The notes below the pieces were generated by a model. It had not been told where the DNA came from, made no database searches, and worked only from the letters and a program-made list of their open reading frames with translations. The position numbers and the translations under genes were made by a program. A DNA stretch of 47,753 nt. Origin: a virus. Below are positions 1 through 47,753 of this stretch, piece by piece; the first letter of the stretch is position 1, and each line of letters starts with the position of its first letter. The stretch is taken from positions 1 to 47,753 of IMG/VR virus record IMGVR_UViG_3300045999_008178; one strand, written 5' to 3'.

Positions 1-37
1 CCCCCGGAGGGGACTCGTTATCATCCCTCTCCGGGGG
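1..37. other. 9-bp inverted repeat, possible terminator beyond the first gene
   Basis: CCCCCGGAG (1-9) is perfectly complementary to CTCCGGGGG (29-37), with a 19-nt loop. It lies downstream of the minus-strand gene that stops at 88, so it could end that transcript. The window edge hides whether a T-run follows. The remaining bases up to 87 hold nothing else I recognise. Confidence 0.45.
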
Positions 38-87
38 GTCGGGTGGGTCCATGGGAGGATCCATGGACCGGACAGAGCGGGGATACA

Positions 88-786
88 TCAGAGATCCCCG
101 GAGTTATTACCACGGGCGATAGCCGCTGCTTTTTTGCGACCAGCCCCGTGGGCCCAGAACGCGACAATAACTGTGCGAGCGGGACGAGCACAGATAGGGC
201 CCTGCTTTCCTCCGCAGTTAGAGCAGGTAATATGCTCTGCTGTGTTAGCTGGACATTGGATGACGGGGATCCCGTCGATCTTGAAGTGGGTGGGGGATTC
301 AGGAGGAACCACTAGGACAGTTGGGAGGCCCTGGCGGAAGGCGGAGGCGGCGTCCTCGGGGGTCTCCGTGGAGATGTTTATGCAGAATCCCCGGCTGATT
401 GCTTCTCGAATTACGAGGAGATTGGCGGGAGATAGGACGTGATGCGTGTATGTCCAGGCTTTGAGATGGGCAGCGGCAGCGGCCAGGCCAAGGACAAGCC
501 GGGGGATGAGCTGGCCGGTATTGTGCCAGAGATCGCCAGCCACATTGTGGCGGAAATAGGCGCCGGGGCGTAACTCTCGGAGCTTGGCGAATAGGGATTC
601 TGGGGAGATCCCGGTAGTGGGGACTTTTGACCAGTGGAACAGGACCATGCCGTAGGAGGCATAGCAGCCGTGGCCCTTGAGCGGGCAGGTTGTGGGACAG
701 GAGGACTCCTCGGTTAGAGTCAAAGAGATCGGCCCGGTTTTGGCATTGCCGGAGCGGGCAATGAAGTGGGAAAGGGGGTCTTTCAT
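88..786 (-). CDS. Cys-rich DUF7227/gp88-like phage protein
   Basis: 232 aa, last gene of the minus-strand accessory operon. The N-terminal region begins FIARSGNAKTGPI and continues into a cysteine cluster SSCPTTCPLKGHGCYA (about residues 28-44). A central part reads RHNVAGDLW and TYTHHVL, and a second cysteine cluster near the C-terminus reads CSNCGGKQGPIC, followed by the conserved FWAHGAGRKKA ending. This pattern matches my memory of a widespread phage family (DUF7227, related to mycobacteriophage gp88). The spaced cysteines and histidines suggest bound metal, but the activity is unknown to me. It follows the alanine-repeat gene after 21 nt. The family call is from recalled motifs, not a search. 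Confidence 0.7.
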   Translation of the reverse strand: MKDPLSHFIARSGNAKTGPISLTLTEESSCPTTCPLKGHGCYASYGMVLFHWSKVPTTGISPESLFAKLRELRPGAYFRHNVAGDLWHNTGQLIPRLVLGLAAAAAHLKAWTYTHHVLSPANLLVIREAISRGFCINISTETPEDAASAFRQGLPTVLVVPPESPTHFKIDGIPVIQCPANTAEHITCSNCGGKQGPICARPARTVIVAFWAHGAGRKKAAAIARGNNSGDL

Positions 787-807
787 AGGGATGACGGGGT
801 GCGTTGG

Positions 808-1410
808 TTAATGCTCCAGCTTGATAAGCTTATCTAGCAACCCGCAAGGGTTGAATGTGGTCCAAGCAGCATCAGCAGCAGCAGCACGAGCAGCAGCAGC
901 AGCAGCATAAGCAGCAGCAGCAGCAGCATAAGCAGCAGCAGCATAAGCAGCAGCAGCATAAGCAGCAGCAGCAGCACGAGCAGCAGCACGAGCAGCAGCA
1001 GCATCAGCAGTTCTTTGCCGCAGCATCTCCTTCCACTGCTCCCCATAGCCTCCTGAGTCGGCTGCTGGTTGAACAGTAGGTAGAACGGATTCCCATAGCC
1101 AATTCATGATAATAGTTAGGCGTTCCTGCTCTCTCTCACGGCCAGTCCCGGCGGCTAACGGTAATAGGCGCTTCCACTCTGTGCTATTTCGCATTGTATC
1201 AGGCATGGCATCCTGCATTGGAATTATCCATTTTCCGATAACTTCTGACATGCACAGTGGAATTGTGTCAGATAATTCCCCAGAAAGGGTTAGATTGATT
1301 GCAGCGATGCTGCAGGCGTTGTGTTCATCGCCTAAGCCTGCAGGTAGGTGCATGGTAGCCAGCTTGAGAGCAATGGCTTGTTGTTGCTGCTCGGTAATGG
1401 TTGATTGCAT
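808..1410 (-). CDS. Conserved phage protein with alanine-repeat C-terminus
   Basis: About 200 aa from an ATG at 1410. I prefer this start because the upstream gene stops at 1425; an open frame extends to 1488. The N-terminal 130 residues are well mixed and look folded (TITEQQQQAIALKLATM, CSIAAINLTLSGEL, LPLAAGTGREREQERL). The C-terminal 60 residues are runs of 2-6 alanines separated by single Y, R or D, before an ordinary tail ending LDKLIKLEH. Such an Ala-rich stretch should form a long helix with an aromatic or charged residue about every 5-7 positions. The function is unknown. The repeat is coded by an almost pure GCN tract, so its length probably varies between isolates. Confidence 0.75.
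   Translation of the reverse strand: MQSTITEQQQQAIALKLATMHLPAGLGDEHNACSIAAINLTLSGELSDTIPLCMSEVIGKWIIPMQDAMPDTMRNSTEWKRLLPLAAGTGREREQERLTIIMNWLWESVLPTVQPAADSGGYGEQWKEMLRQRTADAAAARAAARAAAAAYAAAAYAAAAYAAAAAAYAAAAAARAAAADAAWTTFNPCGLLDKLIKLEH
864..1010. repeat. GCN trinucleotide tract
   Basis: Nearly uninterrupted AGC/GCA triplets (read as GCT/GCN on the coding minus strand) broken by ATA, ATC and ACG. It codes the Ala-rich repeat of the 808-1410 gene and opens long spurious Gln-, Leu- and Ala-rich frames in other phases. Confidence 0.9.
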
Positions 1411-1424
1411 TGGATCAGCCGGTG

Positions 1425-1814
1425 TTAGCCGGGGAGGGGTGAACGGGTGTCGGTCATAGTCCATAGGAAGCCGTCCCAATAATGCCAAGTTATTAACTCA
1501 GCATCGCGGAGGAAGGCTTTTACTTGACTAAAGGTCCTGAAGTGTAGGCACATCTCACTACGACAGTAGTGGTAAGATGGCCCTTCGGTAGAGGATTCTA
1601 TATCCTCTCCCTTACTGTTATATCGACCTGTTAGTCTTTTGATTTTGTCGTTGATGCCCGACATGCCTCCAGGCGATACCAACATGGCGGCTAAGGGGCC
1701 GCTATTGTAGGATTCGACTAGGGTTTTTTGGAGAGATTCGCCGTAAGACCCGTGGCAGCGGGACACGAGGAATAGCTCGTCAGCTACTTTAGCGACGAGG
1801 TAAGAGCGGTTCAT
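1425..1814 (-). CDS. Hypothetical protein
   Basis: 129 aa from ATG at 1814 (MNRSYLVAKVADELFLVSRC). A longer frame reaches 1916 but would overlap the upstream gene that stops at 1837, so I chose the internal methionine. I do not recognise the fold. It contains an HYCRSEMCLHF stretch with two cysteines and histidines and ends WHYWDGFLWTMTDTRSP. No membrane segment is visible. It lies in the accessory operon, 14 nt upstream of the Ala-repeat gene start. Confidence 0.6.
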   Translation of the reverse strand: MNRSYLVAKVADELFLVSRCHGSYGESLQKTLVESYNSGPLAAMLVSPGGMSGINDKIKRLTGRYNSKGEDIESSTEGPSYHYCRSEMCLHFRTFSQVKAFLRDAELITWHYWDGFLWTMTDTRSPLPG

Positions 1815-1836
1815 GGGAAAATTGGGGTAGAGGGAT

Positions 1837-2064
1837 TTAACGTTTACCAAGTCGTCTACATCGCTCCTCAAAACTAACAATATCTCCAGATGGCACCATG
1901 CGGTGAGTGCCGTCACCTAACGGATCCGCCCCGTAGTCGGGATCACCCGGTTTCCAGGGTAGGATTGGCTTTGGCGGTTCGTAGTGCATCCCGGCTGATT
2001 CGTACATCAGACGCTTTTGGCCTTCACCAGTGGTGTGGCCATAGCCGTAGTTAGGTTTAGGCAT
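1837..2064 (-). CDS. Small hypothetical phage protein
   Basis: 75 aa, Pro/Gly/Tyr-rich at the N-terminus (MPKPNYGYGHTTGEGQKRL) with PPKPILPWKPGDPDYG in the middle and a basic end (FEERCRRLGKR). The gene starts inside the end of the 2057-2218 gene (8-nt overlap), which argues for translational coupling. Function unknown. Confidence 0.65.
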   Translation of the reverse strand: MPKPNYGYGHTTGEGQKRLMYESAGMHYEPPKPILPWKPGDPDYGADPLGDGTHRMVPSGDIVSFEERCRRLGKR

Positions 2065-2218
2065 GAGACTTTGACCTCCCGTCGCGTAGCTCTAGCTGAC
2101 AAGTAGCGTGCATAGTGAACAATCTGGTGTAATCAGATGGCTTACCTCCAAACTTCCTAGCTCTTTCGGCTGCAGAAGGTACGAGGATAATCGGCTTGCC
2201 ACAATGAGTACAATTCAT
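2057..2218 (-). CDS. 53-aa CxxC zinc-ribbon-like small protein
   Basis: Short gene found by reading the gap between its neighbours. The product is 53 aa, begins MNCTHCGKPIILVP and has a third cysteine at residue 40 in HATCQLEL. The start overlaps the upstream stop as ATGA (2215-2218) and its end overlaps the next start by 8 nt, the same coupled arrangement seen throughout this operon. The CxxC with a later His/Cys pair suggests a single zinc knuckle. Function unknown. Confidence 0.7.
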   Translation of the reverse strand: MNCTHCGKPIILVPSAAERARKFGGKPSDYTRLFTMHATCQLELRDGRSKSHA

Positions 2219-2508
2219 GGGGAATTAAAGGCCACGGAATAAGTGGTATTATCAATATGATGTACTGATGCTACAGCCCAATGAGGGCTGCCAGACTTGG
2301 CCGCTACTGCTAGAGCAGCAACTAAAGGCCCGTCGCTGAAAGGTACAGCGAGGCGAACTACAAGCCCCTCACCACGGGTAAGCGTTGCTATCCATTTTGG
2401 TGGACGGCGACTTGTGGGTCCATGGTATTTGACTATGGCTGCAGGAGGGGCCCCGCGTATATACTCCCCGGTCCACACCGGGGTTTGATTGGTTTTGGAT
2501 TTAGACAT
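2215..2508 (-). CDS. Small hypothetical phage protein
   Basis: 97 aa beginning MSKSKTNQTPVWTGEYIRG. It contains alternating hydrophobic stretches (WIATLTRGEGLVVRLAVPF and VAALAVAAKSGSPHWAVASV) that look like beta strands rather than membrane helices. It is coupled to the downstream zinc-ribbon gene by an ATGA overlap. No function recognised. Confidence 0.65.
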   Translation of the reverse strand: MSKSKTNQTPVWTGEYIRGAPPAAIVKYHGPTSRRPPKWIATLTRGEGLVVRLAVPFSDGPLVAALAVAAKSGSPHWAVASVHHIDNTTYSVAFNSP

Positions 2509-2511
2509 GGT

Positions 2512-2715
2512 TTAAGCCTCTGGGTTTGGAGTAAGTCCTAGAACCTTAATAATGGCCCCAGTGGTGTGGTAAGGATAGCGGACACAGGTGTGGCCGCAGA
2601 ACTGCCAAGACGAGAAAGTCGGTGAGAACCAGAGATCTGCGGGGTTGATTCCTACAGAGGTAAGCTGTTCCGCAGTTACGGGAGGAATTGAAGGGTTGCT
2701 GAAGTGTGTTTTCAT
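2512..2715 (-). CDS. Small hypothetical protein
   Basis: 67 aa from ATG 2715 (MKTHFSNPSIPPVTAEQL). This start gives an ATGA overlap with the upstream gene stop at 2712, preferred over a frame reaching 2739. It includes LWFSPTFSSWQFCGHTCVRYPYHTTGA with two cysteines. Function unknown. Confidence 0.65.
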   Translation of the reverse strand: MKTHFSNPSIPPVTAEQLTSVGINPADLWFSPTFSSWQFCGHTCVRYPYHTTGAIIKVLGLTPNPEA

Positions 2716-3356
2716 GAAAAAGGTTCCTCTTTCAGCCAACAGTCGTATCTACTAAAGTCCACACACAAGTAAGCGGTCTGCCCTTCATCAGCGCAGTTAA
2801 GAAACTCATCAGCTACTGAAGCTATTTTGTCAAACAGGTGTGTAGAGATTGTGTAATTGTCCAATTTTTTGAATCTTCTTATATAAGCCTGGTAGCCTTT
2901 ACACACCCAAGCCACAGATGAACCTATGTCGATCGTTATGGTTCCTTCAACTTCATGTTCAGCTTGTTTTATTCCCTGTTCTATACCTTTTCGCATTAGC
3001 TCAACAATCTTCTTATCTTGTATGTAGCTATTACACGGCAAGCTACAGAAAGCGTTTCCATTGTAGCAACAACTTACAGCCATACGGGATACGTCCATCG
3101 CAATATCATCTAGATCCAGCATTCTATACCCCCCAGGACTACTCCAACCACACTCTAGCCTTCCAGCTACAATCCCTCCTATAGCCATTAGCTCATCAAC
3201 TACTGGATTAGGGTGAGGAGTCACGGGGTGTTCAAGTATGTCATGGGCTATACCTAATCCCCGCAAGGGGTCGAAGTAGGGTCTACCTACGTCTACGACG
3301 AGCCCAAGCCCACCATACTCTTCGTGCTCTTTGACTGTGATCTTGTAGGTTTTCAT
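2712..3356 (-). CDS. Conserved hypothetical phage protein
   Basis: 214 aa from ATG 3356, chosen because it makes an ATGA overlap with the preceding gene; an upstream extension to 3398 would overlap that gene. It contains YFDPLRGLGIAHDILEHP, a motif I associate with uncharacterised phage proteins, then a Cys-rich patch (SCCYNGNAFCSLPC) and an amphipathic helical region (VELMRKGIEQGIKQAEHEVEG). Function unknown. Probably cytoplasmic, as no membrane segment is visible. Confidence 0.7.
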   Translation of the reverse strand: MKTYKITVKEHEEYGGLGLVVDVGRPYFDPLRGLGIAHDILEHPVTPHPNPVVDELMAIGGIVAGRLECGWSSPGGYRMLDLDDIAMDVSRMAVSCCYNGNAFCSLPCNSYIQDKKIVELMRKGIEQGIKQAEHEVEGTITIDIGSSVAWVCKGYQAYIRRFKKLDNYTISTHLFDKIASVADEFLNCADEGQTAYLCVDFSRYDCWLKEEPFS

Positions 3357-3568
3357 GAGAAAAGGGTTACCTCTGCAAGATGAGAGAATCTTCCCCAAAT
3401 CGAGTGCATGTGCTCATCTGAGATTAGACGAGAGTGGAGCATTCGACCTGTTTGGTCGGAAGCTTCTACTTTCCACCAGCCTTGATGGAAAGTAGATCTG
3501 ACAAAGTGCATCCAGATTCTGTTCTCTGGAGCGAAGACGTTGAACGAGTAAACGCGAGATAGAGTCAT
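3353..3568 (-). CDS. Small hypothetical protein
   Basis: 71 aa (MTLSRVYSFNVFAPENRIW), aromatic-rich with WKVEASDQTGRM, consistent with a small beta-rich fold. ATGA overlaps at both ends place it firmly in the operon. An overlapping frame at 3414-3608 lacks this coupling and was left out. Confidence 0.6.
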   Translation of the reverse strand: MTLSRVYSFNVFAPENRIWMHFVRSTFHQGWWKVEASDQTGRMLHSRLISDEHMHSIWGRFSHLAEVTLFS

Positions 3569-3750
3569 GGACCTCCACAGAGAAACTGGATAGACCAGGA
3601 TTGATCATTGTCCAATCCGCTCAAATAGCCGTCCTGTAGAAGTGGCACGACTCGATCTGTAAGATAAGTTGTAGCTTCATCTTGAAGATCGTCTAGCGTG
3701 ATAGGAGCCTCAGAATGAATAGTGAGCGTAAGCGTGACTTGGTTAATCAT
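3565..3750 (-). CDS. Small hypothetical protein
   Basis: 61 aa (MINQVTLTLTIHSEAPITL, then LDDLQDEATTYLTDRVVPLL). An N-terminal strand followed by a helix. Coupled to both neighbours by ATGA overlaps. Function unknown. Confidence 0.6.
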   Translation of the reverse strand: MINQVTLTLTIHSEAPITLDDLQDEATTYLTDRVVPLLQDGYLSGLDNDQSWSIQFLCGGP

Positions 3751-4136
3751 TCGTACCCCGCGATGTAGACTTTGCCGTCGTCGCCGACGTAGACATCCAA
3801 CTGGCTATACTGGCTAGCTAGAGCATCCACCCGTTTGGCTAATTTGGCCTCCACAGTATCGCCCCAGAAGTCATCTGTAAACGAACTTCCGTGATGATTG
3901 CGCACACAGAAGAATAAATGTGCGATCCTGCCTTCGCAGGTCTCGAAGTGATCCTCTAGGGAGTTGTCTCCTAGACCTAGATCTAGGAGGATTTGATCAG
4001 CCTTTTCACGGAAGTCTCGGTATTCTTCAATGACAGTTTCAGTGATAGATGGTGGGAAATCATTGAATGTTTTACCGCTGAAGTCTTCTAGTTCTGAAGA
4101 TTCCAGCTCCAACAGGTGACCCAAAAGGTTTTTCAT
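3747..4136 (-). CDS. Hypothetical acidic protein
   Basis: 129 aa, strongly acidic in its first half (LELESSELEDFSGKTFNDF, EEYRDFREKADQILLDLGL), mainly helical, ending in a short beta hairpin DVYVGDDGKVYIAGYE. ATGA overlaps with both neighbours. Small acidic phage proteins are often inhibitors or DNA mimics, but nothing specific supports that here. Confidence 0.65.
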   Translation of the reverse strand: MKNLLGHLLELESSELEDFSGKTFNDFPPSITETVIEEYRDFREKADQILLDLGLGDNSLEDHFETCEGRIAHLFFCVRNHHGSSFTDDFWGDTVEAKLAKRVDALASQYSQLDVYVGDDGKVYIAGYE

Positions 4137-4414
4137 GGGTAAAAAGTGGCGTAGGAACAGATTGGGGCAGTACGTTCGTAGTATGTGACTTTTATATCAA
4201 GGTCTACACCTCTTGCCTCACAAGCTTTTCTAAACAGCCCTGCATCACTATCCTCTTCTAGATAGATAGTCGCACCTCGCTGATAAGAGCATTGCGATAT
4301 GCGTTTGTAGTCATCGCCCATGATCATCTTTGCCACATCACGATTGACATGGAGCCAGCCGTGGCTGGGGTCAGATGTAAAGCGGAGTGTGACAGGTTTG
4401 GTAGGCTTAGTCAT
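4133..4414 (-). CDS. Small conserved phage protein
   Basis: 93 aa with a DPSHGWLHVNRDVAKMI segment followed by ISQCSYQRGATIYLEEDSDAG, and later TAPICSYATF. I have the impression of similar small proteins in unrelated phages but know no function. Coupled by ATGA overlaps to the genes on either side. Confidence 0.7.
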   Translation of the reverse strand: MTKPTKPVTLRFTSDPSHGWLHVNRDVAKMIMGDDYKRISQCSYQRGATIYLEEDSDAGLFRKACEARGVDLDIKVTYYERTAPICSYATFYP

Positions 4415-4617
4415 CTTGAAAGCCTCCGGCGATATTCATCGCCATAAGTGAACGCCTGATCGGCGTAGTACCCCTCTCTGGCGGGGTTCCAGCCACGCAT
4501 GGCAGATTCTGCCTGACGGCAATCTCTGACAACATGGCGCAAAGCGCCAAGATCGAGAGTTTCTGCATGGCGCCGCCATTTGGCGAAGTCGGCTGCTGTT
4601 GCGTGTTCTGCGATCAT
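4411..4617 (-). CDS. Small conserved phage protein
   Basis: 68 aa, helical, with LDLGALRHVVRDCRQAESA and MRGWNPAREGYYADQA, a pattern that recurs in small phage proteins of unknown role. ATGA overlaps upstream and downstream. An overlapping reading at 4436-4651 is a frame shadow. Confidence 0.7.
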   Translation of the reverse strand: MIAEHATAADFAKWRRHAETLDLGALRHVVRDCRQAESAMRGWNPAREGYYADQAFTYGDEYRRRLSR

Positions 4618-4925
4618 GGTAGCCTCTCAAAGACAATGACACCATGGCCATCAGTTATTCGTATATCCGCCAACCTGTGCATAGTTTTAGCGGAGTACTC
4701 CTTCAGGGCCTCTAGCGACACTGCTACATGGTTCTCACATTCAGTGAGAGTGTAGTCTCGCTGTTCTCGATAAACAGCAAGCCCCGTGCGGGCTATGAAA
4801 ACAGTATTACCGTTAGTGTCCCGGCGTCGTTCGGTTAGAACAACATCAAGAACAGGGCGTGGCGTAGTTGTACGCCAAAGATCCATCGCGGCCTTAGCCG
4901 GATGGATAACGGTTGTAACTGACAT
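4614..4925 (-). CDS. Hypothetical protein behind a leader hairpin
   Basis: 103 aa beginning MSVTTVIHPAKAAMDLW, with a beta-rich centre and a conserved-looking end GHGVIVFERLP. First gene of the ATGA-coupled chain 2715-4925. Its start codon is preceded by no Shine-Dalgarno but by a 5-bp hairpin leader that is repeated before the gene starting at 5625. Function unknown. Confidence 0.65.
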   Translation of the reverse strand: MSVTTVIHPAKAAMDLWRTTTPRPVLDVVLTERRRDTNGNTVFIARTGLAVYREQRDYTLTECENHVAVSLEALKEYSAKTMHRLADIRITDGHGVIVFERLP

Positions 4926-4955
4926 AGGAAGTCAGACGGCTAAAGAGCCGGGGTA
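4926..4955 (-). promoter_or_regulatory. Leader hairpin, copy A
   Basis: Read on the minus strand the leader is ACCCCGGCT-CTTT-AGCCGTCTG followed by 7 nt and the ATG at 4925. CGGCT/AGCCG forms a 5-bp stem. Copy B before the 5625 start has the same stem and spacing but a different loop (TTCT). The stem occupies the place where a Shine-Dalgarno would sit. Confidence 0.6.
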
Positions 4956-4962
4956 GAGGAAA

Positions 4963-5012
4963 GAGGGACAATCCCTCATCAAAAGTACCCCTAGACGCAG
5001 TGCGCTTAGGGG
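4963..5012 (-). other. Two intergenic hairpins
   Basis: GAGGGA-TTG-TCCCTC (4963-4977), followed on the minus strand by TTTCCTC, resembles a weak intrinsic terminator. CCCCTA (4988-4993) pairs with TAGGGG (5007-5012). They lie between the 5044-5625 gene and the leader of the next operon and may separate two transcription units. Confidence 0.45.
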
Positions 5013-5031
5013 AAACTCTTGAGGAGGGGAT

Positions 5032-5061
5032 GCCAACCTAGCGCTAGCTTGCTAGGCTGGC
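5032..5061 (-). other. 11-bp hairpin across the stop codon of the 5044 gene
   Basis: On the minus strand GCCAGCCTAGC pairs with GCTAGGTTGGC (11 bp, one G-T wobble) with an 8-nt loop containing the TAG stop. No T-run follows, so it is not a standard terminator. It may protect the mRNA 3' end or affect termination of translation. Confidence 0.6.
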
Positions 5062-5625
5062 CTCTAAATCCTTAATCTGGATGATCTGGTATTCGTCGGA
5101 AAAGTCTTGAGCAGCGGCAGCGGCAGCGGCAGCGGCAGCGGCGAGTTCTCTCGTGAAGAACACATTAGAACCTTGATAATTAGGGTCTATTCCTCTTATG
5201 CCTTGCTTTACCTGCTCAGGATGGGTCCAATTATCGGACGCTCTAAAAATAATTGTAAACATTTTACCCATCGCTTCATCCTCTCTTGGAGTCGTCAGCC
5301 AGATGCCTAGGCCGTCTTTCCTAAACCTTTGCAGCCTGTTGGTGCAAGCCTTTACGCAATTCATAAAAGTTCTATACGTCTCCATTTCCCTTTGATACAC
5401 GCTTATAGCGTATGTGTTTATACGCCTCTTGTGTACTTTTGGATGGGGTACACTACTGAGTAGCGTTCTAATTAAACTATCTGGATCGGCGTCTTCTTCA
5501 ACACATACCTGCAACAACGGTGGTGCTTGTTGGTGCAGCATGGCCGCTTTCCATGCGGCAGCCGCATGTGCGATGTTTTCGGAGACGCATAGGCGCCTCA
5601 TTTGACTTTGAGTGAGTTTAGTCAT
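5044..5625 (-). CDS. Hypothetical protein with polyalanine tract
   Basis: 193 aa starting MTKLTQSQMRRLCVSEN. The body is helical with many basic residues (VHKRRINTYAISVY, NRLQRFRKDGLG). Near the C-terminus a run of about a dozen alanines separates it from a final acidic segment DFSDEYQIIQIKDLEA. This is the second Ala-tract protein in the operon, unrelated in its body to the 808-1410 product. The start follows leader hairpin copy B. Function unknown. Confidence 0.7.
   Translation of the reverse strand: MTKLTQSQMRRLCVSENIAHAAAAWKAAMLHQQAPPLLQVCVEEDADPDSLIRTLLSSVPHPKVHKRRINTYAISVYQREMETYRTFMNCVKACTNRLQRFRKDGLGIWLTTPREDEAMGKMFTIIFRASDNWTHPEQVKQGIRGIDPNYQGSNVFFTRELAAAAAAAAAAAQDFSDEYQIIQIKDLEASLAS
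5111..5143. repeat. GCAGCG hexanucleotide microsatellite
   Basis: Five tandem GCAGCG units plus a partial unit, coding the polyalanine run of the 5044-5625 gene. Length variation in steps of 6 nt would keep the reading frame. Confidence 0.85.
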
Positions 5626-5655
5626 GGTAAGGCAGACGGCTAGAAAGCCGGGGTG
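5626..5655 (-). promoter_or_regulatory. Leader hairpin, copy B
   Basis: Minus strand: ACCCCGGCT-TTCT-AGCCGTCTG, 7 nt, then ATG at 5625. The stem and the distance to ATG are identical to copy A, while only the loop and the last bases differ. A further small hairpin, CATC-TTAG-GATG, lies just upstream. Confidence 0.6.
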
Positions 5656-5690
5656 AATGGCATCCTAAGATGGTGCTCCCGTAGGAGCGA

Positions 5691-5789
5691 TACAACATAG
5701 GGGGATTTGAACCCCCATACGAAAGGCCCATCCTGTGAGAACAGGATGGGCGAATCGCGCCTTGCCTAGCTTGCGCTAGGTATGTTGTA
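5691..5789 (-). ncRNA. tRNA-like cloverleaf without an anticodon loop
   Basis: Minus strand: a 9-bp acceptor-like helix TACAACATA/TATGTTGTA (5781-5789 with 5691-5699); a D-position arm CCTAGC-GCAA-GCTAGG (5765-5780) capped by a GNRA loop rather than a D-loop; a 4-bp AAGG/CCTT stem (5760-5763 with 5723-5726) enclosing a 10-bp hairpin (5727-5736/5741-5750); and a perfect T-arm GGGGG-TTCAAAT-CCCCC (5700-5716) that abuts the acceptor helix with no gap, as in real tRNA. There is no 7-nt anticodon loop, no D-loop GG and no CCA. I read it as a tRNA mimic forming the 3' domain of the large RNA, not a decoding tRNA. Confidence 0.7.
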
Positions 5790-6335
5790 GAAAAATTGTT
5801 TTATGTTAATTGGCCCAGGACTACATAAAAGAGACCTGCTTACAGCCGTCGCATAACCCTGACGGTAGGGAACCCTTGCGGGATTGGGGCCCTGTAAGAG
5901 CACCCCTTATCTAAGCAGCAGGAGGCCCAACCCCCCTGAGAAGTATGTGTAGGGCCTGACAACCCCCGGTAACATACCGCATAACCTGCTTGCACTGTGA
6001 GCCCGATCTCTCTGCACGAGGATCCTGCTTGCTCACGATGGGATCTGGCTCTCACCGGCCTCCCCATCTAACGCACACTACTGCCCCCTCCGGTACTCCG
6101 GTGCTACTTGAAACCTCACCCCTGTTAGCCGACATGAAAGTCGGTAGGGATTATTGGCCCGTTCGCCGCGCTTGCTTAGGTCGATACCTAGCCGCCGGGA
6201 TTTGAATGTGCGCCACTACAGCCCATCAAAGGTCCGTAGCTCACAGCTATAACTCCTGTATTCACAGGCGAGCCGCGCTATACTGGCTGCGCTTTGGAAG
6301 GGGGATTACATAGGGTCGTCTGCGGTTGTGGAATT

Positions 6336-6364
6336 AACTTAGGCGGTTTTGGGCTGTCTGTCAA
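6336..6364 (-). promoter_or_regulatory. Second promoter-like site inside the RNA
   Basis: Minus strand TTGACA (6364-6359), 17-nt spacer, TAAGTT (6341-6336). The -35 is perfect and the -10 weak (3 of 6). It could start a shorter RNA at about 6328 that would lack the 5' domain. Confidence 0.3.
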
Positions 6365-6548
6365 CCCTTGGCGCAATCCCCAAGGGGATCACTAGCAAGA
6401 AAGAAAGAACGAACCACGACGGGTGCCGGTTCTCCTTGCTTGGATCCAACATACCCCCTAGGTCGGCAGGCTGTCAAGTGATCCCGCCAAAGGTTCCACA
6501 ACATCGGCGCAGTAAGATGAAACGCGCGCGTGCGCGGGAACCATCGTC

Positions 6549-6577
6549 AGTCTAGCACCAATCGGCCCCAGTGTCAA
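6549..6577 (-). promoter_or_regulatory. Sigma70-type promoter for the large RNA
   Basis: Minus strand TTGACA (6577-6572), spacer of exactly 17 nt, TAGACT (6554-6549; 4 of 6 to TATAAT). The predicted transcript would start near 6541, at the first base-paired element of the structured block. Confidence 0.55.
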
Positions 6578-6614
6578 CCCCTTGGAGTCTCGCTGAGTCT
6601 CAGAGTGAGATTGA

Positions 6615-6640
6615 CATGTATGCTATATGACACATACATG
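6615..6640. repeat. 8-bp inverted repeat in AT-rich spacer
   Basis: CATGTATG (6615-6622) and CATACATG (6633-6640) with a 10-nt spacer, in the AT-rich stretch downstream of the sigma-factor stop. It may be an operator or an RNA hairpin. No T-run follows on the minus strand. Confidence 0.45.
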
Positions 6641-6677
6641 CTGTATAAAAATGTATATATATGTATTGTGTAAGAAG

Positions 6678-7574
6678 TTACTCTTTCTCCGATAATTCAT
6701 TCATCTTAGCGAGCAGTTTAGACTTTCCCGACTTAAGTAACTGTGCGATTCTAGACTTACTTAAGTATATATCATCTGCAACTTCCTGCAAAGACTTACC
6801 ATGGATTACCATCTGTTCTATCACATAGTGTTCTCTGGAAGGTAAGCTTCGCAGCGCGGCCATGACCTGGCGATGCTCGCTGGAGGGGAGGGCTAACTGG
6901 GGGAAAAGGGAGGGAGAGGGGTCGTCCTCGGGGGGAGTGTCCGCCACCAGTAACTCGATGAGTTCGCTGCCACCTTCTACTGCTGGGCAAGAGAGGCTTC
7001 TGACTGTGGTGGTTGAGTAATCCTCCATGATTAGTTTAAGTCTCTCTACTGTCACCTTTGCGAACAGTGCTAAGTATTCAATAGAAGGTTTTACTCCAGT
7101 AGTTGCTTCTACTCGCATGCTTTCGCGCTGCACTTTACACAGTATTTCGTGGTAGTTTAGCGGTACGCGCACGGCACGTCCTTGATTGTGGAGTGCTCGC
7201 GTGATAGATTGTTTAATCCAGTTATAGCAGTAAGTCGATAGTCTGTAACCTCTAGATGGGTCGTATTTTTCTAACCCTCTTATTAAGCCCATGTTGCCTT
7301 CTTGTATAAGATCTGGAAATTCCAATCCTCGGCCCCGATATATTTTTGCAATGGTGATCACCATGCGCAAGTTCGATTCGACCATTATCTTCATAGAATG
7401 CTGCCCGCGCCGCTTTATTTTTGATATATATGATTCTGGTAAATCACTGTTATCGGCTTTAGCCGCCTGCCATAGTGCGATATTACGGCAATGGCGTATT
7501 TGAGCTTCTTCACTTAAGACTATGTGTCTACCCACATCTTGCATATAGCCTTGAAGTTCAGAGTTACTAGCCAT
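6678..7574 (-). CDS. RNA polymerase sigma factor, sigma70 family
   Basis: 298 aa. Region 1.2-like segment at the N-terminus (DVGRHIVLSEEAQIRHCRNI), region 2 with NLRMVITIAKIYRGRGLEF, DLIQEGNMGLIRGLEKYD and YCYNWIKQSITRAL (promoter -10 recognition), region 3, and region 4 with SREHYVIEQMVIHGKSLQEVADDI (-35 helix-turn-helix). It resembles cyanobacterial primary/group 2 sigma factors rather than phage late sigma factors, though it lacks the long N-terminal extension. Probably redirects host RNA polymerase to phage promoters. The start overlaps the upstream stop as TAATG. It is the last gene of the nuclease-kinase operon and lies next to the large RNA. Confidence 0.93.
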   Translation of the reverse strand: MASNSELQGYMQDVGRHIVLSEEAQIRHCRNIALWQAAKADNSDLPESYISKIKRRGQHSMKIMVESNLRMVITIAKIYRGRGLEFPDLIQEGNMGLIRGLEKYDPSRGYRLSTYCYNWIKQSITRALHNQGRAVRVPLNYHEILCKVQRESMRVEATTGVKPSIEYLALFAKVTVERLKLIMEDYSTTTVRSLSCPAVEGGSELIELLVADTPPEDDPSPSLFPQLALPSSEHRQVMAALRSLPSREHYVIEQMVIHGKSLQEVADDIYLSKSRIAQLLKSGKSKLLAKMNELSEKE

Positions 7575-7873
7575 TATGGTTGCTCTAGTTGATCGGGTTC
7601 AGAATAGAACTCATGATATACGACCACTTCCCCAGAGGTATCCTCAGGTTCTGAGCATATTGTGTCAATCTGCGCGTGTATTAAAACACCAGGATGGAAA
7701 TCTGCGACTCTAAGCTCTTCAGCTACCCACCATCCGCAGGTAATAGCCGAGCTTCCATCTTCATATCCATTTTTCTCGTAATCCATGACCGTCATCACCG
7801 GCCCGCCGGCAAATCGGACACGATGTCCCCGTAAGAAGCCGGCAGGGTCTGGTTGCCAGATACTAACGGTCAT
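7574..7873 (-). CDS. Hypothetical protein
   Basis: 99 aa (MTVSIWQPDPAGFLRGHRVRFAGGPVMTV), beta-rich, with CGWWVAEELRVADFHPGVL and an acidic C-terminal third. The RHRVRFAGGPVMTV-type opening looks like the SH3-like start of many small phage proteins. Overlaps the dNMP kinase end by 11 nt and the sigma factor start by TAATG, so it is translated in the same operon. Confidence 0.65.
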   Translation of the reverse strand: MTVSIWQPDPAGFLRGHRVRFAGGPVMTVMDYEKNGYEDGSSAITCGWWVAEELRVADFHPGVLIHAQIDTICSEPEDTSGEVVVYHEFYSEPDQLEQP

Positions 7874-8483
7874 ATTTTAGAACTGCAGAAGAGTCTGTGA
7901 GTTTAACATCGTAGCGGCAGTTGTGCAAAAACTTTTGTAGGTTATCTACCCATACACCCATGTCCGCCTCTGGCCCGTTATTGTCACATCGAAGATCTGC
8001 GCAACTTGGAGTTAGCTCCATGGAGCTTCTACTTTCTGGTGGCAGGCGCTTAATAGCATCAACCCATATAACATGATCGAATAACCTGGCGTTCCGACAA
8101 GCCACCAATTCATCTAACCGTCGCATACCTACATACATATCAAAACCACGATCAAACATGGTTTTTGCCGTTCGTGTTTTGTCGGGAGTATTATAGGCAG
8201 AGATCAAGTTTGCCCATGTTTCGCGATTATTAACTCTATCCGCAAACATGTCATCAAAATTAGAGTAACGTCTTCGAAACCATTTATGCCAAACACGTCT
8301 TCGGCCCCATTGATGCCAAATACATTCCTGCCCGACAAAAACTGAAGAGGACATAAACGCGAGGCCCATTTTGTCTCTTATTTTCTCAGCAAGGGTGTCT
8401 TTGCCATGACGAGCATGACCGATGATCAGCAACTTAGGCTTCCTATATTCGGTGTTCACAGGGGAAAGAGTAGGCATTGTCAT
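7863..8483 (-). CDS. Deoxynucleoside monophosphate kinase-like P-loop protein
   Basis: 206 aa. Walker A motif GHARHGKDTLAEKI (about residues 22-35) is the diagnostic sequence of phage dNMP kinases (T4 gp1-like). A later VIWVDAIKRLPPES is compatible with the base-binding and lid region. It would phosphorylate dNMPs released from host DNA to dNDPs, feeding replication together with the dCTP deaminase at the right end. Joined to the exonuclease gene by a TAATG stop/start. Confidence 0.8.
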   Translation of the reverse strand: MTMPTLSPVNTEYRKPKLLIIGHARHGKDTLAEKIRDKMGLAFMSSSVFVGQECIWHQWGRRRVWHKWFRRRYSNFDDMFADRVNNRETWANLISAYNTPDKTRTAKTMFDRGFDMYVGMRRLDELVACRNARLFDHVIWVDAIKRLPPESRSSMELTPSCADLRCDNNGPEADMGVWVDNLQKFLHNCRYDVKLTDSSAVLKYDR

Positions 8484-9172
8484 TACTTTGAGTTTGCGTA
8501 ACGGTTGCGGGCTTGGAAGTGAATAAAGAGTTGTTTAAGCTCATCCGCTTCTAGCTTAAAGACCTGGGGAGCAGCGTCGGGGATGGCTAGGACGATGCGG
8601 GCTCGGGGGATGTATAGTCCGTAATCCCTATAAACATACTCCGCTGCAGCTTTGTACGCGGCTACTTGTAGTTTGTAATCGTAGAGTTTCTGCTGCCCTG
8701 CTACTTTGCTTTCATCAATGTATTTCTCGGCTGACTTCCAGTCACTTAAGCTTATCTCTCCTCGATCTTCTATTATGTAACCTAGATGATCTAAAGATCC
8801 AGCAAACCCATCAGGGTGCCAGACTGCGCCTTCCATTAGAACAGTATGTTCAATCTTGACTAAGAACTCTTTAATGCTGTTCCAGTACGGAGTCCGTAGC
8901 ATGCAGAACTTAGGTTCCACGCCTGTTAACAGAAACTGCTCTACGTTATTGTGTGTGCCTGTTCCCCTAAACCCGGCTACTTTTAGAATCTCATCAGCTT
9001 TTTCTTTACCTTTCCATTCCCTCCATTCATTGATACCAGTCATGTCTTTAGACTGTCCTATTTTATTTGTAACACTTCCGGCCCACCCAAGCTCTGTATT
9101 ATAGTGGCGTCCCCCTAGTGGATGGTTATCCTCGCGTTCCAGTGTGTGTTTAGGGAGTGTTAGGAAGCTCAT
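8483..9172 (-). CDS. PD-(D/E)XK exonuclease (RecB/Cas4-like)
   Basis: 229 aa. The catalytic pattern is visible in order: GSLDHLGY (metal-binding Asp) at about residue 126, then ISLSDWKSA with the D-x-K pair at about residue 142, and the QVAAYKAAAEYVY helix typical of the superfamily. An upstream His (GTHNNVEQF) may complete the site. Likely a recombination or end-processing exonuclease working with the SSB-like protein at 9502-10185. Overlaps the regulator gene upstream by 4 nt. Confidence 0.85.
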   Translation of the reverse strand: MSFLTLPKHTLEREDNHPLGGRHYNTELGWAGSVTNKIGQSKDMTGINEWREWKGKEKADEILKVAGFRGTGTHNNVEQFLLTGVEPKFCMLRTPYWNSIKEFLVKIEHTVLMEGAVWHPDGFAGSLDHLGYIIEDRGEISLSDWKSAEKYIDESKVAGQQKLYDYKLQVAAYKAAAEYVYRDYGLYIPRARIVLAIPDAAPQVFKLEADELKQLFIHFQARNRYANSK

Positions 9173-9414
9173 AAGTATGTAACCCCCTCGATACGATGTA
9201 GCAGCTCGTCAGCAGTAGAATCTAAAACACGAGCACAACCTAGGAGCAACTCCACGTCGATGAACCTAGTAGCCTTACGAGCGCGAGATAACGCACCGCC
9301 TGTTATTTGAAGATCTGCTGCAAGGGCTTTGAGGGTGATGCCCTTACGGGCGGCCAGAAATTCAACGTTTCGCCCGAAAACTCGGAGGATCTGATCGGCG
9401 GTCGGGTGATCCAT
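9169..9414 (-). CDS. Cro/C1-type helix-turn-helix regulator
   Basis: 81 aa, a single HTH_3 domain: NVEFLAARKGITLKALAADLQITGGALSRARKATRFIDVELLLGCARVL. The recognition helix would be around ITGGALSRARKA. Fused by an ATGA overlap to the exonuclease gene and probably controlling this operon. The absence of an integrase makes a lysogeny role unproven. Confidence 0.85.
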   Translation of the reverse strand: MDHPTADQILRVFGRNVEFLAARKGITLKALAADLQITGGALSRARKATRFIDVELLLGCARVLDSTADELLHRIEGVTYL

Positions 9415-9445
9415 CTGAAACGGCGTCGTCGAGGATAGCTTACAT

Positions 9446-9472
9446 GAAAAAGGGGCAGGAAGGGACTGCCCC
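9446..9472 (-). terminator. Rho-independent terminator after the SSB-like gene
   Basis: Minus strand GGGGCAG (9472-9466), 7-nt loop, CTGCCCC (9458-9452), then TTTTT. A perfect 7-bp GC stem with a U-tract, 30 nt beyond the SSB-like stop codon. It should let the SSB-like gene be expressed more strongly than the operon below it. Confidence 0.8.
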
Positions 9473-9501
9473 GGTCGTTATTGCGAGAGTACTCGCTGGA
9501 A

Positions 9502-10185
9502 TCAGAGGTCTTCTCCTCCTTCTCCTTCTTCTGCGGTCTCCTCTTCATCGTCCGCGTCCGGTTCTTTAGACGCTTCGGGGTTAAAGGGGTCGCCGTTCTC
9601 AAATAGAACGGTTAGATCTGCACCACCTTCCATAAGGGCTTCAAATGCAGCGTCAATTTCTGCAGATACAGCCTTGGGTGGCGAAGCGGATAGAGTGTAT
9701 TTGGTGAAACCTTTCTCCACCTTCCGTGTGATCTTAATGTCGTATCCTTGCGGATCTCCGTAGTCTTCCTCATCAGCGATATAAGCATTAAGCTGGCTGA
9801 GGATACTAGACTGGTCAATGTTTAGTACGCGGATGCGCTCCTTAAGATAATCCCAGACGAAACCAGCGACAAATCTTTTGATCTCACTAGGTTTGCCGGA
9901 ATCCTTGTTAATCTGAATATTACTTGGAATATCCTCACCCACTGGTTTCCGTGCCCAACGAATAGGGCGTGATTTACCGTCAACATCGAGCCAGGTACTA
10001 TAGCCAGTAACTGCTGCACCGAGATAACGAAAACGATGAGGTTTACCTTCATCTAATTTGGACAAGCCGACAAAACTATCGTTCCCTTGAGTATCTTTAG
10101 CTACTTCTTCGATCTGTTCATCCGTGAGAAAGGCAGAAGTTGGGCGCTTGGCTTTAGTCGTAGCAGCGGCTTTGGTAGCGGGCAT
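9502..10185 (-). CDS. ssDNA-binding protein-like, acidic C-terminal tail
   Basis: 227 aa. A basic Ala/Lys N-terminus (MPATKAAATTKAKRP) is followed by a beta-rich core (PHRFRYLGAAVTGYSTWLDV; FVWDYLKERIRVLNID; YDIKITRKVEKGFTKYTL) and a C-terminal tail of about 35 residues that is almost entirely D, E and G. This domain order fits the OB-fold plus acidic tail of phage SSBs such as T7 gp2.5 and T4 gp32. It has its own terminator and lies between replication genes. Confidence 0.75.
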   Translation of the reverse strand: MPATKAAATTKAKRPTSAFLTDEQIEEVAKDTQGNDSFVGLSKLDEGKPHRFRYLGAAVTGYSTWLDVDGKSRPIRWARKPVGEDIPSNIQINKDSGKPSEIKRFVAGFVWDYLKERIRVLNIDQSSILSQLNAYIADEEDYGDPQGYDIKITRKVEKGFTKYTLSASPPKAVSAEIDAAFEALMEGGADLTVLFENGDPFNPEASKEPDADDEEETAEEGEGGEDL

Positions 10186-10241
10186 GGTATTGAAAGGAAA
10201 GAAAGGAAAGAGGGAAAGTAGCTGGTAACGGGACTTGCCCC

Positions 10242-10475
10242 TTACGGGGCGGTGGGGATCGAGACAGCCTGCTGGTGGGCCCGGATGATCTGCTCCGCCA
10301 CCTCCGAAGGGGAGGAATTACGGAGACTAGCCAGGGATGCTAGGTGACCATGCGCCGCGTCCGTCAGATACAGATGGCGTTTCCTTTTGGGGACGCCGTA
10401 TCGCCGGTAGTTGGTTTTGGCGGGTCCGCCTGCAGGCTCTGTCGATTCGCTCAATGGTAGGGCATGAGAGGACAT
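10242..10475 (-). CDS. Small ribbon-helix-helix-like DNA-binding protein
   Basis: 77 aa. The basic N-terminal half (YRRYGVPKRKRHLYLTDAAHGHLASLA) leads into a strand-helix-helix pattern (LTDAAHGHLASLASLRNSSPSEVAEQIIRAH) like RHH repressors. A perfect 6-bp-arm palindrome overlaps its start codon, suggesting autoregulation. Divergent from the primase-helicase gene, so it could control both strands. Confidence 0.6.
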   Translation of the reverse strand: MSSHALPLSESTEPAGGPAKTNYRRYGVPKRKRHLYLTDAAHGHLASLASLRNSSPSEVAEQIIRAHQQAVSIPTAP

Positions 10476-10487
10476 AGGTCAACCTAT
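10474..10487. promoter_or_regulatory. Palindromic operator candidate
   Basis: ATAGGT-CA-ACCTAT, perfect 6-bp arms, overlapping the first base of the RHH-like gene. Size and position suit a dimeric repressor site. Confidence 0.45.
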
Positions 10488-10582
10488 CGCAGGGGTGGAG
10501 GCCGGGACGCGGGAGGTGGATGTCCACAAAATGCCTAGGTCAGGCAGGTATGCCGTAAACTGGGGGCGGCGGCCCAGCGCCA

Positions 10583-10615
10583 GTAAAAAGGCCCACCCTT
10601 CCCGGAGTGAGCCTT
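10583..10615 (-). terminator. Intrinsic terminator oriented against the replication operon
   Basis: Minus strand AAGGCTCAC (10615-10607), 10-nt loop, GTGGGCCTT (10596-10588), then TTTTTAC. A 9-bp stem with one G-U pair and a U-tract. No minus-strand gene lies upstream of it, so it appears to stop antisense transcripts from entering the early region. It also makes the GTG at 10607 an unlikely start for the primase gene. Confidence 0.65.
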
Positions 10616-10660
10616 GATGATGATGACCACTGGGAACTAGCCCACTCACGATTTTACACC

Positions 10661-13369
10661 ATGACGGTTGATCCAATCGGTGCTTCAGCGCCGAAAGCTG
10701 TATCTGGCACACCTAAAGGTACTGCCCGTGAAATGTTTGATAAAAAAGTGTTTCCTGAGGATTGGGCACTAATCCCAGTTGCGGGGAAAGATACGTTCCA
10801 TAGAGGTTGGGCTAGTAAGAGAATAGAACATAAGGACATGTTATCGGCATTGGTGTCGGATTCTCGATACCGAGGTATTGGTGTAGTAACTGGTGCGCTA
10901 TCCGGCGGATTGATTGCTTTAGATATTGATGGGCACGAAGCGGATGCTAGGTACAAAGCGGTCTCGGGGGAGGAGTACCAGCCATTCGGGGGTGAAACCA
11001 CTATGGCGTGGACATCAGGTAAACCAGGCCGTAGGCAGTTGCTGTGGAGAGTGCCAGAGGCAATGATTTCCCAACTGAATCATGTTATATCATTGATCCT
11101 ACTGGATGATGGCGTGTGGTGGAGCGGTAAAGGTCGTCCTAATGAAGACGACACTATGAATCGTGCTCCTAAAGAAGAGTTGGTGCTGAGATTCAATAAG
11201 TGCATGTCAGTGTTGCCCGGTAGCCCTCATCCCGATACTAAGAAGCGATTTAGGTTTCTGCAATACAATAATGGTGTGCCAGAGGATGCTCCTACATGGG
11301 TGTTAGAAATACTGAAAGAGCGGGTTAAGCCTAGTGAATGGTTAGCTGAAGACGATATTCGTGAACTGCAATCGGAAGTAGGTCGCACTCAAGTACCTCC
11401 GAGGCAATTAAGAGGTTGGTTCTTTAAGGAGGAAGTTCAGAAAAAGTTACAGCCTAGGTTGACTGAACTAGTGTTTAGACATTCAGTATTTGACCAGTAT
11501 GGTTGGGAGACAAGAGGAGGTAGTAAACCGCAGTTGATGAATGGTTGTCCTTGGCACGACAGCAGTAGTGGCACGTCGTTTCAAGTTAATGAAGAGAACG
11601 GCTGTTGGGATTGTAAGAGCTGTAAGGTATATGGAGATCCTTTGGACTTTATTCATAAGATAGAGACTAATGATATGTACGCACCGCGTCCTGTCGGTTC
11701 TGAATTGGAGCGATACATAAAACCTATTGCAGAGGCACTTGGATACAGATACCCAGAAGATTTGCTGGTAGTGCAGAAGACTACTGATGTACCTAGAGAA
11801 GTTATATCAGGGATAGAACTATTGGTTAGGGCTGAGAAAATCATTAAAGAGGTGAGGGATCCTTCAGAGCAGTTTATCGCTTTAACCGATTTGGCGGAGA
11901 ATACGGGGCGAATGCGCTTAACTCCTACAAAATTAAAGGAGTTGGTTACTCGGCATAAGCAATTTACTAAGAATGCAGAGATAGGTTTGTTAAGGGATAA
12001 AGACTGGAGAAAGGACGTTGCGCCAGAAGAACACATTATACCGGGTTTGATCCGGCGCCCGTCACAGATACTTCTACATGCTCGGGGCGGTGTTGGGAAG
12101 ACTGAAACTGCTATAGCTCTAGCCAAAGCTATTGGTACTGGAGCGTGTATTAAGATTAGAGGGATCGACGTACAGTGTCGGCAGGGTAATGTTTTGTGGA
12201 TCTCTAGTGACCAGAATAAGTCTCGGCTAGATGCTCAGCTAAGCGCCCAAGACATTACAGAGGCTAATTCAGACTGGTTCCACTTTGTAGAAAACTGGAA
12301 AACTGACCTTCCGCGTGAATTAGCGGATATTATCAGAAAGGTAGAGCCGGTCATTGTTGTCATTGACTCTCTCGCTTCATCGCAAGATGAAACGGGGGTT
12401 AAAGAGAATGAAGCTGAGTACGCAGCTCCTTTGTACGCCTTGTCTGTTAATAACGGTGATATGAGTTCTGAGTTTGGGTTCCCCGCTTGTTCTCTGTTAT
12501 GGATTCACCATAACACCAAAGATGGGACGAAGTTTAGAGGAACAGACCGTATTAACAATGCGGTCGATGAGACATGGGAGTTACAGAATTTATCTGTTGA
12601 GCAAGAAGTTACTTTTGGTGTTAACTCCAGATTCTTATGTATCGGTAAATCTCGCTTTGATCGTAGTGGGGATCGAATGCTGATAAAAAGAGATGTAGAA
12701 CTTAATTACAGCATTGAGGATCTCACTCCCCTACTTGAGCGGGAGGGGGTGATGCGGAGCGGAGACATCAGCCCCAGGAGCCTTGTGCTGGCCGCTGTGA
12801 CGGACTCGGGGGAAGAGGGGGCCACTCCCAAGGCCATCCGGGAATTTGTGCTCCACCGGATGGAGGGGGCCGGCCAGGAGGTGTTCCCGTCCCGCCAGGC
12901 CATCGGGAAGCACCTGGCGGCCTGGGAGAAGGCCGGGATGGTGGAGAAGGTCGGGATGGTCGCGGTGGAGGGGAGAGGGAGGCCCACTCTCCTCTTCAGA
13001 GTGCCTCGCGGGGAGAGATCGAAAGAGGGGGGTGCGAAATTCGATGTAGATGACCAAAACACTTGGTGTGCGGGGTTTTTGGAATTTGCAACTATTTTGC
13101 AACCAAGGGGGTTAAAGGGGGGTGTGGTTGCAAAATCAGGGCTTCCCCCCGAGGCCGAAGAGGGTGACCTGGAAGGAAGCCCTGATTTTGCAACCGGAGG
13201 GGCTGCAGAAGGCGAAATAGAGGAGGTGGTTGCAAAATCAAACCCTGTCCCCGAGGGCGATTTGCCCCTGTCAGGGACTTTGCAACCACCTCCTTCGGCC
13301 CACCCCCGCGAGGGCCTATCTGATTGGTTGGATGCGTTTGGTGGTCAGGTGACTGGTTCGGAGCCTTAG
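10661..13369 (+). CDS. Bifunctional primase-polymerase / RecA-fold helicase
   Basis: About 902 aa from ATG 10661; a GTG at 10607 sits in a terminator stem. The N-terminal prim-pol part has the motif GVVTGALSGGLIALDIDGHE (metal-binding D-x-D). A cysteine pair in WDCKSCKVYGDPLDF looks like a zinc site. The helicase part starts near residue 460 with Walker A HARGGVGKTETAIALAKAIG, then VIVVIDSLASS (Walker B) and SLLWIHHNTKDGTKFRG, as in RepA/KaiC-type replicative helicases. The C-terminus carries a winged-helix-like segment (IREFVLHRMEGAGQEVFPSRQAIGKHL) in much more GC-rich DNA, then a low-complexity tail holding the inverted-repeat cluster. Probably primes and unwinds at the phage origin. Confidence 0.85.
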   Translation: MTVDPIGASAPKAVSGTPKGTAREMFDKKVFPEDWALIPVAGKDTFHRGWASKRIEHKDMLSALVSDSRYRGIGVVTGALSGGLIALDIDGHEADARYKAVSGEEYQPFGGETTMAWTSGKPGRRQLLWRVPEAMISQLNHVISLILLDDGVWWSGKGRPNEDDTMNRAPKEELVLRFNKCMSVLPGSPHPDTKKRFRFLQYNNGVPEDAPTWVLEILKERVKPSEWLAEDDIRELQSEVGRTQVPPRQLRGWFFKEEVQKKLQPRLTELVFRHSVFDQYGWETRGGSKPQLMNGCPWHDSSSGTSFQVNEENGCWDCKSCKVYGDPLDFIHKIETNDMYAPRPVGSELERYIKPIAEALGYRYPEDLLVVQKTTDVPREVISGIELLVRAEKIIKEVRDPSEQFIALTDLAENTGRMRLTPTKLKELVTRHKQFTKNAEIGLLRDKDWRKDVAPEEHIIPGLIRRPSQILLHARGGVGKTETAIALAKAIGTGACIKIRGIDVQCRQGNVLWISSDQNKSRLDAQLSAQDITEANSDWFHFVENWKTDLPRELADIIRKVEPVIVVIDSLASSQDETGVKENEAEYAAPLYALSVNNGDMSSEFGFPACSLLWIHHNTKDGTKFRGTDRINNAVDETWELQNLSVEQEVTFGVNSRFLCIGKSRFDRSGDRMLIKRDVELNYSIEDLTPLLEREGVMRSGDISPRSLVLAAVTDSGEEGATPKAIREFVLHRMEGAGQEVFPSRQAIGKHLAAWEKAGMVEKVGMVAVEGRGRPTLLFRVPRGERSKEGGAKFDVDDQNTWCAGFLEFATILQPRGLKGGVVAKSGLPPEAEEGDLEGSPDFATGGAAEGEIEEVVAKSNPVPEGDLPLSGTLQPPPSAHPREGLSDWLDAFGGQVTGSEP
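13085..13293. repeat. Cluster of TTGCAA-centred inverted repeats
   Basis: Six copies of TTTTGCAACC or its complement in about 210 bp: 13085, 13094, 13126, 13186, 13227 and 13279. They form nested inverted repeats: a perfect 21-bp pair (13126-13146 with 13175-13195, 28-bp spacer), a perfect 15-bp pair (13222-13236 with 13279-13293) with an inner CCCTG/CAGGG stem, and an 11-bp pair (13094-13104 with 13126-13136). The spacers of the first two each contain CCCCGAG. They lie inside the primase C-terminal coding region, just before the 13410 gene. Confidence 0.85.
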
Positions 13370-13409
13370 GGGGTTGCGCATATCGACGTAATGTGGTTAG
13401 GATGGGGGT

Positions 13410-13664
13410 ATGCTGATTAGTGATTTCAGCATTCCCTTAACCATGCCTGTAATGAGTGCTAATTCCAAGGTAGTGCCGATGACAGTGTATGTTCGTCAAG
13501 ATCAGAAGGATTATGTGGAGTCATTAAGTAATGGCCGCATTTATTCTATGAGTGACGTTGTTAGGGCAATGATTGACAATCACCAAGAGGCACAGGCTCG
13601 TTCAGTAGCTTTGTTTAACCAGATAGCTGCTGAATGTGCAACTTCATCAACAACCGATTCTTAG
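13410..13664 (+). CDS. Ribbon-helix-helix protein
   Basis: 84 aa. The N-terminal leader MLISDFSIPLTMPVMSAN may be longer than the real start; ATG codons at 13444 and 13453 are alternatives. The core VVPMTVYVRQDQKDYVESLSNGRIYSMSDVVRAMIDNH has the strand, helix, helix pattern of RHH/CopG proteins. It sits 117 bp past the inverted-repeat cluster, making those repeats plausible binding sites. Overlaps the longer reading of the next gene but not its chosen start at 13699. Confidence 0.7.
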   Translation: MLISDFSIPLTMPVMSANSKVVPMTVYVRQDQKDYVESLSNGRIYSMSDVVRAMIDNHQEAQARSVALFNQIAAECATSSTTDS

Positions 13665-13698
13665 ACCAGTGACTGCCACTCAAATCAGGGACACAACA

Positions 13699-15096
13699 AT
13701 GGATCTAGCATTGACTAGGACTATGGAACGAGTTGCTAGTATCTTAGCTAGTGCTGGGTATCCATCGCTGACTGCAGATCAAGTTAAGATTATCACTGAT
13801 ATTATTGTTAAAGTTAATGAAGAGGGTAAACCTCTAGAAGCGAGTCTTAAAGGACCAGCAGGCACTGGGAAGACAATGCTATTAGTGGGATTGATCATTG
13901 CTTTAGACGTGATGAAGTATAATGTCGTAGTCACTAGCTTTACTCACAAAGCTTGTTCAGTTATTGCTACACACATGCAGACTCTAGAGCAGCATTTGAG
14001 GCATAATATTGTTCCGCTTACACTGCACAGCTTATTAAATTTGAAACCTGCGCGAGCAGAATATGGTAAGCCTGAGACATTTACTCAGACAAGAGCACCA
14101 GAGCTAGCCGCTGTTGATTTTGTCATTGTCGATGAGTGCTCAATGGTAGGTGCTGACTTGACTACGCACATACAAGCAGGTATTGTCGAGCAAGGTATTC
14201 CTATTCTGTATGCTGGGGATCCGGCTCAGTTAATGCCTGTTAATGAGAAGAGCCTGTCAACAACATTTAAGACTCCTACTAAGTACAAGTTAACGGAGAT
14301 ACTTCGTCATGATGGTGCGATATTGAATTTGGCTACTAAGATTCGAACTCTGTCTTATCTACCTCAAGTCGCTGCAGCTTCAGGCGGCGGTACTGATGTG
14401 ATCGTGTACAAAAATGATGATGCTTTGGTAGCAGCGTGGTTAAATTCTTTATTGGATAGTGACAAGGGAAATGATTCTACTGTGATGCTCACTTATATGA
14501 ACAAGCATCGTAGAGAATTTAATAGACAGGCACGGGTTGTTTTAATGGGAGCTGATGCCCCTAGGTTCATTGAGGGTGATGTGTTGTTAGCACTATCACC
14601 TATAATTCAAGAGGAAAAGTTAATTTATAGCAATAATGAGGATGTTCATATTATAGCACCTCCTGTGCTAATAGAAGATTACACTCCTGTGGATACTTTA
14701 GATTTCACTTGTGCTGCTTGGCAGATAAGATCTGATAAAGGAGCACTACTCTATGTATTAGCAGACCAGGAAGCCATTGATAAATACGCTAAGTATCTTA
14801 AGGCTTTAGGCATGGAAATTGCCAAAGAAGGCAAAGCCGCTAAATCTGGTACTCACCATGACTCACGCGCAGTCAAGCGCAGATGGGCTTCACAATATTT
14901 CCCGTTAAAAGCTAGCTTTGCTGATCTTGATTTTCGCTATTCGTTGACTGTCCATAAATCACAAGGCAGTACGTTTAAATACGTGTACGTTAACAGTGAC
15001 TATCGTAAAGCACGGGATCAACAGAAGCAGTTGATGTATGTTGCTGTGACGAGAGCTTCACGGGAAGTCCATCACTTAGACACTACTGTTTCTTGA
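13699..15096 (+). CDS. RecD/Dda-like superfamily 1 helicase
   Basis: 465 aa from ATG 13699, preceded by AGGGACACAACA; a longer frame reaches 13636 but overlaps the RHH gene. Motif I GPAGTGKTMLLVGLI (about residue 55), motif II VDECSMVGADL, motif III-like LYAGDPAQLMPV, motif V-like LTVHKSQGSTFKYVYV and motif VI QLMYVAVTRASREV are all present. This set is typical of RecD2/Dda 5'-3' helicases, which help start replication, recombine DNA and displace proteins. A compact form without an obvious N-terminal extension. Confidence 0.92.
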   Translation: MDLALTRTMERVASILASAGYPSLTADQVKIITDIIVKVNEEGKPLEASLKGPAGTGKTMLLVGLIIALDVMKYNVVVTSFTHKACSVIATHMQTLEQHLRHNIVPLTLHSLLNLKPARAEYGKPETFTQTRAPELAAVDFVIVDECSMVGADLTTHIQAGIVEQGIPILYAGDPAQLMPVNEKSLSTTFKTPTKYKLTEILRHDGAILNLATKIRTLSYLPQVAAASGGGTDVIVYKNDDALVAAWLNSLLDSDKGNDSTVMLTYMNKHRREFNRQARVVLMGADAPRFIEGDVLLALSPIIQEEKLIYSNNEDVHIIAPPVLIEDYTPVDTLDFTCAAWQIRSDKGALLYVLADQEAIDKYAKYLKALGMEIAKEGKAAKSGTHHDSRAVKRRWASQYFPLKASFADLDFRYSLTVHKSQGSTFKYVYVNSDYRKARDQQKQLMYVAVTRASREVHHLDTTVS

Positions 15097-15105
15097 GGTG
15101 TAATC

Positions 15106-15285
15106 ATGTCTGGTAGTAATTTACGCTGGTTTATTTTTAGGTATTCCAGCATTGTTGGTAAGATTGAACTTGCTTCTATCCAAGCGGTCTCGGGGGAGGC
15201 TGCTGAGAGAGAACTCCGAGAAATAGTTCCATATCCTAGAAATTTGACTCTGCTTTATTCAGCAGATCACTATCGCCCTTTGTAG
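15106..15285 (+). CDS. 59-aa hypothetical protein between helicase and polymerase
   Basis: Small gene with one of the few good ribosome-binding sites in this window (GAGGTG, 5 nt before ATG 15106). The product begins MSGSNLRWFIFRYSSIVG and ends LLYSADHYRPL; no homology recognised. It shares an exact 18-nt stretch around a CTCGGGGG motif with the primase gene (10958-10975 versus 15184-15201), coding AVSGE in both. Confidence 0.65.
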   Translation: MSGSNLRWFIFRYSSIVGKIELASIQAVSGEAAERELREIVPYPRNLTLLYSADHYRPL

Positions 15286-15305
15286 ACCTCAACTACTCTA
15301 ATTCC

Positions 15306-17270
15306 ATGACTAGCAGACTTTTTGACAGTCACTCTTTTTTCAATTCACCAAGTCAAGGTAAACAGTTAGCTGACTGTCTATGGGATTTTTCCCTTTACAA
15401 CGGGGCGGTAGGGGTGGATACAGAAACCACCGGATTGAACCCATTTAAAGATCGAGTTAGACTTATTCAATTAGGTTCCCCTGGAGATTGTATTATTGTA
15501 GATCTTGATGGTTGGCGTTCCAGAGACCCTGATGGGAATTTAATTAGGGCAGTCCCTTGGGGAAAGCCGGGACTTAGAGAGCTGAAGGTGCTGTTAGAAG
15601 CGGGGCAACCTAAGGTTTTACAGAACGCCGCGTTTGATTTGAATTTTTTAAGGGCAGAGTCTGTGTTGATCAAGAGTCCTATATTTGATACTATGATAGC
15701 GTCTAAAATAATTACTAACGGTACTGACCATAAAAACGACTTAGGTTCTATAGTAGCTCGCTACTTAAAAGTACACATGCCTAAAGAGTTACAGAAAGCT
15801 GACTGGGGTGGTGATATTACAACAGAGATGTTGAGTTATGCAGCTAAAGATGCTAGGGCTCTGCCACTGTTAGTAGAACCTCTAACCAGCAAACTACAAG
15901 AAAGCAAAATTCTAAATTCGTCATCTACATCTCTGTTTGACGTGTTTACGCTAGAAATGCAGGCTTTACGGCCCATAGCGTATATGCAATGGTATGGGTT
16001 TAAGTTTGATAAGGCCCAAGCGTCAAGACTTAAAGCAGATCTTGAAGTAAAAGCCGATGAACTAAAAGCTACTTTTTTGACCGCTTTGGATGAGGAACTA
16101 AAACAGCGGCACCCCGAGGACGAGTCCAAATGGCTACCTAGGGATCCTGACGGATCTTTGAACTTGCGCAAAACTAATGTTGGTAGAGGTGCAAATAAAA
16201 TGCTTGCTGGGTTTAATCCTGGAAGCACTCAGCAGATGGCTAGAGCATTTACAGATGCTGGGATTATTTTGCCTCCGCCTAAACCGGTAGTGGGTAAACC
16301 TTCGGTGCCTGGAAAAGTATCTCTAGATCAGACTCTTTTAGCTTTTCTTCGTAGTGAGTATTCGCTGATTGATCAATACATGACATGGAGCACGGCTAAT
16401 ACTCGTGTTTCTTGTGTAGAGACTTTGCTAAAAGCCGCTAAAATTCATGGGGATCGAATACATTGCAGATATTTGCAGATGGGTACTAATACTGGGAGGT
16501 TAAGTGCTAGTGAGCCTAACTTACAGCAAGTACCTAAAGAAAAAACGTTCCGTGCGCTGTTTATCGCAGAACCTGGGTATCAACTGATATGCGCAGATTT
16601 TAGTCAGATAGAACTGCGGGTAGCAGCGGAGCTTAGTGGTGACGAACGCATGTTACAGGCGTATGCCGATGGTAGAGATTTACATACTGAGACTGCTTCT
16701 CTAATAGCACAGGTGGCTTTAGAGGATGTCACTAAAGAGATGAGGACTTCAGCTAAAATTGCTAATTTTGGGTTGTTGTATGGAGCTGGAGCTAAGACTT
16801 TCCAGCGCCAAGCGTTAGCACAATATGGCATCTTATATGCTATGACGGAATGTCAAGAGATTGTGACTGGTTTCCGTAGAGCTTATCCCAGATTGTATGA
16901 GTGGCAGCAAGAGCAAGGTCAAGGTACTTCAAAAGCCGTATTTACTAGGTATGGCCGCAGGCGTGTGCTTATAGGGTTTAACGACAAATACACAACTAGA
17001 GTGAATACTCCTGTTCAAGGCACTGCTGGCGACATCTGCAAGATCTCTATGGCTATGCTTTGGGAGACTTTAGCAATAACCTCTGACTTAGACGCTCGCT
17101 TACTCAGTCAGGTCCATGACGAATTGATTATGGAGGTGAGGGATGAACTGGTCAATGAGTGGCGGCACAGGCTGAAATCCACCATGGAGGCTGCCGGAGC
17201 TGTCGTTTGTAAGCGTGTCCCAATCTTGGCTGAGGTTGGAGTCGGAAGCACATGGGCGGATGCCAAATAG
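15306..17270 (+). CDS. Family A DNA polymerase with 3'-5' exonuclease
   Basis: 654 aa. Exonuclease motifs: VDTETTGLNPF (Exo I), LQNAAFDLNFL (Exo II) and SYAAKDARALPL (Exo III). Polymerase motifs: ICADFSQIELRVAAEL (A), MRTSAKIANFGLLYGAG (B, O-helix) and SQVHDELIMEV (C). The position equal to E. coli Pol I 762 is phenylalanine (the F in ANFG), the wild-type residue; substitutions there have been linked to slower phage lifestyles. There is no 5' nuclease domain, normal for phage enzymes. Replicates the genome with the primase-helicase, RecD-like helicase and SSB-like protein. Confidence 0.97.
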   Translation: MTSRLFDSHSFFNSPSQGKQLADCLWDFSLYNGAVGVDTETTGLNPFKDRVRLIQLGSPGDCIIVDLDGWRSRDPDGNLIRAVPWGKPGLRELKVLLEAGQPKVLQNAAFDLNFLRAESVLIKSPIFDTMIASKIITNGTDHKNDLGSIVARYLKVHMPKELQKADWGGDITTEMLSYAAKDARALPLLVEPLTSKLQESKILNSSSTSLFDVFTLEMQALRPIAYMQWYGFKFDKAQASRLKADLEVKADELKATFLTALDEELKQRHPEDESKWLPRDPDGSLNLRKTNVGRGANKMLAGFNPGSTQQMARAFTDAGIILPPPKPVVGKPSVPGKVSLDQTLLAFLRSEYSLIDQYMTWSTANTRVSCVETLLKAAKIHGDRIHCRYLQMGTNTGRLSASEPNLQQVPKEKTFRALFIAEPGYQLICADFSQIELRVAAELSGDERMLQAYADGRDLHTETASLIAQVALEDVTKEMRTSAKIANFGLLYGAGAKTFQRQALAQYGILYAMTECQEIVTGFRRAYPRLYEWQQEQGQGTSKAVFTRYGRRRVLIGFNDKYTTRVNTPVQGTAGDICKISMAMLWETLAITSDLDARLLSQVHDELIMEVRDELVNEWRHRLKSTMEAAGAVVCKRVPILAEVGVGSTWADAK

Positions 17271-17320
17271 TGACAAAGTGTGGTAATTGGTGATAGAGTG
17301 GTAATAGCCGCACTACTGCA

Positions 17321-17533
17321 GTGGCCTTTAGCCAAAACTCTCAGCTACGTCGTGAAATAGCTTGCGCCCTCGGGGAAGCTCAGTCAGAAAGCTCCTGGGT
17401 GGAGGCGGGTATCGCGCTGGAGGTCACTAAACAGAGCTTGAAGCGCCGGCTGCAGCACATTACGCTCTTCGCTGCTGACGGGGTTGCGGTCGCTGGTGAC
17501 CAGTTCATCCAGGATCTGCTGACAGCAAGTTGA
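17321..17533 (+). CDS. Small hypothetical protein
   Basis: 70 aa from GTG 17321, no clear ribosome-binding site. Largely helical: SQLRREIACALGEAQSESSW and VTKQSLKRRLQHITLF, the latter resembling a helix-turn-helix of the kind that reads non-self sequence, though too short to call. Located between the polymerase and the AbrB-like regulator. Confidence 0.5.
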   Translation: MAFSQNSQLRREIACALGEAQSESSWVEAGIALEVTKQSLKRRLQHITLFAADGVAVAGDQFIQDLLTAS

Positions 17534-17552
17534 GTTTTGCGTCTTCCAGGGG

Positions 17553-17581
17553 TTGTGTTAAGGCCCACCAGGGTGTACAAT
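17553..17581 (+). promoter_or_regulatory. Promoter for the AbrB-like gene
   Basis: TTGTGT (17553-17558), 17-nt spacer, TACAAT (17576-17581; 5 of 6). Predicted start near 17588, about 20 nt before the GTG start at 17608. Confidence 0.6.
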
Positions 17582-17607
17582 ACTAAGGTCTGCACCAATT
17601 TGACTCT

Positions 17608-18063
17608 GTGACTCTTCTTACTGGCCGTGAACTCCTGGCCCTAGTCAAGGACAACCCTGAAATCAAGAACCGCTCGGTGCTGGCTCGCATGGCCGGTTAT
17701 GAACGCACGACCCGTAAAGGCGATATTGTCGCTGATCTTGGTCGGTTCACCGACGCTGTGCTTGAAGCCAAAGGTGTGAAGTTCGATTCTGAGACCCGAG
17801 GTCGTGCTGCTGCCAATGAGACAACTGTCCATAAAAATGGCTCGGTGCTGATTGGTGCGATCTACTCCAAACAGGCCGGTATCGGCCCTGGCGACACTCT
17901 GAGTATTACTGTCGATCCCGCTTCTGGGCAGATTGTCCTGGATGTGGCACAGCGGGTGGAGGGCAGTCCGTTGCCGTTCAAGGTGTACGAGAAGAAGCCG
18001 AAGGCTGTTGCCGAAGCGCCGGAGGCTACTGAGGCTGCTGGAGGGGAAACCACCGAAATCTAA
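17608..18063 (+). CDS. cyAbrB-type transcriptional regulator
   Basis: 151 aa from GTG 17608. The start LLTGRELLALVKDNPEIKNRSVLARMAGY followed by TRKGDIVADLGRFTDAVLEAKGVKF is the signature of the cyanobacterial AbrB family (helical N-terminal region, then a swapped-hairpin-like segment). Cyanobacterial homologues regulate carbon, nitrogen and redox genes. The rest (GSVLIGAIYSKQAGIGPGDTLSITVDPASGQIVLDV) fits an AbrB-like beta fold, and a Pro/Ala/Glu tail ends it. It has its own promoter and two terminators, so it is expressed as a single unit. The phage probably uses it to reset host gene expression. Confidence 0.85.
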   Translation: MTLLTGRELLALVKDNPEIKNRSVLARMAGYERTTRKGDIVADLGRFTDAVLEAKGVKFDSETRGRAAANETTVHKNGSVLIGAIYSKQAGIGPGDTLSITVDPASGQIVLDVAQRVEGSPLPFKVYEKKPKAVAEAPEATEAAGGETTEI

Positions 18064-18075
18064 TTCGGTAATATC

Positions 18076-18145
18076 GGGCGGTCGTGAGCTGCCCTTTTTC
18101 TAAGTGATGAGCCTAGGGACGTAAAAGCCCTAGGCTTTTTTTTTT
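18076..18145 (+). terminator. Tandem intrinsic terminators
   Basis: First: GGGCGG (18076-18081) with CTGCCC (18089-18094), then TTTTT. Second: AGCCTAGGG (18110-18118) with CCCTAGGCT (18128-18136), then a 10-nt T-run. Together they end the AbrB-like transcript completely before the lysis gene promoter. Confidence 0.9.
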
Positions 18146-18150
18146 GTCTG

Positions 18151-18180
18151 TTGACAGATGCACGCGAGATAAGATAGAAT
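18151..18180 (+). promoter_or_regulatory. Promoter for the M15-like lysis gene
   Basis: TTGACA (18151-18156), 18-nt spacer, TAGAAT (18175-18180; 5 of 6). It lies directly after the tandem terminator and starts transcription near 18187, 20 nt before ATG 18207. Confidence 0.7.
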
Positions 18181-18206
18181 AGTGTAAGTCACATCAACGG
18201 TTTACT

Positions 18207-18926
18207 ATGGCTGCCCAGAACGCTTCGACTCCTGGAGACAAGGCAGTGCAAAAGATGGATAAGAAAGTACCTGTGGTGCAAGAAACTGTTAAGCCTACGG
18301 TACTATTTACTATAGTGGCGATACAGCCAACATTTTTGATGGAGATGGTAGATGCTGAAGAGGAGGGACCTGAAGATAAAACCACATTAGTAGAAATGGG
18401 GGAGCGCTACGATGTTTTGAGAGTAGGCAATGTCGTGAAGCACGGAGAACAGAATGTCGTACTCGGGGGGTACGGGGGTAGTCGCGTGATCAGATCTTCA
18501 GCCTGGAGGCGGACTTTTCCAGGAGCATTACCGTTTGAGCCAGGTATTACTATAGATTGGACTAACTTTATGTGCAGAGTGTCTCCTAATCTAACAGTAG
18601 GGGAGGTAGTACAATGGAATACAGAAGAAAGGCCAGTAAACGGCTCTTGGGAAGAGGGCGCAATTATGCGGATGGTGGATCTTTACGAAACCATAAGAGC
18701 TGCTTGGGGTGGATCTATTGGTGTAAGCTTGGTGCATCCTAGTAGGATAGACATGTATCCTACAAATGGTGCCGGCTTTTATGAGTTTTACAACTGGATT
18801 CGTACCAGATGGACTGGCGAACTCGTTGCTGGGCCTACAGCAGGATTCATCGGTTTGTCAATTCTGACTGGTGGTCACTTCGTACCCGGTGCTGGGCGCA
18901 CTCCTTCAAAGGAAGGGGTTTATTGA
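18207..18926 (+). CDS. Degenerate peptidase M15-like protein (endolysin relative)
   Basis: 239 aa. From about residue 125 the order LTVGEVVQWNTEERPVNGSW, RMVDLYETIRAAWGGSIGVS, then IDMYPTNGAGFYEFYNWIRTRWTG matches my recollection of M15-family (D-Ala-D-Ala carboxypeptidase-like) endolysins, whose core reads IRAAWG-IGVTSGYRP, HxxGxAxDIYP and a final HxD. Here the SGYRP..H..G.A segment is missing: GVSLVHPSRIDMYP joins the flanks directly, and the last zinc His region reads GLSILTGGHF. So the fold is recognisable but the catalytic site looks lost. It lies beside a holin-like gene with its own strong promoter and may be a binding or inactive lysis partner. Confidence 0.55.
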   Translation: MAAQNASTPGDKAVQKMDKKVPVVQETVKPTVLFTIVAIQPTFLMEMVDAEEEGPEDKTTLVEMGERYDVLRVGNVVKHGEQNVVLGGYGGSRVIRSSAWRRTFPGALPFEPGITIDWTNFMCRVSPNLTVGEVVQWNTEERPVNGSWEEGAIMRMVDLYETIRAAWGGSIGVSLVHPSRIDMYPTNGAGFYEFYNWIRTRWTGELVAGPTAGFIGLSILTGGHFVPGAGRTPSKEGVY

Positions 18927-19315
18927 TCACTCTTGTAGGAACCTTTAGCTAGCAACCCATCGTGCAAAGAAGTTTTTTTCTCTAAATCTTCTATTCTACT
19001 AAATATATTGTTCCTATAGTCTCTATTTTCATCTTTCATTTCTTTAATCTCGTCACCTATACGCGAGACACTGCTATGAATGCCCTCAAAAGCCGCAGCA
19101 GCTTTTCTCTGTTCTTCAATAAATGCTTCAAATAGCCTTGTGTGTTTTACCTCGATGGTTCGTCTAAAGGTCTGTTCTTCTCTGCGTTCAATAGCTTTTG
19201 CTTTACTATCTGCGTCCGCTATTTTTTCTCTACGTTTCATGTGATTATCTACACGTTTACCCAGTAACAGGAAAATTCCGCCAATGGTGGCCACGACTAT
19301 TTCGATCACGGGCAT
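18920..19315 (-). CDS. Holin-like membrane protein with coiled coil
   Basis: 131 aa. One N-terminal membrane segment (IEIVVATIGGIFLLLG, residues 4-19) is followed by a charged helical region with heptad-like spacing (RREKIADADSKAKAIERREE, later IGDEIKEMKDENRDYRNNI). A single-helix, coiled-coil layout fits small holins or membrane-anchored lysis and tail accessory proteins. Its 3' end overlaps the 3' end of the convergent M15-like gene by 7 nt. It ends the long structural operon, the usual place for lysis genes. Confidence 0.6.
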   Translation of the reverse strand: MPVIEIVVATIGGIFLLLGKRVDNHMKRREKIADADSKAKAIERREEQTFRRTIEVKHTRLFEAFIEEQRKAAAAFEGIHSSVSRIGDEIKEMKDENRDYRNNIFSRIEDLEKKTSLHDGLLAKGSYKSDQ

Positions 19316-19369
19316 GGGGCATCGGGTCCACTATACAGATTAACTGAGCGAGGGAGGCCGCATAAGGGG

Positions 19370-20230
19370 CTAATCTCTGAACAACCTAACCGGCCCAGTT
19401 GTGACAAAACTAGCGGAACCGGTGATAAAGTCATCTGGGTTGGTATCTAGGCTTGTGTCTATAAGAAGTATAGAGCTTTGGTAATACACAGATCCTGGTA
19501 AGTACACTATGTTATTACCGTCTACAGATCTAACTCGTGCTTCTGTACGTTTTTTTAGATATAGTTTAGTCTGAGCTTTAGCCTCGTTCTCCACCATTAA
19601 AGCCATACGGAGTATAATGTCTATGTCGTTTGTGCCATTAGAATTTTCTAGAAAATCTACCATAAAATCGAAAGTACCGGAGCCAGATATTGTGGTTTTT
19701 ATGGAATCTCCAAAACGCTCTCCTAAGGATCCAGTATCAGTAGTGTTCCCCCCGAGCTTGAGATTCCACTTTTTTATGTGTCCTTGAATAGCCCATAGAG
19801 GGGATCCTGAATTAGCTACCGTATAGTTGCTATTAACTGCTGGATATGCTAATAGTGAAGTCTCTGTAATTATTGTAGTTAGTGTAGTGTAGAATGAAGT
19901 TAGAATTGCAGTAGCATCAGTGCTACCTTTTAAGCACAGGATAGTAATTGCAGATGGTACAGTAGATAAACTAATTTTAGTAGAGGGGCTATTGTCTTGA
20001 GCCCCTACTGCCGTAGTATGGATTGTTATTCTGTCCAGAGCGTCTCGCCAAACAAATCCAGTTTTAGTACCGCCAGAGTGTATAAGTATAACTTCATCTC
20101 CAGGCCAAAATGCTGTAGAGTTAATAGTAAATTGGCTATTAGCAATGTCTAGCGCACTCGGGGGGAGCACTATGGGATCTGGGTAGGCTCGGGCTAGTTG
20201 AATAATACCGTCTTTGCCTATAAGTGACAT
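19370..20230 (-). CDS. Tail structural protein
   Basis: 286 aa, rich in Ser, Thr and hydrophobic strands (MSLIGKDGIIQLARAYPDP; WAIQGHIKKWNLKLGGNTTD; GTFDFMVDFLENSNGTNDI). No motif names it, but its strand pattern and place at the end of the tail cluster point to a tail or baseplate component. TAATG coupling to the next gene upstream. Confidence 0.55.
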   Translation of the reverse strand: MSLIGKDGIIQLARAYPDPIVLPPSALDIANSQFTINSTAFWPGDEVILIHSGGTKTGFVWRDALDRITIHTTAVGAQDNSPSTKISLSTVPSAITILCLKGSTDATAILTSFYTTLTTIITETSLLAYPAVNSNYTVANSGSPLWAIQGHIKKWNLKLGGNTTDTGSLGERFGDSIKTTISGSGTFDFMVDFLENSNGTNDIDIILRMALMVENEAKAQTKLYLKKRTEARVRSVDGNNIVYLPGSVYYQSSILLIDTSLDTNPDDFITGSASFVTTGPVRLFRD

Positions 20231-20628
20231 TAGAATGATTTAGCAGTAGGTTTACCAGATAATTGAACTGAGAGTTTACACACTTGAGCTTCCCCATAAG
20301 TAGCTGACAATCCAATATTAGTGATAACTGCATATGATGTTAATGATCTATTCGTGTTGGTGTCCCATACAAATTTGAAGTTTGGTAAAATTTCTGGGGT
20401 ATCTGTATATATAGTGTCAAGGATGCTGACTACTGTAGGATCTTGAGGATCGTAAAATAATAAAGCTGAAGCCTTGGTATCACGTAACCCAGCAATATAT
20501 GTATGATCAAAAAGATCAATAGTAGTTGTACGCATGGCTTCTCGACTTATGTCTAAGTCGATATTTTTGACTCTGCCGACCCGCACGTTATTAAAGTATA
20601 GACCTGCGGTGGTGCTAGTAAGAATCAT
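20230..20628 (-). CDS. Tail-tube-fold minor tail protein
   Basis: 132 aa. LYFNNVRVGRVKNIDLDISREAM, RTTTIDLFDHTYIAGLRDTKAS and a final beta strand CKLSVQLSGKP follow the pattern of phage tail-tube domains (strand, helix, strand ending in a ligand-like beta sandwich). Too small to be the main tube, which is at 34667-35695; likely a tail-end cap. Coupled on both sides (TAATG and ATGA). Confidence 0.6.
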   Translation of the reverse strand: MILTSTTAGLYFNNVRVGRVKNIDLDISREAMRTTTIDLFDHTYIAGLRDTKASALLFYDPQDPTVVSILDTIYTDTPEILPNFKFVWDTNTNRSLTSYAVITNIGLSATYGEAQVCKLSVQLSGKPTAKSF

Positions 20629-21053
20629 GCGGCGAAACTGGCCCTAAGCCCACCAAGTGTACCGTCGAAGTCAAATAGGAAGGTGTCCCCGGAGACTAGA
20701 TTTTGGGCTACGCCGTAATCCCACCAGCAGATGACTTTGTTGCCTACTGAAGAGTTGTATAGGACAGGATATTGGAAAGTATTGACGGTGCCAGTTGGGG
20801 AGAATGTAAGATCGTTGATCAGGGCTTTATAGACACCAGAACTCTGTGTCGAGGAGGCTACTGTAAGGGTAAACCCTCCTAAAGTGTAGCCTCCCCCGGC
20901 AGTTATCTGAGTGATCCCCCCGAGGTCGGTTATTGTAGCAACAGGGAGCGTGTTGGAGAGGGCCAGTTTTAGTGTATTAGAGCCGATGTTATGAACACCA
21001 TTGTGAAGATCGGCTATGTAGGAATTGAAGAAATACTGGGGAGCGGTTGTCAT
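20625..21053 (-). CDS. Conserved phage structural protein
   Basis: 142 aa with LHNGVHNIGSNTLKLALSNTLPVA, ITAGGGYTLGGFTLTVASST, PVLYNSSVGNKVICWWDYG and a final DTFLFDFDGTLGGL. I recognise this as a very common small phage structural protein found in many tail modules. Function not defined. ATGA overlap with the downstream gene. Confidence 0.7.
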   Translation of the reverse strand: MTTAPQYFFNSYIADLHNGVHNIGSNTLKLALSNTLPVATITDLGGITQITAGGGYTLGGFTLTVASSTQSSGVYKALINDLTFSPTGTVNTFQYPVLYNSSVGNKVICWWDYGVAQNLVSGDTFLFDFDGTLGGLRASFAA

Positions 21054-21112
21054 AATAGTGGATGCACGATGGACTGGTGTAGTTATAGCATAGCGTAGAG
21101 GCTTAAATAATA

Positions 21113-22243
21113 CTATATATTAACTGTTATAGTAATAGTCCCACTATTTAGACTGTAATAAGGAGATTGTTGGGTAATTGTAGAAGCGTAGAATTGTAGT
21201 GTACCGGTTATACCTGAAGCCCCAAATATTATATTATATGTAGAACTATTTATAGAATTTTGGCTACCTCCTAGGCCCGAGGGTGATGTACTTATTGATT
21301 GCGCGGAAGCGGTGTTATTGACACTAAGTAAATTAACAGTGTTGGCTGATCCGCAGATAGGGTAAGGACCTACAAGATAGAAAGCACCAAATATTAAATT
21401 GAGTGTGTTTGTCCATATTATAGTATTAGCCCCTGCAGAATTACCAGTACCGAAATAATAATCAAATCGTTGAGAATTTATAGCGTTAGCCGCAATTGTA
21501 TTGTTATCAGTAAAAGCACTTTCATTTATATTTCCGGCTACTTCTTGCCCTACTGGCTGCCAGGATACCAAAGGGGCATCACACACTAATCCGGTGTATA
21601 TACAATTTCTTAAGTTAGGTGTTGCTCCGGTATTCATTGCCGATCCAGTATTGTTTAATTGTATGGCTCTTGTGTTACCGCTGCTGTTAGGCACTGGTAC
21701 ATACCTTAAATTAGGATTATTAGCCGTAAACACCATTGTGTTCGGTGTGGGATTATCTACAAATATGCCTTCATGGGGTACTCTAGCTAGTGCAAGGGAG
21801 CGCGAAGTAAGTAATGCGGGTGTATTTAATAAAGCTGTGCTACTGTTGTTTATTTGGTAAAATTCTCCTTCTAATTCTACCGATACGCTACCTACTCCAG
21901 CTATTAAATTATTTAATTTAGGTTCTGCTAAAAAACGCCAACCTGTTGATTTAGGTCCAACTATCCGCCCTGCGAAATCCGTAGATTTAATGCCAGCTAC
22001 GATCTCGGGGGGCAGTGCCAGGGGAAAGAATCCAGAGTATGAAGAGTCCCAGGCGGAGAAGATAGACAGTATTTTGGCGGCTGATATGTTTGTGTAGTTT
22101 AATGTCAAAACAGCAGCATTAGGTTTAGACGAATTTAAGCGAGGGGAGAAGGTGGAATTAAGGAATTTAGGGGCAGTAACATTGTAAACGGCTGGGGTAA
22201 AGCTATAACTTGATGGTTTTAATGCTGGAAATTCGATTGTCAT
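21113..22243 (-). CDS. Tail fibre/tail-tip protein, paralog 1
   Basis: 376 aa. The N-terminal 120 residues (NAAVLTLNYTNISAAKILSIFSAWDSSYSGFFPLALPPEI, then TGWRFLAEPKLNNLIAGVGSVSVELEGEF) match the layout of a domain in the next gene (22306-23532): both have a strand pair, an AW/LWDxxYxxxxxLxxP helix and a W-F-x-AEPK-type strand. After a short LALARVPHEG-like repeat the rest is Asn/Ser/Thr-rich beta structure typical of receptor-binding fibres. Confidence 0.65.
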   Translation of the reverse strand: MTIEFPALKPSSYSFTPAVYNVTAPKFLNSTFSPRLNSSKPNAAVLTLNYTNISAAKILSIFSAWDSSYSGFFPLALPPEIVAGIKSTDFAGRIVGPKSTGWRFLAEPKLNNLIAGVGSVSVELEGEFYQINNSSTALLNTPALLTSRSLALARVPHEGIFVDNPTPNTMVFTANNPNLRYVPVPNSSGNTRAIQLNNTGSAMNTGATPNLRNCIYTGLVCDAPLVSWQPVGQEVAGNINESAFTDNNTIAANAINSQRFDYYFGTGNSAGANTIIWTNTLNLIFGAFYLVGPYPICGSANTVNLLSVNNTASAQSISTSPSGLGGSQNSINSSTYNIIFGASGITGTLQFYASTITQQSPYYSLNSGTITITVNI

Positions 22244-22305
22244 ATTATTTAATTAGGTGGTGGTGGTGTGGGAGTTTAGGTAATATAGATAGATAGGTGG
22301 ACACA

Positions 22306-23532
22306 CTACACTGGGCGCAATTTGGAGTAGCCCTCCCATGTCGATAATATACTATAGTTACTATCGGCAAATTCCCATTGCCCCCTGGATGTGGCAATGT
22401 CGGAACTGTCGTAACTGGGTGAGTTCATCGAGAACCCATAATTACTGTTATTTGCGGTAAGCTGGGTAGTTGTGGCGCGATACATAAGAAACACATCAAC
22501 TGTCCCACCTATGTTAGAACTGTTAGCATTAGGTCGGTAAACATCTATATTTGAATACCAAGGGCCCAGATAACCCACAGCGCTATAAGGGCCGTCAAGG
22601 ATTATCCCCCCCAATCCATAAGTTATAGCTTGCCCTTCTGCGGTGCGCAGCGGCATCCAACCTGAAGTAATATTTTGCGCACATGGCGTGGACGAGCCAT
22701 AGCAATTACGAAACCACTGCACACCCACCCACCGAACGTAGGTGAAATCGGTTAGATCCGGTGATTGTCCTGTATAATCGCAACTTGTGTAATCCGATAT
22801 TAAGTTATTGTCTGTAGAGGCTATAGGTATAAATGGGAAATTACCTCCTATAGCGCTAGCTAGCATAACAGGTTGTGAGACCAACATAACGTTAAGATCA
22901 CCGTATCCTTTAATCTTACCTACCCATTTAGGGACTTCAGCAAAAAACCATTGTGAATTTTTACCTCCAGTTAACATATATACAGCTAGCTGCTGGTTTA
23001 CTCCAGTTAACATAGTTATAGGAATACGCAGCGATTTATATGTACCATATAAAGCATCCCATAGAGCTAAAATCTGTTCAGCTACTGTGTCTGATAAATT
23101 TATATAGTCAAGGGTTAACGTAGCATTAGTATTTGAATCTGACCATAACTGTACTTCTACCTCACCTGACTGCGTTGGGTGTTCAGTTACAGGGTATTTA
23201 GGTGGTTTGAACTGTACTTGTGTGGGAATCGCAGAAGGGTAGAGTAAAGTCCCGGACAAGGTCCCCCCGAGTACGACTCTATCTATAACAAGGTTGCGAG
23301 AAGTATGTTTTTGGGTTTTACTTGTAAATCGCCCTATGTGTGCGATTCTTTCTAGAGTAAGCACTCTGGAGCTTAGTGGGTATGCTCTTGAGACTATTAA
23401 CCCATCAGAAGGATTTCTTGATATTACAAGATTTCTGCTATTTAGAGAGCTGTCGTTAGTGTAAGTAAGCGATAGTCCAGTTCTACCTACCAGTAGACTA
23501 CGACTTACAAGATCAGCGGGAGTACCTGGCAT
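22306..23532 (-). CDS. Tail fibre/tail-tip protein, paralog 2
   Basis: 408 aa. The N-terminal part holds short repeats (SLLVGRTGLSL, LVISRNPSDGLIVSRAYPL, LTLERIAHIGRF), followed by the domain shared with the 21113-22243 product (TLTLDYINLSDTVAEQILALWDALYGTYKSLRIPITML; WFFAEVPKWVGKIKGYGDLNVML). The C-terminal half is beta-rich and probably surface-exposed. Sits 3 nt after the tail-tip gene, consistent with a fibre attached to it. Confidence 0.65.
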   Translation of the reverse strand: MPGTPADLVSRSLLVGRTGLSLTYTNDSSLNSRNLVISRNPSDGLIVSRAYPLSSRVLTLERIAHIGRFTSKTQKHTSRNLVIDRVVLGGTLSGTLLYPSAIPTQVQFKPPKYPVTEHPTQSGEVEVQLWSDSNTNATLTLDYINLSDTVAEQILALWDALYGTYKSLRIPITMLTGVNQQLAVYMLTGGKNSQWFFAEVPKWVGKIKGYGDLNVMLVSQPVMLASAIGGNFPFIPIASTDNNLISDYTSCDYTGQSPDLTDFTYVRWVGVQWFRNCYGSSTPCAQNITSGWMPLRTAEGQAITYGLGGIILDGPYSAVGYLGPWYSNIDVYRPNANSSNIGGTVDVFLMYRATTTQLTANNSNYGFSMNSPSYDSSDIATSRGQWEFADSNYSILSTWEGYSKLRPV

Positions 23533-23535
23533 TAT

Positions 23536-26500
23536 CTAGCCTCTTTGTATGATCCAATTAGTGTCAGTTACATAACTGGTCCAGTTTTTGGTTATTAAAG
23601 AGTATCCATCATTATCAGTAGGATGATGTGTAGCTTTGACATCAATATCTCTATTGCTATTTATGGATACCTCATCGACTTTGTAAGTACGCACTTGAGA
23701 GGTGATTGTTTTCTTCATAAAAATAATTCCAGCAGGGCTCGCTTTACCGTAAGTTCCTACGGTAATAGTTCCTTCCGACAAGGCTGAGCTTAATCCATCC
23801 CAGTATGTAACTGTGTGGTTACCTTCAGGCAGAAGGTCTGGACGAGTAGTGACAAGAGTACCATCATTCAAAACAATACCATTAGCGAACTCATCATAAT
23901 ATGTATAATCAAGAGCTAAACGAATATAAGCTCCTGGGTATAAGCCTCCAAGTATCCCTGAAGGACGGGTACTAAACTGCACGGAATGGGTAATGAGCCG
24001 GCGAAGCCGTACAATATAGCAAAGCGCATCGACACATTGTTCAAAATTGGTACAATATTCGGATAGATCGAAAACCTCGATGGGGTCGGATTCTGGCCGG
24101 TCGGCCTCCCGCAATCGTACCTCTCGCTCAACTGGAAATACACCATTTCTCGTGTATGACGCCCGCGAACGCTCTTCTCGCCATTTACCTGATGCTTGGA
24201 TAGGTTGTCTATCTTCTTCTGGTATAAATGTTAGCGAAAACGAGTTGGGTAATATGTTGCCTGCAGTGTAAAGCCCGGATATTGGAGGTTTTCCGGTCCC
24301 GTCCTCGGGGAAGACCACCGCCGGCTCCATCGCTAACCTACCGTTTTTCTCTGTAATATCTACTAACATAGTCCCGCCAATGTCAGCTAGCCATTGGCGT
24401 ATATTAACTTTTTCTGTTAGTACACCATCAAAAAAGTATCGCCTCTTCTTTAGCCATAAGCCTGTATTGTAAAATGATTCTAGATCTAGCTGTTTATCGC
24501 TTACAGATTGACCAAGTCCTAAACGTGAGCTACGACATAGGTCATAACCTATGTCTGGTAGCAAATTACTGGGACCTGGACTATTGCTATGTAAAACTCG
24601 CCTTACCATACGTCCCCCGGTAACCCTAACCGAGAATTGGGCAAACTGGCTCCATTCAGTCGCTGCACGGAATACACCACCGACTATGGCTAAAAAGTCA
24701 TATTTAGGTGTTGTTTCATTGGCGGTTATGACGTTAACATAGGTTATTTCATGTTCTGGACCCTGAGCAGCGGTAGTCTGCACCTCTTCGTACACAAAAG
24801 CTTCAGCTACCTTACCCCAACAATCAAGCATAGAGTCTCTACCTGCAGTGTCTGTCCACTTATACCCTAAATCTTCGTTAGGTTCCCAAGAATGAAGTCT
24901 AAATGTATCGGATGTATTTTCTACTACTGTTCCAGACCATGTTATTAAATAACCTCCTAAGTTAAGAGTATTAGATGAAGATATGTTACCGTCTAATACA
25001 ATAAAGGGGGCTACAGCCAGCCCATTGCGTATTTCCCAGCCGGTCAGTGGCTCAAGCTCAATTTGTGGTGTAGCTGCTACTGGCTGCTCTACACGTATGT
25101 AATTATATATTGCTTGCTGGCTTTGACTACGAATACCAATAGACGCCGGCAGCACAACACGAGTACCATCTTCAGTGACTATACTCATCCTCCAAAATGA
25201 GTATCTCTCTGCGGTGTCATTTAACTGACCTGATTGGAAGTTTTGAGTATCTATGTCTTTGTCTGGATCATGCAGAGTTTCATGGTATTTGTAGCCGGCT
25301 ATATAGTTGACCTCATCCAATCTTTTAGCATCTTTGAAATTACAAAGACCTGAAGCTCTAATGCCTACTGCAGATTTTATTCCTATTTCAAAGCATTTTA
25401 CTCTCTGGTTTAGCTGAATGTTTGCTATAGCGCAGCGGAATATCTGTGCAGTGCTCGTAGCGGTGTCATAGTCAGTACCGTTAGAATAACTAGCTAGGTT
25501 CTGCTGTCTAGTATTTGTGGCTTTCGCCCATTGTGGAGGATATATTATTTTGTCAGTATCATCATTGTCTACTCTAGACAAAGGTATAATAGTAATAATT
25601 CCGCTACGGACTACTGTAAAGGTGTAGTATACAGATTGCCCCCCTCTAACCGGGTAGTTGTCCACTTCGCTACTAAACACTTTGTCTGATGGTGATATTT
25701 CCGTAACAACAGCTAGACAAGAACCTACCTTATATAGCTCACCTATGGATAGCGCATCAGCAGCACTCATTTGACGCGATGCTATTGTATTAGCTATATC
25801 TGTGCATTTCGCAATTCCAGGTTCGGCTTCAGGTGGATTATTTGTGTTAGAAGCCTCAAATTTTATCTGTGTAGTCGCTGCAGATGTTTTCGACAACATA
25901 TACACAAATGTATCTCCAACGTTTAGCACGGAGCTGCCAGTGCTTGTAGATATAATCCCACTGCGCCCTGACCACCAGTATCTAGATTTCCACATATCAG
26001 CTAGTGCTACGGCATCGTCATTTACACGAACCTCATATTTTTTCTTACTTTCTCTATTTTTAGTCCATAGATTTATTGTTGGACGAATACGAGGATTTAT
26101 TCTCAACCCTAAGTTGTTAGGTATTATGTTGTAGACTCCAAATGTGGTTTGAGTAGATGGCTTGGCCGTAAAGCAAGAATCTTGCCTCCATGCGTTTCCT
26201 TCAGATCTAATTGAAAATACATCGGCTCCTCCAGTATTTTCGGCGTTACCTATATCAGTGCTTGGGGATCTACCAGCTAAATAATCAGTGCTTCTTAATC
26301 TACCTCCATTACCAGCGTAGTAGAGCGTTAGCCTCCCTGCAGCTTGGGCGGCTGCGGTGTCTAAATCATAAGTGCCTAAAGTGTTATCCCCTACGGCGAA
26401 ACTCTTTGGATCTATACAGCAAATCCTGCCTTCCCCGAGCATGAAAATAGCTTTTAATATCTGGCTGCCACTGGAGCTGAGCATCTGGCTCCAGAGTAAT

Positions 26501-26931
26501 TGCATGTTGACCCTCACTCCTCCATAGCGACCTTCCGGCCTCGGGGGTGAAGCCTGCGCCAGCATATAAAGCTGATTGGCGTATATTACTGGGGTAGTAG
26601 TACCAAGAATTGCTGGCTGTTGTACGCTATCGAAACCTCTTCTAGGGGCAAATTTCTGGTTTCTTGTGATGTTTACAGGATCTGGCGATTGTGTTTTAAT
26701 GCCCCCATTTTTACCTCCACCTTGTTTTGGCTTGAAAAAGCTTGCAGCTATGTTAAATCCTATGCTCAGTCCAGCAGATACTATTGCTAAAGTCTCAAGA
26801 CCTGCTTGCGGTACACCAGGGTCTATTTTAACTTTGCTATCAATTTCTTGCTGAAACCATTCCATTTGAGCTGGAGTAAGTCCCAGCATTTCTGCTAGGT
26901 ACTCGTCGCTAGGTAAAGGTTTGTACCCCAT
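23536..26931 (-). CDS. Tail tip / central tail fibre protein (gpJ-like)
   Basis: 1131 aa. An N-terminal hydrophobic segment (TLAIVSAGLSIGFNIAASFF) is followed by PDPVNITRNQKFAPRRGFDSVQQPAILGTTTPVIYANQLY, the arrangement I associate with tail-hub attachment proteins. The middle and C-terminal regions are long beta-rich modules with a WLADIGGTMLVDITEKNGRLAMEP domain typical of gpJ/tail-tip proteins. Its size, and its place below the tape measure and the NlpC-like gene, match lambda J. Expected at the tail tip, contacting the host surface. Confidence 0.75.
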   Translation of the reverse strand: MGYKPLPSDEYLAEMLGLTPAQMEWFQQEIDSKVKIDPGVPQAGLETLAIVSAGLSIGFNIAASFFKPKQGGGKNGGIKTQSPDPVNITRNQKFAPRRGFDSVQQPAILGTTTPVIYANQLYMLAQASPPRPEGRYGGVRVNMQLLWSQMLSSSGSQILKAIFMLGEGRICCIDPKSFAVGDNTLGTYDLDTAAAQAAGRLTLYYAGNGGRLRSTDYLAGRSPSTDIGNAENTGGADVFSIRSEGNAWRQDSCFTAKPSTQTTFGVYNIIPNNLGLRINPRIRPTINLWTKNRESKKKYEVRVNDDAVALADMWKSRYWWSGRSGIISTSTGSSVLNVGDTFVYMLSKTSAATTQIKFEASNTNNPPEAEPGIAKCTDIANTIASRQMSAADALSIGELYKVGSCLAVVTEISPSDKVFSSEVDNYPVRGGQSVYYTFTVVRSGIITIIPLSRVDNDDTDKIIYPPQWAKATNTRQQNLASYSNGTDYDTATSTAQIFRCAIANIQLNQRVKCFEIGIKSAVGIRASGLCNFKDAKRLDEVNYIAGYKYHETLHDPDKDIDTQNFQSGQLNDTAERYSFWRMSIVTEDGTRVVLPASIGIRSQSQQAIYNYIRVEQPVAATPQIELEPLTGWEIRNGLAVAPFIVLDGNISSSNTLNLGGYLITWSGTVVENTSDTFRLHSWEPNEDLGYKWTDTAGRDSMLDCWGKVAEAFVYEEVQTTAAQGPEHEITYVNVITANETTPKYDFLAIVGGVFRAATEWSQFAQFSVRVTGGRMVRRVLHSNSPGPSNLLPDIGYDLCRSSRLGLGQSVSDKQLDLESFYNTGLWLKKRRYFFDGVLTEKVNIRQWLADIGGTMLVDITEKNGRLAMEPAVVFPEDGTGKPPISGLYTAGNILPNSFSLTFIPEEDRQPIQASGKWREERSRASYTRNGVFPVEREVRLREADRPESDPIEVFDLSEYCTNFEQCVDALCYIVRLRRLITHSVQFSTRPSGILGGLYPGAYIRLALDYTYYDEFANGIVLNDGTLVTTRPDLLPEGNHTVTYWDGLSSALSEGTITVGTYGKASPAGIIFMKKTITSQVRTYKVDEVSINSNRDIDVKATHHPTDNDGYSLITKNWTSYVTDTNWIIQRG

Positions 26932-27326
26932 TACCGCAAATTATAGTAAAGCGGACTTTTTAACTGTAGTAGAGGTACTGTCGTGAGCCCTTGGCGGTGA
27001 TGTACGGCTAGCAATAACTTATCAGGAACTACAACCCCAATGCCGAAAGACACTGGAGTTAGTAATGGGACTAGAGACCATAGCTCTTCATCTACAGCGG
27101 CTTTAATCGCAATGAGCTGGAACTCTTCGTATAGATCAGTCCAGCGGCGTTCTCGGGCCAAATGCTCCCATCGGGGGTCGATCTCGGGGGGATCCCTTCC
27201 AATCTCCTCCATGATGATCTGGGCCATCCTCAGGCAGCAACAGGCTTCACCGTTGCGGGGGTCGGCACCAATGCGGTGAGGTAGTCCTAGCCAGGGGTGC
27301 CAGCCGGTGTAACTCGGAGAAGTCAT
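26931..27326 (-). CDS. NlpC/P60-like tail assembly protein, possibly inactive
   Basis: 131 aa. WHPWLGLPHRIGADPRNGEACCCLRMAQIIMEEIG corresponds to the start of lambda gpK-like NlpC/P60 domains, where a Cys in a xDCxxL context is catalytic; here the context is EACCCLR. A later LLLAVHHRQGLTTVPL could carry the His. The usual second half of the domain is short, so activity is doubtful. TAATG coupling to the tail-tip gene. Confidence 0.6.
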   Translation of the reverse strand: MTSPSYTGWHPWLGLPHRIGADPRNGEACCCLRMAQIIMEEIGRDPPEIDPRWEHLARERRWTDLYEEFQLIAIKAAVDEELWSLVPLLTPVSFGIGVVVPDKLLLAVHHRQGLTTVPLLQLKSPLYYNLR

Positions 27327-27347
27327 GAATCAGTCTAAGGCTCTAGC

Positions 27348-27833
27348 TTAGGACGACAAAATATTACCAGTTGGGGGCAGATTACCCACGCGGTAGGACG
27401 ATAGAATACCTTTAGGTACTTGTTGTACAACAGCATCAAAGGGGTTACGGAGATTTATTGAACACTTTTGATCGTTCTGAGGACCTCCGCTACAAGCCCA
27501 TATCTGTGTTAATGCTGTGGTGCCTTCGGTGGGCTCTACACCTTCGGCGGTAGTAATTATTACAGTTTGTATTTCTACTAACCAGCCAGATAGGATGGCT
27601 TCGGTAAATAAAGATACTGTTAGCTCGTTAGGTACAGTAACTAATCCGCCGGATGATGTGGCACCACCTCGTTTAGATGATGATCCTGAAACCCCAAAGG
27701 GGGCGAATGTGTAGTAAGTACCTTCATACAGTCTGGCTTTGTTGATAAAATAATTTTGAAATGCTCTAGCCGGGATGTAGTTGCCAGCTTTATCTACGAA
27801 GCGTATGTATTCAGCAAAACTGGATCTACGCAT
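27348..27833 (-). CDS. Minor tail protein
   Basis: 161 aa starting MRRSSFAEYIRFVDKAGNYI, with RAFQNYFINKARLYEGTYYTFAPFG and INLRNPFDAVVQQVPKG. It lies between the tape measure and the NlpC-like gene, where lambda has M and L tail-tip genes (a DUF1833/gpL-like role). Cysteines in IWACSGG and DQKCSINL could bind metal, as lambda gpL does, though their spacing differs. TAATG overlap with the tape measure start. Confidence 0.55.
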   Translation of the reverse strand: MRRSSFAEYIRFVDKAGNYIPARAFQNYFINKARLYEGTYYTFAPFGVSGSSSKRGGATSSGGLVTVPNELTVSLFTEAILSGWLVEIQTVIITTAEGVEPTEGTTALTQIWACSGGPQNDQKCSINLRNPFDAVVQQVPKGILSSYRVGNLPPTGNILSS

Positions 27834-30800
27834 TAGGTTAGACCTAGGGCTCTGCGGACATTGGGGTCGAGCTGCATACCACTATAGGCAAGGTCGCGCC
27901 CCTGGTTGGCGGCTTCTTGCACGCCCTGCCGGAACTCCTTCACGGTGACATATTCGACACCATTGATTGGTTGCGGTTCGTAGCGGATGTCTATGGCACC
28001 TCCGGGCAGGGACATCGGCCTCGGGGGAGCGGGGGGAGCCAGTGGGGCCAGGGCCGCACGGGTGTTGCTGAACATCTCAGCGGTGGCGTCGGCAGGCAAG
28101 ATAGACCCGGTGCCTGAGGGGGCGAATAGCTCAGGGCCACGTTCCCCGGCGATGTAGAAGCTGGAGGGGGAGACGGGGCCGCCGCTGGCACGGAAGCCTC
28201 CAAAGGACTTGCCCAGGATACCCAACCCTCCACCGCCGAGCAGCCCCCCGAGCCCGCCAAAAACACCACCCAGGCCCGCGAGGACATTCTGGGTACCACC
28301 TTTGCCGATCTGGGAAAGGCCACCGAAGATAGTAGCCGCACCGGTCGCGAGAGTAACCATCCCCCCGAGTACGGTCTGCAGACCAGTTGCTGCTTGGGTG
28401 GTAGCGGGGGCGAAGTCTTTGATAGTGTCGCCCAGGCCGGTTAGATCCGTATTGAGGGTTGTGATTGTAGAGCCTGCGCTCGTGGGGGTGAAGGCGTCGA
28501 AATAGCCGGCCTCGGGGGAGAAGCCTTTAGGGTCTAGGCCGCCGAAGGTGGAGTTTGGTCCGGGGACAATATTGTTTGTAGGATTTGCTGCAATTGCCAA
28601 AAGTGCTGCGGTATTCTCACGGGTAGCTGTAGTGTTGTCTACTGTAGGGTTGGAGACATCAGCACCAAAGAACTTAGCAAACATTTTGGTCATATTGTCT
28701 TCCATCGGCTTTAAGGACATATCCATAAACTGCTCCATGATACGCTCAGTTAGAGATTGACTAAAGGAGCTGGTAGCTTCTTTTATATCACCTCCAGATA
28801 TAAGAGATTTGAATACACTACGGAACCCTCCGCTAAATTCTTTGGCTAGCTCAGTACCTTTAGCCCAAGCCTCATTTTGTTTTTTCAGGGCTTTATCAAG
28901 AATAGCCAGTTCTAATGCAGCGGCGCGAGTAGCTGCAGCAAAAGCTGCAATCTCTTTCTCTACTTGACTATCAGACATACCTGGATTATTTTTCTTATAG
29001 TCCAAGCGATAGGTGGCTATGGATTCTTCTGCGCTATTAAGCCGTTGCCCTTGAAGATCGTCTGGGTTTATACGAAGCCCTCTGAGACGGCCAGATATAG
29101 AGATCTTCGCTTTTTCTATGTTATACCCAATATCGCGCACATCAGCTTGCACTTTTTCTATGCGAGTAGTTTCAGATGTAACTGCAAGAATTTCTTGACG
29201 TGTCTTTAAGTTAGTGCTTAGTATTTTTTCTTGTTCCGCGTAATAAGTATTTGTCTTTTTAATAAGTTCAGCTTTTTGTGTTTCAGTTAACACACCTCCT
29301 TCTGTAGTACGTTTTTCGTTGATAGATAAAAGTGTATCTTTTCTAACTTTTTCCAGAGCCGCTAGTTTTTGAGCACTGTCTATGGTTAAATCTAATTGTT
29401 TAGGATCATAGACTTGGCTGGCTACTTTTTTAAGATTCTCTAATGCAATTTTAGCATTGTTGAGTTCTATTGTGTACTGTTCAGTGCTTTGTATAGGCAG
29501 TGCATTTTTTAGGATTGCCTCAAACGCATCTTTTGTTTCAGCTTTAATTAACTGTGCTTTAAGGTCTTCTATTTTACTCATTTGAGCTTCCAAGCTTCTA
29601 GTGATCTTCTCCTGTGCGGAAGCTTGGGTATTCTGTATTTTAGTTAGATCTGGTAGTATCGGGGTGGTGGGGGGAGCAAGGTTAGGTTTGGACGAGGGAG
29701 TGTCTCTGACTTTCCCATCAGTCCCTACCCACGCCTGGCCGTTCCAAGTGACGGGCTTGCCATTGAGGGTACTTTTTTCGCCAGGAGCCCTCCCACTGAC
29801 CATGGTTGGCCCCATGCTTGTCCCTGTGGCTGTAGAACTGGCTAATCCATGTAAGAATTGATTCCCAGTAGTAAGGGATTGAGCGACATAACCCCCACCT
29901 CCATCTGTCCACCTCGGGGCACTAGCAGGCATTGGGATCAATGTCCCTGCTGGTAACGATATGTCAATAGCATTACGACTTTGTCCGGGTCTACGATTTC
30001 TTGTTGAATCGTGAGCACCTTGTTCAACGGCTAACCGCCTCCTTAGTTCCCGTTGATCAGTAAGATTGAGTATGTTTTTATTACCGGGCTCTAGTTTAGC
30101 AAGATTCGGCAGTTCTATGTACTCTACCCCTGACTTTTGCAGGGATAAGACTATGGCTAGTGCTTCCTCAATTACTTTCTGCTTGTTAGGTCCGCGTATA
30201 TCAAGATGGGGTCCAGAAGAATTACCGGAAGATCCAACGCGGAAGCCAGAACTGACACCTGGGGCGGTCATTGGGCTGGCCCCACCACCTGTAAAATTTC
30301 CGGTTTCTCTGGCTTTCTGCTCCAACGCAGCCTGCTTCACTCTGTAATCTGAGACTTGCTTCTCGTAATCTCCGATTTTTAGACGTAAAGCTGCGATGTT
30401 TTTCTCCGTCTCATAACGATAGTCAGCTATAGATTTCTCCATGCTATTGATTTCGATCTGCATCTGCCGGCGATTATCTTCAATCGTTTTCTCTCCCCTC
30501 ATCTTAGTTGCAAGATATTCGTTAATACCTTGAGTTACACTGCGGCGCACCCCTTCTTGGCCTTCTAAGAGTTTGGTGTTAAGCCGCTCTGCAGCTTTAA
30601 TTCTAATGTCACCCTCTAAGCTGATAATATTTGCAGTCTTTTGCAACGCCTGTTGACGCAGTTGGAACATATTATTCTCGTGTGCGCGTTCAAGGTCGCG
30701 TAATTGTTTGCTAATGTCAATTTTCTTTTGGCTAAGGATTTGGATGTTAGATTCTTGTTGCTCTAAGTCTTTTTGATTAGCGATACGAGTCTGCTCTGCT

Positions 30801-33313
30801 TCGATCTTGCCTTTCTCTTCTACAAGCTCTTTCATTTTCTCCGCCTGCATCGTTGTCCAGTCTGCATTAGGAGTGAAAGAGTTTAGAATAGCCATGCCTA
30901 ACTCTTGCCAGGAGTTAACACCTCTAGTGGCTATATCATAGTTAAGATCATTTATGGCTTTGCTAGTTTCTTGGATTTTCTTTGTTAATTCATCCCATCT
31001 GCCATTTACCGTAGCCTCATCCAGCTCTTTTGCTTTTTTAGCTGCGTATGAACTACTATCTCCAACATCTTTATAGACAGTAGCTAAGCGCTTAAGCGCG
31101 AGTTCTGTTTTTGTCTGAGATGCAATTTCGTCATTTCGCCGCTGGAAGCGCCCAAAAAGGTCTACTGCAATGGTAACCGCTACTTGAACAAGTGTCATTA
31201 TAGCTAAAAACTTGAAAAAGCCTAGTAGTTGAGTTCCTATAAAACCGCCTATTGAACTGCCTAGAGTTTTTATACCATTACCGACGTTCTCTGCTCCTTT
31301 CTTTGCCGCGTTCCCGACATCAACAGCACTGAATTTAAGTTTCTCTAAAGCAATAGCCATTCTAATAGATTCTATTTCTACATCAGTAGCTGCTTGGTTT
31401 GCCCCTCGTCCTATATTTCTAAAAGTAGCAGCTACTTCAAGAATAATTATCTGCAGTTTAGCGAATTGTGGGAATATCCTTGCAAAAAACGAGGATATGC
31501 TAATCAACACTGTGCTTATAGTTTGAGATATTAAAGCTCCTATCCTGATCGCAGTGGCTATTACTAAAGTCCCTAACTCTAGTATTTTAGTAAGCGTAAA
31601 TCCAAGTCCTTGGGCTATAGCTGCTATAGCTGAACTGACCCAAGTGCCAACTTTTGCTAGACCTGCCCCTATGGCTGCTATAACACTGTCAAACCCTCGC
31701 TTAAAGGCTACAAGGCTCTGGATTACTGATGGGACAGTCATCCCAATTCTAATCATACCATTTACACCTATCTTTTCCAATACCGCGAACTGTGCGGTTA
31801 GCTGACTAAGATACTGAAATAGGGGCTGTTCTATTAGCTTCCCATAAAGAGTTAGCAGCGTAGAAACTGCAGGAATTACTGTGGCGTTAAGCACAGTAGC
31901 CAAGTTAGTGAACGAGTTTACAAGAATTTTTAATTGCTCGAATCTAAAGCTTGCGAATCCTTCAAACAGTTCTTTCAGTCCTGAACCAACCATTACAAAC
32001 GCCTTAATCATCTCATCTGTAAACTTGGCAATAGTAGGCCGTAGTTTCTCAATCTCTTGTTGAACCCGCAAAAATAAATCCGTTGTAGCTCTATTAACAT
32101 CATCAAAGACCTTCTTTTGTGAGTTGTCATCGAATTTCTGCAGGCTCGGGGCGGCCATTGCTCCTCCGACCAGCCCTTGGCCAAGGGCGGCCCCAGCTCG
32201 GCCCAGACCATCTGCGATCTGCATAGTCGGTTTGACAACCAGAGACATGCGCCGGTAGACCTCCCCCAGTCCATCGAGCAAGGGCTGCAGCATGGGTGCC
32301 CCGAGGGCGCGGCCCATTTCCTGTTGAATTTCTTGGATGTTAGAGGTAATCCCGGCAAAGCCCTGCGCTTGGATCTTTTGGCCGGCGGTGAACGCCGCTA
32401 GTTTCTTTGTAATAAACTCTACTAAATCTCCTGTCTGCTTCGCTTTTTGGATGTCTTTGTTTGTAATTCCTAGGGAACGGGCTAGGATTGAGTTGTTGTC
32501 AATGTCCCCACGGAGCATCGAGCCGACTTCTTGGACTGCTAGTCCAGGATCACTCATGCCAATAGTCCCTAGAGCTGCGCTAAAGCTAAGGGCGAGTTTT
32601 TTAGCATCTTCGATTGAACCGCCCACCTGGCCAATCTGGCTAGATACTGTACCGAATACTTGAATAATTGCTTCAGAGGTGGTCCCTGCTATGTTTAGTG
32701 ATTCTCTACGAATATCTTCAATAGCTTTTTGAATAGGCCCTTTAAGCGCAAGCACGCTATCTAGTGGGTTAGTTAACTCAACCCCATTTTGAAGAACCTT
32801 ATTTGTAGCGGCTATGGTAGTCTGAGTTTGCAGCATTACTTGCTGTAATCTAACCTCTCTACCTATGGTTTCCGCGAACATCCCGCCGTAAGCGGATTTT
32901 AATATGTTGACACTTTGAGTAATACCAAATATAGTAAAGCCTAGGCGGGCTAGACTACTGATAAGAGTGTCAGATGCTAATAATGCTCCTTGGAGACTAA
33001 CTGCTAAGGTTTTGCCTGGAGTAGCCTGGCTGAGCAAAAGCGCGGCTTTTGCGGTTGTTTTGAAAGTGTTCCCTAGAGAGATCCCAATGGATTCAATATC
33101 CATTAGAGCCGGAACTACGTTCCGAGCAATGCCGTAAGTTATTTGTAGAGCTTTGCCTACATCTTGGATACCCTTGGCTGTCTCGCTTAAACTCGGAAAC
33201 TGAATATTAACTTTAATCGGGGTTTGTAGATTTTTTAACTTTCTATCTATACTATCAATGTCTTTATGCGTTGCGCTTGATTCACTCTCAATTCTAATTG
33301 TATAATCAGCCAC
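27833..33313 (-). CDS. Tape measure protein with embedded M23-like domain
   Basis: 1826 aa, the largest gene. Long helical and coiled-coil regions, an N-terminal amphipathic part, hydrophobic stretches (LLGFFKFLAIMTLVQVAVTIAV) in the middle, and a Gly/Pro-rich C-terminal third. At the usual 1.5 angstrom per residue it predicts a tail near 270 nm. Around residues 1018-1160 lies a segment with GFRVGSSGNSSGPHLDIRG, NAIDISLPAGTLIPMPAS and GNQFLHGLASS, which matches the H, D and HxH order of M23 metallopeptidases. It could open peptidoglycan during DNA entry. The last 240 residues lie in much more GC-rich DNA than the rest. Confidence 0.9.
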   Translation of the reverse strand: MADYTIRIESESSATHKDIDSIDRKLKNLQTPIKVNIQFPSLSETAKGIQDVGKALQITYGIARNVVPALMDIESIGISLGNTFKTTAKAALLLSQATPGKTLAVSLQGALLASDTLISSLARLGFTIFGITQSVNILKSAYGGMFAETIGREVRLQQVMLQTQTTIAATNKVLQNGVELTNPLDSVLALKGPIQKAIEDIRRESLNIAGTTSEAIIQVFGTVSSQIGQVGGSIEDAKKLALSFSAALGTIGMSDPGLAVQEVGSMLRGDIDNNSILARSLGITNKDIQKAKQTGDLVEFITKKLAAFTAGQKIQAQGFAGITSNIQEIQQEMGRALGAPMLQPLLDGLGEVYRRMSLVVKPTMQIADGLGRAGAALGQGLVGGAMAAPSLQKFDDNSQKKVFDDVNRATTDLFLRVQQEIEKLRPTIAKFTDEMIKAFVMVGSGLKELFEGFASFRFEQLKILVNSFTNLATVLNATVIPAVSTLLTLYGKLIEQPLFQYLSQLTAQFAVLEKIGVNGMIRIGMTVPSVIQSLVAFKRGFDSVIAAIGAGLAKVGTWVSSAIAAIAQGLGFTLTKILELGTLVIATAIRIGALISQTISTVLISISSFFARIFPQFAKLQIIILEVAATFRNIGRGANQAATDVEIESIRMAIALEKLKFSAVDVGNAAKKGAENVGNGIKTLGSSIGGFIGTQLLGFFKFLAIMTLVQVAVTIAVDLFGRFQRRNDEIASQTKTELALKRLATVYKDVGDSSSYAAKKAKELDEATVNGRWDELTKKIQETSKAINDLNYDIATRGVNSWQELGMAILNSFTPNADWTTMQAEKMKELVEEKGKIEAEQTRIANQKDLEQQESNIQILSQKKIDISKQLRDLERAHENNMFQLRQQALQKTANIISLEGDIRIKAAERLNTKLLEGQEGVRRSVTQGINEYLATKMRGEKTIEDNRRQMQIEINSMEKSIADYRYETEKNIAALRLKIGDYEKQVSDYRVKQAALEQKARETGNFTGGGASPMTAPGVSSGFRVGSSGNSSGPHLDIRGPNKQKVIEEALAIVLSLQKSGVEYIELPNLAKLEPGNKNILNLTDQRELRRRLAVEQGAHDSTRNRRPGQSRNAIDISLPAGTLIPMPASAPRWTDGGGGYVAQSLTTGNQFLHGLASSTATGTSMGPTMVSGRAPGEKSTLNGKPVTWNGQAWVGTDGKVRDTPSSKPNLAPPTTPILPDLTKIQNTQASAQEKITRSLEAQMSKIEDLKAQLIKAETKDAFEAILKNALPIQSTEQYTIELNNAKIALENLKKVASQVYDPKQLDLTIDSAQKLAALEKVRKDTLLSINEKRTTEGGVLTETQKAELIKKTNTYYAEQEKILSTNLKTRQEILAVTSETTRIEKVQADVRDIGYNIEKAKISISGRLRGLRINPDDLQGQRLNSAEESIATYRLDYKKNNPGMSDSQVEKEIAAFAAATRAAALELAILDKALKKQNEAWAKGTELAKEFSGGFRSVFKSLISGGDIKEATSSFSQSLTERIMEQFMDMSLKPMEDNMTKMFAKFFGADVSNPTVDNTTATRENTAALLAIAANPTNNIVPGPNSTFGGLDPKGFSPEAGYFDAFTPTSAGSTITTLNTDLTGLGDTIKDFAPATTQAATGLQTVLGGMVTLATGAATIFGGLSQIGKGGTQNVLAGLGGVFGGLGGLLGGGGLGILGKSFGGFRASGGPVSPSSFYIAGERGPELFAPSGTGSILPADATAEMFSNTRAALAPLAPPAPPRPMSLPGGAIDIRYEPQPINGVEYVTVKEFRQGVQEAANQGRDLAYSGMQLDPNVRRALGLT

Positions 33314-33343
33314 GGCTTTTGTCGGTAGACCTCATAAACGAGT

Positions 33344-33865
33344 TTATCGCGGGGGCCCAGACGGGCTCGGGGGGCGGCTCATCCTCATATACACATGTAC
33401 TGGGATGCGACGTTCTTGTACTAGGCGGTTTAACACATGTTTAGTATTTTCGGTTATTTGGAGTTTGCTTTCTTCGGCAGATACCCCGGAAGAACTAATG
33501 GCATCAGGGAAAGGCAAGAATAAATTAGGGTTCTTGAACTCTGTCTTCGCTTCAGGGTTAATGCTTCGCATGCCTATAAAATGAACGATACTAGCTAGCT
33601 GTGCCGTGGTAGCCGCTGCTATGTTAGCTTCTCGATGTTCTATCTCATCTAATTTCTTCATCAAAGCTTCAATAAGCTTTATCGGGGTTCTGATAAAGCG
33701 GTGCGCAGGGAAATCATCCGCTAAGCAGGAATTGCGGAAGCGGATGTATATCTCCCCCCAGTCGAACTCTGGCTCACTCCAGAGTTTCTCGTAAGAACGC
33801 AGGACGGCGTCTATGTCTAGGTCGCCTTCGGCTGTGCGCGGGTTTTCGTTGTTTTTTCGTTTCCC
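33344..33865 (-). CDS. GT extension reached by -1 frameshift
   Basis: In the -1 frame relative to the gene above, an open frame runs without a stop from the slippery site (33859-33865) through RKNNENPRTAEGDLDIDAVL, KLWSEPEFDWGEIYIRF and LIEALMKKLDEIEHREA to a stop at 33344. The end is Pro-rich (RPPSPSGPPR). Position and layout equal the T part of lambda gpG-GT, which bridges the chaperone and the tape measure. A stand-alone start at 33664 or 33661 is possible but would lose the upstream 65 coherent residues. Confidence 0.85.
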   Translation of the reverse strand, partial: GKRKNNENPRTAEGDLDIDAVLRSYEKLWSEPEFDWGEIYIRFRNSCLADDFPAHRFIRTPIKLIEALMKKLDEIEHREANIAAATTAQLASIVHFIGMRSINPEAKTEFKNPNLFLPFPDAISSSGVSAEESKLQITENTKHVLNRLVQERRIPVHVYMRMSRPPSPSGPPR

Positions 33866-34368
33866 TCAGTACCTTCGGATTTAGGCCAGCCATCACGCTC
33901 CCATAGTACAAATTCCAGCATGCTAGTAAGAACTTTGATTGGGATAATATTTGTTTCCTCCAGTTCCCATTTTTCTGTCGATTCCCATTCGGCAGTGTCT
34001 GGATTCTTAACTTCTCCCCGGTATTGGAGTAACATTAGAGCATAGGCTTGTAGCTTAGCGGTCGTGTTTTCCTGTGAGTTATTAAGCTCTTCGATTTCGT
34101 CAATGTAATCAAAAACAATACTACTGTCGTCTGCAGTATTGAGGTTCTTTAGTAGATCGACCGCTTCCTGATTAGTGATATTGCGAGCTATTGCGATTTT
34201 CTTAGCTAATCGCATCGAATCATAACTACCCTTCGAGTATTCTTTTTCGATAGCTAAAATCTTAGTAGCTTCTGCTGGAGTTAAATCATTATGAATAGGG
34301 AACCTGAAGGGGCCGATTTCATGATAGGCGTCAGCCGGAAACAGTAGTCCTTTGTTGAAGTTGAGCAT
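33817..34368 (-). CDS. Tail assembly chaperone G
   Basis: 183 aa from ATG 34368; a TTG at 34398 is also in frame. Helical and acidic (LTPAEATKILAIEKEYSKGS, FDYIDEIEELNNSQEN), ending SEGTEGNEKTTKTRAQPKAT. Sits directly upstream of the tape measure, as lambda G does, and makes the GT fusion by frameshifting. Overlaps the previous gene by about 38 nt. Confidence 0.75.
   Translation of the reverse strand: MLNFNKGLLFPADAYHEIGPFRFPIHNDLTPAEATKILAIEKEYSKGSYDSMRLAKKIAIARNITNQEAVDLLKNLNTADDSSIVFDYIDEIEELNNSQENTTAKLQAYALMLLQYRGEVKNPDTAEWESTEKWELEETNIIPIKVLTSMLEFVLWERDGWPKSEGTEGNEKTTKTRAQPKAT
33859..33865 (-). promoter_or_regulatory. -1 frameshift slippery heptamer
   Basis: GGGAAAC on the minus strand, phased as G GGA AAC in the G frame (codons GAG GGA AAC), the canonical X XXY YYZ form; lambda uses the near-identical GGGAAAG. 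Slippage leads directly into the open GT frame, and the G frame stops 46 nt further on. Confidence 0.85.
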
Positions 34369-34600
34369 GATGGTGGGGAAGCTCAACCGACCAGGCAACC
34401 AAGGCGTTCTGGCAGTTGAGCCATTCGAGGGGTAGATCGACTACCACAGTAGCATCTTCAGAGGATAGGTGTACAGTCTGGTCTACACAATGAGGTTCTA
34501 AGTAGATAGCTCCGACCTTGACGGCCTCGGGGAGGATCTCGCAGTTAGCTGCGAAGATTGTGCAGATCGGATCTAGTAGTAAATCGACTTCTTTCGGCAT
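34331..34600 (-). CDS. Small tail-module protein
   Basis: 89 aa from ATG 34600 (MPKEVDLLLDPICTIFAANC); a TTG start at 34618 is possible. Hydrophobic and acidic, with VGAIYLEPHCVDQTVHLSS and TVVVDLPLEWLNCQ. Lies between the tail tube and the chaperone, behind a terminator-like hairpin. Function unknown. Confidence 0.55.
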   Translation of the reverse strand: MPKEVDLLLDPICTIFAANCEILPEAVKVGAIYLEPHCVDQTVHLSSEDATVVVDLPLEWLNCQNALVAWSVELPHHHAQLQQRTTVSG

Positions 34601-34619
34601 TGTTAGGGAACAGAACAAA

Positions 34620-34641
34620 AGAAAACCCCCGAGGTTGGGGG
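34620..34641 (-). terminator. Intrinsic terminator/attenuator after the tail tube gene
   Basis: Minus strand CCCCC (34641-34637), loop AACCTC, GGGGG (34630-34626), then TTTTCTTTTG. The CTCGGGGG motif forms part of this hairpin. Placed just after the major tail protein, it would make the tube gene more abundant than the tail genes below it. Confidence 0.7.
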
Positions 34642-34666
34642 CGGAGAAGCGGCGGGGCCACCTCGA

Positions 34667-35695
34667 TCAAGCCGTGCGGAAGCTGGTGGAGAACCCACCC
34701 AAGGCCCGCCTGGTACCGGTAGCACTGGCAGCACCGTTGCTGTCCACAGCCTGGGTCACGGCGCCGTCGCGCACGGTGAATTTGAAATTTGTGGCGGCAG
34801 GCAGGGACGCCGTGGGCGTGATGGTGGCCACTGCCGTGGTGGAGTTGTAGGCCACGGTGGCTGGGATCTGGACACCCGTAGAGGCCAGCTCCAGGCGGAA
34901 CCCGGATCCATCGGCCTGCCCCAGGCTGGTTTGGGTCAGGGCCAGGGTGCCGTTGGAGGTGAACGTCACCGTCAGTGGAGCTGAGACCACAATGGCCGTG
35001 GCATTGTCGGCAGGGACCGGAGCGTACCTACGAGTGCCGGTTGACAAAGTGGCGTTAAATGTCTGCAGCAAGCCGGTCTGCAGCGACCCGTAGCTCAACG
35101 GTGTAGAGCCTGCATCGTAAAGGCCGCTGATGACTTCGCCTCGACCAATAAGGTCGTATGCAAGGTTTGTTAGGTTCTGCGGATCTACCCCTGGTTTGAG
35201 GTTCTGGACAGAACAGTTAACCCCAGTAAAGCTGTAGATGTAGTTTCCGGTAGTACCATTGGCTTGGCCGAGGTCTTGCAGAATCTCCAGGTAAATCTCA
35301 CTGTCGGCTGTCTGAGAGGCTAGTTCAATAATCCGGTAGCCTTCTTCGTAGGCACCACGGAAGGATGGGACATTAGAACCTGCGGAGAACTCCATGTCCT
35401 TCATAAGGAAGGATGTGATGGAGGCTTGCCAGCCAGCACCGGTCTTTCGGCTGTCTTCCCACCCACCGTCGCCGATCAGGCGGAATTTTTGGTCTTTATC
35501 GGATTTTGTCCAGTTGAGGTTCTGGATCCCCTGAATCTCTGTGTAAGAGACACCAGTATCCAAGGTAGGTAGGGTTACAAAGCCTGCACTGTTACGAGTA
35601 CCGAAATAACGGGCACCCGGTGCTAGAGCAACACACCGAACAATAGTTTCATTTGCATTGTGAAAGCTCTGGCCCACGGCGTAACTGAATGGCAT
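34667..35695 (-). CDS. Major tail (tube) protein with C-terminal Ig-like domain
   Basis: 342 aa. The N-terminal two thirds show the tube pattern: VGQSFHNANETIVRCVALAPG, IQGIQNLNWTKSDKDQKFRLIGDGGWEDSRKTG and WQASITSFLMKDMEFS. From about residue 240 (IVVSAPLTVTFTSNGTLALTQ; AVATITPTASLPAATNFKF) it carries an Ig-like beta sandwich of the SbsA/Big_5 type, which would project from the tail surface. This C-terminal part is in clearly GC-richer DNA, suggesting later acquisition. A terminator follows. Confidence 0.85.
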   Translation of the reverse strand: MPFSYAVGQSFHNANETIVRCVALAPGARYFGTRNSAGFVTLPTLDTGVSYTEIQGIQNLNWTKSDKDQKFRLIGDGGWEDSRKTGAGWQASITSFLMKDMEFSAGSNVPSFRGAYEEGYRIIELASQTADSEIYLEILQDLGQANGTTGNYIYSFTGVNCSVQNLKPGVDPQNLTNLAYDLIGRGEVISGLYDAGSTPLSYGSLQTGLLQTFNATLSTGTRRYAPVPADNATAIVVSAPLTVTFTSNGTLALTQTSLGQADGSGFRLELASTGVQIPATVAYNSTTAVATITPTASLPAATNFKFTVRDGAVTQAVDSNGAASATGTRRALGGFSTSFRTA

Positions 35696-35706
35696 GGCTT
35701 AAACCT

Positions 35707-36192
35707 TTAGAAAGAGCGGAGGATCGAGTTGAGGGAAGTGCCGCGAAAACGGACGGTCAGAGCTTCCAGGGCCACGTCAGACCCGGAGTTATACCGAAGG
35801 TTAGCTGTGGGAAAAAGCCTTGCCATACGGGATTGGACTTCTTTTAGGGTTACTGTTTGTCTAGTTGTGTCGTCAAATCCGTAGTTAGTGAAGATGACTT
35901 TCCAAGTAGATACTATAATTAGCTGACCTATACCTGAGGCAACGCTTTGTTCGGGGACTTCTTCGATAATACATTGAATGCCTGAAGGCTTCCAGGATGA
36001 GGGTACTTGATCTTTACCTTCAGAGAAGATACATGGAATTTTCTGCCCGGTTTTTAGCGTGTAATAGCCAGGCCATTGGCTGTCAGGTTTAAGCGTAATA
36101 CTGTCTGTTAGAAAATATTCTAATACAACTCGCTCTATTGGGTAACGTATGTCAGAGGCTTGGGGCTCATAAGTGCTGGTGGGTAACGTCAT
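35707..36192 (-). CDS. Tail terminator-like protein
   Basis: 161 aa: PIERVVLEYFLTDSITLK, TWKVIFTNYGFDDTTRQTVTLKEVQSRMARLFP and a last beta strand VALEALTVRFRGTSLN. An alternating helix-strand pattern and a place directly upstream of the tube gene are typical of lambda gpU-like tail terminators. ATGA overlap with the gene above. Confidence 0.65.
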   Translation of the reverse strand: MTLPTSTYEPQASDIRYPIERVVLEYFLTDSITLKPDSQWPGYYTLKTGQKIPCIFSEGKDQVPSSWKPSGIQCIIEEVPEQSVASGIGQLIIVSTWKVIFTNYGFDDTTRQTVTLKEVQSRMARLFPTANLRYNSGSDVALEALTVRFRGTSLNSILRSF

Positions 36193-36569
36193 AAGGATTT
36201 CTGAGCTTTTAGATTTTTAGCCAATAACTGAGCGTACATGGCGGGGAGTTCCGCGATAGGGTCTCGGGTCCAAGGCCGTCCGGGGAAACGAACGCCCTCG
36301 GGGGAAGTTCCGCCTTCGTGGACTTCAGTGGAGTGGTCAGCTTCCCAAGTTATCTCAAACCCTCCGGTGGGTAATAGGCGTAGTACCGCACTGTCTCGTA
36401 GCTCTCCTGTAGAGACAATATCTCGGATTTTCGGGTTACTTGGGTAAGCCCATTCAGGGGATTCGATTTCTTGACGACATCTTTCATTAAACCATTCCCC
36501 GAGTTCGACTATGGTTTTTGTTTGGGCCGCTTCAAAATCATCAGCGATTGAGCGGGTGTTGGCTATCAT
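36189..36569 (-). CDS. Neck/tail-completion protein (HK97 gp10-like)
   Basis: 126 aa. IVELGEWFNERCRQEIESPEWAYP, IRDIVSTGELRDSAVLRL and FEITWEADHSTEVHEGGTSPEG are the characteristic steps of gp10-like proteins (amphipathic helix, GxLRDS turn, strand with HxxxVHEG). Lies between connector and terminator genes, as in HK97. TAATG and ATGA couplings on its two sides. Confidence 0.75.
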   Translation of the reverse strand: MIANTRSIADDFEAAQTKTIVELGEWFNERCRQEIESPEWAYPSNPKIRDIVSTGELRDSAVLRLLPTGGFEITWEADHSTEVHEGGTSPEGVRFPGRPWTRDPIAELPAMYAQLLAKNLKAQKSL

Positions 36570-36964
36570 TAGCCACCTCCGGTTACTCGGAATATGCCGG
36601 ATATGGGCTGTTTAAGGTCTGGGCGTGAAGCTGCGTGCATGCTAAGGTCAAATACAAGCTCAAAACGCCCTTCTACACCGTTGAGGGTGGCGAGTGCTTG
36701 AGATCCGTTTGTAATGCGTGCGTCTAGCGTGCTCGGGGAAAGCAGTCGCCCGGATACGTTGTAAGTGGTCTGGTCAGTACCTGTAGCTGATTTCCAGTTT
36801 GGTGGTTGAATAGCAAGATAGGCTATGTATTCAACTGTTTCTTCGTTATAGTTATAGTTGCCGGTATCTGTGTTTACAGTTAGTGTGGTTCCAGGTACTT
36901 GGAATGTAAGTGTTGCGTTACTCCAAGGACTGTAGGCCGCAATAGTTTGGCTGGTCTGGGGCAT
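36569..36964 (-). CDS. Head-closure/neck protein
   Basis: 131 aa, beta-rich (ATLTFQVPGTTLTVNTDTGN, YIAYLAIQPPNWKSAT, YNVSGRLLSPSTLDARI, RFELVFDLSMHAASRP). Its position between fibre genes and the gp10-like gene and its all-beta look suggest a head-closure protein, but I see no decisive motif. Confidence 0.55.
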   Translation of the reverse strand: MPQTSQTIAAYSPWSNATLTFQVPGTTLTVNTDTGNYNYNEETVEYIAYLAIQPPNWKSATGTDQTTYNVSGRLLSPSTLDARITNGSQALATLNGVEGRFELVFDLSMHAASRPDLKQPISGIFRVTGGG

Positions 36965-36978
36965 GGCTTAAATGGTTG

Positions 36979-37758
36979 TCATAGCGCTGGCAAGCCAAAC
37001 CGACTTCGGAACGTTGCGTATTCCACTGCCAGCTCAGCCGATGTCAACGCTTGGCCAATTACTTTAATTATACTAATAGCCCCAGATATGTAATCTTGAT
37101 TAGTTGCGCGACCGCCCCATCGTAACGGGGTGGCTTGGGAGCCCAGCGTGGCAGGTATGGTCGTGGTTGCTGTCACCAGGGTCGTAACGTTGCGTCGCAG
37201 GGTCATTGACGTTGAGGGCACCCAAACCCCAGAAAACATACCCCATGTATTGTTAAAGTTGCCCGTAGGATTGGCAATAAATCTATTATTGACATAGAAC
37301 TCAAAAGCCCCAGCAGAGCCTGTAAGCGCGTAGCCTGCTGCGGCCCGGTTCCCGCCAATTTTATCTACCAACCACTTGTCATTGGTGGCAATACGAGCCC
37401 ACGCGATAATTGTTAGGCCAGCTGTTGGCACCAACTGATTGCCGGAGTCGTTAAATTGAACGTAGTCGTTTACCCCGTCCAGCGGCAAAGTACCCCCGTT
37501 GGCTGTACTAAATGTAGGGCCACCCGTTAGCGTGCCACTAACGCCGGCAACCGAGCCCAGATTGCTGATGGTTGGGCCGGTGCCGGGGTAGCTGGCAGAG
37601 TTACCAAAATCGCAGAACAACAGCGGCCCAGTGGCGGGGGCGGCAGGTGGTTTTCTTCTGCCTGGATCAATCACCGGTATTCTCCTGGGATTTGGTCGGC
37701 CACAGGCAGCGGGTTGCCACCATGGCGGAAGTAGCCATACATCACTCGACACCATCAA
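36979..37758 (-). CDS. LamG/concanavalin A-like adhesin
   Basis: 259 aa. From about residue 75 it follows a LamG jellyroll: LPLDGVNDYVQFNDS, LVPTAGLTIIAWARIATNDKWL, GGNRAAAGYALTGSAGAFEFYVN, WGMFSGVWVPSTSMTLRRN, RWGGRATNQDYISGAISIIKV, and the typical closing LTSAELAVEYATFRSRFG. Such domains bind carbohydrates. Placed in the neck region, it is probably a head or neck fibre tip that contacts cell-surface sugar. The first 45 residues are Pro/Arg-rich and may attach it to the virion. Confidence 0.8.
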   Translation of the reverse strand: MMVSSDVWLLPPWWQPAACGRPNPRRIPVIDPGRRKPPAAPATGPLLFCDFGNSASYPGTGPTISNLGSVAGVSGTLTGGPTFSTANGGTLPLDGVNDYVQFNDSGNQLVPTAGLTIIAWARIATNDKWLVDKIGGNRAAAGYALTGSAGAFEFYVNNRFIANPTGNFNNTWGMFSGVWVPSTSMTLRRNVTTLVTATTTIPATLGSQATPLRWGGRATNQDYISGAISIIKVIGQALTSAELAVEYATFRSRFGLPAL

Positions 37759-38437
37759 CCCAGCCGCTGCTTGCGATTGTTAACATTCGGTCAAATTTAA
37801 TACGATTGGGTGGGGTAATAGCCTGCTCGTTTTCGTCTAATTTAAGATCCCCGTTTTCGTCAACTTCAAGAGCGTCAATTTCTCTGTATAACTCCGCCAG
37901 CCTCATTCTGTTATTGATCAATGCCGCTTTTATCTTTTCGTCTGTTTCAATTACTTCTTCAAAAAATACTACTCTTCCTATTTCAGGGTTTGCCGATCCC
38001 GAGGAAGCGAGCGCCTCTTGAGCGGTAGAGAGCACTTTATCATAGCTTGGGTCTTGTGGCCAGACCCTGTTCTGTACCTGCCTGAATCTCTCAAGAGCGT
38101 TGCTCTTAAGGTCTGCCTTAGGCAAAAGATGCTCCGTTTGAACCGTTTTAAAAATGCCTTGAGGGTGCCCTGTCTGAGGCTTGGGAGTGTACCGCTCTAA
38201 CACTTGCTCACTTATAACGTAAAACTTTTCGGAATCATAACCTATTCCTTCAAAAGGTACTATTTCAAAAAACTCATATGGCACTGGCCTGTGTGGCGTG
38301 CCATCACTGGCTGGCCACTTTTCTCCGGCGGTGTCCAGAACAACGCCGCTAGAGTTTGCGGCCACGAATCTTTTGACGCTGTCTCCAGAGATCTCATCAT
38401 ATTCGATGCCGGTTTCAGAGTTGGTGACGATGGCCAT
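37742..38437 (-). CDS. Hypothetical virion-region protein
   Basis: 231 aa from ATG 38437, 2 nt below the upstream stop; the same frame is open to 38905 but only as a shadow of the neighbouring gene. N-terminal MAIVTNSETGIEYDEISGDSVKRFVAANS reads as a small beta domain. Helical charged region after residue 130 (IETDEKIKAALINNRMRLAELYREIDAL), Lys/Glu-rich. Fits a fibre-hinge protein between two other fibre genes; no family recognised. Confidence 0.65.
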   Translation of the reverse strand: MAIVTNSETGIEYDEISGDSVKRFVAANSSGVVLDTAGEKWPASDGTPHRPVPYEFFEIVPFEGIGYDSEKFYVISEQVLERYTPKPQTGHPQGIFKTVQTEHLLPKADLKSNALERFRQVQNRVWPQDPSYDKVLSTAQEALASSGSANPEIGRVVFFEEVIETDEKIKAALINNRMRLAELYREIDALEVDENGDLKLDENEQAITPPNRIKFDRMLTIASSGWVDGVE

Positions 38438-38439
38438 GG

Positions 38440-38991
38440 TTAGGAGTCGGGGGGGTAGATAAGAATAAGCGTAAGAACGTGGCCCGAAGAGCCGGTCCCG
38501 TGGGACATGTAATCGAATCCTACCCAGTCTCTGGCGGATCCAGAAACTGAGCCGCCAGATATGCTGGCGGTTGCGTTTACGGTATGAACCGATGGCGCAA
38601 GGGACGCGACATTGCCGGCGGTGGTAAGAAAAAAGTTTTTGGTGCCGATAGACGTAGTGCCTGCCCCGGTGCGAATATATGGTCGGGCGTCGCTTGCGCT
38701 TGTCGTAGCCATTGCGGTAGGAGCGCATGTCCACCAGGCGCCTATTATTGTAAAGTTTCGATCTATAGGTATTTCGTCTTTTTGGTTGCCGGTCGGAATA
38801 CTGGTGTCGCCTATATTTGAGCCTCGTAGCTTGACGATCTCTCCAGGCACCAGTTTGCCATTTAGCAGAATCAGGCCGCCTGCTGGCACAACAGGCGGTT
38901 CCCACGCAACGGAGCCGTCAGCCTGCCGCCTTGGGGTGTCCCCTGTTAAGCCAGACTGACCCCTGATAGTGAAAGGCCCCCAAAAATCCAT
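38440..38991 (-). CDS. Fibre-like virion protein
   Basis: 183 aa, Gly/Ser/Thr-rich. Starts MDFWGPFTIRGQSGLTGDTP, then GGLILLNGKLVPGEIVKLRGSN and a beta-rich end GHVLTLILIYPPDS. No enzyme motif. Fits a neck or head fibre next to the 38996-39796 fibre protein. Confidence 0.55.
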   Translation of the reverse strand: MDFWGPFTIRGQSGLTGDTPRRQADGSVAWEPPVVPAGGLILLNGKLVPGEIVKLRGSNIGDTSIPTGNQKDEIPIDRNFTIIGAWWTCAPTAMATTSASDARPYIRTGAGTTSIGTKNFFLTTAGNVASLAPSVHTVNATASISGGSVSGSARDWVGFDYMSHGTGSSGHVLTLILIYPPDS

Positions 38992-38995
38992 GTTA

Positions 38996-39796
38996 TTAAC
39001 CTAGTATTACTGCTTTAAATTCATTGATGCCAGGCGGAACGCCTTCAAACGTAAACGTAACAGCGTTCAGTGATGTTCTTTCTTTGTTACAATCTATACT
39101 AGCTCTGGCTCCGCTGTTTTTGTAAACTTCTGGCACAACATCGTAACTGTTAAATCCGTGTGTCACTACCCATACAAGCGCAGTTCCGTCGCCAATAACA
39201 GCGGTAGCTTTCAGCTTTCGCCCTGGCCAGTTTCCCAGCTTGCCTGGGCTAACAAATTTGCCAGTAATTAGCTGAGCGTCAGTCTCGGCCTGGGTTGCTT
39301 CAGCGGAAATACCTGGCGTGCTTTCGGAAGCGGCGGGAGCGCTTGTGCCAAAGGGAATCCACTGAATAGCAGTAGTGCCTAGGGTGCCATTGACGGTTGT
39401 TTGCCTCCATGTAGTGTCAGATGAACTGCCTTCGTCAACGCGGGTAACTGCTGACTTGAGTTCTTCGATACTGTTAGCATCGAATGAACGAACCATCGCC
39501 GTAGACGGCCCGTTCCAAACGTAAATGCCATTTTCGGCGGGATTGGTTTGATCCGCTGTGAGCACGCGGTCTACGCCAGGCCGATCAAGAGTGACGGCAC
39601 CTATGGACGAACCTGGAGAGGCTAGGTTTACGTTGGCAGAGCTTTTGGTACGAACATTGTCCTTTGGCCATAAACCCTCGATCTGCGCGAGGACAAACCT
39701 CATGTTCGCCGCGTCACCAGCGTTTACCGGGTCAGGCAGATTCAGTGGCCGGTTGACATTGAGAAAGTCAAGACTGGCGTTTTGTGGAATTGGCAT
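38996..39796 (-). CDS. Neck/tail fibre protein
   Basis: 266 aa. MPIPQNASLDFLNVNRPLNLPDPVNAGDAANMRFV is the usual collar of phage fibre proteins, followed by VRTKSSANVNLASPGSSIGAV, DRVLTADQTNPAENGIYVWNG and TTAIQWIPFG, a module common in cyanophage fibres. Its C-terminus (LVWVVTHGFNSYDVVPEVYK, VTFTFEGVPPGINEFKAVILG) resembles that of the neighbouring connector fusion at 39821-40570, suggesting exchange of fibre ends. Confidence 0.75.
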   Translation of the reverse strand: MPIPQNASLDFLNVNRPLNLPDPVNAGDAANMRFVLAQIEGLWPKDNVRTKSSANVNLASPGSSIGAVTLDRPGVDRVLTADQTNPAENGIYVWNGPSTAMVRSFDANSIEELKSAVTRVDEGSSSDTTWRQTTVNGTLGTTAIQWIPFGTSAPAASESTPGISAEATQAETDAQLITGKFVSPGKLGNWPGRKLKATAVIGDGTALVWVVTHGFNSYDVVPEVYKNSGARASIDCNKERTSLNAVTFTFEGVPPGINEFKAVILG

Positions 39797-39820
39797 GATG
39801 CTTGTTAGTAGTGGCCGGGA

Positions 39821-40570
39821 CTAAAGAAGACGGGCCGAAAGTGCGATGGGCGGGTTTACTGTGACAATAGTTTGGTTGACAGTAGGGTGCAAAACTTCGG
39901 CGTCTATCTCTTGGCCGCCAGCGTTCAACAGCTCGACGCTAGGCCGATAGCCAAGCCCGTGGTTAATGGTGTGGACAGCGGCGGGGATAGATTGAGTATA
40001 GCTAAACCCTTGCAGCGCCCCCTCACCACCACCACCTCCGGTGACTACCAAAACTCCACCAACAATAGACAAACCACTACCCAGAGGCAGTGATGTAATA
40101 GCCCCGTTAATACCGAACAGGGCCAGGCTATCAGCGTTTTCGGCTTGTCCTGAGAGAGTTAGGCCAACAAAGGTCGGACTATCAGTTACACTTAGAGGCT
40201 GGGATAGTGATAAGTCTGTATTATCTGAAGTCGATGAGTCATAGAAATCATAGTAACTATCAGTAAACCCTACTACTGCAATAGAATCTCTAAGTCTTTT
40301 ATACTCTTGTCCATAAAGAGTGGAATCAAGACCTCCGCCTAGAGCTGCCCCCGAGGGCGCTCCTACTTGAGAACCGATTTGACTAATACGAGATGCGAGA
40401 AGATGTGCGGATAGATAGGCAACCCCATCCATCCGCATACCGCCGTTTCCCCATACTGAGGCTGGAGTTTCGCGCTCAGCTTGCGCAATAATGGGGGTGA
40501 TTACTCCAGCAGGCTGCTCCCCGAACTCGGGGAAGCGCTCACAGAGGCTGGTAGCATCAAACAACGCCAT
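39821..40570 (-). CDS. Head-tail connector (DUF4054-like) fused to fibre domain
   Basis: 249 aa. Residues 1-100: CERFPEFGEQPAGVITPIIAQAERETPASVWGNGG and GVAYLSAHLLASRIS, the pattern of DUF4054 / gp6-like head-tail adaptors. After a Ser/Thr linker, residues 140-249 (ALFGINGAITSLPLGSGLSIVGG; GFSYTQSIPAAVHTINHGLGYRPSVELLNAGGQEIDAEV) are a fibre C-terminal domain common in cyanophage tail proteins. Adaptors are normally about 100-150 aa, so this is a fusion that would display a fibre at the neck ring. Confidence 0.75.
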   Translation of the reverse strand: MALFDATSLCERFPEFGEQPAGVITPIIAQAERETPASVWGNGGMRMDGVAYLSAHLLASRISQIGSQVGAPSGAALGGGLDSTLYGQEYKRLRDSIAVVGFTDSYYDFYDSSTSDNTDLSLSQPLSVTDSPTFVGLTLSGQAENADSLALFGINGAITSLPLGSGLSIVGGVLVVTGGGGGEGALQGFSYTQSIPAAVHTINHGLGYRPSVELLNAGGQEIDAEVLHPTVNQTIVTVNPPIALSARLL

Positions 40571-40574
40571 CGAC

Positions 40575-41018
40575 TTAGTTGTTTCCGGTTAGAGTATCAA
40601 TGCGTCTTTGAATAGCGGTGCGGACAGGCACGCGCTGGTCTTTCTCCAGCCAGGCTGCTAGACACTGGAGATCATGAGTGGCTGTAATGACTTTCGTTGC
40701 ATCTGGTAGTTTGAGATCAGCAATGGAGACCTCATCAGGAACTTTCAGGTCCGTCTCGCTGAGGAGTTCTTTGACCTCATTGCTTTCCATGACGCGGAGG
40801 GCGCCTAACTCCAAAAGACGGAGTGCATGGGGTCCGTGCGTTCCTGCTTTGATACTCTCCCAGTCGTCCTCGGGGATATTATTGATCCCTTCGCGGATAG
40901 TCACACGAGTGGATTCCCCCGTTTCCTTAGAGATCGTGGTATAGGTAATAGAACACCCATCCATAGGGGGGTTTTCCAGTGCAGGGCTGTAGAAAATGTT
41001 GACTCGACCGTGGCTCAT
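40575..41018 (-). CDS. Head-region hypothetical protein
   Basis: 147 aa. Starts MSHGRVNIFYSPALENPPM, with WESIKAGTHGPHALRLLELGALRVM and a basic final helix LEKDQRVPVRTAIQRRIDTL. Genes of this size between capsid and connector genes are often head-decoration or connector accessory proteins. No motif recognised. Confidence 0.6.
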   Translation of the reverse strand: MSHGRVNIFYSPALENPPMDGCSITYTTISKETGESTRVTIREGINNIPEDDWESIKAGTHGPHALRLLELGALRVMESNEVKELLSETDLKVPDEVSIADLKLPDATKVITATHDLQCLAAWLEKDQRVPVRTAIQRRIDTLTGNN

Positions 41019-41051
41019 GGGGAGATTTGTGTAGGGGCCGCTGGTAGCTTA

Positions 41052-41966
41052 TCAGGGTTTGTCCATCGCCATGACGGATCGGGGGAAGTAGATGGCCACA
41101 CCACCGTGGCGGGCGTGGGCGGGAACGGTATATTCCAGGCCCTGGAGTTGAGGAGGGAAAAACTCCAGTGGCTGGGGGAGGTGCATCTCCAGCTTGTCCG
41201 GGTTACGCTCATAGGTGATGATCCGGTCTTTAGACAAGAACCCGCCGGATTTAGAGGCAGTAAGCTCATTGATGGGTTCAATGTCCTTAATGACCTCGTT
41301 GGTATCGAGGAAAAAATCCATGACAGTGGTGTCCGAAGCCGTCCCGAGCTTCATTGTGGAGATCTTTCGGAACACATTGTACGGAACCAACATGGTGTCT
41401 GGTTGTTCTTTCATGTTGCTGTTCTCGACGATCCGGGTTACCGGTTCATTGAGGAGTTCGAGAACTTCATCGGCGGTGATGCCGGACGTGTCGAACCACT
41501 TATCCGGTACGATCTTGTCGAGTTGATCGGAGTTGAAGAAGCCGCGAAGGCCGGCAGCAGGATCTCCGAAGTAGGAAATGCGCTGCATAGTTTCTTCATA
41601 GACGCGACGCACAGCGTTAGCGCGGCGTTGCTCCAGGTTTGTGTTGGGCACTTCAGCCGCAGCCCGCAGCTCCTGGACGGTGTAGCCGAAGCTTGAACCG
41701 TAGGATTCAACCTTGTGGGTTACTTCCTTACGGAACACATCAGCGCGGGGGAGATCCTTCGCCTTATCGGCAATTCGCCGCATGGAGCCTTTTTGGTCGT
41801 AGATTCTATATGTGTAGGAATCCTTGCCGTTAGACACCTCACTGTTAATGGGGAGTACACTAGCGTATTTGATGTCGGCATACTCGACTTCAAAAGCCCT
41901 AGTGATGATATGCTCAAGTTCCCTCGCGAGGAAGAAACCGTGGTTGTCGAGGCGTTGGTTGGACAT
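41052..41966 (-). CDS. Major capsid protein, DUF2184 family
   Basis: 304 aa. An N-terminal helical arm (LARELEHIITRAFEVEYADI) is followed by the HK97-like core ASVLPINSEVSNGKDSYTYRIYD, KVESYGSSFGYTVQELRAA, RVYEETMQRISYFGDPAAGLRGFFNS and TMLVPYNVFRKIS. The final part (YTVPAHARHGGVAIYFPRSV) matches the DUF2184 end. It follows the protease/scaffold and cement genes, the expected order. A 40-residue stretch (about 165-205) is nearly duplicated in the gene at 45244. Confidence 0.85.
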   Translation of the reverse strand: MSNQRLDNHGFFLARELEHIITRAFEVEYADIKYASVLPINSEVSNGKDSYTYRIYDQKGSMRRIADKAKDLPRADVFRKEVTHKVESYGSSFGYTVQELRAAAEVPNTNLEQRRANAVRRVYEETMQRISYFGDPAAGLRGFFNSDQLDKIVPDKWFDTSGITADEVLELLNEPVTRIVENSNMKEQPDTMLVPYNVFRKISTMKLGTASDTTVMDFFLDTNEVIKDIEPINELTASKSGGFLSKDRIITYERNPDKLEMHLPQPLEFFPPQLQGLEYTVPAHARHGGVAIYFPRSVMAMDKP

Positions 41967-42037
41967 GGTCAGAGCCTCTCGCGAGGGGAAATAGAAGGAG
42001 GGGGAGTAAGTAGTGGGAGACCTGTGATGGTCAGGGA

Positions 42038-42661
42038 TTAGGTGTCAGCGGTGAAGGTCGCGGCGGCCATCTCGATCTCCAGGACAGCCAGGCCGGCCCC
42101 GGTGGTCTTGGTGATCCAGCGGGCACCGTTGGTGAACAGGGTCGTCCGGGTGCCGGAGGCTGTTTTGCAGAACCTTCCCAGGAATGCCCCGGCCACGGTG
42201 CCGGAGTGGTCGGTATCCCAGAACCTGACAGCATCCGTCAGGGCCACGGCCTCGGTGACGTAGACCCAGATTTGGCCCCGGCGGATGACATTGAGAGACT
42301 TCCGGTTGGGGTAGCCAGGGCGGCCATCGGCGGCCAGGTTGCTCCCTGGGATCCCGCTCGATAGATAGCTGGCATTGCCGGAGGCGACCCCTTCGAATGT
42401 GAAGGAATCCGCCAGGATGCCGAAGTTGCCGGTGACCCCGGTGGAGAGGGTCATGGCGTTGTCATCTCGACCGGCGGTTGTATCGACCTGCACCAAGGCG
42501 CCAAACGGCAGCGCCGCGCTGGTTTGGTTGATGCCGGTGAAAGAGTCGTAAGAGCTGAGATTGGCCAGCATCCCTTCATGAGATGCTCCCGAAGTCAGGG
42601 GGTATGAACCTTGAACCCCGATAGGGGAGGTTACTATGGTTGGAGTGAAAGTTACAGGCAT
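42038..42661 (-). CDS. Structural cement / decoration protein
   Basis: 207 aa. MPVTFTPTIVTSPIGVQGSYPL, LPFGALVQVDTTAGRDDNAMTLSTG, ILADSFTFEGVASGN, then RRGQIWVYVTEAVALTDAVRFW and a long final beta segment. This is the pattern of phage structural cement proteins (gp24-like), which lock capsomers after expansion. Directly upstream of the capsid gene. GC content is higher than in the tail genes. Confidence 0.8.
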   Translation of the reverse strand: MPVTFTPTIVTSPIGVQGSYPLTSGASHEGMLANLSSYDSFTGINQTSAALPFGALVQVDTTAGRDDNAMTLSTGVTGNFGILADSFTFEGVASGNASYLSSGIPGSNLAADGRPGYPNRKSLNVIRRGQIWVYVTEAVALTDAVRFWDTDHSGTVAGAFLGRFCKTASGTRTTLFTNGARWITKTTGAGLAVLEIEMAAATFTADT

Positions 42662-42709
42662 GGCCGGAGGTGTGAGTAGAGGGGATTAGCCTTTAATAGA
42701 AAGCAAGAG

Positions 42710-44020
42710 TCATCGCCTCTTAGAAGCAGTCAGCGGTTTCTGCCAACTATTGTTGGTTTTCTGCTTGTAGCTATCGGAGGATGCTGCAGCATCGCGCCGT
42801 TGGACACCGCGAAGGGCCGTGCGCAGCTTGCCGGTGGAATCAGCAGCATCGGTTCGGGGAGTTGGTTCGGCCTCGGGGGGATCTTCGGCATCAAGCGTGG
42901 CCAGGGCCCCCTCAACCCGGCCCCTCATTTGGGCGACTTCCATCTCCTCATCTGGGGCCTCACCGAAGATGTTTTCGTAGGCTTGGACATACAACTCATC
43001 GGCCTCGATGCCGTCGAAGACGAAATCGTCTTCAAAGGCGGGTGCTAAGAGTTGGAGAGTGTCGAGGCGGGCGGCTACCAAGGTGTCCAACCGGGAAGCT
43101 GGGATCTGAGCGAGAACCGCGTCGATGTTGTCTTCGTCGAGGTGAATCTCACTGGGTTCCCCGGTATCAATCGTGGCCTGAAGCCCATCGGCGCGACCCT
43201 CGGCAGCCTCCTTTTCAGCCTCCAGGTCAGAAAAATCACTCTGCAGGGTATCTAGCTTTTCCTGCAGAGTGGAATTAGCAGTGCGCAGTTCAGTGAGGGC
43301 CTTGCTGGAATCCCTCACATAGGCTTGCACCAGCGGAGCATATTCAGAGGCAACCTCAACATCGACTCCATCGAGATTGATACGGGCCATAACGGGGTTC
43401 GCGGGGGGTACGGGCTCGGGGGAATCGAGGAGTGCTTGATCAAAAGATACCGCTGCCGTAGAATCCATTCGATCTAACAGCAGCCTCACCTCTGGGCCAG
43501 CACGTCCTTTAGGGACAATGGCGATGTGGTTGACGCGGATATTGCGCTGGACACCGTCATAGGACTCGCCTGATGGTGTTTGACCGGGGGTAGGGTCATA
43601 ATCGACTCGGTAGCCGGCGGAGACTTCTACAGCGTGATCGGGAGAATCCTTACGTTGGATGTTGTCGATGGATTTTTGGTCAGTAACAAGAAGCGCTACT
43701 TCAACAAAACCGTCGCTGAAGTGGACATGCGAGCCGGCATGCCCGATTTGATACATCTTTGTATTATCCGCATCAAGGAGCTGCGGAGGATGATGCCAAG
43801 TAACTGGCTTCATCCCAAAGGATGCTAGGGTTTCTGGCTTTCCTACTTCCTCTTCCGGGCGGTACTCAGTTTCGACCCTGCCGTCAGCGCGGCGATATTT
43901 CTGGAGGCCAGTGCGGGCGGTGCGGGCCCGGACCTGGAGGTATCCCGACTCCGGGTCGATCTTGCAGCCGACGATAGGCAGCGAGAGGAAGTCGTAGCGG
44001 GTAGCTGTTGCTAGGCTCAT
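42710..44020 (-). CDS. Prohead protease-scaffold protein, DUF2213
   Basis: 436 aa. The N-terminal 200 residues are the DUF2213 protease domain: ETLASFGMKPVTWHHPPQLLD, QIGHAGSHVHFSDGFVEVALLV, SPDHAVEVSAGYRVDYDPTPG and VNHIAIVPKGRAGPEV. It continues into a long charged helical part (LQEKLDTLQSDFSDLEAEKE) and an acidic C-terminus, as in self-cleaving protease-scaffold fusions. It should cleave the capsid arm and internal proteins during head maturation, which matters for the tagged proteins coded just upstream. Confidence 0.85.
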   Translation of the reverse strand: MSLATATRYDFLSLPIVGCKIDPESGYLQVRARTARTGLQKYRRADGRVETEYRPEEEVGKPETLASFGMKPVTWHHPPQLLDADNTKMYQIGHAGSHVHFSDGFVEVALLVTDQKSIDNIQRKDSPDHAVEVSAGYRVDYDPTPGQTPSGESYDGVQRNIRVNHIAIVPKGRAGPEVRLLLDRMDSTAAVSFDQALLDSPEPVPPANPVMARINLDGVDVEVASEYAPLVQAYVRDSSKALTELRTANSTLQEKLDTLQSDFSDLEAEKEAAEGRADGLQATIDTGEPSEIHLDEDNIDAVLAQIPASRLDTLVAARLDTLQLLAPAFEDDFVFDGIEADELYVQAYENIFGEAPDEEMEVAQMRGRVEGALATLDAEDPPEAEPTPRTDAADSTGKLRTALRGVQRRDAAASSDSYKQKTNNSWQKPLTASKRR

Positions 44021-44056
44021 GCACCAGTTTACGGCTGGCGTTTAGGGGCAATCAGC

Positions 44057-45106
44057 CTAGTAGCTTTTTAATAAAGCGGTCTCTAAACTTCTGTAATAAC
44101 CTCTTACAACTTTGTCTACGTGATCGGTTTCATAAGTACGCAGCGCGTTTTCTATAGGATCCCACTGAGGAGCCCACCGGCTTTCAAATGTCTCTATTGC
44201 GTATTCTGATAAACCTACGCGGCGTGGTACTTGAGTAAGCTCGTTGATGAAATCGCGGGCGCTAGTTCGATTTTCTGTAGCGAACTCAGCTAGGCCGAAG
44301 TCGATGAATTTAAGGCTTCTGGTTTTTGGGTTAAACATTATGTTTTTTAAGTGCCCATCGTTGTGTACGAGACCACTCATGTGTAAAGAGCGATAGAGGT
44401 CTAACATTTGGCGTTTTAACTGTAGTGGTGCGGTGTATTTAAGCGAGAAAATACTAGAACTTACCCCATGCGTAGATAAAGGGGAATAATTGTTCAAGTG
44501 CTCCATGACCAATACCCGGTCAGTAGCTTTGTATAGCTGAGGGGATGGCACATTATTGATGTTAGCGTGCCTTAGTATCTCCCCTTCAGGGAGTAAGCTT
44601 TCTGTGGGGCCGCTCAGGAATTTATTAGGCGTCCCCCCGAGGTCGTTGTTCTTTAAGTATTTTATACCGTATTTATTAGACGGGTGGACAACATAATTAC
44701 CGTAAGCACCTTGGCCCCCTAGACATCGTGGAGTCGGAACAAAGTCATCTTCCCTAATCCAGTGATCAATCTTGGATGCTGCACATGCAATTGCGTTGGC
44801 TTTCTTGTTATCTTCAAAGACATCCCACTGTTTGCCGCGCTTCCGCGCCTCAGCTTCGATCCGATCCCAGTCCTCACCAGGGGCCGTGAAGCCCTGCCAA
44901 TTGGGGTCACGGCGAGCGAAACGGCGTGCGGCGGAGACGCCTAGGACTGTAATCCCAGCCCCGAGGGCGACTTTGCCGATCAGGCTCGGGGTGATTGTTG
45001 GATTAGAACTGGATGCAGTGGTCTTTTTGGAGCATTTCTTGTTGTCTGGTATGCCTGACGCACCGCATTTCTTGTCGAATCTTAGTGAAGCGGTGGTTAT
45101 GGGCAT
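44057..45106 (-). CDS. Membrane-anchored protein kinase with DKKCG tag
   Basis: 349 aa. Residues 8-27 carry the tag LRFDKKCGASGI...KKCSK shared with two other proteins here. A membrane helix (about 42-60, LIGKVALGAGITVLGVSAA) follows, then a kinase fold from about residue 125: GGQGAYGNYVV glycine loop, K149 in GIKYLK, Glu near 175 (EGEILRH), hinge VMEHL (200-204), VHNDGHLKNIMF with catalytic D250 and N255, and DFG (269-271). All key residues are present, so it should be active; the HND loop resembles RIO/APH-type kinases. It lies between the protease gene and other head-region genes. Targets unknown. Confidence 0.85.
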   Translation of the reverse strand: MPITTASLRFDKKCGASGIPDNKKCSKKTTASSSNPTITPSLIGKVALGAGITVLGVSAARRFARRDPNWQGFTAPGEDWDRIEAEARKRGKQWDVFEDNKKANAIACAASKIDHWIREDDFVPTPRCLGGQGAYGNYVVHPSNKYGIKYLKNNDLGGTPNKFLSGPTESLLPEGEILRHANINNVPSPQLYKATDRVLVMEHLNNYSPLSTHGVSSSIFSLKYTAPLQLKRQMLDLYRSLHMSGLVHNDGHLKNIMFNPKTRSLKFIDFGLAEFATENRTSARDFINELTQVPRRVGLSEYAIETFESRWAPQWDPIENALRTYETDHVDKVVRGYYRSLETALLKSY

Positions 45107-45190
45107 GATTACCGGGGGTATGTATGCTATTCTAGCGAGGCACCTGCGTGGACACTTGTCTTGGGTTTTATGAATAAAGAGCTTAATGCT

Positions 45191-45260
45191 GCTTGCACTA
45201 CTACAGGCATGACTGCTGATGAAATGCTTGCACTACTACAGGCATGACTGCTGATGAAAT
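45191..45260. repeat. 35-bp perfect tandem duplication
   Basis: Unit 45191-45225 is repeated exactly at 45226-45260. It lies inside the start of the capsid-derived gene. Because 35 is not a multiple of 3, two copies put the ATG at 45170 out of frame with the rest of the gene, while one copy would restore a 118-aa frame. Confidence 0.95.
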
Positions 45261-45528
45261 GCTTGAACTACTAAACGAGCCGGTTACGCGCATCGTAGAG
45301 AACTGTAACATGAGGGAGAAACTGGACACTATATTGCTTGATTCTAAGCAGTTTGCGTATATACTATCTGAACGCACCAAGGCGGTAATGAATCGCGTCT
45401 ATCACAATACGAGACCTAATTATCTACCTATCTTGATTAGCGCCTCCCCCACTATTGGACGTAAACGCCGCAACCGTCGCGCTCGGGGGCGTAAGCTAGT
45501 AGCTACTCGCCAAAAAGCTTGTGCTTAA
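45244..45528 (+). CDS. Major-capsid-derived small protein, frame disrupted upstream
   Basis: 94 aa from the ATG in the second repeat copy. MTADEMLELLNEPVTRIVEN, then CNMREKLDTILL, is nearly identical in protein to residues about 169-205 of the major capsid protein, and the following DSKQFAYILSERTKAVMNRV still resembles DUF2184. The end is a basic tail GRKRRNRRARGRKLVATRQ. The DNA of the two genes differs at roughly a third of positions, so this is not a recent copy. It lies on the opposite strand. A start at 45170 would give a longer protein if one 35-bp unit were lost. Overlaps the dCTP deaminase start by 8 nt. Confidence 0.75.
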   Translation: MTADEMLELLNEPVTRIVENCNMREKLDTILLDSKQFAYILSERTKAVMNRVYHNTRPNYLPILISASPTIGRKRRNRRARGRKLVATRQKACA

Positions 45529-46162
45529 GAACGACATCTGGATAGGACAGCAAGCTGCCGCTGGGATGATCGAGCCTTATCAGCAGGAGCTAGTGCGGAA
45601 GGTCAAAGTAGCCGAGCGCTTCCAGAGCGAACGTGCCTCGCTCCTGGATCTTGATTGGCCGCCAGCCGAGGTTCCGGTGCTGAGCTTTGGCACAAGTAGT
45701 TATGGCTACGACATTAGGTTGTCAGCCGCCGAATTTAAGATTTTCCGCCATGTCCCCGGCACGGTCATGAACCCCAAGCGGGCCAATCCTGCCAATCTGG
45801 AGCCGGCCCCTCTTCATCAGGATGAGGATGGTCGCTACTTCATTCTGCCGGCGCATACCTACGGTCTCGGGGTAGCGTTGGAGAAACTACTGGTGCCGCC
45901 GAATATCACTGTGATCTGCTTGGGGAAAAGCACTTACGCCCGGTTGGGGATCATTGTGAATACCACGCCGGCAGAAGCGGCATGGGAGGGGCACCTAACC
46001 CTGGAGTTCAGTAATTCTTCTGGTGCTGATTGCCGTATTTATGCCGAAGAGGGCATCTGCCAGCTGCTTTTCTTTGAGGGGGATCCCTGTGAAACTACTT
46101 ATGCGGATAGGAATGGTAAATACCAATACCAGCCGGAACTGGTAACATTAGCAAAGGTTTGA
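45521..46162 (+). CDS. dcd: dCTP deaminase
   Basis: 213 aa from GTG 45521, start fixed by the family opening MLKNDIWIGQQAAAGMIEPY. Key motifs: SYGYDIRL, HTYGLGVALEKLLVPPNITV, GKSTYARLGIIV (phosphate and substrate binding), and AAWEGHLTLEFSN with the catalytic glutamate in WEGHLTLE, then GICQLLFFEG. Converts dCTP to dUTP, the first step toward dTMP. Typical Dcd length. The GTG overlaps the end of the capsid-derived gene, suggesting coupled translation. Confidence 0.9.
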   Translation: MLKNDIWIGQQAAAGMIEPYQQELVRKVKVAERFQSERASLLDLDWPPAEVPVLSFGTSSYGYDIRLSAAEFKIFRHVPGTVMNPKRANPANLEPAPLHQDEDGRYFILPAHTYGLGVALEKLLVPPNITVICLGKSTYARLGIIVNTTPAEAAWEGHLTLEFSNSSGADCRIYAEEGICQLLFFEGDPCETTYADRNGKYQYQPELVTLAKV

Positions 46163-46176
46163 TTCTTATTAGCGGA

Positions 46177-46488
46177 TCAGCAGTTCCACTTCCGTAACGT
46201 CTTGTTGATCCGTGAATCTGGGTTATTGGCGGTTTTCGCGCTGGTTAGCTTACGCTTCATTCCCGACATGCGGGCACAGAACCTCCGTCGTCTTTCTGCT
46301 CTCGCTGATCCGGGTTTGAGTTTGGATGGGTCGGTAGTTACCGCGAGGGAGAGCTTAGAGCCTGGATGCTGCTTGCGGTAGGAGGCGATGCCTGCAGCGT
46401 TAAGGCCGCCCTCGGGGTTTTTGCCTTCCTTGCGCTGCCAGGCGGGGGATTTGTCAAGGCGGATGGTTAGAGGTGTGAGTAGTCCCAC
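46177..46488 (-). CDS. Small phage protein with SPAWQRKEGKN motif
   Basis: 103 aa from GTG 46488; a GTG at 46500 gives four more residues. LTPLTIRLDKSPAWQRKEGKNPEGGLNAAG and FCARMSGMKRKLTSAKTANN with DSRINKTLRKWNC are a widely conserved phage pattern (DUF6321-like in my memory), of unknown function. Its opening TPLTIRLDK resembles the tags of the kinase and the gene above (TPSTLRFDK), putting it in the same N-terminal family. Its 3' end is 14 bp from the convergent dCTP deaminase. Confidence 0.7.
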   Translation of the reverse strand: MGLLTPLTIRLDKSPAWQRKEGKNPEGGLNAAGIASYRKQHPGSKLSLAVTTDPSKLKPGSARAERRRRFCARMSGMKRKLTSAKTANNPDSRINKTLRKWNC

Positions 46489-46489
46489 T

Positions 46490-47044
46490 TCAGTTACCAC
46501 TAAAGAGCCTGCGCTTCTGCCTAATCAGCCCGATTTGGGTTTTACGCGCAGCGCGTCGTGTTGAAGCAACCCCAGCTTGGGCTTTAGCCATTGCGGGAGC
46601 TACTGCAGCTTTTGTCGCCTTCCGTGCCCTTGCTCTAGATAAAGGTACAGGGCCTTGAGACAACATCCCCCGAGCTTGTTTGTTATTCATAGACCGTGCC
46701 ATACTGGCTTGTGAGTTGCTAACTTGATTTGTCCATGGGTCTGGAATGCCACCAGCGGAATTGGTAGGACGAGGATTTGACATGCGGCTAGTCGCACGTA
46801 AGTTCTTCGCAACTCTTAGGTTAGACATAGCATTTTTCTGCATTCCTCGATATTTCATAGCACCCACTGTACCTGCAGCAATACCACCAGCAACGGCGGC
46901 TACTTTAAGGCCGGTCTGGACGTTTTCATTACCCAGGGCGGATTTGACAGTACCGACTAAGCCTTTATTGCACTTCTTGCTCTCAGCGATCCCGGAGGCA
47001 CCGCACTTTTTGTCAAAGCGAAGGGTAGATGGTGTGAGTGTCAT
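46490..47044 (-). CDS. DKKCG-tagged membrane-segment protein, paralog 1
   Basis: 184 aa from ATG 47044, fixed by AAGGAGG 8 nt upstream, the best ribosome-binding site seen in the window; a longer frame to 47116 is rejected. Tag LRFDKKCGASGIAESKKCNK at residues 8-27, then GTVKSALGNENVQTGLK and a membrane-like helix VAAVAGGIAAGTVGAM, matching the third family member over this stretch almost perfectly. The rest is basic and low-complexity (AKTTKAAVAP-type, RARARKATKAAV, ending QKRRLFSGN). Function unknown. Confidence 0.75.
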   Translation of the reverse strand: MTLTPSTLRFDKKCGASGIAESKKCNKGLVGTVKSALGNENVQTGLKVAAVAGGIAAGTVGAMKYRGMQKNAMSNLRVAKNLRATSRMSNPRPTNSAGGIPDPWTNQVSNSQASMARSMNNKQARGMLSQGPVPLSRARARKATKAAVAPAMAKAQAGVASTRRAARKTQIGLIRQKRRLFSGN

Positions 47045-47045
47045 T

Positions 47046-47753
47046 TCAATTGCCTCCTTTATTGGCTCTTCGGCGGCGAGCGGCGGAAATCGGGGCTTCT
47101 TTTTTGAGGTCACCAAGGTATTCCCGAAGGTTATTTCTATACCCTTTAGCCTCTATTTGTGCTGTTTTCACATTTAGTGCTGAACCTGTGCTCCAGTATG
47201 TAGAGTTTGCTTTCTTTGTTGCTCCCAGCTTTGCGCTGATTTTGCCACGAGTCGCCTTAAACTTACCTACCGTGCGACCAATGTCTTTTACTTTTTGCCT
47301 CATTCCTCGGTATTTCATAGCGCCTACTGTACCTGCGGCGATGCCGCCAGCAACGGCGGCTACTTTAAGACCGGTCTGAACATTTTCATTGCCAAGGGCA
47401 GATTTAACAGTACCTAGAACTCCTTTATTACACTTCTTGCCTTCAGCGATGCCTGAGCGTCCACACTTCTTATCCTCCCGCACACTCAACACACCACGAA
47501 TATAACCCCTACTACGTTTGTGGATCCCAAGTTCACAAGCATCGAGATATTCCATAGGAGTAAGTACAGCGTCCATTGCTGCTTTAGCTGCGCAGCCACA
47601 AGAGCCACTCTTCTTACCCTTCTTCGTGCAAGCGGCACAGGGCTTCTTACCTTTCCCGTGGGGGGCGTCGCCGTACTCGGGGGACTCTCCCTTCTCCATC
47701 TTCGTAGACTCCATTCCTTCCTCCGCAGCACCACCTTTGGCGGGCTTTTTACG
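47046..47753 (-). CDS. DKKCG-tagged protein, paralog 2, cut by window edge
   Basis: Frame stays open through the right edge, so the gene may be longer; an ATG at 47714 would give 222 aa. The first part is Lys/Gly/Cys-rich (KGKKPCAACTKKGKKSGSCGC), then LTPMEYLDACELGIHKRSRGYIRGVL. The tag EDKKCGRSGIAEGKKCNKG is internal here, followed by the same GTVKSALGNENVQTGLK and membrane-like helix as its neighbour. Ends basic (ARRRRANKG). It could be a capsid internal protein or the tail of a portal-region gene. Confidence 0.7.
   Translation of the reverse strand, partial: RKKPAKGGAAEEGMESTKMEKGESPEYGDAPHGKGKKPCAACTKKGKKSGSCGCAAKAAMDAVLTPMEYLDACELGIHKRSRGYIRGVLSVREDKKCGRSGIAEGKKCNKGVLGTVKSALGNENVQTGLKVAAVAGGIAAGTVGAMKYRGMRQKVKDIGRTVGKFKATRGKISAKLGATKKANSTYWSTGSALNVKTAQIEAKGYRNNLREYLGDLKKEAPISAARRRRANKGGN

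Follow-up and report, generated by a model that had tools for sequence, protein, structure and literature searches.

Introduction

To our knowledge, no function is known for the giant RNAs of phages such as GOLLD and ROOL, which are large and elaborately structured. Both are encoded in phages near tRNA islands, and both form nanocages (PMC12286853). GOLLD is a giant RNA of phages and prophages that exceeds 800 nt in many of its members and possesses one conserved and one variable end; in some cases, real tRNAs are located within its linker (PMC12286853). ROOL has a length of about 580-660 nt and reportedly was as abundant as the 16S rRNA in one strain (PMC12286853). A tRNA-like fold at the 3' side of a long non-coding RNA is known from the RNase P-processed pairs MALAT1/mascRNA and MEN-beta/menRNA (PMC11693755).

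A preliminary description of the viral record IMGVR_UViG_3300045999_008178, which was analyzed here at its full length of 47,753 nucleotides (hereafter the window), had proposed a GOLLD/ROOL-like RNA of about 870 nt. In the following, the locus is compared with its relatives in phages and host chromosomes and with the described RNAs.

The window carries a structured RNA gene on the minus strand

The virus represented by the window is a phage of freshwater picocyanobacteria and harbors a folded RNA gene that does not encode a protein and is read from the minus strand (Table 1). We regard the existence of a structured RNA gene on this strand as practically certain. The earlier view of the block of about 870 nt as a large structured non-coding cyanophage RNA was borne out, as covariation is present and a conserved reading frame through the block, which was specifically looked for, is absent. 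Also its designation as gene-free is effectively correct: the only ATG-initiated open reading frame of at least 60 aa inside comprises 75 aa (5840-6067, minus strand), and as this frame is lost by a 1-nt deletion in the 88%-identical homologue G006, coding was ruled out.

On the minus strand, positions 5675-6330 folded better than 60 out of 60 dinucleotide shuffles (z = -3.5); the corresponding value for the plus strand was z = -3.1. Folding energy thus does not select a strand, and it is the promoters, the covariation and the terminators of the host copies by which the strand is settled. The remaining part, 6331-6577, folded at chance level (z = -0.9, 11 of 60 shuffles equally good). These 5' ~250 nt contain three TTGACA sites, so that some of the strong helices presumed earlier are inter-promoter hairpins. 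The 9-bp long-range pairing was found as described (TACAACATA, 5789-5781, with TATGTTGTA, 5699-5691), and so were a GNRA cap (GCAA in CCTAGC-GCAA-GCTAGG, 5780-5765) and a UNCG cap (UACG in GCTCC-UACG-GGAGC, 5688-5675). Support was lacking for TTGTGGAA/TTCCACAA, a long-range pairing predicted by the MFE model, as it is broken in both close relatives, L002 (C-A mismatch) and L003 (G-G), two near-identical phages that were found via the neighboring sigma-factor gene.

Table 1. Positions of the RNA gene, its parts and neighboring features in the window
Feature	Position	Strand	Remarks
Promoter P1, TTGACA-17-TAGACT	6549..6577	-	extended -10, TGC before it; aligns with first promoter of 21 related loci
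Promoter P2, TTGACA-18-TATGTT	6448..6477	-	100 nt downstream of P1; spacing similar in relatives
Promoter P3, TTGACA-17-TAAGTT	6336..6364	-	last of array; 113 nt downstream of P2
RNA body, exchangeable cassette	about 5790..6330	-	compensatory changes at 15 pairs (4 sequences)
3' tRNA-like cloverleaf	5691..5789	-	covariation; match to model R1
Acceptor	5781-5789/5691-5699	-	9 bp
D-like arm	5765-5780	-	GCAA loop
Long second arm	5719-5758	-	part of cloverleaf
T arm	5700-5716	-	GGGGG-UUCAAAU-CCCCC
3' hairpin, GCTCC-UACG-GGAGC	5675..5688	-	aligns with U-tract intrinsic terminator of host copies; U-tract absent here
Hairpin 2, conserved downstream double hairpin around GCGCACTGCGTC	4974..5024	-	outer stem changes as pairs
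Sigma-70-type factor gene	6678..7574	-	neighbor, upstream of RNA gene; PHROG 351, 4.1e-51
PrimPol + AAA_25 helicase protein gene	10607..13369	+	linked gene; common to phages and RNA-carrying host elements

A tandem promoter array precedes the RNA in related phages

With the PrimPol-helicase gene as query, 70 loci were obtained at about 40-99% identity. About 45 of these showed the region downstream of the sigma-factor gene, which is thus positioned upstream of the RNA region, as a mosaic block with shared modules. In most relatives, hairpin 2 directly follows the RNA at its 3' side; in the window, it is located one gene further on. Its paired changes are CCAGAAG/CTTTTGG versus TCAAGAG/CTTTTGA.

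Several features of the neighboring genes were recorded in addition. The motif CCCCGGCTNTNTAGCCGTCTG, with 0.04 matches expected by chance, precedes two successive genes (5633-5653 and 4933-4953, minus strand) and is possibly a leader hairpin. The open reading frame following the RNA (5044-5625, minus strand) contains a GCN repeat near 5107-5143 that specifies a poly-alanine run; this run is shorter in L003. Three further frames on the minus strand (44057-45106, 46490-47116 and 47046-47714) have the motif KKCGxSGIxxxKKC in common, and the first of these is also kinase-like (Pfam Pkinase/ABC1).

Judged from its sequence, the 5' part of the block (~250 nt, 6577-6336) appears to be chiefly a tandem promoter array, a feature that had been overlooked before. 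The promoter TTGACA-17-TAGACT reported for the 5' edge is indeed present (6577-6549, minus strand), and this P1 is the first of three TTGACA sites, at 6577, 6477 and 6364. Among 40 related regions, TTGAC[AG] occurred 125 times on the RNA strand versus 29 times on the other strand, with 27 expected per strand, and the sites typically formed triplets ~92-100 and 113-125 nt apart. The 61 aligned copies have TTGAC, a 17-nt spacer and an extended -10 in common (consensus TTGAC[AG]-N17-TGC-mATACT), and two or three TTGAC[AG]-N17-TGC-extended-(-10) units at fixed spacing are found in almost all related phages. P3 is conserved in L003 and is followed there by an unrelated body. From the three promoter sites, transcripts of ~870, 770 and 655 nt are predicted, with putative starts near 6541, 6441 and, for the shortest, about 6329.

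The RNA ends in a tRNA-like fold

The 3' tail very likely adopts a tRNA-like fold, which had escaped the preliminary description and links the phage RNA to RNAs of picocyanobacterial chromosomes. It includes a 9-bp acceptor and a 5-bp T arm with a 7-nt UUCRANN loop (UUCAAAU/UUCAAGU). The 3' parts of the window and of four related loci (L047, L016, L037, L061) align as a cloverleaf with different arms. For the covariation analysis, loops were trimmed to a common length and the arms were set by hand, because the acceptor stem was misaligned when MAFFT was applied to untrimmed tails. In this alignment, 96.5% of the cells of 34 pairs were paired and 20 of the 34 pairs were changed on both sides; changes on both sides were observed for all nine acceptor pairs. 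The covariation score amounted to 0.524 as compared to 0.161±0.022 in shuffled and at most 0.093 in slid alignments.

The pattern of invariant joints (CAAGGCGC ... GTATGGNGGTTCRARTC) occurred in two further phages, in Synechococcus sp. BO 8801 (two copies) and in two Cyanobium. Model R1, the loops of which are shortened by the trimming and two rows of which are minus one joining nucleotide, matched positions 5675-5789 with 90.6 bits (E 8.7e-18), the window being among the model's own sequences. Tails were also identified in sequences outside the model, in G006 (61.8 bits) and in L068 (65.6 bits, with a T-arm insertion) as well as in additional host-family genomes (G098 twice, G171, G070 and G165, 41-50 bits). 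A search over 386 genomes of the phylum with the stricter filters for large sets yielded no tails beyond those already found, and none was detected in the first 50 kb of S-CBS4 or in S-LBS1. Weak matches at the expected tail position in L012, L035 and L040 (17-20 bits) were left out of the counts.

Host matches of at most about 34 bits were discarded, as they were mostly ordinary tRNA-Leu or tRNA-Gly. One host locus (L103 in G045, 31 bits) has retained just the tail's 3' part and the terminator beside unrelated sequence, by eye apparently a 5'-truncated copy. Insertions between the T-stem strands occur in L092/L122 (23 nt) and L068 (about 60 nt), hence the T arm tolerates an extra hairpin.

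Many related phages lack the tRNA-like tail and end in another conserved fold instead, indicating that the tail is not indispensable. Eight phages of this group (L012, L042, L055, L066, L070, L072, L073, L076) have a 3' hairpin shortly before hairpin 2. Its loop reads GCGTGC, GCGTGT or GTGTGT and can pair with GCACGC, ACACGC or ACACAC exactly 26 nt downstream, potentially forming a covarying pseudoknot.

The tail does not represent a working tRNA, since the acceptor has 9 bp, an encoded CCA is lacking and tetraloops close the D- and anticodon-like arms in place of a D loop and a 7-nt anticodon loop; for the same reasons, recognition by RNase P or RNase Z is only plausible. The invariant CAAGGC joint could be the source of a GG that docks into a T loop. 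The canonical T arm, together with a tRNA-Ser that ARAGORN calls in one relative (L078), would also be in line with one or more degenerate tRNA genes or with the remaining attachment site of an element that had integrated into a tRNA gene. We consider this origin extremely improbable: ARAGORN identified neither tRNA nor tmRNA in the window or in 34 other related loci, the Rfam tRNA model was silent at E≤10, there is no anticodon loop, and the pairs covary throughout, which is the opposite of decay, since compensatory pairs would be lost from a decaying gene.

Related RNAs occur in integrated elements of picocyanobacteria

The same tail ends RNAs of ~800-880 nt in integrated elements of Synechococcus and Cyanobium. 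Each of these host copies has a single TTGAC-N17 promoter, the RNA with its tail and, subsequently, a GC hairpin with a T-rich stretch, i.e., a U-tract terminator. The consensus of nine host RNAs comprised 215 pairs, of which 52 were changed on both sides. Paired cells made up 97.2% versus 91.2±0.4% in shuffles, and the covariation score was 0.211 versus 0.108±0.006 in shuffled and at most 0.045 in slid alignments; these values are biased in favor of the structure, as it was derived from the same nine-RNA alignment on which it was tested. A profile of the host bodies matched the phage loci in the tail only.

The host elements possess the same PrimPol-helicase (41-47% identity in four), and the one examined most fully, G070, additionally carries integrase-like, ArdC and DUF932 genes. 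As the PrimPol-helicase is common to phages and integrated elements and its gene is divergent to and adjoins that of the RNA in G070 and G165, the RNA might control replication of a PrimPol-helicase replicon as a primer, origin transcript or copy control RNA. Such a role appears quite improbable, however: in the window, 4 kb and other genes separate the RNA gene from that of PrimPol, no clear pole of the cumulative GC skew coincides with the RNA, and a tRNA-like 3' end would be unexpected for a primer.

The RNA body behaves as an exchangeable cassette

In L003, the flanks are 96-98% identical to those of the window, while the middle 480 nt are replaced by 580 unrelated nt. Over most of 21 kb, the window and G005 display 96-98% identity, and the body (5790-6271) is among the few replaced stretches, an unrelated 580 nt being found in its place. 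Alignment of the alternative bodies of the window and L003 scored no better than shuffles (370 versus 347±24). The body of G006 displays 88% nucleotide identity to that of the window over 5714-6256, with genes at 65-73% in DNA, and L012 and L118 reach about 65-67% identity to the window in the 5' half of the body. Comparison of the window with L012 and L118 revealed hairpin stems that change together (CCTGT/ACAGG, CCAGG/CCTGG and CCGGG/CCCGG; CCGAC/GTCGG and TCGGC/GCCGA). The covariation check suggested earlier gave values above shuffled and slid controls for the tail and the host RNAs, and weaker support for the window body, the alignment of which contains only four distinct sequences.

The simplest reading of these sequences is that bodies have been exchanged by recombination between the conserved promoters and tail, and neutral recombination across the conserved flanks would be compatible with it as well. 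Exchange of a cassette with its flanks kept would also be in line with an RNA acting in anti-defense or superinfection immunity, in which the early expressed body inhibits a variable host system or serves as its decoy. In phages, the RNA gene is located among early replication genes, and in host elements genes for ArdC anti-restriction and DUF932 proteins follow downstream of the RNA, as do SSB-like frames identified by eye. As this is guilt by association only, and neither a defense partner nor a link to a tRNA nuclease was found, we consider an anti-defense role unlikely.

The RNA does not match described families

The proposed membership in GOLLD, ROOL, OLE or HEARO is unsupported. The window has no Rfam match at gathering score among 4227 families and no meaningful one at E≤10, OLE and HEARO being absent from both scans, and an Rfam scan of nine related loci was silent. 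At E≤10, the GOLLD model RF02032 gave 0 matches in the window and eight relatives, with a control that was weak in five genomes and never exceeded the cut-off; the ROOL model RF03087 gave 0 matches in the same set with a control that was silent everywhere, making this the weaker negative. A tRNA island as known for GOLLD is missing, with no tRNA in the window or the 34 related loci. DNA searches of isolated phages and plasmids gave no match, and no earlier description of the RNA was found in the open-access literature searched.

The label GOLLD/ROOL-like therefore applies insofar as the RNA resembles the giant phage RNAs in kind, but not as family membership, as neither model matched at E≤10 in nine records. 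The preliminary description had held that covariation in the absence of a family match would make the RNA a new class, and this is the situation observed. The findings point to an undescribed class of giant phage RNA, with the GOLLD and ROOL negatives obtained without a working positive control.

A relative in kind could nevertheless act similarly, as an RNA-only assembly, i.e., a cage-like homo-oligomer made in quantity during infection. The size, the ornate fold and the phage location are in favor of this, GOLLD likewise combines a conserved with a variable end and, like ROOL, forms nanocages (PMC12286853), and the tandem promoters suggest high output. We regard such an assembly as possible, though rather doubtful, as neither the GOLLD model nor the ROOL model (the latter without positive control) matched, there is no tRNA array near the gene, and replacement of the whole body is hard to square with one conserved cage.

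Discussion

The best explanation, to which we assign a probability of roughly 60%, is that picocyanobacterial phages and related integrated elements carry a non-coding RNA gene composed of a promoter array, a body and a tRNA-like tail. It builds on the promoters, the covarying cloverleaf, the host homologues with their terminator, the body exchange and the lack of a conserved frame. Tandem strong sigma-70-type promoters (6577-6336) would drive the gene, and the product would be a structured body (about 6330-5790) that ends in the cloverleaf (5789-5691) and a short hairpin.

Based on this arrangement, the product is most likely an abundant structural RNA, made from the promoter array, whose 3' end may be defined or protected by the tRNA-like tail. 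In this step, to which we give about even odds, the tail would most likely serve as a substrate of RNase P or RNase Z; we infer it because the phage copies lack a U-tract terminator, which the host copies have. The body, in turn, could be a specificity-bearing scaffold or decoy for a partner from host or phage, a suggestion that may equally well be right or wrong and that would account for the replacement of entire bodies between retained promoters and tail. Taken further, and only tentatively, the RNA could belong to a class of giant phage RNAs in which a 3' end made by the tRNA machinery, as a bacterial counterpart of MALAT1/mascRNA, is combined with a swappable specificity body in conflicts between phages, elements and hosts.

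GOLLD and ROOL would thereby be joined by a further class of giant phage RNA, with features not known in these two: a conserved promoter array, a tRNA-like 3' end, homologues in picocyanobacterial chromosomes, and natural exchange of the body among near-identical phages. Owing to these swaps and to the host copies, the function is testable by comparison of strains.

With GOLLD, the RNA has in common the giant size, the phage location, and one conserved and one variable end; it differs in that its conserved 3' end is a tRNA-like fold and its variable part is swapped wholesale. ROOL is likewise a phage-borne ornate RNA, with a size near that of body plus tail, whereas the window RNA has neither a tRNA island nor a match to the ROOL model, the control of which was silent. 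The tRNA-like domain of tmRNA comprises an acceptor, a T arm and a long arm replacing the anticodon arm. In contrast to tmRNA, the window RNA has no tag frame, its cloverleaf is complete at the 3' end, and neither ARAGORN nor Rfam detected it. RNAs of the MALAT1 type, which are likewise long and bear a tRNA-like fold at the 3' side, provide the closest analogy; as MALAT1/mascRNA and MEN-beta/menRNA are mammalian, the resemblance is one of analogy only and implies no kinship with the window RNA.
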